A DNA stretch of 64,000 bases from the NCBI GenBank assembly GCA_017305535.1, contig JAFKKN010000006.1:186001-250000 (forward strand), written 5' to 3'. Below are positions 1-64,000 of this stretch, piece after piece; position 1 is the stretch's first letter; each line of letters opens with the position of its first letter. The DNA is from Hyphomicrobiales bacterium. Its GTDB lineage: Bacteria; Pseudomonadota; Alphaproteobacteria; Rhizobiales; Xanthobacteraceae. The position numbers and the translations under genes are program-made. The notes under the pieces were generated by a model. That model was given only the letters and a program-made list of their open reading frames with translations. It did no database searches and was not told where the DNA came from.

Positions 1-172
1 CTGCCGAAGCAGTAAGCCGCTTCCCGCCCTGCGCGGGCTTGCCGACTCCACATCTGACTGCCGACAACGGGCTTCCAAGCGCCGTGTCGGCCTTGTCGTT
101 TGTCGGCGCGCGGCTTACGTTCGGGAAAAGTTCCGGCGCGGCCGGATACCTGATTCTCCCGAGACTTCGACG

Positions 173-1054
173 ATGCACGCAGCACTTCTTTCCGACCGGG
201 GTGTGGTCAAGCTCAGCGGCGAGGACGCGAAAGCGTTCCTCAACGGCCTGATCACCGCCGACGCTACCGGGCTCGAACCGGGCGCGGGGCGATTCGCCGC
301 GCTGCTGACGCCGCAGGGCAAGATCGTCGCGGACTTCCTCATCACCGAAGTGCCGGCGGGCCACGGCGGCGGCTTGCTGATCGACTGCTCCCGCGCGCTG
401 GCGCAACCGCTCGCCACCAAGCTCGGCTTCTACAAGCTGCGCGCCAAGGTGACAGTGGAAAACCTGTCGGACTCTTTCGGCGTCCTCGCGGTGTGGGGCG
501 GCGAACCGGCGGTCAAACCGGATCTCTGCTTTCCCGATCCGCGGGCCGAGGGCCTCGGCTGGCGCATTCTGATCCCTTCCGAACTGGCAACCAAGGCGGC
601 GGCGCTCGTCGGCGCGACGATGACGGACGAGGCTGCTTATGAGGCGCATCGCATCGCCTGCGGTGTGCCGCGGGGCGGTGTCGATTTCAACTACGGCGAT
701 GCGTTTCCGCACGAAACCAATATGGACCGCCTGCACGGAATTGACTTCGACAAAGGCTGCTATGTCGGCCAGGAAGTGGTGTCGCGGATGCAGCATCGCG
801 GCACCGCGCGGACGCGCACCGTGCGCGTTGCGTTCGACGGTGCTGCGCCCGATGCGAGCGCTCCAATTCTCGCAAACGATAAGCAGGTAGGCACGATGGG
901 ATCGTCCGCGAACAGCATCGGCCTCGCCACGATGCGGATCGACAAGGTCGCAGACGCACTCGACGCCAATACACCGCTCGTCGCGGGAACCACAACGATC
1001 CACCTCGCCGATCCAGACGCCGTGCGTGGTCTGCAAAAGAAGACCGTCGCATGA
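173..1054 (+). CDS. ygfZ: YgfZ/GcvT-family folate-binding protein
   Basis: A 293-residue protein of the YgfZ (COG0354) family, a tetrahydrofolate-binding relative of the glycine cleavage T protein that helps assemble or repair iron-sulfur enzymes. The diagnostic motif KGCYVGQE, with the conserved cysteine, lies near residue 200 and is followed by [12 protein letters not shown]. The ATG is taken because the whole N-terminal fold starts here. Its stop overlaps the next gene (tag) in an ATGA, so the two are probably translationally coupled. Function is assigned from the family; the motif is seen directly. Confidence 0.9.
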
Positions 1055-1674
1055 GCCGCGCCGTGCAGCACGCCGATGGTCTGATCCGTTGTCCTTGGCC
1101 GGGCGAGGACCCGCTTTACGTCGCCTATCACGACACCGAATGGGGCGTGCCGGAATACGACGACCGCGCGCTTTATGAGAAGCTGATCCTCGACGGCTTT
1201 CAGGCAGGATTGTCGTGGATCACGATCCTGCGCAAGCGCGACAACTTCCGCCGCGCCTTCGATGATTTCGAGCCGGCGAAAATCGCCCGCTACACCGAAA
1301 AGAAAATGCACGCGCTGATGCAGGACGCGGGCATCGTGCGCAACCGCGCCAAGATCGAAGGCACCGTCAAGAGCGCGCAAGCTTATCTCGAGATCATGGA
1401 GAAAAGCCCCGGCTTCTCGAAGCTGCTGTGGGACTATGTCGACGGCAAACCCAAGGTCAACGCCTTCAAGACCACAGCCACCGTGCCGGCCTCGACGCCG
1501 CTCTCGGTGAAGATCTCGAAAGACCTGTCGTCACGCGGCTTCAAGTTCGTCGGTCCGACCATCGTCTACGCTTTCATGCAGGCGACCGGCATGGTCAACG
1601 ATCATCTGGTGACCTGCCACTGCCATGCGATGTGCAGCGGCAAGCAGCGCGCGCGCCGCCTCCCCACCACATGA
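1051..1674 (+). CDS. tag: DNA-3-methyladenine glycosylase I
   Basis: A 207-residue base-excision repair glycosylase that removes 3-methyladenine from alkylated DNA. The N-terminus has the typical [20 protein letters not shown] block, with Cys14 and His27 matching the N-terminal zinc ligands. The C-terminus has [11 protein letters not shown], matching the other His/Cys ligands. [22 protein letters not shown] is the conserved base-recognition helix region. It overlaps ygfZ upstream (ATGA) and the HD gene downstream (ATGA at 1671-1674), so the three genes look like one transcript. No LexA or Ada-like box was recognised upstream. Confidence 0.93.
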
Positions 1675-2288
1675 CGCAATCCAAAGCGCGTTCCACGAAG
1701 GCCGACACTCGCGTCTGGCAACGCATGCTGTCAGGGCGGCGGCTCGATCTCGTCGATCCCTCGCCGCTCGATATCGAGATTGCCGATATCGCCCACGGCC
1801 TTGCCCGGGTCGCGCGCTGGAACGGGCAGACCAAGGGTGCGTATATTTTCTCGGTAGCGCAACACACGCTATTGGTCGAGGTGGTGATGCGCCACACGCT
1901 GCCGCGCGCCGATCATCGGCTGCGGCTTGCCGCCCTATTGCATGACGCACCCGAATACGTGATCGGCGACATGATCTCGCCGTTCAAGGCGGTGATCGGC
2001 GGTTCCTACAAGACCGTGGAGAAACGTCTGCTCGGCGCAATTCACGTCCGATTCGGATTGCCGGCGGTGTTACCGGAAGATTTTACCCAGGCCATCAAAG
2101 CCGCGGATCGCGGCGCGGCCTATCTCGAAGCAACGCGCCTTGCCGGCTTTTCCGAAACCGAAGCGAAGCGGCTGTTCGGCCGCGACCCGGCACTACCGGT
2201 TACCACCGAGCAGGATTACCTGACGCCGTGGTCCGCAGGTAAAGCAGCGAAGCGCTTTCTGGCACGCTTTGCGACGCTGCATGTCTGA
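1671..2288 (+). CDS. HD-domain hydrolase, YfbR-like
   Basis: A 205-residue HD-superfamily metal-dependent phosphohydrolase related to YfbR-type 5'-nucleotidases. The metal-binding signature is spread as His in SVAQHTLLVE (about residue 64) and His-Asp in LLHDAPEYVIGD (about residue 93). The C-terminal aspartate is in AIKAADRGA. The open frame extends further upstream, but ATG 1671 overlaps the tag stop and begins just before the conserved region ([10 protein letters not shown], then TRVWQRMLSGRRLDL). The substrate cannot be told from sequence; a nucleotide or housecleaning role is likely because it is co-transcribed with a repair gene. Confidence 0.82.
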   Translation: MTQSKARSTKADTRVWQRMLSGRRLDLVDPSPLDIEIADIAHGLARVARWNGQTKGAYIFSVAQHTLLVEVVMRHTLPRADHRLRLAALLHDAPEYVIGDMISPFKAVIGGSYKTVEKRLLGAIHVRFGLPAVLPEDFTQAIKAADRGAAYLEATRLAGFSETEAKRLFGRDPALPVTTEQDYLTPWSAGKAAKRFLARFATLHV

Positions 2289-2356
2289 TGCCCTCCACCG
2301 CTTTCGTTTACCGGATGCGGCGGCTATAATTTCGGCGGATGACAAGGGACAACATC

Positions 2357-2863
2357 ATGATCCATGTGTGCTCGCTCGCCGCGCTTCCTTCAACGGTGCA
2401 ATCGACCGGCGCCAGCCACATTCTCACGGTGATGGGCGATATCAGCCGCGTGCAGCGGCCCGCCTCGGTGCGCGAAGTCAATCACCTGATGATCTCGATG
2501 GACGACATCAGCGAACCTGCCGATGGCCTCGTCTCACCATCGGAAGAGCACATCGACAGGGTTCTCGCCTTTGTGCGCGGCTGGGACCGGCAGGCGCCGC
2601 TGGTGGTGCATTGCTTTGCCGGCATCAGCCGTTCGACGGCAAGCGCCTTTGCCGCCGCCTGCGCGCTCAATCCACATCGCGACGAGGTGATGATCGCACG
2701 ACAAATGCGCCGCGCCTCGCCGACCGCGTTTCCCAATCGGCTGATCGTCTCGCTGGCCGATCGTGCGCTCGGCCGTAACGGCCGCATGCTGCGCGCGCTC
2801 GACGAGATGGGACCGGGCGACATGTCGATCGAAGGCCGCCCGTTCCGCGTCGATCTGGAATGA
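2357..2863 (+). CDS. Protein tyrosine phosphatase-like protein
   Basis: A 168-residue cysteine-based phosphatase. The P-loop HCFAGISRS is seen near residue 83, and a general-acid aspartate could be in the MDDISEP loop upstream. ATG 2357 is preferred over ATG 2339 because AAGGGA lies 7 bases before it. A TATAAT hexamer at 2325-2330 could be a -10 element, though no good -35 pairs with it. The family includes dual-specificity phosphatases of unknown substrate common in Rhizobiales. It stands alone between the tag operon and the DUF2339 gene. Confidence 0.75.
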   Translation: MIHVCSLAALPSTVQSTGASHILTVMGDISRVQRPASVREVNHLMISMDDISEPADGLVSPSEEHIDRVLAFVRGWDRQAPLVVHCFAGISRSTASAFAAACALNPHRDEVMIARQMRRASPTAFPNRLIVSLADRALGRNGRMLRALDEMGPGDMSIEGRPFRVDLE

Positions 2864-3009
2864 CACTTACCGACCGCCCGACGCGCCTGCCTTTGAACCC
2901 AATGCCGCGACACGCCGACTGACGACACGCCGCGATAGCGCGCACCTGCTCTCTCCAACCATCGAACACCCACCGGGATCTTCCTCGGTGCCGCGACGAT
3001 CGAGGACCT

Positions 3010-5685
3010 ATGGAATTTCTTGCGCTGCTGATCGCCATCGCCGCCGTCATTGTCGCCCGCAAGGCGTTGACCAACGCCAACGCACTGCAAGCACGTGTGC
3101 ATGCACTTGAAGCAGCCGGCAATGGTGCGATCGCTACGCCACCGCCGCTCGAGATCCCGCTACAGCCAACGGTCGAGGAGCCGCCGACGACCGTTGAAGC
3201 GCCGATTCCCGTGCCGCCGCCGCCGCTCGTGCCCGATGCGGGCGAAAGCCAGCAACCGCCTCCTATTCCGGCCACTGCCGGCGCCACCTCCGGAACGCGT
3301 ATCGAAGAACGCATCGGCACCCGCTGGGTGGTCTGGCTCGGCGGCCTGACGCTGGCGCTCGGCGGCTTCTTCATGGTGCGCTATTCCATCGAGGAAGGCC
3401 TGCTCGGCCCGGGCGTGCGCGTGCTGCTTGGCGGTCTGTTCGCGGCGGCGCTGCTCGCAGCCGGAGAATGGACGCGGCGGCGCGACAGCATGGCGGCGAT
3501 TGCACCACTCCCGATCGCCAACATTCCCGCGATCCTCACGGCCGCAGGTACTGCGGTCGCGTTCGCGACTGTGTATGCGGCTTATGCGCTGTACGACTTC
3601 CTCGTGCCGGCCACCGCCTTCGTGCTGCTGGGACTGGTCGCGCTGGCGACGCTCGCCGCTGCGCTGTTGCATGGTCCGGCACTGGCCGGGCTCGGCGTCG
3701 TCGGCGCGTTTGCAACGCCCGTGTTGGTGTCGTCGGAGCGTCCCGACTTCTGGGCACTGTACATCTACCTCGCCATCGTCACCGCCGCCGCGTTCGGACT
3801 GGCGCGCATCCGATTGTGGCGCTGGCTCGCGATCACCACCACCGTTTTTGCGCTGTTGTGGACGATCCCGTGTCTCGATTGTGGACCCTCGATGGTCGCG
3901 CCGCACGCGTTCCACGTCATCGTCGGCTTCGCGCTCGCCGCTTTGCTCGTAGTGTGCGGGTTGCTGTTCGGCCCGCCCGCCGAACCCGGCAAGGTCGAGC
4001 CGATCTCCTCCAGTGCGTTGGCGGCCTACGTGCTCGGCGCCACGATGATCGTGCTCGGCAGCGGCCACGCGATGTCGGCGATCACCGTCTTCGGCTTGCT
4101 GGTCGTCGCCACGCTCGCGATTGCGTGGCGCGCACCGGCGGCGGTCGCGGCGGTCGCGGCCAGCGCCGTGCTGGTCGCCATCGTATTCCTCGAATGGGCG
4201 GTGCGCGCCAATCCCGACATGCTGGTGCTGCCGGGCGGCGCGATGCCGGGCCTCGTGCCCAGCGCCACCGATGAAGCCGTCTCGGTGCATCTGATCGCAG
4301 CCGCGATTTTCGGCACGGGATTCGCCGTCGCTGGTTTCGCCGCGCAAGGCCGTTCCATCAGCGCACTGGTGCCGGTGATCTGGGCCGCGTCGGCAGTATT
4401 CACGCCGATTGCCTTGCTGATTGCGCTCTATGCGCGCGTCGCGCATTTCGACCGCTCGATTCCTTTCGCGATCATCGCTGTCATTCTTGCAGCGGCGTTT
4501 GGCTGGATGACCGAAACACTGAGCCGCCGCGAACCCCGCCCCGGCCAGAGCATCGCGGCCGCGCTGTTCGCCACCGGAACGCTGGGCGCGTTGGCGCTGG
4601 CGCTCACCTTCGCGCTCGAGAAGGGCTGGCTCACCATCGCGCTGGCACTGATGTCGGCAGGCACCGCGTGGGTCGCGACACAGCGACCGATTCCATTCCT
4701 GCGCTGGTTGGCAGCAATCCTCGCCGCCATCGTGGTCGCACGCATCGGCTACGAACCGCGCATCGCGGGTGATGCCGTCGGCGGGACGTTGATCTTTAAC
4801 TGGCTGTTATGGGGCTATGGCGTGCCGGCTCTGTCGTTCTGGGTGGCGAGCATCTTGTTGCGCCGGCGTGGCGACGATGTGCCGCTGCGCATGATCGAAG
4901 CCGCCGCGATCCTGTTTACGATGCTATTGGCCTTCACTGAAATCCGGCATGCCGTCTATAGCGGCGATATTTATGCGGGCGATACCAACCTCGTTGAATG
5001 CGGATTGCAAAGCTGCGTCGCTCTGGCGATGGCGATCGGGCTCGAACGGTTGCGGTTGCGCAGCCACAGCATCGTGCACAATGTCGCGGCCATATTGCTC
5101 ACGATCGCCGCGGGATTGATCGCCGTATTCGGATCGCTGGGGCTCGAGAACCCGATGATCTGGCGCATCAATGTCGGCGGCCTGATCATCAACAAGCTGC
5201 TGCTTGCTTACGCGATGCCCGCGACGCTGATGCTGATCCTGTCTTATGTCGTCGCTGGCCATCGCGCGCGAGCTTATGCCAACACCATCGCTACTGGCGC
5301 GCTGGTGATGACGCTGGCCTATATCAGCTTCGAAATTCGCCGCTTCTATCATGGGCCGGTTATCAGCCTCGGCGACGTCAAGGACGCCGAGCAATACACC
5401 TATACGATCGCGTGGCTGACGTTCGGCGTGGTGCTGCTCGCGGCCGGCGTGCTGTCCAACTCGCAACGTGCGCGACTGGCCTCGGCGGCGGTGATCGCGC
5501 TCACCATACTGAAGGCGTTCCTGGTGGATATGTCGGAACTGACCGGCGTTTATCGCGCGCTGTCGTTCATGGTGCTCGGGCTGGTGCTGGTTGCCATCGG
5601 CTGGCTGTATCAGCGCATCCTATTCCGGAGCGCGGCGCAGCCGCCGGCGCAAGTCAATGCGCCACCTGCGCCGCCGGAGGCTTAA
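3010..5685 (+). CDS. DUF2339 polytopic membrane protein
   Basis: An 891-residue inner-membrane protein of the DUF2339 family, function unknown. It begins with one hydrophobic segment and a short coiled stretch, then a Pro-rich linker (residues 45-95, PPPPLVPDAGES). The conserved block RIEERIGTRWVVWLGGLTLALGG follows, then by eye more than 20 hydrophobic segments to the end. There are no catalytic motifs. The C-terminal tail is Pro/Ala-rich. It is monocistronic and converges with the next gene, 26 bases away, without a clear terminator. Confidence 0.85.
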   Translation: MEFLALLIAIAAVIVARKALTNANALQARVHALEAAGNGAIATPPPLEIPLQPTVEEPPTTVEAPIPVPPPPLVPDAGESQQPPPIPATAGATSGTRIEERIGTRWVVWLGGLTLALGGFFMVRYSIEEGLLGPGVRVLLGGLFAAALLAAGEWTRRRDSMAAIAPLPIANIPAILTAAGTAVAFATVYAAYALYDFLVPATAFVLLGLVALATLAAALLHGPALAGLGVVGAFATPVLVSSERPDFWALYIYLAIVTAAAFGLARIRLWRWLAITTTVFALLWTIPCLDCGPSMVAPHAFHVIVGFALAALLVVCGLLFGPPAEPGKVEPISSSALAAYVLGATMIVLGSGHAMSAITVFGLLVVATLAIAWRAPAAVAAVAASAVLVAIVFLEWAVRANPDMLVLPGGAMPGLVPSATDEAVSVHLIAAAIFGTGFAVAGFAAQGRSISALVPVIWAASAVFTPIALLIALYARVAHFDRSIPFAIIAVILAAAFGWMTETLSRREPRPGQSIAAALFATGTLGALALALTFALEKGWLTIALALMSAGTAWVATQRPIPFLRWLAAILAAIVVARIGYEPRIAGDAVGGTLIFNWLLWGYGVPALSFWVASILLRRRGDDVPLRMIEAAAILFTMLLAFTEIRHAVYSGDIYAGDTNLVECGLQSCVALAMAIGLERLRLRSHSIVHNVAAILLTIAAGLIAVFGSLGLENPMIWRINVGGLIINKLLLAYAMPATLMLILSYVVAGHRARAYANTIATGALVMTLAYISFEIRRFYHGPVISLGDVKDAEQYTYTIAWLTFGVVLLAAGVLSNSQRARLASAAVIALTILKAFLVDMSELTGVYRALSFMVLGLVLVAIGWLYQRILFRSAAQPPAQVNAPPAPPEA

Positions 5686-5711
5686 TGAGCGAACAGGTCA
5701 GGAGATGAAGG

Positions 5712-6287
5712 TCAGTCGGTCGAGCGGCGCAGTTCGGACACCGCCTCGCTCTGCACCGGAGCAATCCTCGACTTTTCGACCCGTGGCGTTTCCACACGCG
5801 CGACAACTTCCGGCGACGCGGCATCCGCCGATCGCACATGACGCGGATGCAGCGAGCGCGGTCCCCTGCCGGAGACGGCCCGCGCCATCAGGATATGCCC
5901 GGCGCCCTTGTGCTGGAAATCGCAATAGGCGAAGCCCATTCCGGATACCGCGCCGCGGAAGCTGCGCTCATCCTTCTTGTCGAGATTGAAGCATGGCGAG
6001 AACGGCAGCCCCTTCAGCGATGCGCACACCGACTCGCCGCGTGTCTGCACCGTATTGACCGGAAGCCGCATATAGCGCGTCGGCCCGGAACCGCTGAACT
6101 GGATTGATCCTGACGCCGAACCGTCGTCGAAGATCCGGCCCGCGCCGCGCGTGCCGTCGAAACAGGTGAAGGAGAAGATCTTGCCGACGACGAACTTGCG
6201 CGCCTCGGTGGCGTTCATTTCGCCGGCCACGGCTGGCGCGATCAACGCGCCGATGGTCAAGGCACCCAACACAAAACGCGCAAGCAT
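5712..6287 (-). CDS. Secreted hypothetical protein
   Basis: A 191-residue protein with a clear signal peptide (MLARFVLGALTIGALIAPAVAG, cleavage expected after AVA) and several cysteines in the mature part (FTCFDG, ESVCAS, SPCFN, AYCDF), probably disulfide-bonded in the periplasm. The C-terminal 60 residues are Arg/Val/Ser-rich and look disordered. ATG 6287 is chosen over an upstream in-frame GTG because GGAG lies 6 bases before it and the signal peptide starts there. I do not recognise the family. It may be Rhizobiales-restricted. Confidence 0.7.
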   Translation of the reverse strand: MLARFVLGALTIGALIAPAVAGEMNATEARKFVVGKIFSFTCFDGTRGAGRIFDDGSASGSIQFSGSGPTRYMRLPVNTVQTRGESVCASLKGLPFSPCFNLDKKDERSFRGAVSGMGFAYCDFQHKGAGHILMARAVSGRGPRSLHPRHVRSADAASPEVVARVETPRVEKSRIAPVQSEAVSELRRSTD

Positions 6288-6407
6288 GCTGAACTCCACA
6301 CAACTGAGCGCAGGATAGATGACGCCGCCGCGTCACCTTTACCCGCTGCTTACCATACTAACCATGGCAACAATGGAGCAGCTTGGTTGGTAAAGTCTGA
6401 ACGTCGC

Positions 6408-7394
6408 TCAGGAAATCTTTACCACGATGCGGCCCCGCACCTGCCCGCCAAGGATCCGGGGACCTGCCGCGATCACCTCATCCAGACCGATTTCGTGAGT
6501 GATTTCAGCTAGTTTTGAGCGATCAAGATCGCTCGCCAGCCGGCTCCAGGCCTGTTTGCGAAGCTCGATCGGGCACATCACCGAATCGATGCCGAGAAGA
6601 CACACCCCGCGCAAAATGAAGGGGGCGACCGACGACGGCAGGTCCATGCCGGCGGCGAGACCGCAGGCAGCAATGGCGCCACGATATTTCGTCATCGACA
6701 GCAGATTAGCCAACGTGGTCGAGCCGACGCTATCGACGCCGCCCGCCCAACGCTCCTTGGCCAGCGGCTTGGCCGGGCCGGAAAGTTCGTTGCGGTCGAT
6801 GATCTCGGTGGCGCCGAGACCACGCAGATAATCCGCCTCGGAGGCACGACCGGTCGAGGCAATCACGTGGTAGCCGAGCTTCGACAGCACAGCGATGGCA
6901 ACCGAACCGACGCCGCCCGCCGCGCCGGTCACGACCACGGAGCCATCCGCCGGCCTCACACCGTGCTTCTCGAGCGCCAACACCGACAGCATCGCGGTAT
7001 AGCCCGCCGTACCGATCGCCATGGCGTCGCGCGCTGACATGCCGTCCGGCAGCCGCACCAGCCAGTCGCCCTTGACGCGCGCTTTCTCGGCGTAGGCACC
7101 GAGATGCGTTTCCCCCATGCCCCAGCCGTTGCAGACCACCTTGTCGCCAGCCTTCCAGGCCGGGTGCGAGGACTGCTCGACGGTGCCGGCGAAATCGATC
7201 CCGGCGATCATGGGGAAGCGGCGAACCACCGGCGCCTTTCCGGTGACCGCCAAGCCGTCCTTGTAGTTCAAGGTCGACCATTCGACGCGGACGGTGACGT
7301 CGCCGTCCATCAGTTCCGCTTCGTCGAACTGGGTCAGCGTCGCGGTGGTGCCCTTCTCCGCCTTGTCGATACGGATCGCCTTGAATGTGCCCAC
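6408..7394 (-). CDS. acuI: Acrylyl-CoA reductase/YhdH-type quinone oxidoreductase
   Basis: A zinc-independent medium-chain dehydrogenase of the AcuI/YhdH family (about 328 residues), expected to use NADPH to reduce acryloyl-CoA or similar enoyl compounds. Seen: [14 protein letters not shown] near the N-terminus (the family's NYKD block), and [13 protein letters not shown] as the nucleotide-binding Gly motif near residue 155. GTG 7394 is preferred because AGGGG lies 8 bases upstream and the family begins with a TFKAI-type sequence. An in-frame ATG at 7415 is the alternative start. It is a single gene; the substrate is inferred from family only. Confidence 0.85.
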
Positions 7395-7545
7395 GCCAGA
7401 TACCCCTGTCACCATCGCTCAAAGAACGGAATGTCGAATGGATGGCGCGACGCCGCGCCGCTGATGGAGCGAATTTATCCAATGCGATCTAGCCCGGCAA
7501 CCTTCAAGGGCCACGGGTCAGCCGCTCCGGCAATTCATTCGTTGT

Positions 7546-8931
7546 CTAGTTCTTTATCGCAGCGAGCTTCGCCGAAATGGCGGCAGTCGACGCCGGGGTG
7601 CCCCAGCTCGGCGCATCGCTGCCGTCGCCCCACGCGCGCGGGCGATAGAAGGTATGCACGCCGGTACGATACATCTTGCGCATCTCGCGTACCCACGATG
7701 GATGCACCCAATACGCGTGGTAATGCGTCGACTTCCCGACTTCCGGCAGCCAGAGCTGGCCGTCGAGGGTGGCTTTCGCGATCTTGCGCGCGCGTTCCCA
7801 CATGTCGGGTTCGCGCACCACGTCGGGAATGCCATCGCAGGCGAAGGTGAACTGGCAGGCCAGCCGGCGATTGGCGTTCTGATAGACGACGCCGCACACG
7901 GTGGTCGGATAGAAACCGGAGAATACCCGGTTCATCACCACCTGCGCCACCGCGATCTGGCCGCGCACCGCCTCGCCCCGCGCTTCGAAATAAACGGCTT
8001 CCGCCAGACACTTCTCCTGCTTCGCGCGAGCCTTGCCCTCGAGGTTCAACCGTTCCGCCGGCGTCTTGAGATGGGCTTTGTGATCGCTGTTGACTTCACC
8101 CTTGCCGGCAACGCTTTCGCCCGCCTGCGGCGCGGCCACGGCAACGTGCGGCGCGGCGGCCTTGAGATCAGGGTCCGGCGCACCGGGACGCAGGACCGTC
8201 GGCTCCTCGCCTGGCTGCCAATTTTGCAGCGTCTGGACAGTGACGCCGAGCGAGTTGCTGCCGAAGTAAAGGCTCGCGGTCTGTACCTTGAAGGGATCGG
8301 GCGACGGCGTCACCGCCGGCAAATGCTCGTGACTTACTGCCGGACCCTTGTCCTCGAATGGCCGGACATCCACCGCTGAGGCGGCGTTGTATTGCACCAG
8401 CGGCGGCGCGTTGAGCGCTTCGGCGAGTTCGGGATCGAGCGGAGCTTGCGGAGCAGCCGCGGTCTTCTCGCGCGCGGGCGGCGCAACGAAGCGCGATGGC
8501 TCCTGCTCCGGCGCCGCGGTTTCAGGCATCTCGGCGGGTGCGACGATGGCCAGCCGGTCGCCCTTCAGGGTGCGGTCGACGCGCGGGAAATCGCTGGACT
8601 GATAGCGACGCGGCTGAACCAGCAACGGATTGCGCGTGAACGCGCCGACGATATCGTTGCCCTGGCTTTCGAAGCTCGCGAGCAAAGCAGCAGCAGTGCG
8701 CGGCAACGATGTGCCGATCGGGCGGCCAAAACTGAAGGTTGCAACCTGGATGGTGTTGGCGGTCGGCGAGAACACTCGCTCCTGCCAACGTTCGGCGACA
8801 CCCGGCTGGCGCGCCAGCAGTGAGGCAATGTCCTGGTATCCGGCTTCCTTCGGAAACAGTGCGAAGATGCCAAGACCGAGGCCGAAGAGCGCCAACCGTG
8901 CGCCCTTCGGCCCGTTACGCATGACAAACAT
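7546..8931 (-). CDS. Cell wall hydrolase, SleB family
   Basis: A peptidoglycan hydrolase of about 461 residues. The N-terminus has one hydrophobic segment (LALFGLGLGIFALF) that anchors or exports it. Residues 60-310 are a variable, low-complexity periplasmic linker. The C-terminal 140 residues form the SleB/Hydrolase_2 domain with CLAEAVYFEARGE, whose glutamate is the presumed lytic catalytic residue, then VAQVVMNRV and CGVVYQN. In non-sporulating alphaproteobacteria these act in wall remodelling. ATG 8931 is preferred, with an upstream GTG at 8943 possible. Neither has a strong ribosome site. Confidence 0.85.
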   Translation of the reverse strand: MFVMRNGPKGARLALFGLGLGIFALFPKEAGYQDIASLLARQPGVAERWQERVFSPTANTIQVATFSFGRPIGTSLPRTAAALLASFESQGNDIVGAFTRNPLLVQPRRYQSSDFPRVDRTLKGDRLAIVAPAEMPETAAPEQEPSRFVAPPAREKTAAAPQAPLDPELAEALNAPPLVQYNAASAVDVRPFEDKGPAVSHEHLPAVTPSPDPFKVQTASLYFGSNSLGVTVQTLQNWQPGEEPTVLRPGAPDPDLKAAAPHVAVAAPQAGESVAGKGEVNSDHKAHLKTPAERLNLEGKARAKQEKCLAEAVYFEARGEAVRGQIAVAQVVMNRVFSGFYPTTVCGVVYQNANRRLACQFTFACDGIPDVVREPDMWERARKIAKATLDGQLWLPEVGKSTHYHAYWVHPSWVREMRKMYRTGVHTFYRPRAWGDGSDAPSWGTPASTAAISAKLAAIKN

Positions 8932-9183
8932 CGATACGCTCACGCAACGCTACACATACGCACACACAAGATCGACGCGCATCTTCGATGCAATTCGATC
9001 CTTGCCGTTAGTAGCCCATTAAAGTTGCGGGGGAGTTAATCGACGATGCGCGCAAGACACATGCAAGCAGGTTGTCGTTGGGGCGCAGGGCTTTCTCTTA
9101 GCGTAGTGAATCGTGCGTGAGCAGGAAAGGTAAACATTCGGTCAACAGAGATGGTGAAAAAAGAATTGCAGTCCGAACGTCAT

Positions 9184-9249
9184 TGCCGGTCTTGACCCGG
9201 CAGTCCATCTTCTTCCGTAGAATGATGGATGCCCGGATCAAGTCCGGGC
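9184..9249. repeat. Rhizobiales-type intergenic palindromic repeat
   Basis: Three consecutive hairpins: TGCCGGTCTTGACCCGGCA at 9184-9202, a TCCATC...GATGGA pair around 9204-9229, and GCCCGGATCAAGTCCGGGC at 9231-9249. This is the common 'cropped palindrome' form dispersed between genes in Bradyrhizobium relatives. Related GCCCGG elements occur at 9291-9310 and in the 46.3 kb region. Confidence 0.8.
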
Positions 9250-9281
9250 ATGACGGAAGGATGATCACTGCAATCATGAAA

Positions 9282-9310
9282 ACGAAAAATGCCCGGAGCA
9301 AGCTCCGGGC
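9282..9310 (-). terminator. Rho-independent terminator of ppdK
   Basis: On the minus strand a perfect stem GCCCGGAGC/GCTCCGGGC (9291-9310) is followed by ATTTTTCG, 36 bases after the ppdK stop codon. The stem resembles the neighbouring intergenic repeat, so the terminator may have been made from a repeat copy. Confidence 0.8.
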
Positions 9311-9345
9311 ATTTCGCTTTATTCGACTGAAAGACGCGGCAAGCA

Positions 9346-12300
9346 TCACGCCTGGCTGGCGATCTCCTTGCCGAGTGCCGCCTGCGCCGCCGCGAGCCGC
9401 GCGATCGGCACGCGATACGGCGAACACGACACGTAGTTCAATCCGATGTGGTGACAGAAATTCACCGACGCCGGATCGCCGCCGTGCTCACCGCAGATCC
9501 CCATCTTCAGATCACGACGCGTGGCCCGGCCGCGCTCCACCGCGATCTTCACCAGTTCACCCACGCCTTCCCGATCAACCGAAATGAACGGATCGATTTC
9601 GAGAATGCCGCGTGCGGTGTAGGTGCCGAGGAAGCTCGCCGCGTCGTCGCGGCTGATGCCGAAAGTGGTCTGCGTCAGGTCGTTGGTGCCGAACGAGAAG
9701 AACTCGGCCGCCTGTGCGATCTCGCCCGCCTTGAGACAGGCGCGCGGCAGTTCGATCATGGTGCCGACCTGATACTTCAGCGTGACACCCGTTTCGCGCG
9801 ACACCGCCTGCGCGGTGGCGTCGATGCGCGCCTTGACCAGATCGAACTCGGCCTTGGTCGCGATCAGCGGCACCATCACTTCCGGGTTGACCGCCTTGCC
9901 GGTGCGCTTGCCGGCCTCGACAGCCGCCTCGAAGATCGCGCGCGCCTGCATCTCGGCGATTTCCGGATAGGCGATCGCGAGACGACAACCACGGAAGCCG
10001 AGCATCGGATTGAACTCGGCAAGCTCACGCGCACGATCCGCCAGACGACGCGGATCGGTGTTCATGGCGCGCGCCACTTCCTCGATCTCGGCTTGCGTGT
10101 GCGGCAGGAACTCATGCAGCGGCGGATCGAGCAAGCGGATCGTCACCGGCAGATCCTTCATGATCTCGAACAGCTCGACGAAGTCGGCGCGCTGCATCGG
10201 CAGCAGCTTCGACAGCGCCGAACGGCGCGACTGCTCGTCTTCCGCGAGGATCATCTCGCGGACGGTGCGGATGCGGGTTTCCTCGAAGAACATATGCTCG
10301 GTGCGGCACAGCCCGATGCCTTCCGCACCGAAGCGGATCGCGGTGCGCGCATCCGGCGGCGTATCGGCATTGACGCGCACGCCGAGCTTGCGGACCTGAT
10401 CGGCCCAGCCCATCAGCGTACCGAACTCGCCGGACAATTCCGGCTCGATCATCGGCATGCGACCGGCCAGCACCTGCCCGAGCGAGCCGTCGATGGTGAT
10501 GACATCGCCGGCATTGAAGACACGATCGCCAATCGACATGGTGCCGCGGCCGTAATCGACCCGGATCATGCCGCAGCCGGAAACGCAGGGCTTGCCCATG
10601 CCGCGCGCCACCACCGCCGCGTGGGAGGTCATGCCGCCGCGCGTGGTGAGAATGCCTTCGGCGGCGTGCATACCGTGGATGTCTTCCGGACTGGTCTCGA
10701 CACGAACCAGAATGACCTTGCGGCCATCGGCTTGCAACTTGGTGGCTTCATCCGACGAGAACACGATCTCACCAGCCGCGGCGCCGGGCGAAGCCGGCAG
10801 ACCGGTCGCGATCACGTCACGCTTGGCGCTCGGATCGATGGTCGGATGCAGCAACTGATCGAGCGACGCGGGATCGATGCGCGACACCGCGTCGTTACGC
10901 GAAATCAATCCCTCGTTGGCGAGTTCAACCGCGATGCGCAGCGCCGCCTTGGCGGTGCGCTTGCCGTTGCGGGTCTGCAGCATCCAGAGCTTGCCGTCCT
11001 CGACGGTGAACTCCAGATCCTGCATGTCGCGGTAGTGCTTCTCCAGCAGCGTGTAGATGCGCTTCAATTCCTTGAACGCATCCGGCATCGCGCTTTCCAT
11101 CGACAGCTTGTCGGAGCCGGATTCGATGCGCGCTTCCTCGGTGATGTCCTGTGGCGTGCGGATGCCGGCGACGACATCCTCGCCCTGCGCGTTGATCAGG
11201 AACTCGCCGTAAAGCTTGCTTTCGCCGGTTGACGGATTGCGTGTGAAGGCCACGCCGGTGGCCGACGTCTCGCCCATATTGCCGAACACCATCGCCTGCA
11301 CGTTGACGGCAGTGCCCCACGACTCCGGAATATCGTGCAGCTTGCGATAGGTCACCGCGCGCGCATTCATCCACGATGAGAACACCGCGCCGATAGCGCC
11401 CCACAACTGGTCGTGCGGGTCCTGCGGAAACTCGCTGCCGGTTTCCTCGGCAACCGCACGCTTGTACTGGCCGACCAGTTCGACCCACTCGTCGCCGGTG
11501 ACGTCGGTGTCGAGCGTGTAGCCCTTGCTGTCCTTGAAGATGTCGAGGATTTCCTCGAAGTGATGATGCTCAAGGCCCAGCACCACGTCGGAATACATGG
11601 TGATGAAGCGGCGATAGCTATCATAGGCAAAGCGCCGGTCGCCCGACAGCGCGGCAAGCGATTCCACCGTCTCGTCGTTGAGGCCGAGATTGAGCACGGT
11701 GTCCATCATGCCCGGCATCGATGCGCGGGCACCGGAGCGCACCGACACAAGAAGTGGATTCTTGGTATCGCCGAAGCCCTTGCCGGTCAGCTTGCCGACA
11801 TAGGCGAGCGCCTGATCGACCTGAGCCTTCAATTCCTTCGGATAGCTTTTGTCGTGCGCGTAGAAGTAGGTGCACACCGACGTCGGAATGGTGAAGCCCG
11901 GAGGCACCGGCAGGCCGAGATTCGCCATCTCCGCCAGATTGGCGCCCTTGCCGCCGAGCAGATCGCGCAAGCTGGAGCGACCTTCGGCTTTACCATCACC
12001 GAAGGTGTAGACCCACTTGCCGGCCTTCGGAGCAGGCGCGGTCTTGGAGGTCGCAGTCTTGGGAGCCGCAGTCCTGGAAGACTTCGCGACGGGTTTCGAA
12101 GCAACACTCTTGGCAGGCTTCGCAACGGCAGCTTTGCGTGCGGCCGGCTTCGGCGCCGGCTTAGCTGCCGCTTTCGCAACCGGCTTGGCTTTGGCACCGG
12201 ACTTTGTCGCCGCTTTGCCACGCGCGGCGGCGACCGGCTTTGTCTTCTTGGCGGCGGGCTTCTTCGACTTCGCTTGAGCCTTTGAAGCGGATGAGGATTT

Positions 12301-12354
12301 GGACTTCTTCGATTGGGACTTTTTCGATGGGGACTTGGATGCAGCTTTGGCCAT
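9346..12354 (-). CDS. ppdK: Pyruvate, phosphate dikinase with Lys/Ala-rich N-terminal extension
   Basis: Interconverts pyruvate, ATP and phosphate with phosphoenolpyruvate, AMP and pyrophosphate. The protein is 1002 residues. Residues 113-1002 form a normal-length PPDK, with LLGGKGANLAEM at the nucleotide-binding start, GGMTSHAAVVARG carrying the phosphorylated histidine, and GICGEHGGDPASV carrying the C-terminal catalytic cysteine. Residues 1-112 are an almost pure Lys/Ala/Pro/Ser tail (AKPVAKAAAKPAPKPAARKA and similar) like a histone H1 C-terminus, which is unusual for PPDK. ATG 12354 is preferred over the in-frame TTG at 12363. It is a single gene with its own terminator. Confidence 0.95.
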   Translation of the reverse strand: MAKAASKSPSKKSQSKKSKSSSASKAQAKSKKPAAKKTKPVAAARGKAATKSGAKAKPVAKAAAKPAPKPAARKAAVAKPAKSVASKPVAKSSRTAAPKTATSKTAPAPKAGKWVYTFGDGKAEGRSSLRDLLGGKGANLAEMANLGLPVPPGFTIPTSVCTYFYAHDKSYPKELKAQVDQALAYVGKLTGKGFGDTKNPLLVSVRSGARASMPGMMDTVLNLGLNDETVESLAALSGDRRFAYDSYRRFITMYSDVVLGLEHHHFEEILDIFKDSKGYTLDTDVTGDEWVELVGQYKRAVAEETGSEFPQDPHDQLWGAIGAVFSSWMNARAVTYRKLHDIPESWGTAVNVQAMVFGNMGETSATGVAFTRNPSTGESKLYGEFLINAQGEDVVAGIRTPQDITEEARIESGSDKLSMESAMPDAFKELKRIYTLLEKHYRDMQDLEFTVEDGKLWMLQTRNGKRTAKAALRIAVELANEGLISRNDAVSRIDPASLDQLLHPTIDPSAKRDVIATGLPASPGAAAGEIVFSSDEATKLQADGRKVILVRVETSPEDIHGMHAAEGILTTRGGMTSHAAVVARGMGKPCVSGCGMIRVDYGRGTMSIGDRVFNAGDVITIDGSLGQVLAGRMPMIEPELSGEFGTLMGWADQVRKLGVRVNADTPPDARTAIRFGAEGIGLCRTEHMFFEETRIRTVREMILAEDEQSRRSALSKLLPMQRADFVELFEIMKDLPVTIRLLDPPLHEFLPHTQAEIEEVARAMNTDPRRLADRARELAEFNPMLGFRGCRLAIAYPEIAEMQARAIFEAAVEAGKRTGKAVNPEVMVPLIATKAEFDLVKARIDATAQAVSRETGVTLKYQVGTMIELPRACLKAGEIAQAAEFFSFGTNDLTQTTFGISRDDAASFLGTYTARGILEIDPFISVDREGVGELVKIAVERGRATRRDLKMGICGEHGGDPASVNFCHHIGLNYVSCSPYRVPIARLAAAQAALGKEIASQA

Positions 12355-12506
12355 GGCTTCCAAACGTCATAAGGAGGGGAAATATTGCCCGCCTTACACC
12401 ACGTTTTGCCGCACTCGCGCAAGCCGCGAGGCCCGTTTCAGGCCCAACCCACCGGATTGAACACCGCTATCCTCCATTGGTCGCAATCGATACGCGGCGC
12501 TGTTCG

Positions 12507-12662
12507 CTAGAAGTGGAACATCCGCAGCACGCCGAGCCCTACCAAACCCACAAAAATCAAGTAGATCGCCACGATGAAGTTCAACAGACGCGGCATCAGC
12601 AGGATCAAGATGCCAGCGACCAGCGCGACGATCGCTGGCAAATGGGCACTGGTAATCGTCAT
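12507..12662 (-). CDS. Small membrane protein, DUF3096 type
   Basis: A 51-residue protein read directly from the minus strand: MTITSAHLPAIVALVAGILI, then MPRLLNFIVAIYLIFVGLVG and a short tail ending MFHF. Two hydrophobic segments are separated by the conserved LLMPRLLN turn, the hallmark of DUF3096. GGGAG lies 9 bases before the ATG. It probably resides in the inner membrane; function unknown. It diverges from the DUF1236 gene, with an 8-bp-stem inverted repeat between them. Confidence 0.82.
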   Translation of the reverse strand: MTITSAHLPAIVALVAGILILLMPRLLNFIVAIYLIFVGLVGLGVLRMFHF

Positions 12663-12719
12663 GGATAGGCACTCCCGGCAGCCGTGAAAACGTCTTCACG
12701 AATCGTATCTATTTTTATC

Positions 12720-12739
12720 ATCGCCGTGAGCACGGCGAT
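12720..12739. promoter_or_regulatory. Inverted repeat between divergent small genes
   Basis: ATCGCCGTGAGCACGGCGAT is a perfect 8-bp stem with a 4-base loop, placed 57 bases before the DUF3096 start and 152 bases before the DUF1236 start. There is no T-run on the relevant side, so it is not an evident terminator. It could be an operator or an RNA hairpin. Confidence 0.4.
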
Positions 12740-12891
12740 AGCACTGCAACCGCTTGTCCGAAAAGCTTCATCGAATAACCCCGGCAATGCCGCATTTGCC
12801 CGGAACGCACAGACGCCGCGATGCATTGACCGGACTGGCGTGGCGCGCGTTCAGCGCCGCCATGTCAGAGAGATCAATTCAGGAGGCTTCC

Positions 12892-13245
12892 ATGCGTAAC
12901 GCCATCATCGCCGCCGCCGCATTTGCGGCCGCTCTCAGTGCCCCGCTCGCCGCACAGGCGCAGGGCACCGTCATCGTCGAGGATCGCGCCACCGTGGGCG
13001 GCCCCTATGTCGGCATTCCACGCGAGCAGGTGTCGCGGTTCCGGGAGTACATTGTCCAGGAACGCGTGCCGTCCTACGTAGTCGATGAGCCCGTCACGGT
13101 CGGAACGGTGCTGCCGGAAGCGGGCCTGACCTATTACGACGTGCCGCAACAATACGGCGAAACGCCGTATCGCTACACCGTGATTAACGAACAGCCAGTG
13201 CTGGTCAATCCGCGCACGCGACGGATCATGCAGATCGTGGAATAG
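12892..13245 (+). CDS. DUF1236 periplasmic protein
   Basis: A 117-residue exported protein. The signal peptide is MRNAIIAAAAFAAALSAPLAAQAQ, with cleavage expected after AQA. The mature part has the DUF1236 pattern (IVQERVPSYVVDEPVTVGTVLPEAG, then a Tyr-rich segment and NPRTRRIMQIVE). ATG 12892 is chosen because a perfect AGGAGG sits 5 bases upstream and the signal peptide begins there, although the frame opens earlier. Function unknown; the family is abundant in Bradyrhizobium relatives, often as stress-induced periplasmic proteins. Confidence 0.85.
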   Translation: MRNAIIAAAAFAAALSAPLAAQAQGTVIVEDRATVGGPYVGIPREQVSRFREYIVQERVPSYVVDEPVTVGTVLPEAGLTYYDVPQQYGETPYRYTVINEQPVLVNPRTRRIMQIVE

Positions 13246-13304
13246 ACTTCATTGGAAACCCAGAAGCCTCATTCCGGCGGATCTCCTCCGCAATTCGAAA
13301 ACGC

Positions 13305-14408
13305 TTATGCTCCGCGCAGCATCGAAAGCAGAGCGTTCGTCGTCTTGTAACTCTGCGCGGCGGTATCGCGGAGCGTCGGCGTCCAGTTGGTCGCCTGACG
13401 CTCCTCGTCGCTCATGTTCGAGTAGGTGTTGAGGATACCGAGGCTCACCTGGCTTGGATCGCCGCTTTTCTGCCCCTGTTGAAATGCACTCAAAACGCTT
13501 AGCCGCGTCCGCGTATTCAGCTCGGTCTTCGCCGCATAGATCTCCAGATTGGAGAACATTTCCCCCTGATTCAACACAACCGCCGACAGCGAGCGATTGT
13601 CGAACGATGACAAATCCACAGGTTGGCCGGTCTTTCGACCGGGATCGAACACCAATTCCTTGCCGGCACGAGTCGCGGCATCCTGCTGTGCGTCAAGCGC
13701 GGCGCGGACGCCTTTCGCGACATCGTCGAAGGTCATTGGCACGGCGGTGCTGCCAGTCGGTTGCGCCAAATAGGCCGCAACCGGATCGCCCAGAATTCCG
13801 GCGGGAATTTTGCCCGGTGCCTGCTGAGTTGCCTCATAACCTTTCTGCACGGCTGCGCGCTGCGCAGTCCAGGTGGCCGTCGCCTTCTCTTCGGGACTGG
13901 CGCCGTCAAGGTAATCCAGCGCCGCCTTGTAGGCGACGGAATAGTTGCCGATCAGCTTCGAAGTGGAAGCTGCGGGGACCAGCGCGTTGTTGAATCGCTT
14001 GTCGAGGTCACTGCCAGCGACGGCTTGCTCGTCCGGCGTGAATTTGCCACCGTTGTTGGTCGCGATCGCGAATAGCGAACGCCGATCGAACGACGACAAA
14101 TCGATTGTCAGCTTGCCGTCGGCATCCAGCGGCGCGGTAACGTTGGCGGCGGCATACTTGCCATCGAGCGCCAAACGTGCGTCCGCCGTGACAGCGCTGA
14201 AGTTCCTGGTTGACTCTGAACTCGCAAGTTGCGCACGCGCCGCATCGGACAGCGTCAGGTTTGTCGCGGCGTTGGGATCGAACGGATTGCCAAAATCCAA
14301 GGTGTCGAGTGTGCTCGCAAGCGAGGGCTGTCGCGCGGCCGCGGCACGGGCATATGCCGAGCCCATTTGCGCATAGGGATTAGGCAAGCCGGAAGCGATC
14401 GTGGTCAT
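13305..14408 (-). CDS. DUF1217 flagellum-associated protein
   Basis: A 367-residue protein with repeated DUF1217-like modules. The sequence FDRRSLFAIATNNGGKFTPDE (residues about 108-128) recurs as FDNRSLSAVVLNQGEMFSNLE near residue 270, and each is followed by Ala-rich helical stretches. DUF1217 proteins usually lie in alphaproteobacterial flagellar clusters; here the gene is isolated. Two CtrA-like half-site pairs lie 34-86 bases upstream, consistent with flagellar regulation. No signal peptide is seen. Its role is unproven. Confidence 0.75.
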   Translation of the reverse strand: MTTIASGLPNPYAQMGSAYARAAAARQPSLASTLDTLDFGNPFDPNAATNLTLSDAARAQLASSESTRNFSAVTADARLALDGKYAAANVTAPLDADGKLTIDLSSFDRRSLFAIATNNGGKFTPDEQAVAGSDLDKRFNNALVPAASTSKLIGNYSVAYKAALDYLDGASPEEKATATWTAQRAAVQKGYEATQQAPGKIPAGILGDPVAAYLAQPTGSTAVPMTFDDVAKGVRAALDAQQDAATRAGKELVFDPGRKTGQPVDLSSFDNRSLSAVVLNQGEMFSNLEIYAAKTELNTRTRLSVLSAFQQGQKSGDPSQVSLGILNTYSNMSDEERQATNWTPTLRDTAAQSYKTTNALLSMLRGA

Positions 14409-14441
14409 CGGCGAGTCTCGCGGGGCATCCGGCGGCGAATG

Positions 14442-14494
14442 TTAACAAGCCGTTACCGCCGCAACCTCGCAAAATATGGTTAACGCACGGTAAA
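14442..14494. promoter_or_regulatory. Two near-consensus CtrA-type sites
   Basis: 14442-14456 reads TTAA-N7-TTAC and 14480-14494 read on the minus strand is TTTA-N7-TTAAC. Each differs by one position from the alphaproteobacterial CtrA box TTAA-N7-TTAA(C). They lie upstream of the minus-strand DUF1217 gene, and CtrA commonly drives motility genes. Both are imperfect, so this is a candidate only. Confidence 0.35.
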
Positions 14495-14640
14495 TGTCCG
14501 CTGCGACGATATCGCCACAACAGCCATCACGGCCCGCGCGTAAGGATTGTCAGTCTTTGGCTTGATGCATTTCTTCGTGCAAACCGAGGTCCGCCACACA
14601 CGAAAAGGCTATGGTTCCGGAATGACGGCCGCGAGGCCGG

Positions 14641-16893
14641 TCACTGAATCTTGGAGAAGTCCGCGACCGCCCGCGTGGCGGCGCGGATTTCGTTCAGAAG
14701 CTTCAGGCGGTTCTCGCGCACCTTGGCATCGTCGTCATTGACCTTCACCTTGTCAAAGAAGGCATCGACGGCGGGACGCAGTTTCGCCATCGCCGTCATC
14801 GCCGCTTCAAAATTTTCCCTGGCAACCGCATCGGCCGCCTCACGCTTCACCTCGTCAATCGCGCGCGCGAGTTGTTTCTCCTCGTCAGCAACGAACAACA
14901 ACGCGTCCGGTGCGCCGTCGAACGTGCGCTTGTCCTTCTTCTCCTCGATAGCGAGGATATTCGATGCGCGCTTGGTGCCGGCGAGCAGATTCTTGCCGTC
15001 GTCGGTGTCGAGGAATTTGCCGAGCGCCTCGACGCGGCGGACGATCATCAACAGATCGTCCTGTCCTTCGAGCGCGAACACCGCGTCAACCAGATCGTGC
15101 CGCGCACCCTGCTCGCGGAGTTGCACTTTCAGGCGGTCGGCGAAGAAGGAGAGCAAAGAATGAGCATTGTCTTCGCCAATACTCTCCCACGTCGGAACCA
15201 TCATCTCATTCGGATCGAATGCCTTGACCGCTCCCTCTCGCCGCTCCGCATAGCGCAAAAGTTCTTCGCTACCTACGCGCTCACCAATGTCGCGCACTTC
15301 TCTTGCTTCAGTTGGAGCGAGAGCTTCAGCGAAATACATGCGACCAAAAATAGGGAAACCCGCAGAATAAGAGATTGGGAATAACTTAAACCGTAGACTA
15401 TTTTCTAGAACTAGTTTGATTACCCCCAACGCCGCACGACGCAACGCGTAGGGATCCTTCGAGCCCGTCGGTTTCTCATCGATGGCCCAGAAGCCCGCTA
15501 ACGTATCGATCTTATCGGCCAGCGCCACCGCGATCGCGACCGGGTCGGTCGGCACACGGTCGTTCGGGCCCTGCGGCTTGTAGTGATCCTCGATCGCCTG
15601 TGCGACGCTTAAGTCTTCGCCTTGCGCGAATGCGTAGTATTTCCCCATCAGGCCCTGGACCTCGGGGAATTCGCCGACGACTTCGGTAAGTAGATCGGTC
15701 TTCGCCAGGCACGCGGCGCGCCTGGTCTTCTCGACATCGGCACCGACCAGCGGAGCAATCTCGGTGGCCAGTCGTTCGATGCGCGCGATGCGCTCCGCTT
15801 GCGTGCCGAGCTTTTCATGAAACACAATGCCGTCGAACTTCGGCAAACGGTCTTCGAGCTTGGTCTTCAGATCGGTCTCGTAGAAGAATTTCGCGTCCGA
15901 CAGCCGCGCGCGGATGACGCGCTCGTTGCCGGCGACGATCGCCGCACCGCCGTCGCTCGCCTCAATGTTGGCGACGAGGATGAAACGGTTGGCGAGCTTC
16001 CCGGTTTTGGGATCGTTGACGACGAAGCACTTCTGGTTGTTGCGGATGGTGGCGCGGATCACTTCGCCCGGAATCGACAGAAAGGATTCGTCGAACGAGC
16101 CCATTAATACCACCGGCCATTCGACGAGGCCCGAGACCTCGTCAAGCAGCCCCTGATCCTCGATCAACTCAAAGCCTTGCGCGAAAGCCAGTTCCTTGGC
16201 GTCGGCCAGGATAATGTCCTTGCGACGTTGCGGATCGAGCACCACCTTGGCGTCGAACAGTTTCGCCTCATAGTCCTCGAAGCGCCGCACGCTGAATTCG
16301 GCGGGTGCCATGAAGCGGTGGCCGCGCGTCACCTGCCCCGCCTTGATGCCCGCGACATCGAACGCGACGACGTCCGGCTCCTCGGTTTCCATACCGAACG
16401 TCGCGACGATGGAGTGCAGCGGCCGCACCCATTGCAGCGCACCAGGCTTCGCCGACAATTCCCCCCAGCGCATCGCCTTCGGCCACGGGAAAGTGCGGAT
16501 GATGACGGGAATGATTTCGGCGATCACGTCGATGGCCGGACGTCCGGCCTTCTCGATCAGCGCGACGTAGAAATCGCCCTTCTTCGGGTCTTTCTGAATC
16601 GTCGCCTCATCGAGCGACTTCAATCCCGTCGCCTTCAGGAAGCCCTGCACGGCGGCGTCCGGCGCGCCGACCTTCGGACCCTTGCGCTCGTCCTTCAGAT
16701 CCGGCTGCCGTGCCGGCAAGCCGTGAATGGTCAGCGCGAGACGGCGCGGCGTCGCAAAGGATTTCGCGCCGTCATAGACGAGGCCTTCCGCGACCAGCTT
16801 GTCGGTGACCATCTTGCGCAGATCGTCAGCGGCCTTCGCCTGCATCCGCGCAGGAATTTCTTCGGAGAACAGTTCAAGCAGAAGATCGGGCAT
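14641..16893 (-). CDS. glyS: Glycyl-tRNA synthetase beta subunit
   Basis: The beta subunit (750 residues) of the tetrameric alpha2beta2 glycyl-tRNA synthetase, needed for tRNA-Gly binding. It starts [18 protein letters not shown], the standard beta N-terminus, and contains the [11 protein letters not shown] region and a C-terminal anticodon-binding-like helical domain. glyQ ends 3 bases before its ATG, so the pair is co-translated. Oddity: the segment coded by about 15160-15420 ([20 protein letters not shown] through NAHSLLSFF) is visibly AT-richer with different codon choice, and seems to lengthen the protein relative to what I recall of family members (about 700 residues). Confidence 0.95.
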
Positions 16894-16896
16894 CGC

Positions 16897-17826
16897 CTAC
16901 ACTCCACCCGCTTCGGTATGAATCCACGCTTCGCCGCAGGCCTTCGCCAGTTCGCGCACGCGCAGGATGTAGCTCTGCCGCTCGGTCACCGAAATCACGC
17001 CGCGGGCATCGAGCAGGTTGAAGACGTGGCTGGCCTTGATGCACTGGTCGTAAGCCGGCAGCGCCATCAGGTGGCGCTCCTTCTTATCACCGTCCCATCC
17101 CGCTTCGAGATACTTGCGGCATGCGCCCTCAGCCATCTTGAACTGCTCGAACAGCATCGCGGTGTCGGCATGCTCGAAGTTATGGCGCGAATATTCCTGC
17201 TCGGCTTGCAGGAACACGTCACCGTAAGTCACCTTGTCGGCGCCTTCGCGTCCGTTAAAGTTGAGATCGTAGACGTTCTCGACACCCTGCACGTACATCG
17301 CGAGGCGTTCGAGGCCATAGGTAAGTTCGCCAGCCACCGGCGCGCACTCGACGCCCGCGACCTGCTGGAAGTAAGTGAACTGCGACACTTCCATGCCGTC
17401 GCACCAACACTCCCAACCGAGCCCCCATGCACCGAGCGTCGGGCTTTCCCAGTCGTCCTCGACGAAACGGATGTCATGCAGCGCGGCGTCGACGCCAATC
17501 GCCGCCAGCGACTTCAGGTAAAGCTCTTGAATGTCCGGCGGCGACGGCTTCAGGATCACCTGAAACTGATAGTAGTGCTGCAAGCGGTTGGGATTCTCGC
17601 CATAGCGGCCGTCTTTAGGCCGCCGCGACGGCTGCACGTAAGCTGCGTTCCAGCGCTTCGGTCCCAGCGCGCGCAGGGTCGTTGCCGGATGGAAGGTGCC
17701 CGCGCCGACTTCCATGTCATAGGGTTGCAGGATGACGCAGCCGTGGTCGGCCCAATAGCGCTGCAACGTCAGGATCAGTCCCTGGAACGAGCGTTCGGGA
17801 CGCATGTGGAGTGGCGTGGAATCCAT
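16897..17826 (-). CDS. glyQ: Glycyl-tRNA synthetase alpha subunit
   Basis: The catalytic alpha subunit (309 residues from ATG 17826) that activates glycine with ATP. The class II signatures are clear: [19 protein letters not shown], then [19 protein letters not shown], and [20 protein letters not shown]. An in-frame GTG at 17856 would add 10 residues. The length matches the usual ~300. It precedes glyS by 3 bases on the same strand. No T-box or other leader element was found upstream. Confidence 0.95.
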
Positions 17827-18106
17827 GAGCGGCTTCTGAATATGGTCGGAGGTCACGAGTCGCGCGGGACCGTATCGGCCGTGCCCCGCGGAATCAAGGC
17901 AACGTCCGGATAAAGCAACCTACGCAATTCGAGCAATTCTACCCGGCGACGGGTCAACGCGCCGGCTGAAAGCTGCTAAAAACTGGCCAGTCGTTGAAGT
18001 CCGACCTTCCCGGTCGGCCATGCCTCCAACGCTTGCTCGCCGGTTTCACGGGTGATGCCCCACCCGACGGCCAGCGAGAGCGCCGATCGGATGAGCCGAG
18101 AAGCGA

Positions 18107-18298
18107 CTAGCCCGGCCGATATGTGCCGGTGCGCGGATCGCGCCGCAGGGTCGGAACTTCCTGCATCCGGACGGTCTCGGCCACCCTGACGCGCCGGGCC
18201 TCTTCCAGTTCTTCATTGATCCGGCGGGCCGTGCGATATGCCCACCGAACCGCAGCCAGCCCACCAAGGACTCCGGCAAAGGCAACGAATGGCGGCAT
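18107..18298 (-). CDS. Small hypothetical membrane-anchored protein
   Basis: A 63-residue protein: one N-terminal hydrophobic segment (PPFVAFAGVLGGLAAVRWAY) followed by a charged helix (RRINEELEEARRVRVAETVR) and a short tail LRRDPRTGTYRPG. ATG 18298 is chosen because AAGGA lies 7 bases upstream. It sits between the S49 peptidase and glyQ on the same strand. Family not recognised; similar one-segment proteins are frequent in Bradyrhizobium relatives. Confidence 0.55.
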   Translation of the reverse strand: MPPFVAFAGVLGGLAAVRWAYRTARRINEELEEARRVRVAETVRMQEVPTLRRDPRTGTYRPG

Positions 18299-18399
18299 CG
18301 GTCGATCCTTCTGGTTCGCGGTCATCAACCCCTCCGGCGGCTATTTTCGCGCAGCTACCAAGCGCGCGCAAGCGACCAAAAGGCGCGGGACGAGGCCAA

Positions 18400-19275
18400 T
18401 TACAGCCCGAATTTCGCCCACATCGCCCGTCCCTCAACCGCTCCGATCAGGCTCTCGGGCAGCGCGCCGATCCCCTCCCCCAGCATCGCCCCACCGGCTC
18501 CGGATTTGCGGCCCAACAACCCGCTCAGCAAGCCGCGCGGCTGCTCGATCACCGGCATCTCCACCTTGTCGCCGAAGCGTGCCCGCACCACCGAACGCAG
18601 GTCACCGATGCCATCCGCAAGACCGAGCGCCACCGCGGTTTCGCCAGCCCAGTATTCGCCGCTGAACAGGTGTTCGTCCGAGCCGCGCAACCGCGCGCCA
18701 CGGCTTCGCTTGACCAGTTCGATGAAGGTTCGGTGGATGTCGCGCTGGATCGCCTTGAGCCGCGCGACGTCATCCGGGTTTTCCGGCAGGAACGGATCGA
18801 GCGTCGCCTTGTGCGCGCCGGCGGTATAGAGCCGCCGCTCGACGCCGATCTTCTTGATTGCCTCCTGAAATCCGAAGCTACCGCCGACCACGCCGATCGA
18901 GCCCAGAATCGACGACGGATCGCAGAAGATTTCATCTCCGGCGCAGGCGATCATATAGCCACCGGAAGCAGCAACATCTTCGGCGAACACCAAAACGGGA
19001 AGTTTCTTCTCCTCGGCGAGTTGCCGGATTCGCAGATAGATCAACCGCGACTGCACTGGCGCGCCGCCGGGCGAATTGATCGCCAACGCAACCGCCTTGG
19101 CATTCGGCATCGCGAATGCACGCTCCAACAGTTTGGCAACGCCTGCCAGCGACAGGCCGGGCCGCAACGGTGTCACCGCGCCGATCGCACCGGATAGCCG
19201 CACCACCGGCACCACCACCGCACCGCCGCGCCAGCGTCGCGGCATCAGTCGTTTCAAACCATCCAACACGCTCAT
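18400..19275 (-). CDS. S49-family serine peptidase (SppA/SohB-like)
   Basis: A 291-residue ClpP-fold peptidase of family S49. The nucleophile motif AASGGYMIACAGDEI lies near residue 125, followed by GSIGVVGGSFGFQ; AINSPGGAPVQS is the oxyanion-side Gly-Gly motif. It has no obvious N-terminal membrane anchor, unlike SppA, so it may act in the cytoplasm or at the membrane surface on signal peptides or membrane protein fragments. ATG 19275 follows GAGGGG by 9 bases; an in-frame TTG lies 6 bases earlier. Confidence 0.87.
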   Translation of the reverse strand: MSVLDGLKRLMPRRWRGGAVVVPVVRLSGAIGAVTPLRPGLSLAGVAKLLERAFAMPNAKAVALAINSPGGAPVQSRLIYLRIRQLAEEKKLPVLVFAEDVAASGGYMIACAGDEIFCDPSSILGSIGVVGGSFGFQEAIKKIGVERRLYTAGAHKATLDPFLPENPDDVARLKAIQRDIHRTFIELVKRSRGARLRGSDEHLFSGEYWAGETAVALGLADGIGDLRSVVRARFGDKVEMPVIEQPRGLLSGLLGRKSGAGGAMLGEGIGALPESLIGAVEGRAMWAKFGL

Positions 19276-19413
19276 GATCAAAGACCCCTCACCGACCGCC
19301 GCGCTCGCTTTACCGGAAAATCATCATTCCTGATCACGACAGTGTCATCAGATGTGTGGAACGCGATTTGCATTTCCAAGATATCCTGAACTTGGCTTGC
19401 AGCGGAGCACGAC

Positions 19414-19512
19414 ATGAAAATCTATCTGCTGATTGTGCTGATGGGCTCGCTCTGGACCGCAATTCGCTTCACTTCGGCGGCAAAACCGCGCCCCGAACGA
19501 CTGCCGAACTGA
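19414..19512 (+). CDS. Candidate 32-residue membrane miniprotein
   Basis: An ATG preceded 6 bases upstream by GGAG opens a 32-residue frame starting MKIYLLIVLMGSLWTAIRF and ending RPERLPN before TGA. One hydrophobic segment with a positive tail would fit a small inner-membrane protein. It converges with the methyltransferase gene 14 bases downstream. No family recognised and it could be chance; conservation in relatives would decide. Confidence 0.3.
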   Translation: MKIYLLIVLMGSLWTAIRFTSAAKPRPERLPN

Positions 19513-19526
19513 ATTCGGCTCCTCGC

Positions 19527-20294
19527 TCATTGCGTCGCGAGCGGCAACACCGCTTCGCCGGAGAGTAATGCGTTTGCCTGCGACGTAGGCACACCCGCTG
19601 AATCATTGAGCACCAAGCCAGGAAAAATCCGCAACGGCGCACGCCCGCCTTTGGCCGCTCGAACCAGGATACGAATCGCCGGCCCAGACGGTGTGCTATG
19701 TATAGGCTGGATTCCGACGCCTCCGAACCCACGCGCGAGCGCTGCCAATATCTGGTCCAATCCCTCGGCACGCCAGATCAGCGTCAGCACACCGCCAGGC
19801 TTCAGCACACGCCGCGCCGCATGAATCCAGTTCTCCAGTGTCGTTGCCGTTGCCTCGTGCGCGGCGCGTCGCGCTCGGTCGGGCGAAGGCTGCTGCCGGA
19901 CCGGATCGTTGAACGGCGGATTCGTCAGCACGCCATCGACGCTATCGGGTCCGAGGCCGGCTGCCGCGAACGCAGCGGCGCTTGCATCGAGATCAAGCGT
20001 CACAACACTGGCATCGATTCCATTGGAAGCCGCGTTGGCGGACGCCAGCGCGGCAACAGCGGCATCAATCTCGACCAGCACTAATTCGATGCCAGCGACC
20101 CGCCGGGCCACCGCAAGGCCAGCCGCACCGACGCCGGCGCCGAAATCCGCGATCCGCTGACCGGGCCGTGCGACGGTCGCCGCGGCCAACAGAATCGCAT
20201 CATGGCCCGCGCGATGCCCGGACATCGGCTGGCGCAGCCGCAACCGGCCGCCGAGAAAACCATCTTCGGTGATACCGGGCTTCCCCTCAGACAT
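19527..20294 (-). CDS. N6-adenine methyltransferase, tRNA1(Val) TrmN6-like
   Basis: A 255-residue SAM-dependent methyltransferase. Motif I is ADFGAGVGAAGLAVA near residue 45, the acidic residue of motif II is LVEID, and the catalytic NPPFN tetrad region is near residue 125, typical of N6-adenine methyltransferases acting on tRNA1-Val A37 (COG4123). The N-terminal GRLRLRQPMSGHRAGHDAILLAA block is the family's own signature. ATG 20294 overlaps the DUF2007 stop by 8 bases, so the two are translationally coupled. Confidence 0.85.
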   Translation of the reverse strand: MSEGKPGITEDGFLGGRLRLRQPMSGHRAGHDAILLAAATVARPGQRIADFGAGVGAAGLAVARRVAGIELVLVEIDAAVAALASANAASNGIDASVVTLDLDASAAAFAAAGLGPDSVDGVLTNPPFNDPVRQQPSPDRARRAAHEATATTLENWIHAARRVLKPGGVLTLIWRAEGLDQILAALARGFGGVGIQPIHSTPSGPAIRILVRAAKGGRAPLRIFPGLVLNDSAGVPTSQANALLSGEAVLPLATQ

Positions 20295-20514
20295 CGGGCC
20301 GCAGTTCGTGGGCAAGACCGGCATCGGTCAGAATCTGGCGGGCCTGCCGGTTGTCATCTTCGTGAACCAGAATCCGGCGCGGGATCGCCCCGATCGAGCC
20401 GTCGAGCACACTCATGTTCTGGTCCAGCACCAGATGATGGATATCAGCGCCGTTTAGCAGGGCCTCGATCGCCGACACCAGCACCACATCGTTGGTCCGT
20501 ACCAATTCGCGCAC
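20287..20514 (-). CDS. DUF2007 putative signalling protein
   Basis: A 75-residue protein starting at GTG 20514 (VRELVRTNDVVLVSAIEALL), which has AAGGAGG 7 bases upstream. Its ferredoxin-like/GlnB-like fold is predicted from the DUF2007 family; EALLNGADIHHLVLDQNMS and RRILVHEDDNRQARQIL fit that family. Probably soluble. It is first gene of a unit with the methyltransferase. Partner and signal unknown. Confidence 0.8.
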   Translation of the reverse strand: MRELVRTNDVVLVSAIEALLNGADIHHLVLDQNMSVLDGSIGAIPRRILVHEDDNRQARQILTDAGLAHELRPDV

Positions 20515-20710
20515 CGAAATGCCTCCTTCGGGCCTCCGCCTTGAGCGGACCGCGCGGCCTGTCAAGTACGGTCGGCCCTTGCCGCTTCATCCCGCAGTTT
20601 CTATGGTTATAACGACTTTCCGGGCCAGTGCGAATTGGCCCAACTATGGGCCTTGCGCCCTGGCCGCGATATAAATCCGGCCAATTGACGAGGCAGCGTG
20701 GAGATACGGC

Positions 20711-21721
20711 GTGGCGGTGATTGTTCCCTTCGAGACCCCCTCGACAGCATCGATCGATCAACTGGTCGAGCTGGTCGCGACGGATATGGAGCGGGTCAAC
20801 GCCACCATTTTGTCCCGCACCGGCTCCGAGGTCACGATGATCCCGGAGGTCGCCAATCACCTGATTTCGTCCGGCGGTAAGCGGCTCCGCCCCATGCTGA
20901 CACTCGCTATGGCGGGGCTCTCGGGCTACGGCGGCGAAGGCCACATCAAACTCGCCGCCTCGGTCGAGTTCATGCATACCGCGACGCTGCTGCATGACGA
21001 CGTGGTCGACGAAAGCGAACTGCGGCGCGGCAAGCTGTCCGCCCGCATGGTATGGGGCAACGAGGCCAGCGTGCTGGTCGGCGACTTCCTGCTCGGTCAG
21101 GCGTTCCGGATGATGGTGGAGGTCGGCTCGTTGCGCGCGCTGGACATCCTGTCGTCCGCCGCCGCCACCATCGCCGAGGGCGAGGTGATGCAGCTCGCCG
21201 CCGCCAAGAACACGGCCACCACCGAGGACGAGTATCTCGCGGTGATCCGCGGCAAGACCGCCGAGCTGTTCGCCGCCGCCTGCGAAGTCGGCCCAGTGAT
21301 CGCCGAGCGTCCCAAGGCCGAGCAGACCGCGGCCGCGAGCTTCGGCATGAATCTCGGCATCGCCTTCCAGCTGGTCGACGACCTGCTCGACTACGGCGGC
21401 AAGGCGGCCAAGCTCGGCAAGAACGTCGGCGATGATTTCCGCGAGGGCAAGATCACCCTGCCCGTGGTGCTAGCCTTCCGTCGCGGCAACGACGCCGAAC
21501 GCGAGTTCTGGATTCGCGCGCTGGAGCGCGGCGAGATCGGCGAAGGCGACCTCGACCACGCCGTCGGCCTGATGACCAAGCATCGCGCGCTCGAGGATAC
21601 GCTCTCGCGCGCGCAGCACTACGGCGCGATGGCGGTCGATGCACTGGCGCTTTTCCCGCCGTCGCCGATGAAGGCGGCGCTGGAGCAGGTCGTTGCGTTC
21701 TGTCTGGCGCGTTCGCACTGA
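20711..21721 (+). CDS. ispB: Polyprenyl (octa/decaprenyl) diphosphate synthase
   Basis: A 336-residue trans-isoprenyl diphosphate synthase that makes the side chain of ubiquinone from IPP and FPP/GPP. The first aspartate-rich motif is LLHDDVVDESELRRG near residue 90, the second is LVDDLLDYGG near residue 220, and GGKRLRPML is the substrate-binding Lys-Arg block. GTG 20711 starts the protein, with GGAG 8 bases before it. It is transcribed divergently from DUF2007. Chain length (C40 versus C50) cannot be read by eye; relatives make Q10. Confidence 0.92.
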   Translation: MAVIVPFETPSTASIDQLVELVATDMERVNATILSRTGSEVTMIPEVANHLISSGGKRLRPMLTLAMAGLSGYGGEGHIKLAASVEFMHTATLLHDDVVDESELRRGKLSARMVWGNEASVLVGDFLLGQAFRMMVEVGSLRALDILSSAAATIAEGEVMQLAAAKNTATTEDEYLAVIRGKTAELFAAACEVGPVIAERPKAEQTAAASFGMNLGIAFQLVDDLLDYGGKAAKLGKNVGDDFREGKITLPVVLAFRRGNDAEREFWIRALERGEIGEGDLDHAVGLMTKHRALEDTLSRAQHYGAMAVDALALFPPSPMKAALEQVVAFCLARSH

Positions 21722-21742
21722 TCGCAACTGCAAAGTCGCCAT

Positions 21743-22849
21743 TCAGCCCAGCGGGGACAGCCGACGCAGTAAAAGCAGCAGCTCGGATTGACGGTTGACG
21801 CTTGTCTTCATAAAGACGCGTTTCAGATGCGAGCGCGCGGTTTCGAATGAAATGCCCAACAGCTCAGCAACCAGCGGCAGCGGAACTTCGCGCGCCAGAT
21901 GCGAAACCAGTATCGCCTCGGTCTGAGTAAGGCCGAATGTTTTGCGCAGCAAATCCGTCGGCGATTCGACCAGCGGACGCTCGGTGTCCGAGACCAACAG
22001 AATCGCCTTTGCCGGTGAAAACACCGCGCTGGCCATGCCTTTGATGCGAACTCCCTCGACGATCAGCGGGCGCTTCGTCGGGCGGCGCACGATCACCGAT
22101 GGCAGGGCTTCGATATCGGCGATCCCCGGCGATCGGGACAGCCGCGCCACCAATCCGGCGAGCTCCCGATTGTCGTCCGCATGGCTGCACCCAAGCACAC
22201 CCTGCGCGAGATTGAGCCCGTCGCCGAGCAGTTTCTCCGCGGCGGCGTTGGCGCGAATGACACGCCCACCACGATCAAGCAGGAAACTCGGGCATCCCAG
22301 CGATTGATAGGCGTCAATCATCCCCATTGCGTTGGCAAAGCCGAGATTGTTCGCGAGCAGCACTGCACGCTTGAGGTGCCCTCCGAAGCGAACGAGATCC
22401 TTCTGCTCCCGCGGAGTCACGAAGCCGTGCGCATCGTCAAACTGAATGACGAGACTCCATTCCTCGTCGCCATTGGTCGCACCAATTCCAGCCGACCAGT
22501 TGAACCCGAATCGAGCCAACAGGCCGCGATAATAGTCCGACGTCTCGATCTCATCGCGAGATGCGAAATCCTGATCAACGAAAATGCCATTCCTGCGCAT
22601 ATACGGCACGCCGCGCATCCGCTCGTCGCGGAGGTGCCAACCGTCACGGAAATAGACCTCGAGCCCCTCTTCCATCGAGCGGCTATGCGGCACCTCAGGC
22701 CGGGTGCCATTGGTTTGGAGCAAAATTGCACCGGTCGCACCGGAATACTGCGCAATCTGCTCCATCGCATCGTTCCAGCGCGCCGGATCGGTCGCGGCGT
22801 CGAGCAGCGATTGCGCGGCCTGGTCAAACGAAACGGAAGGGCGTGCCAT
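21743..22849 (-). CDS. LuxR-type helix-turn-helix regulator
   Basis: A 368-residue regulator. The C-terminal 60 residues form a LuxR/GerE HTH (GLTQTEAILVSHLA, LVAELLGISFETARSHLKRVF, KTSVNRQSELLLLL). Upstream, residues 190-240 look PAS-like (FLLDRGGRVIRANAAAEKLLG), and the first 170 residues contain a possible autoinducer- or ligand-sensing fold (DYYRGLLARFGFNWSAG). There is no receiver domain and no luxI-type synthase nearby, so the ligand is unknown. It converges with ispB and lies downstream of ispE. Confidence 0.85.
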   Translation of the reverse strand: MARPSVSFDQAAQSLLDAATDPARWNDAMEQIAQYSGATGAILLQTNGTRPEVPHSRSMEEGLEVYFRDGWHLRDERMRGVPYMRRNGIFVDQDFASRDEIETSDYYRGLLARFGFNWSAGIGATNGDEEWSLVIQFDDAHGFVTPREQKDLVRFGGHLKRAVLLANNLGFANAMGMIDAYQSLGCPSFLLDRGGRVIRANAAAEKLLGDGLNLAQGVLGCSHADDNRELAGLVARLSRSPGIADIEALPSVIVRRPTKRPLIVEGVRIKGMASAVFSPAKAILLVSDTERPLVESPTDLLRKTFGLTQTEAILVSHLAREVPLPLVAELLGISFETARSHLKRVFMKTSVNRQSELLLLLRRLSPLG

Positions 22850-22990
22850 GCAGACTATCGGACCAAGTCAATACCGAAGCATCATTGCGACTTGGGACAA
22901 TACTTGCAACAGGTACCGAAACCGATCGTCAGGCCTCCTGACAGCAACACCACGGCATTAAAGGCAACCGCGGCAAACAGCCTGATTGTC

Positions 22991-23911
22991 TCAACCCAGC
23001 ACGCCGGCGTGGACCCACCATTGCGAATGGCTTGCTTGCAGCGCCTGCCCCACAGCGCGCGCTTCCGCATGGCTGTCGAACAACCCAAAGCATGTCGCGC
23101 CCGACCCCGACATTCGTGCCAGCCGAACACCACTCGCAGCCCTCAAGGTCGACAACACCTCGCCGATAATCGGTTGAATCTTGATCGCGGGTGCTTCGAG
23201 GTCATTCGCCGCGTGACCCAATGCCTTCAGCCATTCCTCGACTGAAGACTCTTCAGTGGGCCACTTCCGCGAGCGGACCACGTCGGTCACATCAGTCAGA
23301 ATCTCGCCTTTGCGCAAGCCAAGCGCCGTGAACACCTCCGCCGTCGCAACTGCAACGCGCGGATTGACCATCACGCAGGGCATCTTCGGGACGCGGACCA
23401 ACGACAACTGTTCGCCGATCCCGGTCATTACAGAACTTTGCGAAGCGACACATACCGGCACATCGGCGCCTGTCAGGCGCGCGGCTTCCGTGATCCGTGG
23501 ATCATCGAGCGAAAGTCCGTTGAGCCGTGCCAGCAATCGCAGCGCTGCCGCCGCGTCCGCCGAGCCGCCGCCGATCCCGGCCGCAACCGGCAATTGCTTG
23601 TCCAACGCGAAGGCGCCGACCCGTAAGTCGGGCACGCGCTCGGCCAGAAGGCGCGCGGCCTTGAGGACGAGATTGTCCGAGGCCGCACCGCAGTCACCAT
23701 CGCCCGGTCCACTGATGGCAAGGCTGAGTTCCACACCGGGTTCCAGCGTCAATCGATCCGCGCAATCGGCGAAAACCACCAGACTGGCAAGATCGTGGTA
23801 GCCATCGATACGACGACCCAGCACACGCAAGGTCAGGTTGACCTTGGCCCGCGCCTCGTCCGCCAATGTGGCGAAGGTGACGTCCGTATCAGGGTTGCCG
23901 CGAGTTGTCAT
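22991..23911 (-). CDS. ispE: 4-diphosphocytidyl-2-C-methyl-D-erythritol kinase
   Basis: A GHMP kinase of the MEP pathway that phosphorylates CDP-methylerythritol at the 2-hydroxyl. The 306-residue protein shows ARAKVNLTLRVLGRRIDGYH at the N-terminus, the ATP-binding LPVAAGIGGGSADAAAALR near residue 100, and the C-terminal RMSGSGATCFGLF motif 3. ATG 23911 replaces an earlier in-frame TTG. It lies between the TPR gene and a LuxR regulator on the same strand; ispB of the same isoprenoid route is 1.3 kb away on the other strand. Confidence 0.93.
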   Translation of the reverse strand: MTTRGNPDTDVTFATLADEARAKVNLTLRVLGRRIDGYHDLASLVVFADCADRLTLEPGVELSLAISGPGDGDCGAASDNLVLKAARLLAERVPDLRVGAFALDKQLPVAAGIGGGSADAAAALRLLARLNGLSLDDPRITEAARLTGADVPVCVASQSSVMTGIGEQLSLVRVPKMPCVMVNPRVAVATAEVFTALGLRKGEILTDVTDVVRSRKWPTEESSVEEWLKALGHAANDLEAPAIKIQPIIGEVLSTLRAASGVRLARMSGSGATCFGLFDSHAEARAVGQALQASHSQWWVHAGVLG

Positions 23912-23971
23912 ACGAACGTCAAGTCCCAAGCCGCACTGGAAATGGTCAGGTACGATCGCTCCACCTTTCGA

Positions 23972-25753
23972 TCAGCCACCCTTGCCTTCGTCTTTCTTCT
24001 TGTCCGCCGATGCCGCCGCCGGCGTTTCGTCTGCCGGCAAACCGTTCTCGATCTTGGCTTCGATCTTCGGAAGCTCCTCTGCCTCGGGTTTCAGATCGCG
24101 GGCGTGCGCCCATTGAAAGCGTGCTTCCAGTGTGCGGCCGACGCGCCAATATGCATCGCCCAGGTGATCATTGATGGTCGGGTCTTCCGGCTTCAGGTCG
24201 ATGGCCCGTTCGAGATTCTTCACCGCTTCCTGATAGTTGCCGATGCGGTAGTAAGCCCAGCCAAGCGAGTCGACGATGTAGCCGTCGTCCGGCCGCTGGT
24301 CGACGGCGCGCTTGATCATCTTCATGGCTTCGTCGAGGTGAAGCCCGCGATCGATCCATGAATATCCGAGATAGTTGAGGACATGCGGCTGCTCGGGCTT
24401 CAACTCGAGCGCCTTCTTCATGTCGAGCTCGGCCTTGTCCCAGTTTTTGGAACGCTCCTCGCAGATGCCCCGGAAATAGTAATAGACCCAGTTGTTGTTC
24501 TCCGCGCCGGTCAACTGATCGATGGCCTTCGAGTATGTCACCGCGCAATCAGCGAACTTCTTGCGGCCACGCTCGATATTGCCGAGCGCCATGATCGCCT
24601 CGACATCCTTCGGATCGTCCTGCGTCACGGCTTGCAGGATCTTGATCGCCTCTTCGCTGCGATCGGATGCATCAAGATCGGTCGCCATCTGCACCTGCGC
24701 GTTGCGATGAAGGGCCGAGCGCTCAGGCACACGCTCGTAGACCTTGATTGCCATCTGCGGCTTCTTTACCGATTCGTAGAGATCGCCGAGCGACAGCAGC
24801 GCCAGTGCGTGATTGGGCTGCAAATAAAGCGCCAGTTGCAGATAGACCAGAGCGAGGTCTTCGCCACCACGCCGCGTCAGCGACGCGCCGATGCCGTAGA
24901 GCGCCTCGGCGGCGCCGGCCTGTGGCGTATCGACCAGTGGCGGCAGCTTGGCGCCGGCCTTGGTTTCGCGAATGCCCTCGACAACCAGCGGATGACGGGC
25001 AAGTTTCTGGTTGAATGCCTCATAGATCGCCAGCGCTGCCGGCGCACCATCTTTCCCGCGCGATAACCAGCGTGCATAGGCATCCATCACACGCAGCGCC
25101 GTTTCGTCGAGCTTGTAGGCACGTTCGAGACGCACGCCGGCGTCCTTCTCATTGCCGGCCAGTTGCATGATCAGGCCGGAATGCAAATCCTTGAACACCG
25201 GGTACCATTCCGGTCCCGTCAACTTATCGATATCGGCAACCGCGCCCCGCGCATTTCCTGCGCCGAACTCGGCCCAGCCCGCCAACAGCGTCGCGACCAG
25301 ATCGGTGATCGGCCCGCGTACCGACTGGTTGATGTTGCGGCGCGCCGATTCATAACGCTTCTGCTTGAGGTCGTGCACGCCGATCACCAGCCGTGCCACG
25401 CGGTTCGACTTGTCGATCTTGAGCACCCGACCGGCCAGCTTGACAGCTTCATCGATGTTGCCGTCGGCCAGCGAAGAAATAAATGCGCGGTCCAAAAGCT
25501 CGTTGTTCTTCGGGTCCTTGCGCAGCGCCGAGCGATAGAACTCCGCGGCGGCCGTGGCGTCACGTTCGATACTGGCATGACGGGCGGCGAGATAACTGCC
25601 GGCGACCGTCATGTCGCGAAGGTCCTCCCGCGTGGGGAACGTCGCTGACGAATCGGTCGGATGATCCGGCGTCTGTGCCGCCAGCGGTCCCGGCAGCACC
25701 AGCGCGGATGCGGCGAACGCGATTACCGTCAGGCTTTTGAAACGAGAGAACAT
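23972..25753 (-). CDS. TPR-repeat protein, probably periplasmic
   Basis: A protein of about 593 residues with an N-terminal signal peptide (MFSRFKSLTVIAFAASALVL, then PGPLAAQ) followed by many tetratricopeptide repeats, for example NYQEAVKNLERAIDLKPEDP and WDKAELDMKKALELKPEQP. It ends in a Lys-rich tail (ADKKKDEGKGG). Such proteins scaffold envelope complexes or outer-membrane biogenesis. ATG 25753 is chosen at the signal peptide; the frame is open 54 bases further upstream. It lies directly upstream of ispE, 60 bases apart, and is probably co-transcribed. Confidence 0.85.
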   Translation of the reverse strand: MFSRFKSLTVIAFAASALVLPGPLAAQTPDHPTDSSATFPTREDLRDMTVAGSYLAARHASIERDATAAAEFYRSALRKDPKNNELLDRAFISSLADGNIDEAVKLAGRVLKIDKSNRVARLVIGVHDLKQKRYESARRNINQSVRGPITDLVATLLAGWAEFGAGNARGAVADIDKLTGPEWYPVFKDLHSGLIMQLAGNEKDAGVRLERAYKLDETALRVMDAYARWLSRGKDGAPAALAIYEAFNQKLARHPLVVEGIRETKAGAKLPPLVDTPQAGAAEALYGIGASLTRRGGEDLALVYLQLALYLQPNHALALLSLGDLYESVKKPQMAIKVYERVPERSALHRNAQVQMATDLDASDRSEEAIKILQAVTQDDPKDVEAIMALGNIERGRKKFADCAVTYSKAIDQLTGAENNNWVYYYFRGICEERSKNWDKAELDMKKALELKPEQPHVLNYLGYSWIDRGLHLDEAMKMIKRAVDQRPDDGYIVDSLGWAYYRIGNYQEAVKNLERAIDLKPEDPTINDHLGDAYWRVGRTLEARFQWAHARDLKPEAEELPKIEAKIENGLPADETPAAASADKKKDEGKGG

Positions 25754-25995
25754 CACGACGAGCCAGCTCCTGGAATTTGCGGACAGACCAAGCCCCTTGA
25801 CCGACATAGTCCGCCTGACGGCGCGACAATGCAGCGTTTGGCCTTGAACCGCAAGGCGACGGCGTCCTCCGACAGCCGGAACCGGCGAAGCCCACTTCGC
25901 CGCACAACGGCCCTAGCCTCAGCTTGTTCCTGCAGGCACCCGCACTGTGGCGGGAACGTGGCCGGCGGACGGCCGGTCACGTTCACGCGTTCGTG

Positions 25996-27654
25996 TCACA
26001 TCGCTTCGTAGTTCGGACCGCCACCGCCTTCCGGCGGCACCCAGGTGATGTTGCCGTTCGGATCCTTGATGTCGCAGGTTTTACAGTGGACGCAGTTCTG
26101 CGCGTTGATCTGAAAACGCGGGCCGGTGCTTTCCTCGACCCACTCGTAAACGCCCGCCGGGCAATAGCGATTGGACGGCCCGGCGAAGACTTCGAGTTCG
26201 GACGACTTCTGCAAGTCCAGATCCCTCACCTTGAGATGCGGCGGCTGGTCTTCCTCGTGGTTGGTATTCGACAGGAACACCGACGAGAGGCGATCGAATG
26301 TCAGCTTGCCGTCCGGCTTGGGATAGGCGATCGGCTGATAATCCTTGGCAGGCTTGAGTGCCTTGGCGTCGTTCTTGCCGTGCGACATGGTGCCGAACAG
26401 CGAGAAGCCGAGCGTGTTGCACCACATGTCGAAACCGCCGAGCGCATTGCCCAGCAAGGTGCCGAATTTCGACCACAGCGGCTTGGCGTTGCGAACCGGA
26501 TAGAGATCCTTGCCGATCGAAGACGAGCGCCAGCCGTTCTCGTATTCAACCAGTTCATCGTTGGCGCGGCCGGCGGCGAGTGCAGCAACCAGATGCTCGG
26601 CGGCCTGCATCCCGCTCGCCATCGCGTTATGAATGCCCTTGATGCGCGGCACGTTGACGAAGCCTGCGGCGCAACCGATCAGCGCACCGCCGGCGAAAGT
26701 CAATCGCGGCACCGACTGATAGCCGCCCTCAGTGATCGCGCGCGAGCCGTAAGCGAGGCGCTTGGCGCCCGCGAACGTATCGCGGATCATCGGATGCGTC
26801 TTGAAGCGCTGGAATTCCTCGAACGGGTAGAGGTACGGATTGTCGTAGTTGAGATGCACGACGAAGCCGACCGCGACCAGATTGTCGTCGTAGTGATAGA
26901 GGAACGAACCGCCGCCGGTGTTGTTGTCGAGCGGCCAGCCGAACGAATGTTGCACAGTGCCCTTCTTGTGCTTGGCTGGATCGATCTGCCAGATTTCCTT
27001 GAGGCCGATGCCGAACTTGCCCGGCTCGCAATTCCTGTCGAGCGAGAATTTCGCGATCAGTTGCTTGGTCAGACTGCCGCGCGCGCCCTCGGCGAACAGA
27101 GTGTACTTGCCGAGCAGCTCCATGCCGCGCGTGTAGGAATCCTTGTGCGTGCCGTCCTTGGCGATGCCCATGTCGCCGGTGGCGATGCCGCGTACTTCGC
27201 CATTGTCGCCATAGATCACTTCCGCAGCAGCAAAGCCCGGATAGATTTCAACGCCGAGCGCTTCGGCTTTCGCGCCCAGCCAGCGGCACACCATGCCGAG
27301 CGACGTGATGTAACAATGATGATTGTTCATCAACGGCGGCATCAGGAAATTCGGCAGCTTTATGCCACCGGTCTTCGTCATCAGGTAGAACTGGTCGTCC
27401 TTCACCTGCGTCTTGAGCGGACAGTCCGCGTCCTCGCGCCAATCCGGGATCAGCTTGTCGAGATTGGTCGGGTCCATCACCGCGCCGGAAAGGATATGCG
27501 CACCGACTTCGGAGCCCTTCTCGACCACCACGATGGACAGATCGGCGTTGAGTTGCTTGAGACGGATCGCTGCGGAGAGGCCGGACGGTCCGGCGCCGAC
27601 GATGACGACATCGAACTCCATGGACTCGCGCGGCGGCAGCTCTTCGGTGCTCAT
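25996..27654 (-). CDS. Electron transfer flavoprotein-ubiquinone oxidoreductase
   Basis: A 552-residue membrane-associated flavoprotein that passes electrons from ETF (fatty acid and amino acid oxidation) to the ubiquinone pool. The FAD-binding VVIVGAGPSGLSAAIRL is near residue 16. The C-terminal [4Fe-4S] cluster ligands are in YCPAGVYEW and NCVHCKTCDIKDP. ATG 27654 is preferred because GGGG lies 7 bases upstream and MSTEELPPRESMEF is the usual N-terminus; an ATG at 27675 is less likely. The gene is single, divergent from the uracil-DNA glycosylase gene. Confidence 0.95.
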   Translation of the reverse strand: MSTEELPPRESMEFDVVIVGAGPSGLSAAIRLKQLNADLSIVVVEKGSEVGAHILSGAVMDPTNLDKLIPDWREDADCPLKTQVKDDQFYLMTKTGGIKLPNFLMPPLMNNHHCYITSLGMVCRWLGAKAEALGVEIYPGFAAAEVIYGDNGEVRGIATGDMGIAKDGTHKDSYTRGMELLGKYTLFAEGARGSLTKQLIAKFSLDRNCEPGKFGIGLKEIWQIDPAKHKKGTVQHSFGWPLDNNTGGGSFLYHYDDNLVAVGFVVHLNYDNPYLYPFEEFQRFKTHPMIRDTFAGAKRLAYGSRAITEGGYQSVPRLTFAGGALIGCAAGFVNVPRIKGIHNAMASGMQAAEHLVAALAAGRANDELVEYENGWRSSSIGKDLYPVRNAKPLWSKFGTLLGNALGGFDMWCNTLGFSLFGTMSHGKNDAKALKPAKDYQPIAYPKPDGKLTFDRLSSVFLSNTNHEEDQPPHLKVRDLDLQKSSELEVFAGPSNRYCPAGVYEWVEESTGPRFQINAQNCVHCKTCDIKDPNGNITWVPPEGGGGPNYEAM

Positions 27655-27778
27655 GTTCTGACCCCAGACATACAAGAATGCTTCTAAGCCCTCTTGTTTC
27701 CGATTTTTTCCGGAAGAACAACTCCGGAATGCAGGAAGAATATTTCACCCCTGGCGGCCGATGTCCTAATATCCCCTC

Positions 27779-28630
27779 ATGAACACCTCTCCGACACCGA
27801 CCGCCGAGCCGCCGCCGACCGTGCGCGAGCTGCTGGCGTTTTACCTCGAAGCCGGGGTGGACTGCGCCTTGCTCGACGAGCCGCCGAACCGGCTGCACGA
27901 TCCGGAGATCGCACCTCCCCCGGCGGCCGTTCCATCGCCACCCGCGAACCACCCTGTCCCGCCCTCCGCAGTGATGGCGCGCGCTCCGGCGACAGCGGCG
28001 CCCGCGCCGGACGTCGCCATCGTCTCGGCGCGCGACGCGGCCCGAACGGCGCCGACGCTCGAGGCGCTGCGGGCATTGTTGGAAACTTTCGACGGCTGTG
28101 CGCTGAAGCAAACGGCGACGCGGCTGGTGTTCGCCGACGGCAACCCGCAGGCCCGGATCATGTTCGTCGGCGAAGCGCCAGGCCGCGATGAGGACCTCGA
28201 AGGTATTCCCTTCATAGGCCGTTCCGGCAAGCTGCTGGACCGGATGATCGGCGCCATTGGGCTCGACCGCACCACCGCCTACATCACCAACGTCATTCCA
28301 TGGCGGCCGCCGGGCAACCGCGATCCCTCGCCACAGGAAACGCAAATCTGCCTGCCCTTCATCAAGCGGCAGATCGAACTGGTCGATCCGGACGTGCTGG
28401 TGTGCCTCGGCAAGCCGTCCTCGCAGGCGGTGCTGGAACTGAAGGACGGCATCATGCGTACGCGGGGCCGCTGGCACAATTACGACACCGGCAAACGCAC
28501 CATTCGCGCCATGGCGACGTTCCATCCCGCCTATCTGTTGCGCCAACCGATCCACAAGCGGCTCGCCTGGCAGGACCTGCGCGCCATTTCGAAAGCATTG
28601 AACGCGGTCGGGATCGCACCCGCGACCTGA
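27779..28630 (+). CDS. Uracil-DNA glycosylase, family 4 type
   Basis: A 283-residue base-excision repair enzyme that removes uracil. The core begins near residue 95. IMFVGEAPGRDEDLEGIPFIGRSG is the GEAPG active-site block, then ITNVIPWRPPGNRDPSPQE, and the C-terminal FHPAYLLRQP leucine-loop region. Cysteines in GCALKQT, QICLPF and LVCLGK could hold an iron-sulfur cluster as in family 4. About 80 N-terminal residues are Pro/Ala-rich linker. Its TGA is immediately followed by the stop of the opposite-strand glycosyltransferase gene, with no intergenic base. Confidence 0.88.
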   Translation: MNTSPTPTAEPPPTVRELLAFYLEAGVDCALLDEPPNRLHDPEIAPPPAAVPSPPANHPVPPSAVMARAPATAAPAPDVAIVSARDAARTAPTLEALRALLETFDGCALKQTATRLVFADGNPQARIMFVGEAPGRDEDLEGIPFIGRSGKLLDRMIGAIGLDRTTAYITNVIPWRPPGNRDPSPQETQICLPFIKRQIELVDPDVLVCLGKPSSQAVLELKDGIMRTRGRWHNYDTGKRTIRAMATFHPAYLLRQPIHKRLAWQDLRAISKALNAVGIAPAT

Positions 28631-30151
28631 CTACGGCGCCTTCGGCCGCACGATGGCCCAGCCGATCCGCAGCGGCGCGGCGCGGCCGTTCACCAGCCAA
28701 TCGAAACTCTGCGGTACTTCCGGCACAAGACCGGGGAACTTGCTCGCGATATCAGGCGGCGGTGTGCCGGCGGTATCCGACGCACGCCAGACCACGACGC
28801 CGCCCACCTCGTTGAATTTCTCAGGCGTCAGCCATGGTCCGCGTTCCGGCGCGGTGGCGAGCAGAAGATGCGGCCGCGACGGGCCAAGCCCAATCAGCGC
28901 GGCGAGTTGCGGATCGCCCACCACTGCCGGCAACGGCCGATTGATGCGACGTTGAAAGCTGTTGCCGAAGAATTGCGCGATCGCGCGGCCTGGCAACGAG
29001 GTGGGCATCTGCGTGGCGCTGATCCATGGCTGGATCAACACCATGACCAACAGCGCCAACGCAGGAGCGACGATCGCCGCCGCCCAGACCGCGCGCAAGA
29101 CCTGCTGGCGGCGGAGATAGATCAGGTCGCCGGTCGCGACCACAACCGCAAGCCCCGACATCGAGAGTGCGATGCCGACACCGCCAGCAATGGTATCGAA
29201 CCTGAACAGGACCGCGATCCCGCTTCCGACGAGTGCCGGCACCAATGCGAAGAAATAGACGAAGTGCCGGGCCAACGGATCGACCGGCAAGCGCCGCACG
29301 CCCGGCGCGCTGTCGCGCCCGCGCAGCACCTTGCGGTGCACGACCCGCGAATCGAGCGCAATGAGCAATGCCATGCCGAGCAAGGCCAACAACAGGCCTC
29401 CGATCATCGAGCCCCATGTCCCCGCCAGCCAGCGCGGATCCGAAAGGTCGGGCCGGGCCGGCCAGCTCAACATGCCGGCACGTGTCAACCAGACGGCGTA
29501 GGGCAGCACCAGCACCGCAACGACCAGCGCCGCAAACCACGGATCGAGTGAAGCAAATGCACGCCGCCCGCGTGCCGTCGCCAGCGCAAAGCCAACCACC
29601 AGCAGTAACAGCCATCCGGCCGCCGATGTGGTCAACAACAGCAGCCCGGCTTCGATCGACAGCGCGAACCACGAGCGATGATCGCCTTGCCCGATGACAC
29701 GCCATGTATGAAACAGCACCAGTGCCCAGAGCGGACATGCCAGAACCGCGGGGCCGAATTGGAGATTGGTCGCGCCGAACGCCGTAGCTGTCACCGTCAA
29801 CAACACGGCGAGCACGGCGTGGGGTCCACCGACGATGGCGCGCCCCAACTCATAAAGCGCCGCGAATGTCACCACGAAACAAAGCTGCGCCAGGACGTAG
29901 ACACCGAACATATGCTGGCCAGCGAGCCTGAACGCGACATCGGCCAGCCAAAACGCCAGCGGCGGCCCGAGATCGGTCCCGACCTGATATTCGCGGCCGA
30001 ATGCCAGCAGGCTCGCAAGATCACCCGGCGGGCTGCGATAGATCAGGAGCGGCACCAGCAACCACAACGCCGCCTGGGCCAGCACCGCGAGCCACATCAC
30101 CAGGCGCGGCCGGGCACGAATCAGTTCGACGATGAGGGAGGAAAATCGCAT
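28631..30151 (-). CDS. GT39/ArnT-like membrane glycosyltransferase
   Basis: About 506 residues with roughly 10-12 hydrophobic segments. The N-terminal pattern of a long first segment, then a periplasmic loop with acidic residues (YQVGTDLGPPLAFWLADVA) and repeated membrane spans, fits the PMT/ArnT/GT39 superfamily that transfers sugars from lipid-linked donors on the periplasmic side. The C-terminal domain (from about residue 400, FNEVGGVVVWRASDTAGTPP) is soluble. ATG 30151 is chosen at MRFSSLIVELIRARP; the frame opens 72 bases earlier. The substrate is unknown and the family call is moderate. Confidence 0.7.
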   Translation of the reverse strand: MRFSSLIVELIRARPRLVMWLAVLAQAALWLLVPLLIYRSPPGDLASLLAFGREYQVGTDLGPPLAFWLADVAFRLAGQHMFGVYVLAQLCFVVTFAALYELGRAIVGGPHAVLAVLLTVTATAFGATNLQFGPAVLACPLWALVLFHTWRVIGQGDHRSWFALSIEAGLLLLTTSAAGWLLLLVVGFALATARGRRAFASLDPWFAALVVAVLVLPYAVWLTRAGMLSWPARPDLSDPRWLAGTWGSMIGGLLLALLGMALLIALDSRVVHRKVLRGRDSAPGVRRLPVDPLARHFVYFFALVPALVGSGIAVLFRFDTIAGGVGIALSMSGLAVVVATGDLIYLRRQQVLRAVWAAAIVAPALALLVMVLIQPWISATQMPTSLPGRAIAQFFGNSFQRRINRPLPAVVGDPQLAALIGLGPSRPHLLLATAPERGPWLTPEKFNEVGGVVVWRASDTAGTPPPDIASKFPGLVPEVPQSFDWLVNGRAAPLRIGWAIVRPKAP

Positions 30152-30268
30152 GAGCCCCGGCTGCGTTGGCGCTTGCCGCCCCTGGTGTGGTGGCTTTCTC
30201 CGACGCTGTCGCAGGGCCGACAAGAGAGCGATCAGTGATAATGCCCCTTCACGAAACGGGCAACCGTC

Positions 30269-31000
30269 TCAGTCGGCCGCCGCCGCGACCGTGATCGTCG
30301 ACCGTTCGACGGCGGTACGCCCCTCTTCAAACGTCATTTGCAGTTGCTCCGCCGCCGCGATCACCGGTGCGAAGAAGCGCCGGTGATGAACGCTCGGCCC
30401 TAGCCGCCGCAGGGCTTCCAGATGCGCCGGCACGCCGTAGCCCTTGTGAGCCTCGAAACCGTAGCCCGGACAGTCTTGTGCCAACCGGCACATTAACCGA
30501 TCGCGCGAGACCTTGGCGACGATCGAGGCCGCCGCGATCGACAGCACCAGGCCATCGCCGCCGATTACAGCCTCGCAATCGCACGGCGTGTCGATGCGGT
30601 CGCGGCCGTCGACAAAGACATGCCGCGGCATCTCCGGCAAAGCGTGCACTGCGCGCGCCAGCGCCCATAACGACGCGCGCAGGATATTGTCGCGGTCGAT
30701 CCGCGCTGGCGACGCGAAGGCAACCGCGCAGGACGCGGTGGCGCAAATCTCCTCGAACAGGCCTTCGCGCCGCGCGGCAGTCAGCCGCTTCGAGTCATCA
30801 AGCCCCTTGGGAATGCGCTTCGGATCGAGCACCACGGCGGCGGCCACCACCGGCCCGGCGAGGGGGCCTCGACCAGCCTCGTCGCACCCCGCCACAGGCC
30901 AGATGCCGCTCTTGAGCAGCGCGCGTTCGCGCGAAAAGCTCGGCGCGACGGCGCTGGCTTTCTTCGTCGGCTTGATGTTGGCAGAGGTGGCCCGAATCAT
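30269..31000 (-). CDS. rnhB: Ribonuclease HII
   Basis: Cleaves RNA in RNA-DNA hybrids and starts removal of misincorporated ribonucleotides. The 243-residue protein has the RNase HII signature [21 protein letters not shown] (active-site Asp-Glu near residue 37), then LDDSKRL, and HVFVDGRD and [13 protein letters not shown] carrying the further acidic and Lys residues. ATG 31000 is used; the open frame continues 84 bases upstream without conserved sequence. It is probably a single-gene unit divergent from the SMR gene. Confidence 0.93.
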
Positions 31001-31150
31001 GGGTCGATCGTGCGGCAACGCATACACCCCGTGCAACCCGGAACCGTCCAATGTACCCGCTATCCCATGCCCTCTATCGCGCACCCGATTGTCGCATGAG
31101 CGTGCGACAGCTACCGAACGGCATCCGCCAAACTCGACAAAGGATTGATC

Positions 31151-31480
31151 ATGAACGCCTGGGGACTTCTCGCCGTCAGCATTGTCGCTGAAGTGACCGC
31201 CACCACTTTACTCACCAAATCCGAAGGTTTCAGCAAACCGGCTTACGGCCTGCTCTCCCTCGCCATCTTCGCCGGCTGCTTCTGGGCGCTGTCGCAGGTG
31301 CTGACCCGGATTCCGGTCGGCGTCACCTACGCTATCTGGTCCGGCGCCGGCGTAGTCCTGATCTCGCTGATTGGTGCGGTATTCCTGCGCCAGTCACTCA
31401 ACGCCATACAGATACTGTTCATCGCATTGATCGTGGTCGGCGCGGTCGGATTGAATCTCACCACCAAGGTGTCGCATTGA
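31151..31480 (+). CDS. SMR-family small multidrug exporter
   Basis: A 109-residue EmrE/QacE-type proton-driven exporter with four membrane helices. The essential Glu14 in the first helix is present ([13 protein letters not shown]), and helix 3-4 shows [20 protein letters not shown], the SMR signature. ATG 31151 is chosen because AAAGGA lies 6 bases upstream and Glu lands at position 14. It is encoded as a single gene, so it may work as a homodimer. Substrates such as quaternary cations are inferred. Confidence 0.92.
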
Positions 31481-31518
31481 GTCATGCAGTGACGACTGCA
31501 AAGCGGCGCGTCATGCAA

Positions 31519-31974
31519 TCAATCCGGCAAATGAACGCGCCGATCCGCGCCGACCTCGATCCCCGGAGCGACGACGACTTCCCAAGGATGGCCATCGGGG
31601 TCCGTAAAGTATCCGGAGTAGCCGCCGTAGTCGGTGGCATGCGCCGGCTTGAGCAGCACCGCTCCCTGCACGACGGCAAACGCCAGGACAGCATCGACAT
31701 CCCGCTCCGATACACAGTTCCAGGCCAACGTCACGCCGCGAAACCCTTGCGGATACGGCCGATCCGCCAAGGCCGCGTCCTGCGCCAGCCGCGACCACGG
31801 ATAGAGCGCGAGCACGGCGCCGCCGGTCTCAAAGAAAGCGACCTCTTCGCCAGTGGCGCGCATCCGCCGCGTAAAGCCCAGCGCCTCATAAAACGCAATG
31901 CTCCGGCGCATGTCGCTGACGCCCAACGTCACGACAGTGAGTTTCGCCACCGGCACGGATCGTTCGGCACTCAT
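31519..31974 (-). CDS. VOC-superfamily (glyoxalase-like) protein
   Basis: A 151-residue protein with the paired beta-alpha-beta-beta-beta fold of vicinal-oxygen-chelate enzymes: KLTVVTLGVSDMRRSIAFYEALGFT at the start, VAFFETGGAVLALY, and FTDPDGHPWEVV near the end with the conserved C-terminal glutamate metal ligand. The particular reaction (lyase, dioxygenase or resistance protein) cannot be told. It sits 10 bases downstream of the radical SAM gene on the same strand, so it may share its SOS-like control. Confidence 0.8.
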   Translation of the reverse strand: MSAERSVPVAKLTVVTLGVSDMRRSIAFYEALGFTRRMRATGEEVAFFETGGAVLALYPWSRLAQDAALADRPYPQGFRGVTLAWNCVSERDVDAVLAFAVVQGAVLLKPAHATDYGGYSGYFTDPDGHPWEVVVAPGIEVGADRRVHLPD

Positions 31975-31984
31975 GTCACATCCT

Positions 31985-33154
31985 CTAAAACAGACTGAGC
32001 TGTTGACCGTTCCGCGGTGGTCGCGCGAAATGATCGGTGGTCAGTTTCGACCGCCGCTTGTTGAGACCCAGCCTTTCGCAAGCCATCTCGAACCGACGGC
32101 CGATCATCCAGGCCATCGGCCCGGTGCCTTTCATCCGCGTGCTCCATTGCGAGTCATAATCGCGGCCGCCGCGCATCTCGCGGATCAACGTGAAGACGTG
32201 ACGATAGCGATCCGGATAATTCGCCATCAGCCATTCGCGGAACAGGTCGCGGACCTCCAGCGGCAGGCGCAGCAGCACATAGCTCGCTTCCTTGACGCCT
32301 GCATGGGCCGCGGAATCGAGAATGCGCTCGATTTCCGAGTCATTCAGCGCAGGGATCACAGGCGCCACCATCACCGTGGTCGGAATCCCCGAAGCAGACA
32401 ATTGCCGCAGCGCCTCGAGCCGCTTCGGCGGCGCCGATGCGCGCGGCTCCATGGTACGCGCCAGTTTTGAGTCAAGCGAGGTGACCGATAGCGCGACCTT
32501 GACCAGATTGCGTTCCGCCATCCGCGACAGGATATCGATATCGCGCGTCACCAGCGCCGATTTGGTGACGATACCGACCGGGTGCCCGGCTCGCTCCAGC
32601 ACTTCCAGAATGCCGCGCATGATTTTATGTTCGCGCTCAATCGGCTGGTAGGGATCGGTGTTGGTGCCGATGGCGATCATTCTCGGCTCGTAGCCCGGCG
32701 CAGCCAGTTCCTTTTCCAGCAGTGCCGGCGCATCCGGCTTGGCGAACAGTTTCGACTCGAAATCCAGCCCCGGCGACATCCCAAGATAAGCGTGGGTCGG
32801 CCGCGCGAAACAATAAACACAACCGTGCTCGCAACCGCGATAGGGATTGATCGAACGGTCGAATCCGATATCCGGCGACTCGTTGCGGGTGATGACCTTG
32901 CGCGAGGTGTCCAGCGCCACCGTCGTCTTGAACGGGGGCAAATCATCGAGGCTCTGCCAGCCATCGTCAAAGGTGACGCGCGCTTCCGCCTCAAAACGTC
33001 CGCTCGCATTCGACTGCGCGCCGCGCCCGCGTCGCCGCTCGCGGTCGATCGCAATTGCGATTTCCGAAAACGAAGGAGATGCACCCGCCGGTTCGGTGGG
33101 GGCCGAGGCTGGGGAAACCGGCGGGTGCCTGAGGGCGCTGGAGGCTTTGCTCAT
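31985..33154 (-). CDS. PA0069/Rv2578c-family radical SAM protein
   Basis: A 389-residue radical SAM enzyme related to spore photoproduct lyase. The cluster motif GCEHGCVYCFARPTHAY (CxxxCxxC) lies near residue 107, preceded by FDRSINPYRG, and GIVTKSALVTRDIDIL and VAPVIPALND follow in the barrel. N-terminal residues 1-50 are low complexity. The product is of unknown substrate. A GTTC-N7-GTTC box 25-39 bases upstream suggests SOS induction and thus a DNA-damage role. The gene's start is clear (MSKASSALRHPP). The VOC gene follows 10 bases after its stop. Confidence 0.88.
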   Translation of the reverse strand: MSKASSALRHPPVSPASAPTEPAGASPSFSEIAIAIDRERRRGRGAQSNASGRFEAEARVTFDDGWQSLDDLPPFKTTVALDTSRKVITRNESPDIGFDRSINPYRGCEHGCVYCFARPTHAYLGMSPGLDFESKLFAKPDAPALLEKELAAPGYEPRMIAIGTNTDPYQPIEREHKIMRGILEVLERAGHPVGIVTKSALVTRDIDILSRMAERNLVKVALSVTSLDSKLARTMEPRASAPPKRLEALRQLSASGIPTTVMVAPVIPALNDSEIERILDSAAHAGVKEASYVLLRLPLEVRDLFREWLMANYPDRYRHVFTLIREMRGGRDYDSQWSTRMKGTGPMAWMIGRRFEMACERLGLNKRRSKLTTDHFARPPRNGQQLSLF

Positions 33155-33178
33155 GCCTTGAATGCTAGCACGTCATGA

Positions 33179-33193
33179 GAACACATCAAGAAC
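33179..33193 (-). promoter_or_regulatory. LexA-type SOS box (GTTC-N7-GTTC)
   Basis: Read toward the radical SAM gene, the sequence is GTTCTTGATGTGTTC, an exact match to the alphaproteobacterial LexA operator consensus GTTC-N7-GTTC. It lies 25-39 bases upstream of the start codon, where promoter occlusion is expected. A chance match is possible in 64 kb, but its placement in a short intergenic region upstream of a likely repair enzyme is favourable. Confidence 0.7.
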
Positions 33194-33310
33194 ATTTACG
33201 GATCAACGCCTGTGGATAACTTTTAGCGCCGCGAACGATCCGGTCGGCTCTTCGGCATGCCGAAAGGTGCTAGAAGCACCACCAAGGATTTCCGGGAGTA
33301 GCCGCGACAG

Positions 33311-33886
33311 ATGCCGATGCTCAGCGTCATCATCCCGACCGAGGGCGAGGAAACACCCGTGGTGGCCACCCTCGCCGCGCTGGTGCCGGGCGTGACCGCC
33401 GGCCTGATTCAGGACGTGGTACTGGTTGATCGGGGTGAAACCGACACCATCGCGCGGGTCGCCGACGTCGCCGGCTGCGGCTATCTGGTTTGCAGGGGAT
33501 CACGCGCGGAGGCGTTAGCCGCCGGTGTGAAGGAAGCCCGCGCGCCATGGCTGATGTTCCTGCATCCGGGCACGGTGCCCGAGCTGAGCTGGATCGACGA
33601 GACCGCGCAGTTCATCGACCGGATCGCACAAGTGCCGACACCGCGCGCAGCCATCCTGCGCTACGCCCGCTCCCCTTACGCCGATCAGGGGCTGAGGGCG
33701 ACCGTAGCCCGTACATTGCGACTGCTGTCCGGACCATCGCCGGATCAGGGACTCGTCATCGCACGTCAGCATTTCGAGGCGCTTGGCGGCTATCCGGCCG
33801 GACGTCGCGACGCCGAACGGACTCTGCTGCGCAAGCTAGGCCGCGCACGGCTGATGCTGCGCAGCCGGATCATGGTGCCGGAATAG
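33311..33886 (+). CDS. Family 2-type glycosyltransferase
   Basis: A 191-residue nucleotide-sugar-dependent transferase fold: MLSVIIPTEGEETPVVATLAALV at the N-terminus, VVLVDRGETDTIARVA in place of the usual VDGGSxD, ARAPWLMFLHPGTV as the DxD-region equivalent, and a C-terminal LGGYPAGRRDAER helix. It lacks a classical DxD, so donor chemistry is uncertain and it may be degenerate or a relative in regulation. It diverges from the radical SAM gene and converges with the ABC ATPase gene. Confidence 0.72.
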   Translation: MPMLSVIIPTEGEETPVVATLAALVPGVTAGLIQDVVLVDRGETDTIARVADVAGCGYLVCRGSRAEALAAGVKEARAPWLMFLHPGTVPELSWIDETAQFIDRIAQVPTPRAAILRYARSPYADQGLRATVARTLRLLSGPSPDQGLVIARQHFEALGGYPAGRRDAERTLLRKLGRARLMLRSRIMVPE

Positions 33887-33901
33887 TTTGCGTTTCAGTT
33901 G

Positions 33902-34732
33902 CTACGCCACGCCGGGTGGCGCGGACGCCTGCTGATAGCCCTTCGCAACCTCGGCCTTCAGCACGCTCCAGATTTCGCGATGGAGCGCATGGAACACCTT
34001 GTCGAGGCGAATCTCGAAAATATCGCGCGGACGGGGCAGCGCGACCTGCCAGTCGCCGATGATGCGCGAGCGCGGCCCTGCCGACATGATGACAACACGA
34101 TCCGCCAGCGCGATCGCCTCCTCGAGATCATGCGTGACGAACAGCACCGCCTTGCGATCCGCCGTCCAAAGATCGAGCAGCAGATTGCCCATGATCTGCC
34201 GGGTCTGCGCGTCGAGCGGCCCGAACGGTTCGTCCATCAGCAATATCTTCGGATCGCGGATCAGCACCTGTGCGAGACCGACGCGCTTGCGCTGACCGCC
34301 CGACAGCATGTGCGGGTAGCGATTGCCAAATGCGCCGAGTCCGACGGCATTAAGCCAGCCTTCCGCGCGCTTGCGGGCTTCCGCGTACGGCGCTCCGGCG
34401 ATATCGAGCCCGATCGCGACATTCTCCAGCGCGGTCTTCCACGGAAACAGCGCATCAGCCTGAAACAGGTAACCGGCCTGCCGGTTCAGCGACGTCAGCG
34501 GCGCGCCGAAAATTCGCACGGCCCCCGAGGCCGGCGCCAATAGCCCGGCGGTGAGATTGAGCAAGGTGGATTTGCCGCAGCCGGTCGGCCCGACAATGGC
34601 GATGAACTCGCCATCGCGAACCGCGAGGCTGGCGCGCTCCACGGCGGTATAGATACGCGCATCGGCTAGCCGAAAAGCAACGCTGGCCTCGTCAAGTTCG
34701 ATCGCGGTTGCCGCTGCGCCGGCCGTGTGCAC
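33902..34732 (-). CDS. Lone ABC transporter ATPase, TauB/SsuB type
   Basis: A 276-residue ATP-binding subunit of the nitrate/sulfonate/taurine importer family. Walker A is VGPTGCGKSTLL near residue 50, the signature is LSGGQRKRVGLAQ, Walker B is LLMDEPFGPLD, and VTHDLEEA is the H-loop. The start is GTG 34732 with AGGAG 8 bases upstream. There is no permease or binding protein of this type next to it; the adjacent divergent genes belong to an osmoprotectant importer. It may serve a permease encoded elsewhere. Confidence 0.9.
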   Translation of the reverse strand: MHTAGAAATAIELDEASVAFRLADARIYTAVERASLAVRDGEFIAIVGPTGCGKSTLLNLTAGLLAPASGAVRIFGAPLTSLNRQAGYLFQADALFPWKTALENVAIGLDIAGAPYAEARKRAEGWLNAVGLGAFGNRYPHMLSGGQRKRVGLAQVLIRDPKILLMDEPFGPLDAQTRQIMGNLLLDLWTADRKAVLFVTHDLEEAIALADRVVIMSAGPRSRIIGDWQVALPRPRDIFEIRLDKVFHALHREIWSVLKAEVAKGYQQASAPPGVA

Positions 34733-34860
34733 TTAAATATCTCCTGCTGTCGCGCGGTCCATTAAATCCGGTTCCGTTGGAAAATCCAACGGCAAGCGAC
34801 AGCCTGCGAGAATGTCTCTTGCTTGGTGCACCACCGTCGCTGTGATACTGCAAATCCAGC

Positions 34861-35664
34861 ATGAGCGTCATATCGACTTTGATCTCGTTCGAGCATGTCC
34901 GCAAACATTTCGATGGCGGTCGCGGCATGCCGCCGGTGCTGGCGGTCGACGATGTCTCGCTCAAGGTCGCATACGGCGAATTTCTCGCCATCGTTGGGGC
35001 ATCGGGTTCTGGGAAGACGACACTGCTGCGCCTCGCCAATCGGCTGATAGCACCCGACAGCGGCCGCATCGCAATCGATGGCGCCGACATCGCGAACGTC
35101 GACGCAATCGCATTGCGGCGGAGCATCGGCACCGTCTTCCAGAGCGGCGGCCTGTTTCCGCATATGACCGTCGCGGACAACATCGGCATCACACCGAAAT
35201 TGTCCGGATGGCCTGCTCCGCAAATCGCCGCGCGCGTCGATGAATTGATGATGCTGGTGCAGCTTGATCCCGTCGCGCATCGCAATCGCCTACCGAACCA
35301 ATTGTCCGGTGGCCAACGCCAACGTGTCAGCGTCGCTCGCGCGCTGGCGGCGAGGCCACGCATCGTGCTGATGGACGAGCCGTTCGGCGCGCTCGATCCG
35401 CTGACGCGCGATGCGCTCGGTGAGGACTATCGCCGCCTGCATCGCGACCTCGGCCTGACCACCATCATGATCACCCACGACATGGCGGAAGCCGTGCTGC
35501 TGGCAGATCGCATCGCGGTGATGCGCGAGGGACGCATCGTTGCCCAAGGCACCGCCACCGAGCTTGCGCATGTGGACGACTCCGACGTTGATGCCCTGCT
35601 GCAAACGCCGCGACGCCAGGCCGACCGGTTGCGCGAACTGCTGCCACGGAACGCAGCCTCATGA
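34861..35664 (+). CDS. Osmoprotectant-type ABC importer, ATPase subunit
   Basis: A 267-residue ATPase related to OpuCA/OsmV for glycine betaine, choline or similar compounds. Walker A is VGASGSGKTTLL, signature LSGGQRQRVSVAR, Walker B LMDEPFGALDPL, H-loop ITHDMAEA. The C-terminal CBS pair of OpuA-type ATPases is absent, so it lacks that ionic sensor. The stop overlaps the permease start in ATGA, so the two products are made together. Confidence 0.9.
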   Translation: MSVISTLISFEHVRKHFDGGRGMPPVLAVDDVSLKVAYGEFLAIVGASGSGKTTLLRLANRLIAPDSGRIAIDGADIANVDAIALRRSIGTVFQSGGLFPHMTVADNIGITPKLSGWPAPQIAARVDELMMLVQLDPVAHRNRLPNQLSGGQRQRVSVARALAARPRIVLMDEPFGALDPLTRDALGEDYRRLHRDLGLTTIMITHDMAEAVLLADRIAVMREGRIVAQGTATELAHVDDSDVDALLQTPRRQADRLRELLPRNAAS

Positions 35665-37223
35665 ATTCATGGTCCGATCCGCGTTGGGGTGACGCGCTGA
35701 CGCATCTGCCCGATTATCTCGGCAACCATGTGCGCGTCAGTCTCGCGGCGCTCGGGCTCGGCCTGCTGATCAGCCTGCCGCTGGCCTTGCTGGCACGGCA
35801 TCGTCCGGGGGTGCGCGGCGCCTTGCTCGGCTTCGCCAGCATCGTGCAGACGGTGCCGGGTCTTGCGCTGCTGGCGCTGTTCTATCCGCTCCTGCTGGTG
35901 CTCGCGGCGGTTACTGCGCGATGGCTGGGCTTCAGCTTCTCGGCATTCGGATTCCTGCCCGCGATGCTGGCGTTGGCGCTCTATTCAATGCTGCCGGTGC
36001 TACGTAATACCATCACCGGCTTACAAGGGATCGACCCTGCAATCCTTGAAGCGGCGCAAGCCGTCGGCATGACGCCGCGACAATCGTTGCGGATGGTCGA
36101 ATTGCCCTTGGCGCTGCCGGTGATCATGGCCGGCATCCGCACCGCAGCCGTATGGGTGATCGGCACCGCGACGCTGTCGACGCCGATCGGGCAAACCAGC
36201 CTCGGCAATTACATCTTCGCCGGTTTGCAGACACAGAACTGGGTGTTCGTGCTGTTCGGCTGCGCGGCGTCGGCGGTGCTGGCGCTGATCGTTGATCAGG
36301 TGCTGGCGCTGATTGAAACCGGCGCGCAACGCCGCAGCGGCCTTCGCATGACGGTGGGCGTGATTGGCGTGGCGCTGCTGATTGCGGCAGCGGTGATGCC
36401 GTCATTGTCGCGCGCGCGACAAAGCTATGTCGTCGGCGCCAAGACCTTCACGGAGCAATACATCCTCGCCGCGTTGCTGACGCAGCGGCTGCAGGCCGCC
36501 GGGTTGCCCGCCACAACCCGCGAAGGACTTGGCTCCAGCGTCATCTTCAATGCGCTCGAAAGCGGCGATATCGACGTCTATGTCGACTATTCCGGGACGC
36601 TGTGGACGAACCAGATGCATCGCACCGATATCAAGCCGCGCGGCGAACTGCTGGCCGATCTGAAGGCCGCTCTTTCAAAGCAGCACGTCACATTGCTCGG
36701 CGAACTCGGCTTCGAAAACGCTTATGCGCTGGTGATGCCGCGGACGCGAGCCGAGGCACTCGGCATTCATTCCATCGCAGATCTCGCGGCTCACGCTGGT
36801 GAGATGTCGATCGCGGGCGACTACGAGATTTTCTCGCGCCCGGAATGGGCGACACTCTCAAAAGCTTATGGTTTGCGCTTCCGCGCGCAGCGCCAGATGC
36901 AACCGGATTTCATGTACGCCGCGGTCGCAGCCGGCGAAGTCGACCTCATCGCCGGTTACACCAGCGACGGCCTGATCGCGAAATACGATCTCGTGGTACT
37001 GGACGATCCGAAGCACGCCATTCCGCCCTATGATGCCGTGGTGCTGCTGGCGCCGAAGCGTGAAAATGATTCCGCATTGCGCAAGGCACTCACACCGCTT
37101 CTCGGCAAGATCGACATCGTCATGATGCGCGAGGCGAATTTGCGCGCCAGCATCGGCCAGTCAGCCGCTGACGTCGCGAAGTGGCTATGGGAATCAATCT
37201 ACACGGGACATGCGGCGCGTTAG
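35661..37223 (+). CDS. Fused permease and substrate-binding protein of osmoprotectant ABC importer
   Basis: A 520-residue fusion. Residues 1-230 are an OpuCB-like permease with about 6 membrane helices and the EAAxxxG coupling loop (EAAQAVGMTPRQSLRMVELPLA). Residues about 255-515 are an OpuAC/ProX-like binding domain (VVGAKTFTEQYILAALLTQRL, DVYVDYSGTLWTNQM), tethered by a further hydrophobic segment. Substrate is likely a quaternary amine. It overlaps the ATPase gene by 4 bases, and its stop is 4 bases from the convergent LprI-type gene. Confidence 0.9.
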   Translation: MNSWSDPRWGDALTHLPDYLGNHVRVSLAALGLGLLISLPLALLARHRPGVRGALLGFASIVQTVPGLALLALFYPLLLVLAAVTARWLGFSFSAFGFLPAMLALALYSMLPVLRNTITGLQGIDPAILEAAQAVGMTPRQSLRMVELPLALPVIMAGIRTAAVWVIGTATLSTPIGQTSLGNYIFAGLQTQNWVFVLFGCAASAVLALIVDQVLALIETGAQRRSGLRMTVGVIGVALLIAAAVMPSLSRARQSYVVGAKTFTEQYILAALLTQRLQAAGLPATTREGLGSSVIFNALESGDIDVYVDYSGTLWTNQMHRTDIKPRGELLADLKAALSKQHVTLLGELGFENAYALVMPRTRAEALGIHSIADLAAHAGEMSIAGDYEIFSRPEWATLSKAYGLRFRAQRQMQPDFMYAAVAAGEVDLIAGYTSDGLIAKYDLVVLDDPKHAIPPYDAVVLLAPKRENDSALRKALTPLLGKIDIVMMREANLRASIGQSAADVAKWLWESIYTGHAAR

Positions 37224-37227
37224 CACA

Positions 37228-37623
37228 TCAGCCGCCCGGCCCTTTCAGCAGATCCTCGAGTTCCAGCGCGCGGTGCGCCGTGGCACTGCGCATGCACTCG
37301 GCGAACTCAAGCCGCCGAATGGTACCTTCGCCCGCTCCATAGTAACGACAATTGGCGTTACGAAACTGAACCCAAAGCCGTTGCGCGATCCGCATCTTGT
37401 ATGCGTTGCGATTGCCCTTGATCAGCTTCTGATAAGCCGCATTCAAACGCTGATCCCAGGCCTTGGTCAAGCGCCCGACGCATTGCTCGATATCGATCGT
37501 CGAGCCGTTGGCGCAGGTCTGATACTCGGCGCTGTAGCGTGCATCATCCGCTGCATAAGCCCAAGGCGTACCAGCTAGAATACCGGTGGCGACAATAACC
37601 CACACTATTCGCCCGTGCTGCAT
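37228..37623 (-). CDS. LprI/DUF1311-family secreted protein
   Basis: A 131-residue protein with a signal peptide (MQHGRIVWVIVATGILAGTP, then WAYAAD). The mature part carries the lysozyme-inhibitor LprI-like pattern: cysteines in YQTCANGSTIDIEQCVGRL, then WDQRLNAAYQKLIKGN and RNANCRYYGAGEGT near the end. ATG 37623 is chosen with GGAG 6 bases upstream and the signal peptide starting there. Role as a lysozyme inhibitor is inferred from the family only. Its promoter is probably near the ilvC terminator. Confidence 0.8.
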   Translation of the reverse strand: MQHGRIVWVIVATGILAGTPWAYAADDARYSAEYQTCANGSTIDIEQCVGRLTKAWDQRLNAAYQKLIKGNRNAYKMRIAQRLWVQFRNANCRYYGAGEGTIRRLEFAECMRSATAHRALELEDLLKGPGG

Positions 37624-37659
37624 GGCAAGCTCCGACGTGCAAATCGACGAAGTAGCTTC

Positions 37660-37693
37660 CCAAAAAAGAAACGCGCGGGTCAAGCCCGCGCGT
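37660..37693 (-). terminator. Rho-independent terminator of ilvC
   Basis: On the minus strand a stem ACGCGCGGGC/GCCCGCGCGT (37671-37693 in window coordinates) is followed by TTTCTTTTTTGG, 26 bases after the ilvC stop. A strong GC stem with a T-run is a standard intrinsic terminator and closes the branched-chain amino acid unit. Confidence 0.85.
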
Positions 37694-37718
37694 TCCGAAC
37701 AACAGGAGCGATGAGTGC

Positions 37719-38753
<1,035 letters not shown>

Positions 38754-38847
38754 TCAGGCGGGCACGATTGCCCGGATGGATGGATTTTCGGGTGAATGCG
38801 AGCCTCCGCAGCGCCAGCAGCAGCGGCCCGGCTGAAAATTCTGCCGT

Positions 38848-38889
38848 TCTCTAAAGCATTTTGCCGCGAAGGGGAAACCGGTTTTCCGC
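38848..38889. repeat. Short intergenic repeat upstream of ilvC
   Basis: CTCTAAAGCATTTTGCCGCG followed by GGAAACCGGTTTTCC resembles the dispersed 'AAAGCA...GGAAACCGGTTTTCC' element of Bradyrhizobium relatives. The core GGAAA-CCGG-TTTTCC can pair. A relative of this element lies at 48461-48500. Confidence 0.55.
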
Positions 38890-38905
38890 ATGGCCTGGCC
38901 TCGTT

Positions 38906-39517
38906 TCAGCCTTCCGCCAGCACGGGATAGAGCGAGGCGAGCAACAACGCCGCCATCGACCAGTTGATCGCCCGCACGCGCCAAGGCGATTTCACCAGCG
39001 GTTGCAGCCATCTGCCGAACAGCGCCCAGGTCAGCGAGGACAGAAAGCCGAAGAACAGGAAGATCCCGGCCTGCGTCAGAATGTTCCACGGATAGGTCGC
39101 CATCGCGGCATAGGCCGTGATGGTGCCGATGATCATGACCCAGCCTTTCACGTTGACCCACTGGAAGGCCGCCGCGCCGAGGAAGGTCATCGGCTTTCGC
39201 CGATCCGCCTCACCCGGCTTGGGTGCCCCGGACAGTCCGATCGCGAACGCGAGATAAACCAGATAGGCCGCGCCGGCATATTTCAGGACGGTCTGCAGCA
39301 CCGGATAAGTCACGAAGATCGCGCCGAAGCCGAGCCCTGCCGCAGCGACCATCACCGCGAAACCGATCGTCACGCCGGCCACATGCGGCAGCGTGCGGCG
39401 GACGCCGAAGGTGAGCCCGGACGACAGCAGCAACACGTTGTTCGGCCCCGGCGTGAACAACGTCACGACGGCGAACACGAGGAAGGCGAGCAGCAATTGC
39501 TGAGACATCGCGACCAT
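38906..39517 (-). CDS. LysE-family amino acid exporter
   Basis: A 203-residue six-helix exporter (RhtB/LysE superfamily) starting LLLAFLVFAVVTLFTPGPNN, with the characteristic TPGPNN motif in helix 1, then ASRLT-like GVRRTLPHVAGVTIGF. ATG 39517 is preferred; an in-frame TTG at 39538 and ATG at 39508 are alternatives. The EamA stop lies 7 bases upstream, so the two are in one unit inside the ilv line. A role in exporting branched-chain or other amino acids is inferred from this placement. Confidence 0.87.
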   Translation of the reverse strand: MVAMSQQLLLAFLVFAVVTLFTPGPNNVLLLSSGLTFGVRRTLPHVAGVTIGFAVMVAAAGLGFGAIFVTYPVLQTVLKYAGAAYLVYLAFAIGLSGAPKPGEADRRKPMTFLGAAAFQWVNVKGWVMIIGTITAYAAMATYPWNILTQAGIFLFFGFLSSLTWALFGRWLQPLVKSPWRVRAINWSMAALLLASLYPVLAEG

Positions 39518-39524
39518 TGTCGGA

Positions 39525-40400
39525 TCACCCTGCCCCAACCGGCGCCGGCGGCCGCCGCGACAACAGCATCACCGCGATCCCCGCCATCACCGTCAGCATT
39601 CCGGCGAGGCGAAGAAAGCCGAACTTCTCATGGAACACCACGGCGGAGGATGCGGCGCCGACGAACGGCACCAGCAGGGCAAACGGCGTCACCTGCGCCG
39701 CAGTGTAGGTGCGCAGCAATCGTCCCCACAGCCAATAACCAAAACTGGTGGTGAAGATGCCGATCGCCAGCATGCTCAAAACGCCGGTAAGCGACATATG
39801 CGTGAGATCGTGCCAGCTCGCCTGCGGCCCATCGACAACCAGCGCCAATGCAAACAGCGGCAGCGGCGGGATCAGGTACAGCCACGCGAAGAGATCGAAC
39901 ATCGGCGCGTCATTGGCGAGGCGCAGCAGCAGGTTGCCGATCGCAAAGCTCACCGGCGAAATCATCAGCACGGCGAACGCGCCGACCGAGAAGTCGAAAC
40001 CGACGGTGCCGCAGATCATCAACAGCCCGAGCGTGGAGATGCCGATACCCAACATCTGAATCGACGTCGGCCTCTCGCGAAACGCAATGGCAGCGAAGGC
40101 AATAGTAAACAGCGCCTGGCTTTGCACGATTACACTGGTCAGGCCGACCGGCACACCCTCCGCAATCCCGTAAGACTGCGCCAGGAATTGAAACAGAAAT
40201 AAGGTCAGGCTGATCGCGATCAGGATCGGCCACGACACCTTCGGCTTGCGGATGAACAGGCACGGCACCGCCGCGATGGCGAAGCGCAGCGCCGTCATCA
40301 TCGACGGCGAGAGTTCATCCAGCGCCAGCCGGCTGGCGATGAACCCAAGCCCCCAGATGACCGCTACCAGAACGGCGCAGAAGATGTCGACCGGCTTCAT
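39525..40400 (-). CDS. EamA/DMT-family exporter
   Basis: A 291-residue drug/metabolite transporter with ten hydrophobic segments and two EamA repeats (GLGFIASRLALDELSPSMMT in the first half; WGRLLRTYTAAQVTPFALLV in the second). The N-terminus is MKPVDIFCAVLVAVIWGLGF. The start ATG 40400 is only 14 bases after the ilvH stop. EamA members export amino acids such as Thr, Cys or homoserine. Substrate unproven. Confidence 0.87.
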   Translation of the reverse strand: MKPVDIFCAVLVAVIWGLGFIASRLALDELSPSMMTALRFAIAAVPCLFIRKPKVSWPILIAISLTLFLFQFLAQSYGIAEGVPVGLTSVIVQSQALFTIAFAAIAFRERPTSIQMLGIGISTLGLLMICGTVGFDFSVGAFAVLMISPVSFAIGNLLLRLANDAPMFDLFAWLYLIPPLPLFALALVVDGPQASWHDLTHMSLTGVLSMLAIGIFTTSFGYWLWGRLLRTYTAAQVTPFALLVPFVGAASSAVVFHEKFGFLRLAGMLTVMAGIAVMLLSRRPPAPVGAG

Positions 40401-40414
40401 GCGTCAGTCGCGGC

Positions 40415-40957
40415 TCACATGCCTTCAGGGCCGCGCGAGATGGCGGCGACGCCGGTGCGCGACACCTCGACCAGACCGATCGGACGCATCAGGTTGACGA
40501 ACTGATCAATCTTGGACGTCGCGCCAGTGATCTCGAACACGAAGCTCTCGTTGGTTGCGTCGACCACGCGGGCGCGAAACACCTCGGCAAGCCGCATCGC
40601 CTCGATCCGCTGGTCGCCCGAGCCCTTCACCTTGACCATCGCCAGTTCGCGCTCGATGGAGCGGCCGGTCAACGTCATGTCGACAACCTGATAGACCGGA
40701 ATCATGCGGTCGAGTTGATGCTTGATCTGGGTGATCACCATCGGCGTACCGGTCGTGACGATGGTGATACGCGAGACATGCTTCTGGCTTTCGGTCTCCG
40801 ACACCGTGAGACTTTCGATGTTGTAGCCTCGGCCGGAAAACAGACCAATCACCCGCGCGAGAACGCCCGGCTCGTTGGCGACCAGCACCGACAGCGTGTG
40901 GGTCTCGTTGGGGTCGTGACGCTCTTCCATGAAATAGGCGGAGGCAGGCTGGGTCAT
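40415..40957 (-). CDS. ilvH: Acetolactate synthase small (regulatory) subunit
   Basis: A 180-residue regulatory subunit with an N-terminal ACT domain (HTLSVLVANEPGVLARVIGLFSGRGYN) that binds valine and restores feedback control of IlvB, followed by the C-terminal small-subunit domain (ELALVKV-type, MVKVKGSGDQRIEAMR). ATG 40957 (MTQPASAYFMEERHDP) is used; ATG 40966 is a 3-codon-longer choice. It lies 172 bases downstream of the ilvB stop, with a hairpin repeat in the gap. Confidence 0.94.
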   Translation of the reverse strand: MTQPASAYFMEERHDPNETHTLSVLVANEPGVLARVIGLFSGRGYNIESLTVSETESQKHVSRITIVTTGTPMVITQIKHQLDRMIPVYQVVDMTLTGRSIERELAMVKVKGSGDQRIEAMRLAEVFRARVVDATNESFVFEITGATSKIDQFVNLMRPIGLVEVSRTGVAAISRGPEGM

Positions 40958-41000
40958 TGCAATCATCTCGCGTTAGCTTGTCGTTTGGCACCGCGCGCTC

Positions 41001-41119
41001 CCTCTCCCCGTTCTCGCGGGGAGAGGTCTGGGGTGAGGGGCTCGCCGCATCGCGCGGCCCCCTCCCCCGGATTTCGCGCTTCGCTTGAAATCCGACCTCT
41101 CCCCGCACGCGGGGAGAGG
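41001..41119. repeat. Paired hairpin repeat between ilvB and ilvH
   Basis: Two similar perfect hairpins bracket the 172-base gap: CCTCTCCCC...GGGGAGAGG at 41001-41026 and again at 41096-41119. GGATTTC/GAAATCC (about 41069-41093) lies between them. They are Rhizobiales dispersed repeat modules. Located inside the operon, they could stabilise or attenuate the ilvH transcript. Confidence 0.8.
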
Positions 41120-41129
41120 TGAAAAGAAC

Positions 41130-42908
41130 TCACACCAATGCCTTGCCGCCGGCGAACGCCTTGGCGGTGGCGTCGTCGTTGGCTTCGGCCGGCAACAGCA
41201 TCTCGTTATGCGCCTTGCCGGACGGGATCATCGGGAAGCAATTCTCCAGCGCGGCGACACGGCAGTCGAACAGCACCGGTTTCTTCACCTTGATCATCTC
41301 GTGCAACGCACCGTCGAGATCGCCCGGCTTGAACACCTGCATGCCGACGCCGCCGTAAGCTTCCGCCAGCTTCACAAAATCCGGCATCGCCTCGGTGTAG
41401 GAATGCGACAACCGGTTGCCGTGGAGCAACTGCTGCCACTGCCGCACCATGCCCATGTACTGGTTGTTGAGGATGAATATCTTGATCGGCAATTCGTGCT
41501 GCACGGCGCACGACATTTCCTGCATCGTCATCTGCACCGAGGCATCGCCCGCGATGTCGATGACGAGACTGTCGCGATGCGCCACCTGCACGCCAAGCGC
41601 CGCCGGCAAGCCATAGCCCATGGTGCCGAGTCCGCCCGACGTCATCCAGCGGTGCGGCTCTTCGAAACCGAAGAACTGCGCCGCCCACATCTGATGCTGG
41701 CCGACTTCGGTGGTGATGTAGGTGTCGTGCCCACGCGTCGCCTCGAACAGCCGCTGGATCGCGAACTGCGGCAGGATCACGTCGTCGCTCTTTTTGTACG
41801 CGAGTGAATTGCGCGCGCGCCAGCGGCCGATCTCGAACCACCACGGATCGATCTTCGGCTTCTTGCCTTCGGCCTTGAAGGCTTTCAAAAGGTCTTCCAT
41901 CACGCTGCCGGCATCGCCGATGATCGGCACGTCGACGCGGATGTTTTTGTTGATCGACGACGGGTCGATGTCGATGTGGATCTTCTTCGAGCCGGGCGAG
42001 AACGCATCGGTGCGGCCGGTGATGCGGTCGTCGAAGCGCGCGCCGATGCACAGCATGACGTCGCAATCATGCATCGCCATGTTGGCTTCGTAAGTGCCGT
42101 GCATGCCCAGCATGCCGAGCCAGTTCTTGCCCGACGCCGGATAGGCACCGAGGCCCATCAACGTCGACGTGATCGGAAAACCTGTCGCCTCCACCAGCGC
42201 ACGCAGCGTCTGCGAGGCGTTGCCGCCGGCGTTGATGACACCGCCGCCGGTATAGATCACCGGCCGCTTCGCGTTGGCCATCAACGCGACGGCCTTGCGG
42301 ATTTGGTTCGGATCGCCCTTGGTCTGCGGCTTGTAGGAGACATGCACGTCGGACTTGCGCGGCGGCGTGTAGGTGCCGGTGGCGAACTGCACGTCCTTCG
42401 GCACGTCGACGACGACCGGACCCGGACGGCCGGAGGTCGCGACGTAGAACGCTTCGTGCAACACCTTCGGCAGATCCTTGATGTCGCGGACCAGCCAGTT
42501 GTGCTTGGTGCAAGGCCGGGTGATGCCGACGGTGTCGCACTCCTGGAAGGCATCGTTGCCGATCAGATGCGTCGGCACCTGCCCGGTGATGCAGACCAGC
42601 GGGATTGAATCCATCAGCGCATCGGCGAGCGGCGTCACCATGTTGGTGGCGCCGGGACCGGAGGTCACCAGCACGACACCCGGCTTGCCGGTGGAGCGCG
42701 CGTAGCCTTCCGCCGCATGGCCCGCGCCCTGCTCGTGGCGGACCAGAATGTGTTCGACATCGCCCTGCTGGAAAATCTCGTCGTAGATCGGAAGTACCGC
42801 GCCGCCCGGATAGCCGAAGATATGTTTGACGCCGTGATCGACCAGCGCACGGACGATCATCGCCGCGCCGGTCATCTGGTTGGCATCGTGGCTCTTGCTG
42901 TCGCTCAT
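41130..42908 (-). CDS. ilvB: Acetolactate synthase large (catalytic) subunit
   Basis: A 592-residue thiamine-diphosphate enzyme that condenses pyruvate with pyruvate or 2-oxobutyrate, the first common step for valine, leucine and isoleucine. The catalytic glutamate is in VRHEQGAGHAAEGYARSTGK near residue 55. The TPP-binding domain shows IAGDASVQMTMQEMS and VFILNNQYMGMVRQWQ. The ATG has GGAGAG upstream. Expression is predicted to be set by the upstream leader peptide and attenuator. ilvH follows. Confidence 0.96.
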   Translation of the reverse strand: MSDSKSHDANQMTGAAMIVRALVDHGVKHIFGYPGGAVLPIYDEIFQQGDVEHILVRHEQGAGHAAEGYARSTGKPGVVLVTSGPGATNMVTPLADALMDSIPLVCITGQVPTHLIGNDAFQECDTVGITRPCTKHNWLVRDIKDLPKVLHEAFYVATSGRPGPVVVDVPKDVQFATGTYTPPRKSDVHVSYKPQTKGDPNQIRKAVALMANAKRPVIYTGGGVINAGGNASQTLRALVEATGFPITSTLMGLGAYPASGKNWLGMLGMHGTYEANMAMHDCDVMLCIGARFDDRITGRTDAFSPGSKKIHIDIDPSSINKNIRVDVPIIGDAGSVMEDLLKAFKAEGKKPKIDPWWFEIGRWRARNSLAYKKSDDVILPQFAIQRLFEATRGHDTYITTEVGQHQMWAAQFFGFEEPHRWMTSGGLGTMGYGLPAALGVQVAHRDSLVIDIAGDASVQMTMQEMSCAVQHELPIKIFILNNQYMGMVRQWQQLLHGNRLSHSYTEAMPDFVKLAEAYGGVGMQVFKPGDLDGALHEMIKVKKPVLFDCRVAALENCFPMIPSGKAHNEMLLPAEANDDATAKAFAGGKALV

Positions 42909-42956
42909 AGGTCTCTCCGGATGCGCCGGTTGGCGCGGCTAGATATCTCACGTCCA

Positions 42957-42982
42957 AAATAAAAAAGGGCCCTAGAGGCCCT
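42957..42982 (-). terminator. Attenuator terminator in the ilvB leader
   Basis: On the minus strand AGGGCC-TCTAG-GGCCCT (42967-42982) is followed by TTTTTTATTTT (42957-42966). It lies after the leader peptide and about 48 bases before the ilvB start, so it would stop transcription before the gene when branched-chain amino acids are plentiful. Confidence 0.85.
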
Positions 42983-43037
42983 GCACACACCGCCCGAATT
43001 CGGGGTGACGTCAGCCACCCCCGGCGGTGTGCCAGGG
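42979..43037 (-). promoter_or_regulatory. Antiterminator stem of the ilvB attenuator
   Basis: On the minus strand CCCTGG-CACACCGCC pairs with GGCGGTGTG-TGCAGGG, a long near-perfect stem that takes up the AGGG of the terminator's left arm. A nested GGGGTGGC/GTCACCCC hairpin fills its loop. Mutually exclusive pairing with the terminator is the classical design. A ribosome stalled at the Leu/Ile/Val codons just upstream would leave this stem free to form. Confidence 0.75.
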
Positions 43038-43076
43038 TACGACGATAATAAGGAGGCTGGTAACTTTATTGCGCAT
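43011..43076 (-). CDS. ilvB leader peptide
   Basis: A 21-codon frame, MRNKVTS then LLIIVV, then PWHTAGGG and TGA. Six consecutive codons for the three branched-chain amino acids (CTC CTT ATT ATC GTC GTA) are the signature of ribosome-mediated attenuation. It starts 24 bases after the predicted transcription start and is followed directly by antiterminator and terminator. A Shine-Dalgarno-like sequence is weak, as is common in such leaders. Confidence 0.88.
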   Translation of the reverse strand: MRNKVTSLLIIVVPWHTAGGG

Positions 43077-43106
43077 GGATCGCCGTAATTTCTCAAAGGT
43101 TGCGCG

Positions 43107-43135
43107 GTTATAGAAGCCTGAAATCCTCAGGTCAA
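43107..43135 (-). promoter_or_regulatory. Sigma-70-type promoter of ilvB leader
   Basis: On the minus strand TTGACC-N17-TATAAC, with 5 of 6 matches in each hexamer at ideal spacing. The predicted start near 43100 lies 24 bases before the leader ATG, between the miaA stop and the leader. Confidence 0.75.
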
Positions 43136-43177
43136 CACCACGACGCCAGAAAAGGTACGCCTCCGGCCCCGGTTCCG

Positions 43178-44092
43178 CTAGAACAAAATTGCGCGGGTCA
43201 ACCATGCGGCAGCGTCCGCCGGGGCAATCCACTCGAATTCCGGCAACTGGTGCCGAAACCAGGTGAACTGCCGCTTGGCGTAGCGGCGAGTATCGAGCTG
43301 TCCGATGGCGGCGGCCTCCTCAAGCGACAGTTCGCTCGCGAGGTAGCGGATCAGCGCCGGGACGCCGTGGGCTTTCATTGCCGGCAGCAACGGATCGAGA
43401 TGCCGTGCCGCCAGCCCCCGCACTTCCTCCAATGCGCCATTTTCCAGCATCGTTCCGAAACGGGCGTCGATCCGCGCATAGAGCGCCTCGCGCTCCGGCG
43501 CGAGAAAGACGGCTGTAACTTGATCCGGCGGCAACAGCGGCGGCAGCCCGTCGCGATGCCAATCCGTCAAAGAGCGCCCGGTGGCCTCGATCACTTCCAG
43601 CGCGCGGGCGATCCGGCTGCGGTCGCGCGGCTTCAGCCGTTCCGCCGCAACGGGATCGCGCCGGCGTAACTCCTCATGCAAGGCTTCGGGACCGGCGCGC
43701 TCAAGCCGCGCCCGTACCGCTTCGCGCACCTCGGACGGAATGGGCGGCACTGCCGACAATCCGCGCGTCAACGCTTTGAAATAGAGCCCGGAGCCACCGA
43801 CGAAGATCGGCAGGCGTCCCTCGGCGCGCGTCTCCGTGAGCACACGCTCCACGTCAGCGACCCACATGCCGGCGGAGCAATTCACGGCGGCGTCGACGTG
43901 ACCGTAAAGCCGATGCGGAACTTGTGCCTCCTCCTCCGAAGTCGGCCGCGCAGTGATGATGCGCAGGTCGTGGTAGACCTGCATGGAATCGGTATTGATG
44001 ACCACGCCGCCATGCGTCCGCGCCAGTTCCAACGCCAGCGCTGACTTGCCGCTGGCGGTCGGCCCTGCGATAAGCACGGCCTTGGTGCTCAT
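43178..44092 (-). CDS. miaA: tRNA dimethylallyltransferase
   Basis: Transfers dimethylallyl from DMAPP to A37 of tRNAs reading UNN codons. The 304-residue protein has the P-loop [15 protein letters not shown] at residue 9, [11 protein letters not shown] next, and a C-terminal [18 protein letters not shown] 44092 is chosen at [12 protein letters not shown], where the family starts. The open frame extends 570 bases upstream over the serB gene but has no conserved sequence. The serB start lies only 16 bases away on the other strand. Confidence 0.95.
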
Positions 44093-44108
44093 TTCCTGCG
44101 AATTCACA

Positions 44109-45002
<894 letters not shown>

Positions 45003-45033
45003 GCATATCCCTTCATCGGCAAAGCAGGACAAT

Positions 45034-45864
45034 ATGCGCGACCTCACCGGCAAGACAGCATTCGTGACTGGCGGTGCAAGCGGCATCGGTCTCGCGCTCG
45101 GCAAAGCCTTCGCCGAAGCCGGCATGAAAGTGATGCTTGCCGACATTGAGATGGACGCGCTGGATGCCGCCGTCAAAGGTCTGGGAAATTCCGACGTGCG
45201 CGGCGTCGTCTGCGACGTTTCCAACCCCGACAGCGTCGAAGGCGCCGCCAAGACCACATTCGATACCTTCGGGAAGGTTCATGTGGTCTGCAACAATGCG
45301 GGCGTCGCTGCGGGTGGCGGCATCGATGCCATCTCCCTCGACAGTTGGAAGTGGGTACTCGACGTCAACCTGATGGGCGTGCTCCACGGCATTCGATCGT
45401 TCCTGCCGCATATCCGCGCTCACGGCGAAGGCGGCCATATCGTCAACACCGCGTCCATGGCGGGGATGGTCAGCGGGCTCGGATTCAGTCCCTACCATGC
45501 GAGCAAGTTCGCGGTGGTCACCATGTCGGAAGGCTTGGCCGTGCAACTTCAGCCGCTCGGTATCGGCGTGAGCGTACTCTGTCCGGGATTTGTCCGCACC
45601 CGGATCGGCGAGAGCGCGCGAAACCGGCCCGAGCAATACGGCGCCCCGACAACGCTGGACCCTGCCAGTCCGGCGGCAGCACTGGTCGCCCAGATCGCGC
45701 AACTCATCGAATCCGGGCTCGATCCGGCGTTTGTCGCGGCGCAAGTGCTCAACGCAATCCGCGAAAACGAACTCTACATTTTTACGCATCCGGAAATGCG
45801 CGCCGAAGCGGAGCAGCGATTCACCGCAATCCTCGCCGCGATGGACAAAGCGGCGAAGCGGTAG
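45034..45864 (+). CDS. Short-chain dehydrogenase/reductase
   Basis: A 276-residue classical SDR: TGGASGIGLALGKAF is the cofactor motif, CNNAGVA the structural Asn-Asn-Ala-Gly, and Ser-Tyr-Lys the catalytic set in NTASMAGMVSGLGFSPYHASKFA. The substrate is unknown. It follows serB with 31 bases between, and AGGA lies 4 bases before its ATG. The C-terminal extension after residue 230 contains EMRAEAEQRFTAI. Any of several dehydrogenase roles is possible. Confidence 0.88.
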   Translation: MRDLTGKTAFVTGGASGIGLALGKAFAEAGMKVMLADIEMDALDAAVKGLGNSDVRGVVCDVSNPDSVEGAAKTTFDTFGKVHVVCNNAGVAAGGGIDAISLDSWKWVLDVNLMGVLHGIRSFLPHIRAHGEGGHIVNTASMAGMVSGLGFSPYHASKFAVVTMSEGLAVQLQPLGIGVSVLCPGFVRTRIGESARNRPEQYGAPTTLDPASPAAALVAQIAQLIESGLDPAFVAAQVLNAIRENELYIFTHPEMRAEAEQRFTAILAAMDKAAKR

Positions 45865-45933
45865 CCAACTCCTCGAACGTGGAATACGCGCGACAAGCGC
45901 GGACATGACAAACGGGAAAGTAAACGGTCCGTC

Positions 45934-46281
45934 ATGGACGTCACCATCTATCATAATCCGAAGTGCAGCAATTCGCGCGGCGCGCTGGAACTGATCCGCG
46001 CGGCCGGCATCACGCCGACCGTCATCGAATATCTGGCGACGCCGCCGAGCCGAACCGAACTCGCGGACCTGTTGCGCCGCGCCGGACTAACGCCGCGGCA
46101 GGCAATCCGCGCCAAGGAAACGCTCTATCGCGAGTTGAGCCTCGACACCGCCGATAACGAAGCCTTGCTCGATGCGATGATCGCGCATCCGGTGCTGATC
46201 GAGCGTCCGCTCGTCGTCACGCCGAAAGGCGTGCGGCTCTGCCGCCCGCCCGAACGCGTGTTGGATTTGTTGCCGGGTTAG
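45934..46281 (+). CDS. arsC: ArsC-family arsenate reductase-like protein
   Basis: A 115-residue thioredoxin-fold ArsC of the glutaredoxin-coupled class. The catalytic cysteine is in NPKCSNSRGALE near residue 11, and the conserved Arg residues appear in ELADLLRRAGLTPRQAIR and ERPLVVTPKGVRLCRPPERV. There is no arsR, arsB or acr3 nearby, so arsenate reduction is a family-based inference. The gene is downstream of the SDR gene with 69 bases between. Confidence 0.83.
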   Translation: MDVTIYHNPKCSNSRGALELIRAAGITPTVIEYLATPPSRTELADLLRRAGLTPRQAIRAKETLYRELSLDTADNEALLDAMIAHPVLIERPLVVTPKGVRLCRPPERVLDLLPG

Positions 46282-46312
46282 AACGATTTGCGTTTAGACA
46301 GAAACATCCAAT

Positions 46313-46440
46313 CCGTCATGCCCGGCCATAGCCGTTCGCAGAACGGCGTCGCTTTCGCTCCCCTTTGTGCCGGCCATCCACGTCGTTAAGGTCTCGCAAG
46401 GTCAAAGACGTGGATGGCCGGGACAAGCCCGGCCATGACG
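46313..46440. repeat. Intergenic palindromic repeat with 15-bp inverted arms
   Basis: Between convergent arsC and degP. A perfect 15-bp inverted repeat CCGGCCATCCACGTC (46370-46384) and its complement (46407-46421) is flanked by CCGTCATGCCCGGCC and GCCCGGCCATGACG. The last is the same GTCATG...CATGAC family seen at 9184 and 58931. It may act as a bidirectional transcription terminator for the facing genes. Confidence 0.8.
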
Positions 46441-46483
46441 CGTTGCTGAGTCCTTCTGAACGAAACTGTTTTAAAAGACCCGA

Positions 46484-48010
46484 CTACTTCAGGCTCACCG
46501 CGACGAAGCGCAACTCGCCCTCGCCGTTTGAGACCAGCAGCAGCACCGACTTCTTGCCGTCCTTCTTCAACTGGTCGACGCGCTTCTTGACGTCGGCGGC
46601 GTTGGCAACGGCTTCCTGCGCTACCTCGACGATCACGTCCCCCGCGCTGAGCCGCTTCTCAGCGGCATCGGAGCCATCGTCGACACCGGTAACGACGACG
46701 CCCTTCACCGAGTCCTTGATCTTGTAGCGGCCGCGCAGATCCTTGCTGATATTGGCGAGGTCGAGACCGAGCGCCTTCTGCGTCACCGTCTTCTCGACGT
46801 TATCGCCGTTCGGCTTGGTCGAGACGCGCACCGGTGTGGCCGCGTCATCGAGGCGACCAATCGTCACCTGCTTGGTCTGTTCCGCGCCCTTGCGAATGAT
46901 GAGAACATCCACGGCCTTACCGCTCGGCGTGTCCGCAACCACGCGCGACAGGTCTTTCGGCTCCTTGATGTCCTTGCCATCGAACTTGACGATGACATCG
47001 CCCGGCTCGATGCCGGCGGGTTTCGCCGGCCCCTTGTCGTCGATCCCGGCCACCAGCGCGCCGCGCGCCGGCTTGATGCTGAGGCTTTCCGCGATCTCGT
47101 CGGTGACCTGCTGGATGCGCACACCGAGCCAGCCGCGCCGCACTTCCTTGAATTCGCGCAATTGCTGGATCACCGCCGCGACCGTCTTCGACGGCACCGC
47201 GAAGCCAATGCCGATGGAGCCACCCGAGGGCGAGATGATCGCGGTGTTGACGCCCACCACCTCGCCGTTGAGATTGAAGAGCGGGCCGCCGGAATTACCG
47301 CGATTGATCGCCGCGTCGGTCTGGATATAGCTGTCGTAGGGTCCCGAATTGATGTCGCGGTTACGCGCCGAGACGATGCCCGCCGTCACCGTGCCGCCAA
47401 GGCTGAACGGATTGCCGATGGCGATCACCCATTCGCCGAGCCGCAGCGCATCGGAATCACCGAACTTCACCGCGGTCAGCGGCTTCTCCGCCTTGAACTT
47501 GAGCAGCGCAAGATCGGTCTTCTTATCGACGCCGACCAGTTCCGCGCGCGCCTTTGAGCCGTCATTGAGAATGACGTTGATCTCGTCCGCGTCGGCGATG
47601 ACGTGATTATTGGTGACGACATAGCCATCAGTGCTGATGATGAAGCCGGAGCCGAGCGAATTGACCTTGTGCGCGCGCGGGCCGTTGCCGCCCTTGTCGC
47701 CACCCGGACCGCGCCGGTTCTTGAAGAAGTCCTCGAAGAACTCCTCGAACGGCGATCCCGGCGGCAGTTGCGGCACCACGCGGTCGCCGCCGCCCTTGGC
47801 TTCAATGTTCTGCGTCGTCGAGATGTTGACGACGGCATCGATCACTTTCTCCGCGACGTCAGCGATGCCCTCGGGTCCACGCGCCTGCGCCAACGTCGGC
47901 AACAAGACGCTCGACGCACCGAAGCTTGCCATGCCGAGACTGGCGCCAACGCAGATCGCCATCAGCCCTTGCCGCAGTCGGCCACCCAGAGTCGGAACTG
48001 CTTCGGTCAT
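46484..48010 (-). CDS. degP: DegP/HtrA-type periplasmic serine protease
   Basis: A 508-residue Do-family protease/chaperone for misfolded envelope proteins. An N-terminal hydrophobic signal or anchor (QGLMAICVGASLGMASFGAS) precedes the trypsin fold, with the triad in TNNHVIADADEI, KKTDLALLKFKAE and RGNSGGPLFN. Two PDZ domains follow (VAGIDDKGPAKPAGIEPGD and VVTGVDDGSDAAEKRLSAGD). ATG 48010 follows GGAG. It lies downstream of the DUF2065 gene. A terminator between hflC and DUF2065 suggests separate expression from hflKC. Confidence 0.94.
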   Translation of the reverse strand: MTEAVPTLGGRLRQGLMAICVGASLGMASFGASSVLLPTLAQARGPEGIADVAEKVIDAVVNISTTQNIEAKGGGDRVVPQLPPGSPFEEFFEDFFKNRRGPGGDKGGNGPRAHKVNSLGSGFIISTDGYVVTNNHVIADADEINVILNDGSKARAELVGVDKKTDLALLKFKAEKPLTAVKFGDSDALRLGEWVIAIGNPFSLGGTVTAGIVSARNRDINSGPYDSYIQTDAAINRGNSGGPLFNLNGEVVGVNTAIISPSGGSIGIGFAVPSKTVAAVIQQLREFKEVRRGWLGVRIQQVTDEIAESLSIKPARGALVAGIDDKGPAKPAGIEPGDVIVKFDGKDIKEPKDLSRVVADTPSGKAVDVLIIRKGAEQTKQVTIGRLDDAATPVRVSTKPNGDNVEKTVTQKALGLDLANISKDLRGRYKIKDSVKGVVVTGVDDGSDAAEKRLSAGDVIVEVAQEAVANAADVKKRVDQLKKDGKKSVLLLVSNGEGELRFVAVSLK

Positions 48011-48186
48011 GTTCGATAAATCTCCAGAAACGAGGTCAGATGGCTTGTATCGGCATCGCGATCCGCACTGTGCCTGAAAGCAGGGCCGGCGCAAGCGCCC
48101 GGGGGCAAGCCGTTGTCATACTACCGCTATCAGCGGCAGGGATTGCGGCAAATTGACGGGCGCCGTGACGCCGGGCACGCGGCAAT

Positions 48187-48387
48187 CTACCACCGTATCA
48201 ACCAGATCACGATCAGGCCAAGCACGGCCGTCCCGATCCCGGACAACCGGAGGATGGTATCGGGGGTATGCAGCACGCTTTCCATCGCCCGGCGCATCCA
48301 ACCCGGCGCGGCAGCGAAGAGCAGACCTTCGATCACGAGCAGCATTCCCACGCCGATGAGGAAGTCGGCGAACGCAATAGACCTCAT
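48187..48387 (-). CDS. DUF2065 small membrane protein
   Basis: A 66-residue protein with two hydrophobic segments (FADFLIGVGMLLVIEGLLFAA; SGIGTAVLGLIVIWLIRW) and the DUF2065 turn APGWMRRAM. It sits between hflC and degP as in many proteobacteria, but here a terminator separates it from hflC. Function unknown, though the neighbourhood suggests membrane protein quality control. Confidence 0.87.
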   Translation of the reverse strand: MRSIAFADFLIGVGMLLVIEGLLFAAAPGWMRRAMESVLHTPDTILRLSGIGTAVLGLIVIWLIRW

Positions 48388-48460
48388 CAGGTGGCAACCT
48401 CCCTCGCTCGGCGTCTCTTCCGGTGCACCACCAGTGACTCGCCGTGTTCCTCGATGGGAT

Positions 48461-48500
48461 TAGAGCACGATCCGAAAGCGAGGGCACCGGCTTTTTACCG
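48461..48500. repeat. Short dispersed repeat, AGAGCACGATCCG type
   Basis: TAGAGCACGATCCGAAAGCG then CACCGGCTTTTTACCG, a degenerate copy of the common Rhizobiales element AGAGCATGATCC...GGAAACCGGTTTTC. Related to 38848-38889. Confidence 0.5.
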
Positions 48501-48574
48501 GGTGGGGCCAACCGAGGAGAAAGCCGATGGCGCGTGCCTGTCATCGAAGGGCAGCCACGCGACTATCCATACCG

Positions 48575-48609
48575 AAGAAAAAACCAACGTCGCCGGGCAG
48601 CGACGTTGG
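48575..48609 (-). terminator. Rho-independent terminator of hflKC
   Basis: On the minus strand the stem CCAACGTCGC/GCGACGTTGG with loop TGCCCG is followed by TTTTTTCTT, 38 bases after the hflC stop. A perfect 10-bp stem with a T-run makes this one of the strongest terminators in the window. It separates hflKC from DUF2065-degP. Confidence 0.92.
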
Positions 48610-48646
48610 TTCGTTGTTGCATCGCCTGCGATCGAGACCTCGCTGG

Positions 48647-49564
48647 CTACTTGGCGTCAGCCGATCCCTGCGCGCGCGGACCGCCGTTCGACGGCTTACC
48701 TGACGGGCTGCCGAAGAAGCGGAAGAAGTCCGAATCAGGCCGCAACAGGAAACGCGTATCGTTATGCTTGAGGCCGGTCTCGTATGCCGACATCGAGCGG
48801 TAGAACGCAAAGAAGTTCGGGTCCTGATCGTAAGCGTCGGCGAACAAGCGGTTGCGCTCGCCGTCACCCTGACCACGAATCTGCTCGGCCTGCGAGTTGG
48901 CGTCCGCCACGATCACCGTCGCCTCGCGATCCGCCTTGGAGCGAATCTCCTGTGCCTTCTGACCGCCCTGCGCGCGGAACTCCGCCGCTTCACGCTGACG
49001 CTCGGTCTGCATCCGCTGATAAACCGCCTGGCTGTTCTGGTCGGGCAGATCGGCGCGACGAATGCGGACGTCGACGACGGAAATACCATAACCGCCGGCT
49101 TCCTTATCGAGCTGCTCGCGAATCCGCGCCATCAACACTTCACGCTCGTCGCGAACGACCTGGATAAAGGTCGCTTCACCCAGCACACGGCGCAGCGATG
49201 CGTTGAGGAGCGCGGTCAACTGAAGGTTGGCCGCCTGAATCGAACCGACGCTCTGATAGAAGCGCAGTGCGTTCTTGATGCGATAGCGCGCGAAGGCATC
49301 GACCACGAGCCGCTTCTGGTCCGAGGCGATCACTTCCTGCGATGGGTTCTCGAGATCGAGAATCCGCTTGTCGATGCTGATCACCGAATCGACGAATGGC
49401 GCCTTGAAATGCAGGCCCGGATCGGTCACCACACGGACCGGCTCACCCAAGCGCACCAAAAGGACCTGTTCGGTTTCGCGCACCGTGAACAGCGAGCTAT
49501 AGCCGATCACCACCACGACGAGCAGCAACAGCAGCGCGACGATTCCTGAAACTCCGGCTCTCAT
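48647..49564 (-). CDS. hflC: Protease modulator HflC
   Basis: A 305-residue SPFH-domain (band 7) inner-membrane protein that forms the HflKC cage around FtsH. The N-terminal hydrophobic segment is SGIVALLLLLVVVVIGYSSL, then the SPFH region (VTDPGLHFKAPFVDSVISIDKR). A long coiled-coil rich in Glu/Arg/Gln (ERQREAAEFRAQGGQKAQEIR) follows. Its start overlaps the hflK stop by 4 bases (ATGA, 49561-49564). Confidence 0.94.
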   Translation of the reverse strand: MRAGVSGIVALLLLLVVVVIGYSSLFTVRETEQVLLVRLGEPVRVVTDPGLHFKAPFVDSVISIDKRILDLENPSQEVIASDQKRLVVDAFARYRIKNALRFYQSVGSIQAANLQLTALLNASLRRVLGEATFIQVVRDEREVLMARIREQLDKEAGGYGISVVDVRIRRADLPDQNSQAVYQRMQTERQREAAEFRAQGGQKAQEIRSKADREATVIVADANSQAEQIRGQGDGERNRLFADAYDQDPNFFAFYRSMSAYETGLKHNDTRFLLRPDSDFFRFFGSPSGKPSNGGPRAQGSADAK

Positions 49565-50721
49565 CGCGCGCTCCCGTTCGGCTTGTTGGGCTGAGTGGTC
49601 GCCGATGGCGGCGCGTTACGCCGCGACGTCAATTCACTGAGCGGCAGATAGGGCACGATGCCCTGCGATCCCGGCCCGCCTGGATCGTAGACCAGCTTGT
49701 CGGCACCGCCGAGAACGCGCTCCATGGTTTCCAGATAAATGCGCTCGCGCGTCACGTCGGGCGCGAGTTTGTAGGCCTGATAGACTTGCAGGAAGCGCGA
49801 GCTCTGGCCTTTCGCCTCGGCGATCGCCTGCTCCTTATAGCCTTCGGCATTCTGTACGATTTGCGCCGCACGACCGCGCGCGTCGGGGATGACACGGTTG
49901 GCATAGGTCTGCGCTTCGTTCTGCAAGCGCTCGAGGTCGGCGCGCGCCGCCTGCACATCGCGGAACGCATCGATCACCTGTTGCGGCGGGTCGACCTTCT
50001 GCATCTGCACCTGCTGAATCAGAATGCCAGCACCGTATTTGTCGAGCGTCCGCTGCATCAGGTCCTGCACGGAGTTTTCGATGTTGGTGCGCGCACCGGT
50101 GAGAATCGGTTGAATCTCCGAGCGTCCGACCAGTTCGCGCATCGCGCTCTCGGCAACAGCCTTCACGGTGCCTTCGGGATTCTGGATATTGAACAGGAAG
50201 TCGCCGACACCGTCGGGCTTGATCCGCCACAGCACGGTGAAATCGACGTCGACGATGTTCTCGTCGCCGGTCAGCATCAGGCTTTCTTCGGGGACGTCAC
50301 GCATCACGCTGCCGCGTCGTGCGGGATCCTGCGATAAGGTCATGCCGATGTTGAGCGTGGAGACGCGCAGCGCCTTCGGCAACAACACCGTCTCGATCGG
50401 ATACGGCAGATGATAGTTCAAACCAGGCTGCACGGTCCGGACATGCTTGCCGAAGCGCAACACGACGCCGAGTTCTTCGGACTGCACCCGGAAGAAACCG
50501 GATAGCCCCCAGATGGCGAGGCCCGCAACAATCACGAGAAGAATGCCCATGGTGCTCATGTGACCACCGGGCAAAATCGATTGCAGGCGATCCTGCCCGC
50601 GCCGCAGCAGGTCCTCCAGATCAGGCGGTCGCGGCCCCGGGGATTGAGGGCCGGAACCCCACGGCCCTTTCGGACCCGAGCCCCATGGACCTCCGCCTTG
50701 ATTCTTCCACGGCATCGACAA
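49561..50721 (-). CDS. hflK: Protease modulator HflK
   Basis: A 386-residue SPFH protein, partner of HflC. The N-terminus is Gly/Pro-rich (WGSGPKGPWGSGPQSPGPRP), then one membrane segment (GILLVIVAGLAIWGLSGFF) and the band-7 domain (VQPGLNYHLPYPIETVLLPK), followed by coiled coil. The ATG has a perfect AGGAGG 6 bases upstream, and a candidate promoter is 56-84 bases upstream. First gene of the hflKC pair. Confidence 0.94.
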   Translation of the reverse strand: MSMPWKNQGGGPWGSGPKGPWGSGPQSPGPRPPDLEDLLRRGQDRLQSILPGGHMSTMGILLVIVAGLAIWGLSGFFRVQSEELGVVLRFGKHVRTVQPGLNYHLPYPIETVLLPKALRVSTLNIGMTLSQDPARRGSVMRDVPEESLMLTGDENIVDVDFTVLWRIKPDGVGDFLFNIQNPEGTVKAVAESAMRELVGRSEIQPILTGARTNIENSVQDLMQRTLDKYGAGILIQQVQMQKVDPPQQVIDAFRDVQAARADLERLQNEAQTYANRVIPDARGRAAQIVQNAEGYKEQAIAEAKGQSSRFLQVYQAYKLAPDVTRERIYLETMERVLGGADKLVYDPGGPGSQGIVPYLPLSELTSRRNAPPSATTQPNKPNGSAR

Positions 50722-50776
50722 CCTCCTCGGCGCTGGCCGGACTTGACCTTCCAGCCCAGCGAATAACCTGCACGGC

Positions 50777-50805
50777 TTTATAGGGGACGCCCCCGGCCCT
50801 TACAA
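50777..50805 (-). promoter_or_regulatory. Candidate sigma-70-type promoter of hflK
   Basis: On the minus strand TTGTAA-N17-TATAAA (4/6 and 5/6 matches, ideal spacing). The predicted start lies about 50 bases before the hflK ATG. A separate heat-shock type element was not recognised. Confidence 0.5.
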
Positions 50806-50941
50806 CGCAGCTTGTTGCGGCGTGTTAACGCGTTGCAAGCACGCGCCGCGACGCCCCAAAATCACGTTTTCGACGAATTACGCGCCCGATTGCAGCTAAG
50901 CGCCGAACCGCGATTGTCAATGCAACGATGGGTGGATGAGG

Positions 50942-51478
50942 TTAATGGCGCTCACGCCGGCGGTAGGTCACATAGGAGAAATCGGCGCTGTCGTCGGCCG
51001 ATGCTCCGTGGCGCTCGCGCGTCGTCTCCTGCCATATTGCCGGATCGATGGCGGCAAATCGCGTATCGCCCTCTGGCGTTGCGTGAACTTCGGTGACTTC
51101 GAGCCGATCCGCGAACGGCATCGCCTGCGCATAAATTTCAGCGCCGCCGATCACGGCGATCTCAGTGACGAAACGCCGCAGCATATCGCCGCGCGCGATC
51201 TCAAACGCGTGGCTCAGCGAGTCTGTCACTACCGCGCCCGCCGCATGAAACGTTGGATCGCGCGTGATCACGATGTTGGTACGGCCCGGTAGCGGGCGGC
51301 GGAGCGAGATAAACGTCTTGCGGCCCATCACGATCGGCTTGCCGAGCGTCATCTGCTTGAGACGCTGCTGATCGGTTTTCAATCGCCACGGAATCGTATT
51401 GTCGCGACCGATCACGCCGTTCTCGGCCATCGCAACGAGCAGCACGATTTCGGGCTGCGTCGACGTGAAGTCGCTCAC
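50942..51478 (-). CDS. folA: Dihydrofolate reductase
   Basis: A 178-residue NADPH-dependent reductase making tetrahydrofolate. [20 protein letters not shown] is the N-terminal signature, the substrate-binding Asp is in [12 protein letters not shown], and [14 protein letters not shown] and [11 protein letters not shown] bind NADPH. Its start overlaps the thyA stop (ATGA), matching the need to regenerate the folate oxidised by ThyA. It is a chromosomal type, not a drug-resistance cassette. Confidence 0.94.
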
Positions 51479-52269
51479 ACCGCGACCTCGGCCTTGATGT
51501 GCGGATGCGGATCGTAGTTCGTCAGCGTGAAGTCCTCGTAGCGGAAGGCGAAGATATCCCTCACATCGGGATTGAGCGTCATCGTCGGCAACGCGCGCGG
51601 CGCGCGCGTCAATTGCAATCGCGCCTGCTCCAGATGATTGGAATAGAGATGCGCGTCACCCAGCGTGTGAATGAATTCGCCTGCTTTCAAACCGGTGACC
51701 TGCGCCACCATCATCGTTAGCAACGCATAGGACGCGATGTTGAACGGCACGCCGAGAAACACGTCCGCCGAGCGTTGATAGAGCTGGCACGACAGTTTGC
51801 CGTTGGCGACATAAAACTGAAACAGGCAATGGCACGGCGGCAGCGCCATCTTGTCAACCTCGGCCGGATTCCACGCCGAGACGATCAGCCGCCGCGAATC
51901 CGGATTGCGCCGGATCATATCGACGACGTTTGCGATCTGATCGATGCTGCGGCCGTCCGGCGCGGGCCATGAACGCCACTGCGACCCGTAGACCGGACCA
52001 AGATCGCCGTTCTCATCCGCCCACTCATCCCAGATCGAGACGCCGTGGTCCTTGAGGTACTTGATGTTGGTGTCGCCTTTCAGGAACCAGAGCAGCTCAT
52101 GGATGATCGCCTTCAGCGATAATTTCTTCGTCGTGAGCAGCGGGAATCCTGCGGCCAAATTGTGGCGCGTCTGATGGCCGAACACCGACAGCGTTCCGGT
52201 GCCGGTGCGGTCGTGCTTCTCCACGCCATCGGCGAGAATGCGTTCGAGCAGGTCGTGATACTGGTGCAT
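51475..52269 (-). CDS. thyA: Thymidylate synthase
   Basis: Methylates dUMP to dTMP using methylene-tetrahydrofolate. The 264-residue length from ATG 52269 equals the E. coli enzyme. Motifs seen: [12 protein letters not shown] near residue 20, the nucleophilic cysteine in [13 protein letters not shown], and [20 protein letters not shown]. The frame opens 24 bases upstream without conserved sequence. folA follows with a 4-base overlap. Confidence 0.96.
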
Positions 52270-52380
52270 GAGGGTCCGTCTCGTTCCGCTCAATCTAGCG
52301 CCCCGGACCGGACGACACGACCGGCCGCCGGGAAATATGCTGGGGACAATGTGGGGGTTCCTATCTCCGGTCGAAACCTC

Positions 52381-52911
52381 TCAGATCCACCCCAACAGCC
52401 CGAGGATACCGCCGGCCACCAAGAGCCATACTGGGTTGAGCGAGGTCGCCGCCGCCAGCACCGCCGCCGCGAGCGTCAGGACCAAGGCGGCGATGGAACC
52501 GTCGGCGGCAAAGGCCAGGACCAGCCCGCTGGCGGCCATCAGCCCGATCGAGAGCGGAACCAGCGCGGCCTGCACCAGGGCCGGCCATGGCGAATCGCCG
52601 GCCCGGTGGAGCAGCCGGCTGACGGTATAGGCCATCGCCGCCGTCGGTACACACATCGCCAGCGTCGCCACCAGCGCGCCGGCGACCCCGGCCACCTGAT
52701 AGCCGACCAGCGAGACGATTAGCACGTTGGGCCCAGGCGACAGCTGCGCAATCGCGAAGGCGTCGGCGAATTGCGCGTCGGTCATCCAGTGGTTGAGATC
52801 GACGGCGATGCGGTGGATTTCCGGGATGGCGGCGGCCGCGCCACCGACCGCGAACAGCGATAGCCAGCCGAAGGCGAGCGCGATGCCGACCAGGGTGCCG
52901 ATGCCGGTCAT
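52381..52911 (-). CDS. Chromate transporter family protein, C-terminal-half type
   Basis: A 176-residue CHR-family membrane protein (GTLVGIALAFGWLSLFAVGG, LSPGPNVLIVSLVGYQ), about six hydrophobic segments. CHR proteins often come as two short halves, and this is the second. ATG 52911 overlaps the TGA of the preceding half (ATGA at 52908-52911). Whether the pair moves chromate, or another oxyanion, cannot be told. A longer frame opens upstream but is a different frame over the first half. Confidence 0.85.
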   Translation of the reverse strand: MTGIGTLVGIALAFGWLSLFAVGGAAAAIPEIHRIAVDLNHWMTDAQFADAFAIAQLSPGPNVLIVSLVGYQVAGVAGALVATLAMCVPTAAMAYTVSRLLHRAGDSPWPALVQAALVPLSIGLMAASGLVLAFAADGSIAALVLTLAAAVLAAATSLNPVWLLVAGGILGLLGWI

Positions 52912-53507
52912 GCCGCGCTCCTCCGCCGCGCCAGCCATGTCGCAGCGATGCTGAGCGGGATCGTGACCAGCAGCACCTGCGGCAGCGGCCATCGCAGGAT
53001 TCCGACCGCGACGAAGACCGCGACCAGCATGACGAGCGCGACCGGATCGCGCCGCTTCAACAGCGGCAGCATCATCCGCCACGTCACCGCCAAGAGCAGT
53101 CCGACCGCCGCGCAGGACACGCCGTTCAGCACCCGCCGCAACGCCGGGACGTCGCCGTAATGCGCATAGAGCAGCGCCAGCGTTGTCACGATTACGAACG
53201 GCGGAGCCAACAGTCCGACAAAGGCCGCGATGCTTCCGGTGAGCCCGCGAATCCGGGCGCCGAACACCACCGACAGATTGACGATGTTGGGACCGGGAAG
53301 GAAATGGCAGAGCGCGAAGGTTTCGTTGAACTCGTCGGCCGTCATCCAGCGGTGCTTGTCGACGATGGCGCGTCGCGCGAACACCAGCACGCCGCCAAAG
53401 CCCGCCAGCGACATTTTGGCAAAGGCCACGAACAGCGTGAACCTCCCCGGCAAGGCCGGCGTCGGCGGATCGAGCGGAAGCCCGGCGGCGGGAGAATCTG
53501 GCGGCAT
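52908..53507 (-). CDS. Chromate transporter family protein, N-terminal-half type
   Basis: A 199-residue CHR-family membrane protein with FTLFVAFAKMSLAGFGGVLV and FLPGPNIVNLSVVFGARIRG. The PGP loop is conserved in both halves. ATG 53507 (MPPDSPAAGLPLD) is preferred; the frame opens 36 bases earlier with a TTG. Together with the downstream half it forms a split transporter. Confidence 0.84.
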   Translation of the reverse strand: MPPDSPAAGLPLDPPTPALPGRFTLFVAFAKMSLAGFGGVLVFARRAIVDKHRWMTADEFNETFALCHFLPGPNIVNLSVVFGARIRGLTGSIAAFVGLLAPPFVIVTTLALLYAHYGDVPALRRVLNGVSCAAVGLLLAVTWRMMLPLLKRRDPVALVMLVAVFVAVGILRWPLPQVLLVTIPLSIAATWLARRRSAA

Positions 53508-53675
53508 CGACCAAGGCTTAAAGCCTTCGCACACTGCCACCAAGGCGTGTTTTCAACAGCCACACCTGCATTGCACGCGGAGCGGCCGAGAAACCATCGC
53601 AGCCTGACGGAGTAAACCGACGGAGGGCTTTCGCCGGGCCGCCTTGCCCCCTATATTGATCGGGCCGGTTCGCCG

Positions 53676-53990
53676 GCTATGGAAATAAATGGCCGTCGCA
53701 ATAAACCATTCGGACCCGGGGGCAGCACCCGGCGCCTCCACCAAAGCTCCTTCGGGATCGGACCGGAGCTTTGGCGGGGGCGAAACAGGATCGACGAGGG
53801 CGTAAAGGGCGTGTTTTTTCTCGGTATGGTTCCGCCGTTATCGGGCTATGCAATAGTTGCAAACGACAACTTTGCTCCGGTTGCTCAGGCTGCGTAACGC
53901 AGTTTGAAAGACCAAATCTAAAGTCCTAGTGGGTTAAGCTCCGCTAGGCGGGGTTCGGAGGCACCTGGCAACAGAAGCCTCCACTCAGCC
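53676..53990 (+). ncRNA. ssrA: tmRNA, permuted (two-piece) alphaproteobacterial form
   Basis: The acceptor piece comes first: CGCCTCC followed by ACCA at 53733-53743 (3' end). After an intervening loop (AAAGCTCC...GGAGCTTT hairpin, 53743-53775), the coding piece begins GGGGGCG at 53776-53782, which pairs with CGCCTCC to form the acceptor stem. The tag frame at 53859-53897 reads ANDNFAPVAQAA then TAA. A closing hairpin GGAGGC/GCCTCC ends near 53982. Outer boundaries are approximate. It rescues stalled ribosomes and tags the nascent protein for ClpXP, whose adaptor sspB is next. Confidence 0.93.
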
Positions 53991-54188
53991 TTGTTGATCT
54001 ATCGGCGTACTTCTTTATCGACAGGCGCTTCCAGATAGGGGACGCGTTTCGTCATAATGTCCTGTACATCGATCCGCGCTGCCTGCTGACCTCCGCCCGG
54101 CGCGGGAGTAGCATGGCGCAGACAGCGAGTCGGGCGGCGGAGATGTCCGCGGGTCCGGTCGGCGCGGCAACCCCAAGAGTAATGACCG

Positions 54189-54707
54189 ATGGCCACCGAT
54201 CACATCAGATACGACGTCCTGGCTCGCGACGCACTCCGCGGCGTGCTGCGGCAAGTGCTGACGGACGCGGCCGAGCATGGCCTGCCGGGCGATCACCACT
54301 TCTACATCACTTTCCTCTCGAAGGCCGAAGGCGTGAAGCTCTCGCCACGGCTGCTGTCGCAGTATCCGGAGGAAATGACCATCATCCTGCAACATCAGTT
54401 CTGGGATCTGGTGGTGACGCCGGATCGGTTCGAAGTCGGGTTGTCGTTCGGCGGTGTTCCGGAGCGGCTGGTCGTCCCCTTCAGCGCAATCAAGAGCTTC
54501 CTCGATCCGTCGGTGCAGTTCGGCTTGCAGTTCGAAACCGCGGACAGCGCCGGCGTCGCGCCTGCGCTCGATCAGTCCGAGGCGAAACCGCCCGCGGCTA
54601 TCGCGCCGGCATCGGCCGCAGAGGCCAGCACCACCGCCGACGACGACCCGCCGAAGCCGAGCGAAGGCGCCGAGGTCGTCCGGCTCGATCGCTTCCGCAA
54701 GAAGTAA
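54189..54707 (+). CDS. sspB: SspB-type ClpXP adaptor
   Basis: A 172-residue adaptor that delivers ssrA-tagged proteins to ClpXP. The N-terminal tag-binding domain shows RYDVLARDALRGVLRQVL, HHFYITFLSKAEGVKLS and MTIILQHQFWDLVV, the SspB fold. A disordered Ala/Pro/Glu linker (residues 115-160) precedes the C-terminal ClpX-binding tail VVRLDRFRKK, similar to the Caulobacter-type alpha SspB tail. It lies 200 bases downstream of ssrA on the same strand, so tag and adaptor are neighbours. Confidence 0.9.
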   Translation: MATDHIRYDVLARDALRGVLRQVLTDAAEHGLPGDHHFYITFLSKAEGVKLSPRLLSQYPEEMTIILQHQFWDLVVTPDRFEVGLSFGGVPERLVVPFSAIKSFLDPSVQFGLQFETADSAGVAPALDQSEAKPPAAIAPASAAEASTTADDDPPKPSEGAEVVRLDRFRKK

Positions 54708-54909
54708 TCGCGCATTTGATTTCGCGATGCCGTTGCGCGGCGTCGCGTGGTGATCCCGGCGTCACAAGCAGGTGGTATTCGCAGTGAATCGTGGGGCCGA
54801 TGTCAGCCCGCGTTTTCTGCTGTCGCCCCGCATTCGCAGGTCCCTGCATCACGGCGGCAAATCAGTTTGTCACGACCTTTGCGATCTGTGTCCTCGAAGG
54901 AGCCGTTGG

Positions 54910-55428
54910 ATGAACACCACCGCCAACATTCCGGCCGATAATCCTCAAACCCAACTCACGGTCGCCCATGCGGACGATCCCAAGCTGCGCACCGTCGCTG
55001 TCGCAGGTGGCATCTACACCATTCTCGTGACCGGTGCGGATACCGCCGGTCGCTACTGCCTGATTGAAATGCTCGTACCGCCCGGAGGCGGCCCGCCGCC
55101 GCACCGTCACGACTTCGAAGAGATGTTTACGATTCTGGATGGCGAAATCGAATTGACCTTCCGGGGCAACGTGCACCGGGCGAGCGCTGGCACGACCGTA
55201 AATATCCCCGCCAATGCACCCCATTTTTTCAAGAACACCTCGGACAAGGCCGCCCGGCTTCTCTGCATGTGCGCGCCGGCGGGACAGGAAGAGTTCTTCA
55301 TGGCCGTCGGCGATCCCGTCGACAGCCGCAATGCGGCACCTCCCAAGCTCAGCGACGCCGAACGGGCCGAGCGCGGACAGCGCGCGAAGGCGCTGGCGGC
55401 CAAGTATCGAACGGAACTGCTGTTATGA
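54910..55428 (+). CDS. Cupin-domain protein
   Basis: A 172-residue protein with one cupin barrel. Motif 1 is PPGGGPPPHRHDFEEMFTILDGEIE, where His-His and Glu would bind metal, and motif 2 is NIPANAPHFFKN. GAAGGAG is 7 bases before the ATG, which fixes the start; the frame is open further upstream without conserved sequence. Small cupins include dioxygenases, isomerases and unknown metal-binding proteins. No specific substrate is indicated by the neighbours. Confidence 0.82.
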   Translation: MNTTANIPADNPQTQLTVAHADDPKLRTVAVAGGIYTILVTGADTAGRYCLIEMLVPPGGGPPPHRHDFEEMFTILDGEIELTFRGNVHRASAGTTVNIPANAPHFFKNTSDKAARLLCMCAPAGQEEFFMAVGDPVDSRNAAPPKLSDAERAERGQRAKALAAKYRTELLL

Positions 55429-55825
55429 TGCGTTCGAAATCTGCAACACGAAAACCGTTGGCCCCGCGTGGCGTAGGCCCATAACCCCTGGCAGCCGAGA
55501 TCAGAGCCACGGTCCATCCAGGATCACGATCACCTCGAACATCATCAGCGATACGGCGTATGGGTCCCCGCCTGCGCGGGGGCGACGCCGGGTTTGGTGG
55601 GACGCGTTGTGATCGTCACGAGGTCTTCGGAGAGCCGATCACAAGATCGCTGATCTTCAGCGCTGCATTTCGAGACCTTCCAAACACGCGACAACATTAC
55701 GTTCACCGCAGCTTTTCACGTCGCGCCGCGCGGCCATGCGCAACGCATACCATTGCCCGATGGCAAGAGCGCGCGAAACGCGATATCCCAATGCAAACCT
55801 TCTTTGCTCGCATTGGACATCGGCC
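55429..55825. other. Gene-free stretch between cupin and fumC
   Basis: About 400 bases without a supported gene. It contains a CCCCGCCTGCGCGGGG hairpin (55566-55581) set in a typical 'GGTCCCCGCCTGCGCGGGGG' repeat, and then the fumC upstream region. Short reading frames here have no family support. Confidence 0.55.
55564..55582. repeat. CCCCGCCTGCGCGGGG hairpin repeat
   Basis: A short GC palindrome in the cupin-fumC gap, of the type often seen as 'TGGGTCCCCGCCTGCGCGGGG' units in alphaproteobacterial intergenic DNA. A 5-bp relative, CCCGCCCTGCGCGGG, is at the left end of the window (24-38). Confidence 0.55.
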
Positions 55826-57265
55826 ATGGCCCCTTCCCGCAAGACCACGCACACAAAGACCACGCGCGCAACGCGCCCCGCCACCCGCACCGAAACCGAC
55901 AGCTTTGGCCCGATAGAGGTGCCTGCCGACCGCTATTGGGGTGCGCAGACCGAACGCTCACGGCAAAATTTCCGCATCGGCAGCGACCGGATGCCGATGC
56001 CGATCGTGTACGCGCTTGGCGTCGTCAAGCTGGCGGCGGCGCAGACCAACCAGCAACTCGGCCTGCTCGACAAGCGCCGCGCCACCGCGATCGCGCGCGC
56101 CGCGCAGGAAGTGATCGACGGCAAGCACGACGATGAGTTCCCGCTCGTGGTGTTTCAGACCGGCTCGGGCACCCAGAGCAACATGAACCTCAACGAGGTG
56201 ATCGCCAATCGCGCCAACGAATTGCTCGGCGGCAAGCGTGGCGCCAAGGCGCCGGTACATCCGAACGATCACGTCAATATGAGTCAGTCGTCGAACGACT
56301 CGTTTCCGACCGCGATGCATATCGCGGCGGCTCAGCGCATCACCATCGACCTGATCCCGGCCCTCGACTATCTCGCCAAGGCTCTGCGCAAGAAAGAGAA
56401 GGCGTTCGCCAAGATCGTCAAGATCGGCCGCACCCACACGCAGGATGCGACACCGTTGACGCTCGGGCAGGAATTCTCCGGCTATGCCGCGCAGGTGGAA
56501 AGCGGCATCGCGCGACTGCGCGTCGCGCTGCGCGAACTCTATCCTCTCGCGCAGGGCGGCACCGCGGTCGGCACCGGCCTCAACGCGAAACCGAAATTCG
56601 CCGCGACGTTCGCCAAGCACGCGGCAGTGATTACCAAACTACCGTTCATCAGTGCGCCGAACAAATTCGAGGCGCTCGCAAGTAACGACGCCTACGTCTC
56701 AGTACACGGCGCGATCAATTCGGTCGCAACCGCGCTGTTCAAGATCGCCAACGATATCCGGTTCCTCGGATCGGGGCCGCGCTCCGGCCTCGGCGAACTG
56801 ATCCTGCCGGAGAACGAGCCGGGTTCCTCGATCATGCCCGGCAAGGTCAATCCGACCCAATGCGAAGCGATGACCATGGTGTGCTGTCGGGTTTTCGGCA
56901 ATCAGACGACGATCACCACCGCCGGCAGTCAGGGACACTTCGAGCTGAACGTCTACAAGCCGGTGCTGGCATATTGTATGATTAATTCCATTCAACTGAT
57001 TACCGACGCCTCTCGTTCATTTACAGATCATTGTATTAATGGCATTCATGCAGATGAACAGCGCATTCAGGAACTCATGCAGCGCTCGCTGATGCTGGTG
57101 ACCGCCCTGGCGCCAAAAATCGGCTACGACAATGCCGCAAAGGTTGCGAAAACTGCCCATAACAGAGGCACAACCTTGAAAGAGGAGGCGACCCGACTCG
57201 GCTTCGTTACGGCACAGGAATTCGACCGCCTAGTGCAGCCCGAGAAGATGACGCGCCCCGGCTGA
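55826..57265 (+). CDS. fumC: Class II fumarate hydratase
   Basis: Hydrates fumarate to L-malate in the TCA cycle without an iron-sulfur cluster. The 479-residue protein carries the superfamily motif [19 protein letters not shown] and [32 protein letters not shown] 55826 is used. Its first 25 residues ([20 protein letters not shown]) are basic and not part of the known fold; the core begins at [18 protein letters not shown]. The 3' part (about 56955-57070) is conspicuously AT-rich with atypical codons. It is followed by DUF4169 and ribbon-helix-helix genes. Confidence 0.95.
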
Positions 57266-57548
57266 TTAGTTCCAATTACAGTTCCAGCGGTATTCCGTTC
57301 GGCGGAGATTACTTCGCTGAATAATTATGAATCATACGCCTTTAGGACTGGTAGATTGGGAATCCAATGGTGCAACAGTGCGTTACCATATCCAACGGGT
57401 ATCGCACGGGATCACCTCACCGAGACGCAACGAGATCGCGCCCACCGATGGCAACAAGCCAGTTCAAATTGAAGTGCCATCACTCCCCCGGCAACTGCGC
57501 TCCGCGCCTCCTAGGCAATAGCGCTCCGCGCTTGGCCAATGGCGGCTG

Positions 57549-57746
57549 ATGGAGGCTGCGTTGGGCGATCTCGTCAATCTCAATCGGCACAGGAAACGCG
57601 TCGAGCGCGATCGTTCCGCCAAACAGGCGGAGGTTAATCGCGCGCGATTCGGCCGCAACAAATCCGAGCGCGCCCTCGAAGGCGATCGTGCGCGCAGGGC
57701 AGAAGCCCTGTTGGATCAGCATCGCATCGACAAGGATCAGACATGA
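57549..57746 (+). CDS. DUF4169 small protein
   Basis: A 65-residue charged protein: LGDLVNLNRHRKRVERDRSA then EVNRARFGRNKSERALEGDR. The VNLNRxRK and RFGRxKxER blocks are the DUF4169 signature. It is likely helical and basic. Its stop overlaps the ribbon-helix-helix gene (ATGA at 57743-57746). A longer start at the preceding GTG/TTG is possible. The order fumC-DUF4169-ribbon-helix-helix is a known conserved arrangement in Rhizobiales as I recall. Confidence 0.82.
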   Translation: MEAALGDLVNLNRHRKRVERDRSAKQAEVNRARFGRNKSERALEGDRARRAEALLDQHRIDKDQT

Positions 57747-58000
57747 AATCGCCGGTAGTGAAACGTTCGATTGTAATTGCCGGCCACAAGACCAGCGTCA
57801 GCCTGGAGGAAGCCTTCTGGAATGGCATGAAGGAAATTTCCGCGCGACGTAACATGACCTTGTCGGAACTGGTGGGCGAGATCGACAGCAACCGCCAGCA
57901 GGGAAACCTCTCGTCCGCGATCCGCCTGTTCGTGCTGGATTACTTCAGGAATCGTACGTCGTCGCCGACCACAGACGGTGAAATTCGGCCAAGCGTGTGA
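57743..58000 (+). CDS. Ribbon-helix-helix protein (RHH_4 type), copy 1
   Basis: An 85-residue protein: KRSIVIAGHKTSVSLEEAFW, MKEISARRNMTLSELVGEID, then NLSSAIRLFVLDYFRNR. The beta strand with two helices fits the RHH_4 DNA-binding family. It could repress its own operon or act as a transcription factor; target not known. About 70 percent by eye identical to copy 2 (58478-58846) over the core. Start overlaps DUF4169. Confidence 0.85.
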   Translation: MKSPVVKRSIVIAGHKTSVSLEEAFWNGMKEISARRNMTLSELVGEIDSNRQQGNLSSAIRLFVLDYFRNRTSSPTTDGEIRPSV

Positions 58001-58477
58001 TCATCGACCGCCGATCAACGTGAAGCGTCGCGGCGTGCGGTTTCACTTGATCCACGCCGCAACCAAGGTTCCTGCCGCTGTCGCGGGAGGTGAATATCGG
58101 ACATCGCCAGCTTGTGTCGCGCGACGGTCAGTTCGTGACGCGGGACGTCCGCGTGAACAAAAACGCGAAACCTCCATCGCTTCGATGAAGGTGTGAGGCT
58201 CTTTCCGGTAGACCGACGGATAGCCTCCAAGCACAACCGTCATTCCGGGATACGCGTTCTTTACGCGCACGTCCGGAATCCATGCGACCGGAGGTGGTTT
58301 TGGAACCCGGGCTCGCTCGCGAACGGCGCGCGCCCCGGAATGCCGGAATTGGAGTAACTCACTCCAATTCGAAAATGCTCTAGGTTGTTTCCCGAATATC
58401 CAGTCTCGACAGTTTGAGCTAATTTTGTCGTGACGGTGCGACGCACGATGCTGCCGGCCACGACGGGAGAACGGTTC
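58001..58477. other. Stretch between the two ribbon-helix-helix genes
   Basis: Nearly 480 bases without a supported gene. There is a CCGGAATGCCGGAATTGGAG-like segment and TCCATCGCTTCGATGAAGGT, which look like degraded intergenic repeat modules. On the minus strand a long frame runs through but has no recognisable family. A possible palindrome lies around CATTCCGGGATACGCG and its partner. Confidence 0.5.
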
Positions 58478-58846
58478 ATGACGATTGACGAGGTTCATCG
58501 GATCAGCGTCACGCCGCCAGCCACCGGCGCTCTCAAATACGCGGTGGTCAAACGATCGGTGATGGTCGGGGGCCACAAGACCAGCGTCAGTCTCGAAGAT
58601 GCGTTCTGGGACAGCCTGAAGGAAATCGCGGCGCGGCGCGGCATGAGTCTCTCGGCACAACTGGCCGGCATCGACACCCATCGCGACACCAATAATCTGT
58701 CGTCGGCGATCCGCCTCTTCGTGCTGGATTACTTCCGGACCCGCGCCATCAGCATGATGATGATCGGCGAAAGCCGAACCGACTCCCCCGGCATCGCGCC
58801 GCTTTGCGAGCCGGCAGCCGCCGACAGCACGCTGGCCTTGCGCTGA
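58478..58846 (+). CDS. Ribbon-helix-helix protein (RHH_4 type), copy 2
   Basis: A 122-residue protein. The core KRSVMVGGHKTSVSLEDAFW, LKEIAARRGMSLSAQLAGID, NLSSAIRLFVLDYFRTR parallels copy 1, with about 20 extra N-terminal residues (MTIDEVHRISVTPPATGALK) and a 30-residue C-terminal tail. ATG 58478 has GGGAG 8 bases upstream; an upstream in-frame GTG could add 16 residues. The tandem copies suggest duplication followed by divergence of the termini. Confidence 0.82.
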   Translation: MTIDEVHRISVTPPATGALKYAVVKRSVMVGGHKTSVSLEDAFWDSLKEIAARRGMSLSAQLAGIDTHRDTNNLSSAIRLFVLDYFRTRAISMMMIGESRTDSPGIAPLCEPAAADSTLALR

Positions 58847-58930
58847 CGCTCACATCACGTCCAGGCATATCTTTCGAGAGTCGATGTCACACACTTGCTT
58901 GCGCAATTTGTGTTTTGGCAGAGACGCCCA

Positions 58931-58965
58931 ATCCGTCATACCCCGCCTTGTGCCGGCCATGACGA
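58931..58965. repeat. Fragment of intergenic CGTCAT...ATGACG repeat
   Basis: TCCGTCATACCCCGCC then GTGCCGGCCATGACG, a truncated version of the 46313-46440 repeat lacking its middle arms. It is 30 bases before the convergent AsmA stop. Confidence 0.55.
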
Positions 58966-58996
58966 ATTATTGAATCCATCTGAATAAAAATCATTG

Positions 58997-61900
58997 CTAA
59001 TGCGCGATTTGCGGCGTCAGCACCAACGGCGCGCGCGGCTTGGGCGCTGTCTTCGCACCGGGCGCGGGCCGAACTTCGATCGGCGGAGGCAGCGGTGTCA
59101 CCGCGTGGCCCGTCGGTGAATCGACAGATTGCGAGGACGTCGCCGGCTTCTTCGGCGTGGCCTCTTTCGGCTTCGGCGGCGCGCGGCGTGGATCGCTGTC
59201 AGGAACCGGAGCGGCGGCAGTCGGCGGTTGCGGTGTATCGGCGGGCTTCGACGTTTCAGGTTTTGGCGCTTCGGGCTTCGAGGCTTCAGGCTTCGGCACT
59301 GCCGGCGCGGGTGCGACAGGAGGTTGCGGCGCGGCCGGTGACGGAGACGCCCCCTCGCCGCGCGAGATCGCATCGAGCCGCCGCGTCTCACGATCGATCG
59401 CGCGCAAGGCCAGCCACGACGACAGACCGGATACATCGACGGTGCGCACCAGCGTATCGGGCGTGCCCACCGCGAAGATATCGAGTTGCGGCGGACCGTT
59501 CGTCTTCTCCGTCGCGCGCGACGTCAGGCTCGCACGGATGTCGACCTGATCGGCAACGATGTCGTAGCCGCCGGACACCACCGCGCGGGCGGTGTCCGTC
59601 TCCAGCGTGGTGGCGCCGACGCTGAAGCGGCCGTCGCGCAGAAGAAACGGAATCTGCGCCTGCTTGATCGAGAGATCGCCGCGCTGCAATTCCGGCGCGA
59701 CGATCTGCCGAAGCTGATCTTCATTCGCAACCTTGCCGGCGTCGCTGGCCTTGATCGCGATCTCGAACACGTCCGGATTAAGTCCGGCGATGCGTGCCGC
59801 ATCAATAGTCAGCGTGCCGCTTCCCGTCATCGCGCCGGTCAACGCCGCGATGCTGCGGCCCTGACTTGCAAGGGTCATGCGCACCGACGTCTTGCCGGAC
59901 GGCATCGCGAGACCGCGATAACGCAACGCCGCGCCATCGACGCCATCGAGTTGCACATTGCCGCTCAGCGCCAGACCATCCGCCAACTGCCGCGCGTCCA
60001 GGTCCGCTCTCGCCTCACCGCCGCCAATCTTGCCCTTCATCGCGCTGATCGCGAGCGATTGTCCGTCGCTTTTCAGAACGCCGCTGACCGGTTGCAATTC
60101 GAGCCCGGCGGGTAATTCGCCGCGCAGCGCCTGGAAATCGATTTTGCCGCGCCGGCCTTGCAGCAAGTTCCTGCCGAGCGGCGCGCCGTTGTCGTGACTG
60201 CTCGCGCCGATCAGCAGCGCGAGCGCTTGCGGCAGATCGAGCTTGTCCATCCCGAGTTCGCCGTCGAAGCCGCCATTATCGCCGAGCATCACGCTGACAC
60301 GGCCGCGTAACCGCGTGCCGGCGACAGTCGCATCGACATCGCCGAACTGCATTTTGTCACCGTCTCGCGTGACATGCGACGACAGGCTCGCGTCGCGGCC
60401 GAACGTGCTCGATCCATCGAGGCCGAGCAGCGGCGTGATATTCGCGCCTTGCAGTTTGACGACGAGGTCAGCGGACCTTTGCGCGGTCGGAGACACGCTG
60501 CCATGCACGTCCGCGGTCAGCGCGCCGGCCGACAGCGCGGCTTTCACCTGCCATGCCGCATCCCACATTCCACGCGCCGAGCCGGTAACGTACGCCACGC
60601 CCTCGCCCGCGGCCAACGCGTGGTCGAGCCCGAACCATCGCAGCAGCGTCGCGCCGTTTTCGGCCGATGCATCGACGGTGAGATCAAACGGGATTTTCGC
60701 CAGCGCATCGATCTTCATCGCGTGCACGGCATCGCGCAGTGGCGAGGCGCGCAGCGTGACGTTGCCGCTGAATTGTGGCGCGGTGAGTTCGAGCGACGCG
60801 CGTGCGCTGGCACGATCGGCGGCTTGGGCATCCTTATCGAGATCGAGGGCAAGTTTCAGCCGCGCCGCGCCCGGCGTTTGCCCGGCCTGCGCCTTCAGGC
60901 GCTCGGCGAACGACGGCGCCAGCGGTGCAATCAGGTCGGCGAGATCGGACACCGACGGCGCCGCGGCCTGCAACGCGACCTGGCCGGTCGCTGCATCGCG
61001 ATGAAACACCCCGGAACCATCCATGGTCAGGCCGCGCGCCTGCCCGACGCGCAGAGCGTCGAGCGCAATCGTCTTGTCGTCATAGCGCAGCTTGGCGACA
61101 AACGGCCGCAACTCCTGTCCGGACGATACGGCGCGCGCGATGTTGACGGCGAGCTGCCCACGATCCGGCCAATCCTGTTGCGGAATGCCGATGCCACGCA
61201 CCAGCGCCATCGCGGCATCGAGATCGAGACGGTCGGCGGCGAGGTCGGCGTCGAAGGCGGAGGCGTTGCCATCCTTGCGCGCGGCCCATGCGATGCGCCC
61301 CGTGATGGCGCCGCCATCGGCATCGGCCTTGAGATCGTCGATGGCGATACGATCCGATGCGAGATGCACGTTGCCGGCGACATGCAGCGCCTTCTGCTTC
61401 TGCGCCGTTACGTCGCTGCGCCCGAGCAGCCACGCCGTGAACGTGCCGGGATCGGATGAATCGATCTTGAGCGCGCCCTTGAAGCTGTCGTCGGCATCCG
61501 CCGAGGCGTCGTCTCCGGCGCCCGCCGACGCCAGCGCACCTTGAATGCTGATGTCGGTCGCGCCCGGCGCGCGCGCTTCGAGACGATCCACGCTCCACGA
61601 TCCGCCGGCGGCGCGCAATGTCAGGTCCAGATCCTGCACCGGCCGTCCGCCGAGCATGATGCGCTCCGCATTGATGTCGATGCGGGTCGGCAGCGGTGCA
61701 TGCGGCAACGCGGCCAGCAGCGTGCGCAGCCCCGGCATCATCTGCACGGGCTCCGTCGAGCCGCTCTGTTTCGCCAGCAGCTTGTCGGCGTCGAGCTGCT
61801 TGGCCGACAGCAGCGCCTGCAACAGCGGCTTGGCGCCGAAGCGGAAGTCAGCCAACCCCGTCAGCTTCATCGCGGCATCGTCGCGGCCATAGTTCACTTC

Positions 61901-62710
61901 GAGTTGCGCCAAGGATGCCTTGACCGGGTCGGCTTTCAGCTTCGTCGTCAGTCGCCACGGCGTCACCGAATCCGGCGCGGTGCCATCCGGCGCGGATCGC
62001 GCCACCGCCATGGTGCCGTCGAAGTGCGGCACGCGCGCCTCGAACGCCAGCGCGCCGTCGAGATCGACCATCCACCCATGCAGGCCCGGGTCGAGCGTCA
62101 GGCGGATGCGCGCGCCACCGGCATCCTGCGAGGACGAGACACGAAACGGATAACGCGTCCCCGACACCGTGAAGTTGCCGTTGCCGCGCACCGATCCGGC
62201 AAGGCCACGCACATCGCCGCTGAACGCGATATCGTTCAGTTCCAGCGTGCTGCGGCTCGCGGCATCATGCAGCGCGACGCGGCCGGTGAGATTGACGCGG
62301 TCGATCGCCAGCGCCGCAAGATTGGAATTATCGGAGGACACCGGCCAGTCGATTCGGCCCTTCTGATCGAGGCCAAGATCGAGCGCGACGCCATTGACGG
62401 TGAGTTCGGTGGCGCGCCACTCGCCGCGCATCAACGAACCGAGGCTGAACTCGACGGCGAGAGTGTCGGCGCGGATGCGGCCGGGATCGTTGGGCCCGCC
62501 GACCACGACCGACTGAAGGCGCAGCGACGGCGTCGGCAACAGCCTCGCATCCAGCGAACCGCTGACGCGAACCGGCGCGCCGAGAATGCGGCTCGCCTCG
62601 ACCTCGAACTGCGGGCGAAACCGGGTCCAGTCGATGAAGTGAGGACCGACCAGAGCCGCGACCAGCGCGATGATAAAAGCGATTGCCAATCCGAGCAGGG
62701 TTGTCTGCAC
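58997..62710 (-). CDS. AsmA-family envelope protein
   Basis: A 1237-residue protein. The N-terminus has a membrane segment (LLGLAIAFIIALVAALVGPH) and the AsmA domain (FRPQFEVEASRILGAPVRVSG, SLDARLLPTPSLRLQSV). A long repeated beta-rich periplasmic region follows, and the C-terminal AsmA2-like domain (AALTGAMTGSGTLTIDAARIAG). The last 100 residues are Pro/Lys/Glu-rich (KPEASKPEAPKPETSKP). AsmA proteins bridge the envelope and likely transport phospholipids or help outer-membrane assembly. The gene is single. Confidence 0.9.
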   Translation of the reverse strand: MQTTLLGLAIAFIIALVAALVGPHFIDWTRFRPQFEVEASRILGAPVRVSGSLDARLLPTPSLRLQSVVVGGPNDPGRIRADTLAVEFSLGSLMRGEWRATELTVNGVALDLGLDQKGRIDWPVSSDNSNLAALAIDRVNLTGRVALHDAASRSTLELNDIAFSGDVRGLAGSVRGNGNFTVSGTRYPFRVSSSQDAGGARIRLTLDPGLHGWMVDLDGALAFEARVPHFDGTMAVARSAPDGTAPDSVTPWRLTTKLKADPVKASLAQLEVNYGRDDAAMKLTGLADFRFGAKPLLQALLSAKQLDADKLLAKQSGSTEPVQMMPGLRTLLAALPHAPLPTRIDINAERIMLGGRPVQDLDLTLRAAGGSWSVDRLEARAPGATDISIQGALASAGAGDDASADADDSFKGALKIDSSDPGTFTAWLLGRSDVTAQKQKALHVAGNVHLASDRIAIDDLKADADGGAITGRIAWAARKDGNASAFDADLAADRLDLDAAMALVRGIGIPQQDWPDRGQLAVNIARAVSSGQELRPFVAKLRYDDKTIALDALRVGQARGLTMDGSGVFHRDAATGQVALQAAAPSVSDLADLIAPLAPSFAERLKAQAGQTPGAARLKLALDLDKDAQAADRASARASLELTAPQFSGNVTLRASPLRDAVHAMKIDALAKIPFDLTVDASAENGATLLRWFGLDHALAAGEGVAYVTGSARGMWDAAWQVKAALSAGALTADVHGSVSPTAQRSADLVVKLQGANITPLLGLDGSSTFGRDASLSSHVTRDGDKMQFGDVDATVAGTRLRGRVSVMLGDNGGFDGELGMDKLDLPQALALLIGASSHDNGAPLGRNLLQGRRGKIDFQALRGELPAGLELQPVSGVLKSDGQSLAISAMKGKIGGGEARADLDARQLADGLALSGNVQLDGVDGAALRYRGLAMPSGKTSVRMTLASQGRSIAALTGAMTGSGTLTIDAARIAGLNPDVFEIAIKASDAGKVANEDQLRQIVAPELQRGDLSIKQAQIPFLLRDGRFSVGATTLETDTARAVVSGGYDIVADQVDIRASLTSRATEKTNGPPQLDIFAVGTPDTLVRTVDVSGLSSWLALRAIDRETRRLDAISRGEGASPSPAAPQPPVAPAPAVPKPEASKPEAPKPETSKPADTPQPPTAAAPVPDSDPRRAPPKPKEATPKKPATSSQSVDSPTGHAVTPLPPPIEVRPAPGAKTAPKPRAPLVLTPQIAH

Positions 62711-62804
62711 GGCGTCCTTCTCTCCCTCTCAGCGATCCGGCGGGAGCAAACTTATAGCAACAACTATGAGAAAGTCACAGCGCCGCGCGCTTAGACTCAC
62801 ATTC

Positions 62805-62874
62805 CCGTCATTGCTCCGCGAAACAATCCAGCTTCTCGGGATTGCGTCGTCGCCTGCGCTCCTCGCAATGACGG
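62805..62874. repeat. CCGTCATTG...CAATGACGG dispersed repeat
   Basis: Outer arms CCGTCATTG (62805-62813) and CAATGACGG (62866-62874) enclose ATTGCGTCGTCGCCTGCG-type sequence. Read on the minus strand it is the well-known 'CCGTCATTGCGAGGAGCG...GCAATCC' element of alphaproteobacteria. It lies between AsmA and the MFS gene. Confidence 0.8.
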
Positions 62875-62916
62875 CGTTGCGTTTTGCGTCAGACACTCGG
62901 ACGCATCATCGCGGCG

Positions 62917-64000
62917 CTATGTTGCGTCGGAGATCACCGGCTTGACGTGCTGCTCGAACAGATGCGCACGTCCGGCGACGGCGCGCACCTTGCCGGGCGC
63001 GGCAAGCCAGATCGCCGTGCAGCCGAGCAGACTGAAGGCGATCGCCAGCAGAAAGGCTGCGGTGTAGTCGCCGTACCAGTCGTGCAGCACGCCGGTGATC
63101 CACGGCCCGGCCGCGCCGCCGGCCAGCCCCGCCAGCATGATGGTGCCGAAGATGCTGCCGTAGTGCTTGCCTTCGAAAATTTCCACCACCACCGCGGCCA
63201 TCACCGACGTCGTGCCATATCCGATGAAGCCTTGCGCCACGATCATCAGATAGACCAGCGCCATGCTCGGCACATAGGCAAGCCCGATCAGCGCGGCGAA
63301 GCAAATGGCGAAGCCCAGCCCGCTGATGGTCCAGATCCATTCCCGCCCGATACGATCGGACCAGTGGCCGAGCAATATCTGGCCGGGAATGCCGAGCAGG
63401 CTCACCGCGCCGAGCGCCCATACCGCGACGTTGGAACTGAAACCAACCTCGACGAGATATTTGGTCTGGTGAACCTGCACCGCGTACCACGCATAAAGCC
63501 CGCAGAAGAATCCGAGCGAGAGCCACCAGAATCGCGCGGTGCGAATGGCACGGCCGAGCGTCCAGTCGGTCGCGGCCCACGTCGGATCGACGATCACGAC
63601 CGTCGGCCGCTTCGCCTGCACCGCCGCGCCGTCGCCGACGCTGTCGCCGTCTGGCAGCAGGCCCATCTGCTGCGGGCGTTGCCGAACCATCAGGTTGATC
63701 GGCACCAGCACCACCAGCATCAGGATGCCAAGCGCGGTCGAGGCCGAACGCCAGCCGGAGTGCGCAATAACATAGCCGATCCATGGGAACATGATGATCG
63801 AGCCGATCCCGACGCCGGCGAAGGCGAGGCCGATGGCCAGACCACGCTGCCGAACGAACCAGTTCGGCAGATAAAGCGACTGGCCGGTGTAGCTGAGGCA
63901 GACGCTGCCGCCGCCAACCAGCAGTCCCATGGTCAAATACAGATGCCAGATTTGTGTGGTCAGCGGCGCCAGCAGCAGGCCGGCGGCCATCAGCAGCACA
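62917..64000 (-). CDS. MFS transporter (N-terminus cut by window edge)
   Basis: A major-facilitator-superfamily permease. At least 360 residues are visible; the N-terminal part lies beyond 64000. Features: about 10 hydrophobic segments, and the cytoplasmic-loop motif GHWSDRIGREWIW (motif A type) between the halves. The oxalate/formate-like or sugar-acid subgroups fit, but the substrate is unknown. The C-terminus ends with a charged tail (LFEQHVKPVISDAT). Confidence 0.87.
   Translation of the reverse strand, partial: VLLMAAGLLLAPLTTQIWHLYLTMGLLVGGGSVCLSYTGQSLYLPNWFVRQRGLAIGLAFAGVGIGSIIMFPWIGYVIAHSGWRSASTALGILMLVVLVPINLMVRQRPQQMGLLPDGDSVGDGAAVQAKRPTVVIVDPTWAATDWTLGRAIRTARFWWLSLGFFCGLYAWYAVQVHQTKYLVEVGFSSNVAVWALGAVSLLGIPGQILLGHWSDRIGREWIWTISGLGFAICFAALIGLAYVPSMALVYLMIVAQGFIGYGTTSVMAAVVVEIFEGKHYGSIFGTIMLAGLAGGAAGPWITGVLHDWYGDYTAAFLLAIAFSLLGCTAIWLAAPGKVRAVAGRAHLFEQHVKPVISDAT

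Follow-up and report, generated by a model that had tools for sequence, protein, structure and literature searches.

A probable ribosome-mediated attenuator before ilvB, and its kinship with the catalogued small RNA family Atu_C8

The minus-strand leader in front of ilvB in the window (the whole 64,000-nucleotide stretch of DNA that was analysed) is very likely a ribosome-mediated transcription attenuator of the ilvB operon. We computed its anatomy, conservation, covariation and the position of its switch point, and we infer leader translation, ribosome stalling and the effect on ilvB. The leader is a well conserved case of a known type of switch, and its analysis offers a worked account of the probable control of branched-chain amino acid synthesis in a large bacterial group that includes root-nodule symbionts (group names above the genus are tentative here and are not tool output). 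It also re-explains a catalogued small RNA family, Atu_C8, as the leader of an ilvB switch, and it exposes a discrepancy: the textbook overlap of hairpins is present in the window and missing from homologues in a second group, despite a nearly equal spacing between codon run and hairpin.

In the proposed mechanism, a plentiful supply of branched-chain amino acids would let the ribosome run past the Leu-Leu-Ile codons and cover the left arm of a stem, P1, that lies inside the leader ORF. With this arm covered P1 could not form, so the terminator would form and transcription would stop before ilvB. When Leu-tRNA is short, or to a lesser degree Ile-tRNA, the ribosome would wait upstream and P1 would form around an inner hairpin, P2; by taking the first bases of the terminator, P1 would allow RNA polymerase to read on into ilvB.

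Anatomy of the leader and its locus

Read along the minus strand, the locus consists of a reading frame ending at 43178, presumably miaA, followed by the promoter, the 21-codon ORF, the stem-loops, the terminator and ilvB. The features are as follows.

43107 to 43135, minus strand: sigma-70-type promoter, TTGACC-N17-TATAAC (from sequence and from the pattern in family leaders)
43011 to 43076, minus strand: leader peptide ORF, MRNKVTSLLIIVVPWHTAGGG and stop, 21 codons (ORF list; homologous peptides in relatives)
43023 to 43037, minus strand: left arm of P1, the 5' arm of the antiterminator, CCCTGGCACACCGCC, in the ORF directly after the Val codons (fold and covariation)
43002 to 43021, minus strand: P2 hairpin, with the leader stop codon in its loop (fold and covariation)
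42979 to 42994, minus strand: right arm of P1, the 3' arm of the antiterminator, GGCGGTGTGTGCAGGG (fold)
42961 to 42982, minus strand: intrinsic terminator, AGGGCCT-CTA-GGGCCCT and U-run (terminator scan and alignment)
41130 to 42908, minus strand: ilvB, acetolactate synthase large subunit, the regulated gene (ORF list, translation, identity to relatives)
40966 to 40415, minus strand: ORF after ilvB, presumably ilvN (ORF list)
38738 to 37719, minus strand: ORF after ilvN, presumably ilvC (ORF list)

The nearest named matches of the ilvB protein come from Nitrobacter sp. 62-13 (92% identity), an Afipia MAG (89%) and Bradyrhizobium (86-89%). In a blastn search against plasmids, the records similar to ilvB carry the annotation acetolactate synthase large subunit; the matches lay in the ilvB coding sequence, and none of the records reached 80% coverage of the query, which included the leader. 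Elsewhere in the window, a permuted alphaproteobacterial tmRNA gene lies on the plus strand at 53625-53985 (307 bits).

For comparison we took up 175 leaders, 116 from the window's own family (set X) and 59 from a second group (set R, loci L047-L105), of which 172 were analysed, three X leaders being dropped for want of a run of three Leu, Ile or Val codons. The promoter has its -35 box, TTGACC, at 43135-43130 and its -10 box, TATAAC, at 43112-43107, separated by 17 nt, exactly as the sequence-only reading had placed them. A strict consensus scan of the region did not list TTGACC-N17-TATAAC; the pattern TTGAC-N16..18-(T/C)A.... nevertheless recurs in 110/115 family leaders versus 0.9% of mononucleotide shuffles, and in 56/59 R leaders versus 0.8%. 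The distance from the end of the -10 box to the leader ATG is 30-33 nt in 97 of the 110 pattern-bearing X leaders, whereas it is 8 nt in 49 of 59 R leaders, so that in R the first codon of the leader ORF probably lies at the RNA's 5' end or immediately beside it, and the ORF would be leaderless. A passage in PMC10117765 reports a leader ORF in this position for trpL of S. meliloti. As a separate observation, the 5' part of the window's leader RNA (43102-43090, minus strand) reads CAACCUUUGAGAA, and a near-match to CAACCUUUGGGAA occurs there in many of 22 family leaders.

The leader ORF extends from an ATG at 43076 to a TGA ending at 43011, and its Leu-Leu-Ile-Ile-Val-Val run occupies 43055-43038, which bears out the 21-codon LLIIVV leader first read from the sequence. 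The operon is accordingly preceded by a short ORF with a run of regulatory codons, whose translation is predicted. A simple script found a leader ORF with an unbroken run of at least four Leu, Ile or Val codons before ilvB in 72 of 80 named loci; the remaining eight are Bradyrhizobium, where the run is broken as LLIAVV or LLTAVV. All three amino acids are present in 169 of the 172 analysed peptides.

The left arm of P1 divides into a core (43032-43023) and a lower part, CCCTG (43037-43033). The long stem CCCTGG/TGCAGGG that had been read from the sequence was recovered with its arms at 43037-43023 and 42994-42979, as was the terminator said to follow it, whose helix spans 42982-42966 with the U-run after it; this intrinsic terminator lies between the leader ORF and the first gene and is kept in the alignment. 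The inner hairpin P2 (43021-43002) had been missed. The proposed overlap between stem and terminator stands for the window, where the last 4 nt of the right arm of P1 (42982-42979) are the first 4 nt of the terminator, and fails as a general feature, being confined to part of the family.

Taken singly, the leader of the window does not stand out from chance: with z = -1.37, its fold is matched by 17 of 200 shuffles, and about 0.7 terminators of this type would be expected by chance in the region. The case for the leader hence rests on its relatives, and the evidence beyond chance is comparative. A hairpin in the 5'UTR of the window fold, UUACGGCGAU/AUCGUCGUA, was considered as a pause or protector hairpin and rejected as a conserved element. 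Across 64 leaders its own pairing scored -5.60 versus -5.84 for swapped partners, with 4218 of 5000 permutations as good, and the pairing is strong (-11.4) in the window and one other of 22 leaders. We found no conserved 1:2 protector hairpin, since the window's pairing of 5'UTR with IIVV is not kept among the 64 leaders; the classical trp-type protector or pause hairpin, which not all attenuators of this kind have, is not seen here as a conserved element.

Conservation, covariation and relation to Atu_C8

The sequence-only reading had looked to covariation in related genomes, and the relatives do keep P1, P2 and the terminator. In a 50-sequence X alignment the pairs of the three helices hold in 93.3% of cells, and sliding the helix partners against each other lowers pairing to 36-52%. 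Cells with double changes number 61 versus 20.7 in shuffles, which do not keep relatedness, and pairs with double changes number 12 versus 8.1. The P1 core is paired in 97.0% of cells with double changes in 5 of its 10 pairs, P2 in 93.7% with double changes in 4 of 7, and the terminator in 86.5%. It is the lower part of P1 (CCCTG/CAGGG) that gives the window its overlap between stem and terminator; the pairing of this part gave no signal across the 50 leaders (own -4.76 versus swapped -4.64; 1051 of 5000 permutations as good). After a post hoc split, the 35 leaders whose left arm has CC scored -6.27 versus -5.95 (32 of 5000), and the other 15 gave no signal (4610 of 5000 permutations as good).

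The leader DNA matches 127 of 296 family genomes and, in a further count, 19 of 61 genomes, the own genome being included in both. A covariance model built from the 50-sequence X alignment matches 114 of 199 genomes of the order, again with the own genome included, and ilvB lies downstream in all 20 of the fetched model loci (the best-scoring 20, 13 of them outside the family). Tried on 23 sources, the model matches the window, 16/16 R loci, L220, L225 and L241, and gave no match in L231, L253 and L260. A weak second match in the window (626-730, E = 0.68) was taken for chance. Second matches of the leader model were also seen in two genomes, at G746:C120:39949-40053 and G685:C1:206184-206280.

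The Rfam family RF02502, Atu_C8, listed as a small RNA of Rhizobiales, resembles the window leader in lying before ilvB and in having the same P1, P2 and terminator helices. The window shares this position and these helices, and scores 28.8 bits against the Atu_C8 model (E = 7.5e-4 in 401 bases), below the gathering threshold of 50 bits; the window leader is a distant homologue of Atu_C8 that falls short of the threshold for members. Of 14 loci tried at that threshold, seven have Atu_C8 immediately in front of ilvB, namely those of Rhizobium, Agrobacterium, Ensifer, Ochrobactrum, two Mesorhizobium and Labrenzia (the last just above threshold at 51.7 bits); the other seven, six X loci and L081, gave no match. 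The model of the window's family, in turn, finds all seven Atu_C8-bearing loci given to it. Because Atu_C8 sits in the same place before ilvB and its consensus helices are the same, this RNA, catalogued as a small RNA, is the ilvB leader region in these bacteria. The two differ in interpretation, Rfam naming Atu_C8 an sRNA and our reading of the window leader being an ilvB attenuator, and in one structural respect: P1 of the second group does not overlap the terminator, whereas P1 of the window does.

A class-wide survey covered 89 ilvB upstream regions (29 loci and 60 regions, one of which was cut to 127 bases; three of the 89 belong to the same order), and a strict script found a leader ORF of the branched-chain type together with a terminator in 7 of them, some doubtful. 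Two loci of the same class and of one family, L231 and L241, have the leaders MTGVVVILGNTRMGR and MNNVVLIVGKQRMGR, which share RMGR codons and a GCGCATGGG stem with Rhizobium leaders. In both, the stem runs into the terminator and the opening cost (defined below) falls at the last codon of the run; the leader model finds L241 (E = 0.005) and not L231.

Ribosome position, terminator and switch point

We folded the leader with a ribosome mask that covered the A-site codon with 10 nt downstream and 18 nt upstream. Without a ribosome the window leader comes out as antiterminated, with P_term at 0.05-0.07 there and at stalls on Ser7, Leu8 or Leu9; P_term rises to 0.75 at Ile10, to 0.95-0.96 at Ile11, Val12 and Val13, and is 0.95 at the stop codon. 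The sequence-only reading had let a stall for any of the three amino acids cause antitermination, and this holds for Leu8, Leu9 and in part Ile10; at Ile11, Val12 and Val13 the terminator is favoured, so that the window leader lacks the usual, if not strictly defining, preference for the antiterminator at every regulatory codon.

In leaders of the trp type, the terminator helix has the greater stability. For this reason, and because equilibrium P_term favours the terminator in most members (in 67/113 X and 58/59 R whole leaders it is at least 0.5 both in the ribosome-free state and with the ribosome at any codon of the run), we adopted the opening cost, that is, the cost of opening the left arm of the terminator in an RNA cut before its right arm. 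In the window this cost is 9.2 kcal/mol at Leu8 and Leu9, 6.1 at Ile10, 0.2 at Ile11, 0.3 and 0.8 at Val12 and Val13, and 3.7 at the stop codon. As controls we used trpL, ilvL, leuL, ivbL and hisL of E. coli K-12. Over the Trp codons of trpL the cost is 8.4-9.3 kcal/mol, falling to 0.1 at the stop; leuL begins with 4.3 on its first Leu, has 8.3-8.4 on the following three and reaches 0 three codons past the last; in ilvL the cost is 10.4-12.0 over VVVII, 4.4 on the final Ile and 0.4 beyond it; in ivbL it is 11.8-14.8 over the last Val run and 5.2 at the last Val; and in hisL it is 4.4-7.1 over the run, 1.5 at the last His and 3.5 at the stop. The controls thus behave much as the known mechanism requires, and at the stop codon the window is close to hisL, the values for trpL, leuL and ilvL being 0-0.2. 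By this measure the window has an antiterminator that depends on ribosome position and excludes the terminator.

A strong antiterminator at the first run codon is missing in 19/113 X and 57/59 R leaders; within this folding model, exclusion between hairpins explains the window and 94/113 of its family by opening cost, and does not explain R. In 90 of these 94 X leaders, the last codon that favours the antiterminator comes 3 codons (39 leaders) or 4 codons (51 leaders) ahead of the final run codon; in the other four it is at -1 or 0. The same switch point falls at +1 in trpL and leuL and at -1 in ilvL and ivbL; for hisL the boundary routine returned -7, -8 and -2 at three mask widths, owing to a dip in the profile, and by eye the value is -1. 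Other mask widths move the X leaders together with trpL, leuL, ilvL and ivbL. The window leader is therefore predicted by the model to sense Leu and at most one Ile, and not Val: the computed switch point precedes the Val codons, and unless a further structure exists, little or no sensing of Val is predicted for this genus. The usage of Val codons points the other way. The last codon of the run is GTA in 100 of 113 X leaders, a codon that makes up 4.9% of Val in a set of 40 long ORFs from the window; these leaders are related, so that their number overstates the independent cases. That so rare a codon is conserved suggests sensing of Val, against the computed switch point. Unusual codons in the runs also speak for attenuation as such: CTT makes up 56% of Leu codons in family runs versus 9% in the same ORFs.

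The geometry of the P1 core is shared by both groups, with a left arm that starts 4-5 nt past the last regulatory codon in 92/113 X and 51/59 R leaders, and a right arm free of terminator overlap in 109/113 X and 59/59 R. In cut transcripts with the upstream RNA free to pair, the paired fraction of the terminator's left arm was 0.61-0.67 and nearly constant over ribosome positions; R cut transcripts likewise differed little between positions (medians 0.37-0.44). A pair scan of R found no conserved alternative antiterminator and ranked P2 first. The remaining helices that outscored P1 were short (3-4 bp, with a single one of 5 bp), often involved the U-run and were taken for noise; P1 itself scored low because it hardly varies in R. 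Pairings of GGGA with TCCC and of UCGU with ACGA in R were judged by eye only. Either R has a further structure, or P1 acts there by other means. Many R members also have a small hairpin with a GAAA or GAYA loop between P2 and the right arm of P1, which makes P1 a three-way junction.

Alternative readings and known systems

One alternative reading keeps ribosome-mediated attenuation and would place the switch in the P1 core alone, without base-pair overlap and with Leu, Ile and Val all sensed. A ribosome stalled at Leu or Ile would leave the core free and one at the first Val would leave most of it free, later positions would cover it, and the overlap seen in the window would have arisen late. 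The position of the core edge where the regulatory run ends, the lack of terminator overlap in all R and nearly all X leaders and the conserved Val codons all fit such a switch, but in our folding the P1 core and the terminator coexist, and we regard it as unlikely. A little more doubtful is a scenario in which the P1 core is, throughout the order, a ribosome-gated hairpin that shares no base with the terminator; an overlap of 4 nt of the window's type would later have narrowed sensing to Leu and Ile, and the rare Val codons would act like a brake, keeping the ribosome on top of P1 and thereby enforcing termination. The classical order of 1:2, 2:3 and 3:4 pairings would instead make P1 the protector, with a Val stall freeing its right arm to trap the terminator. 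Several leaders from outside the family do show an opening cost that rises at the Val codons (for example to 4.7-5.3 in L081 and 5.8 in L295) from only 0.3-1.3 at the Leu and Ile codons of the same two leaders; these costs are low, however, and can be as high at the stop codon (5.1 in L295, 4.7 in L297, 4.6 in L050), which leaves no clean switch, while L300 has no rise at its Val codons and Val stalls in the window cost next to nothing. We consider this order quite improbable.

Two further explanations dispense with the translated attenuator as the main function. The name given to Atu_C8 by Rfam would make the leader a gene for a trans-acting sRNA that stands before ilvB by chance, with the leader ORF secondary. 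A homologous RNA is indeed catalogued as an sRNA, and rnTrpL of S. meliloti is described, in parts of PMC10117765 and PMC7143759, as an attenuated leader able to act in trans; yet a role in trans would come on top of attenuation and not replace it, and a peptide with all three amino acids in nearly every leader, together with ilvB downstream of all the best-scoring loci fetched, makes a chance neighbourhood highly improbable. A riboswitch or T-box would also account for a structured leader before an amino acid operon. The conserved ORF rich in branched-chain codons already explains the sequence, though, and the curated Rfam covariance models gave no T-box or riboswitch match in the window leader, so that we allow this explanation next to no probability.

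Attenuation of ilvB by a translated Leu/Ile/Val leader, the central claim of the sequence-only reading and the one we prefer, draws its support from conservation and covariation. Counting against it are the dominance of the terminator at equilibrium in most whole leaders, the leaders with no strong antiterminator, the swap test of the lower part of P1 over all 50 leaders, the remaining opening cost at the window's stop codon, the near-constant pairing in cut transcripts, the conserved GTA and the failure to find a conserved protector hairpin. Our literature search did not find this exact leader, or Atu_C8 as an ilvB attenuator; the work of Vitreschak from 2004, which reportedly treats proteobacterial attenuators, may already predict it. 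Among known systems, ilvL (before ilvGMEDA) and ivbL (before ilvBN) of E. coli share with the window a run of branched-chain codons and a terminator before the first gene, as well as the same computed rise and fall of the antiterminator, and ilvL also has the left arm of the antiterminator inside the ORF just past the run. They differ in the switch point, which in E. coli is at most one codon away from where the run ends and in the window comes 3-4 codons ahead of the last run codon, and in the length of the leader, 32 codons versus 21, with the window's stop codon in the loop of the inner hairpin. The main texts of PMC2873474, PMC7143759, PMC7298713 and PMC10117765 were found to contain no ilv-word. 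Ribosome-mediated attenuation of ilv operons has long been known, as stated in a portion of PMC1183508, and a passage of PMC4117421, citing Tarleton 1994, describes for ilvBN of Caulobacter crescentus an attenuator leader with tandem Ile and Val codons and a terminator. Compared by this description only, the Caulobacter leader resembles the window's in being a leader with branched-chain codons and a terminator before an alphaproteobacterial ilvB operon, and differs in that its reported signals are Ile and Val, those computed for the window being Leu and partly Ile.
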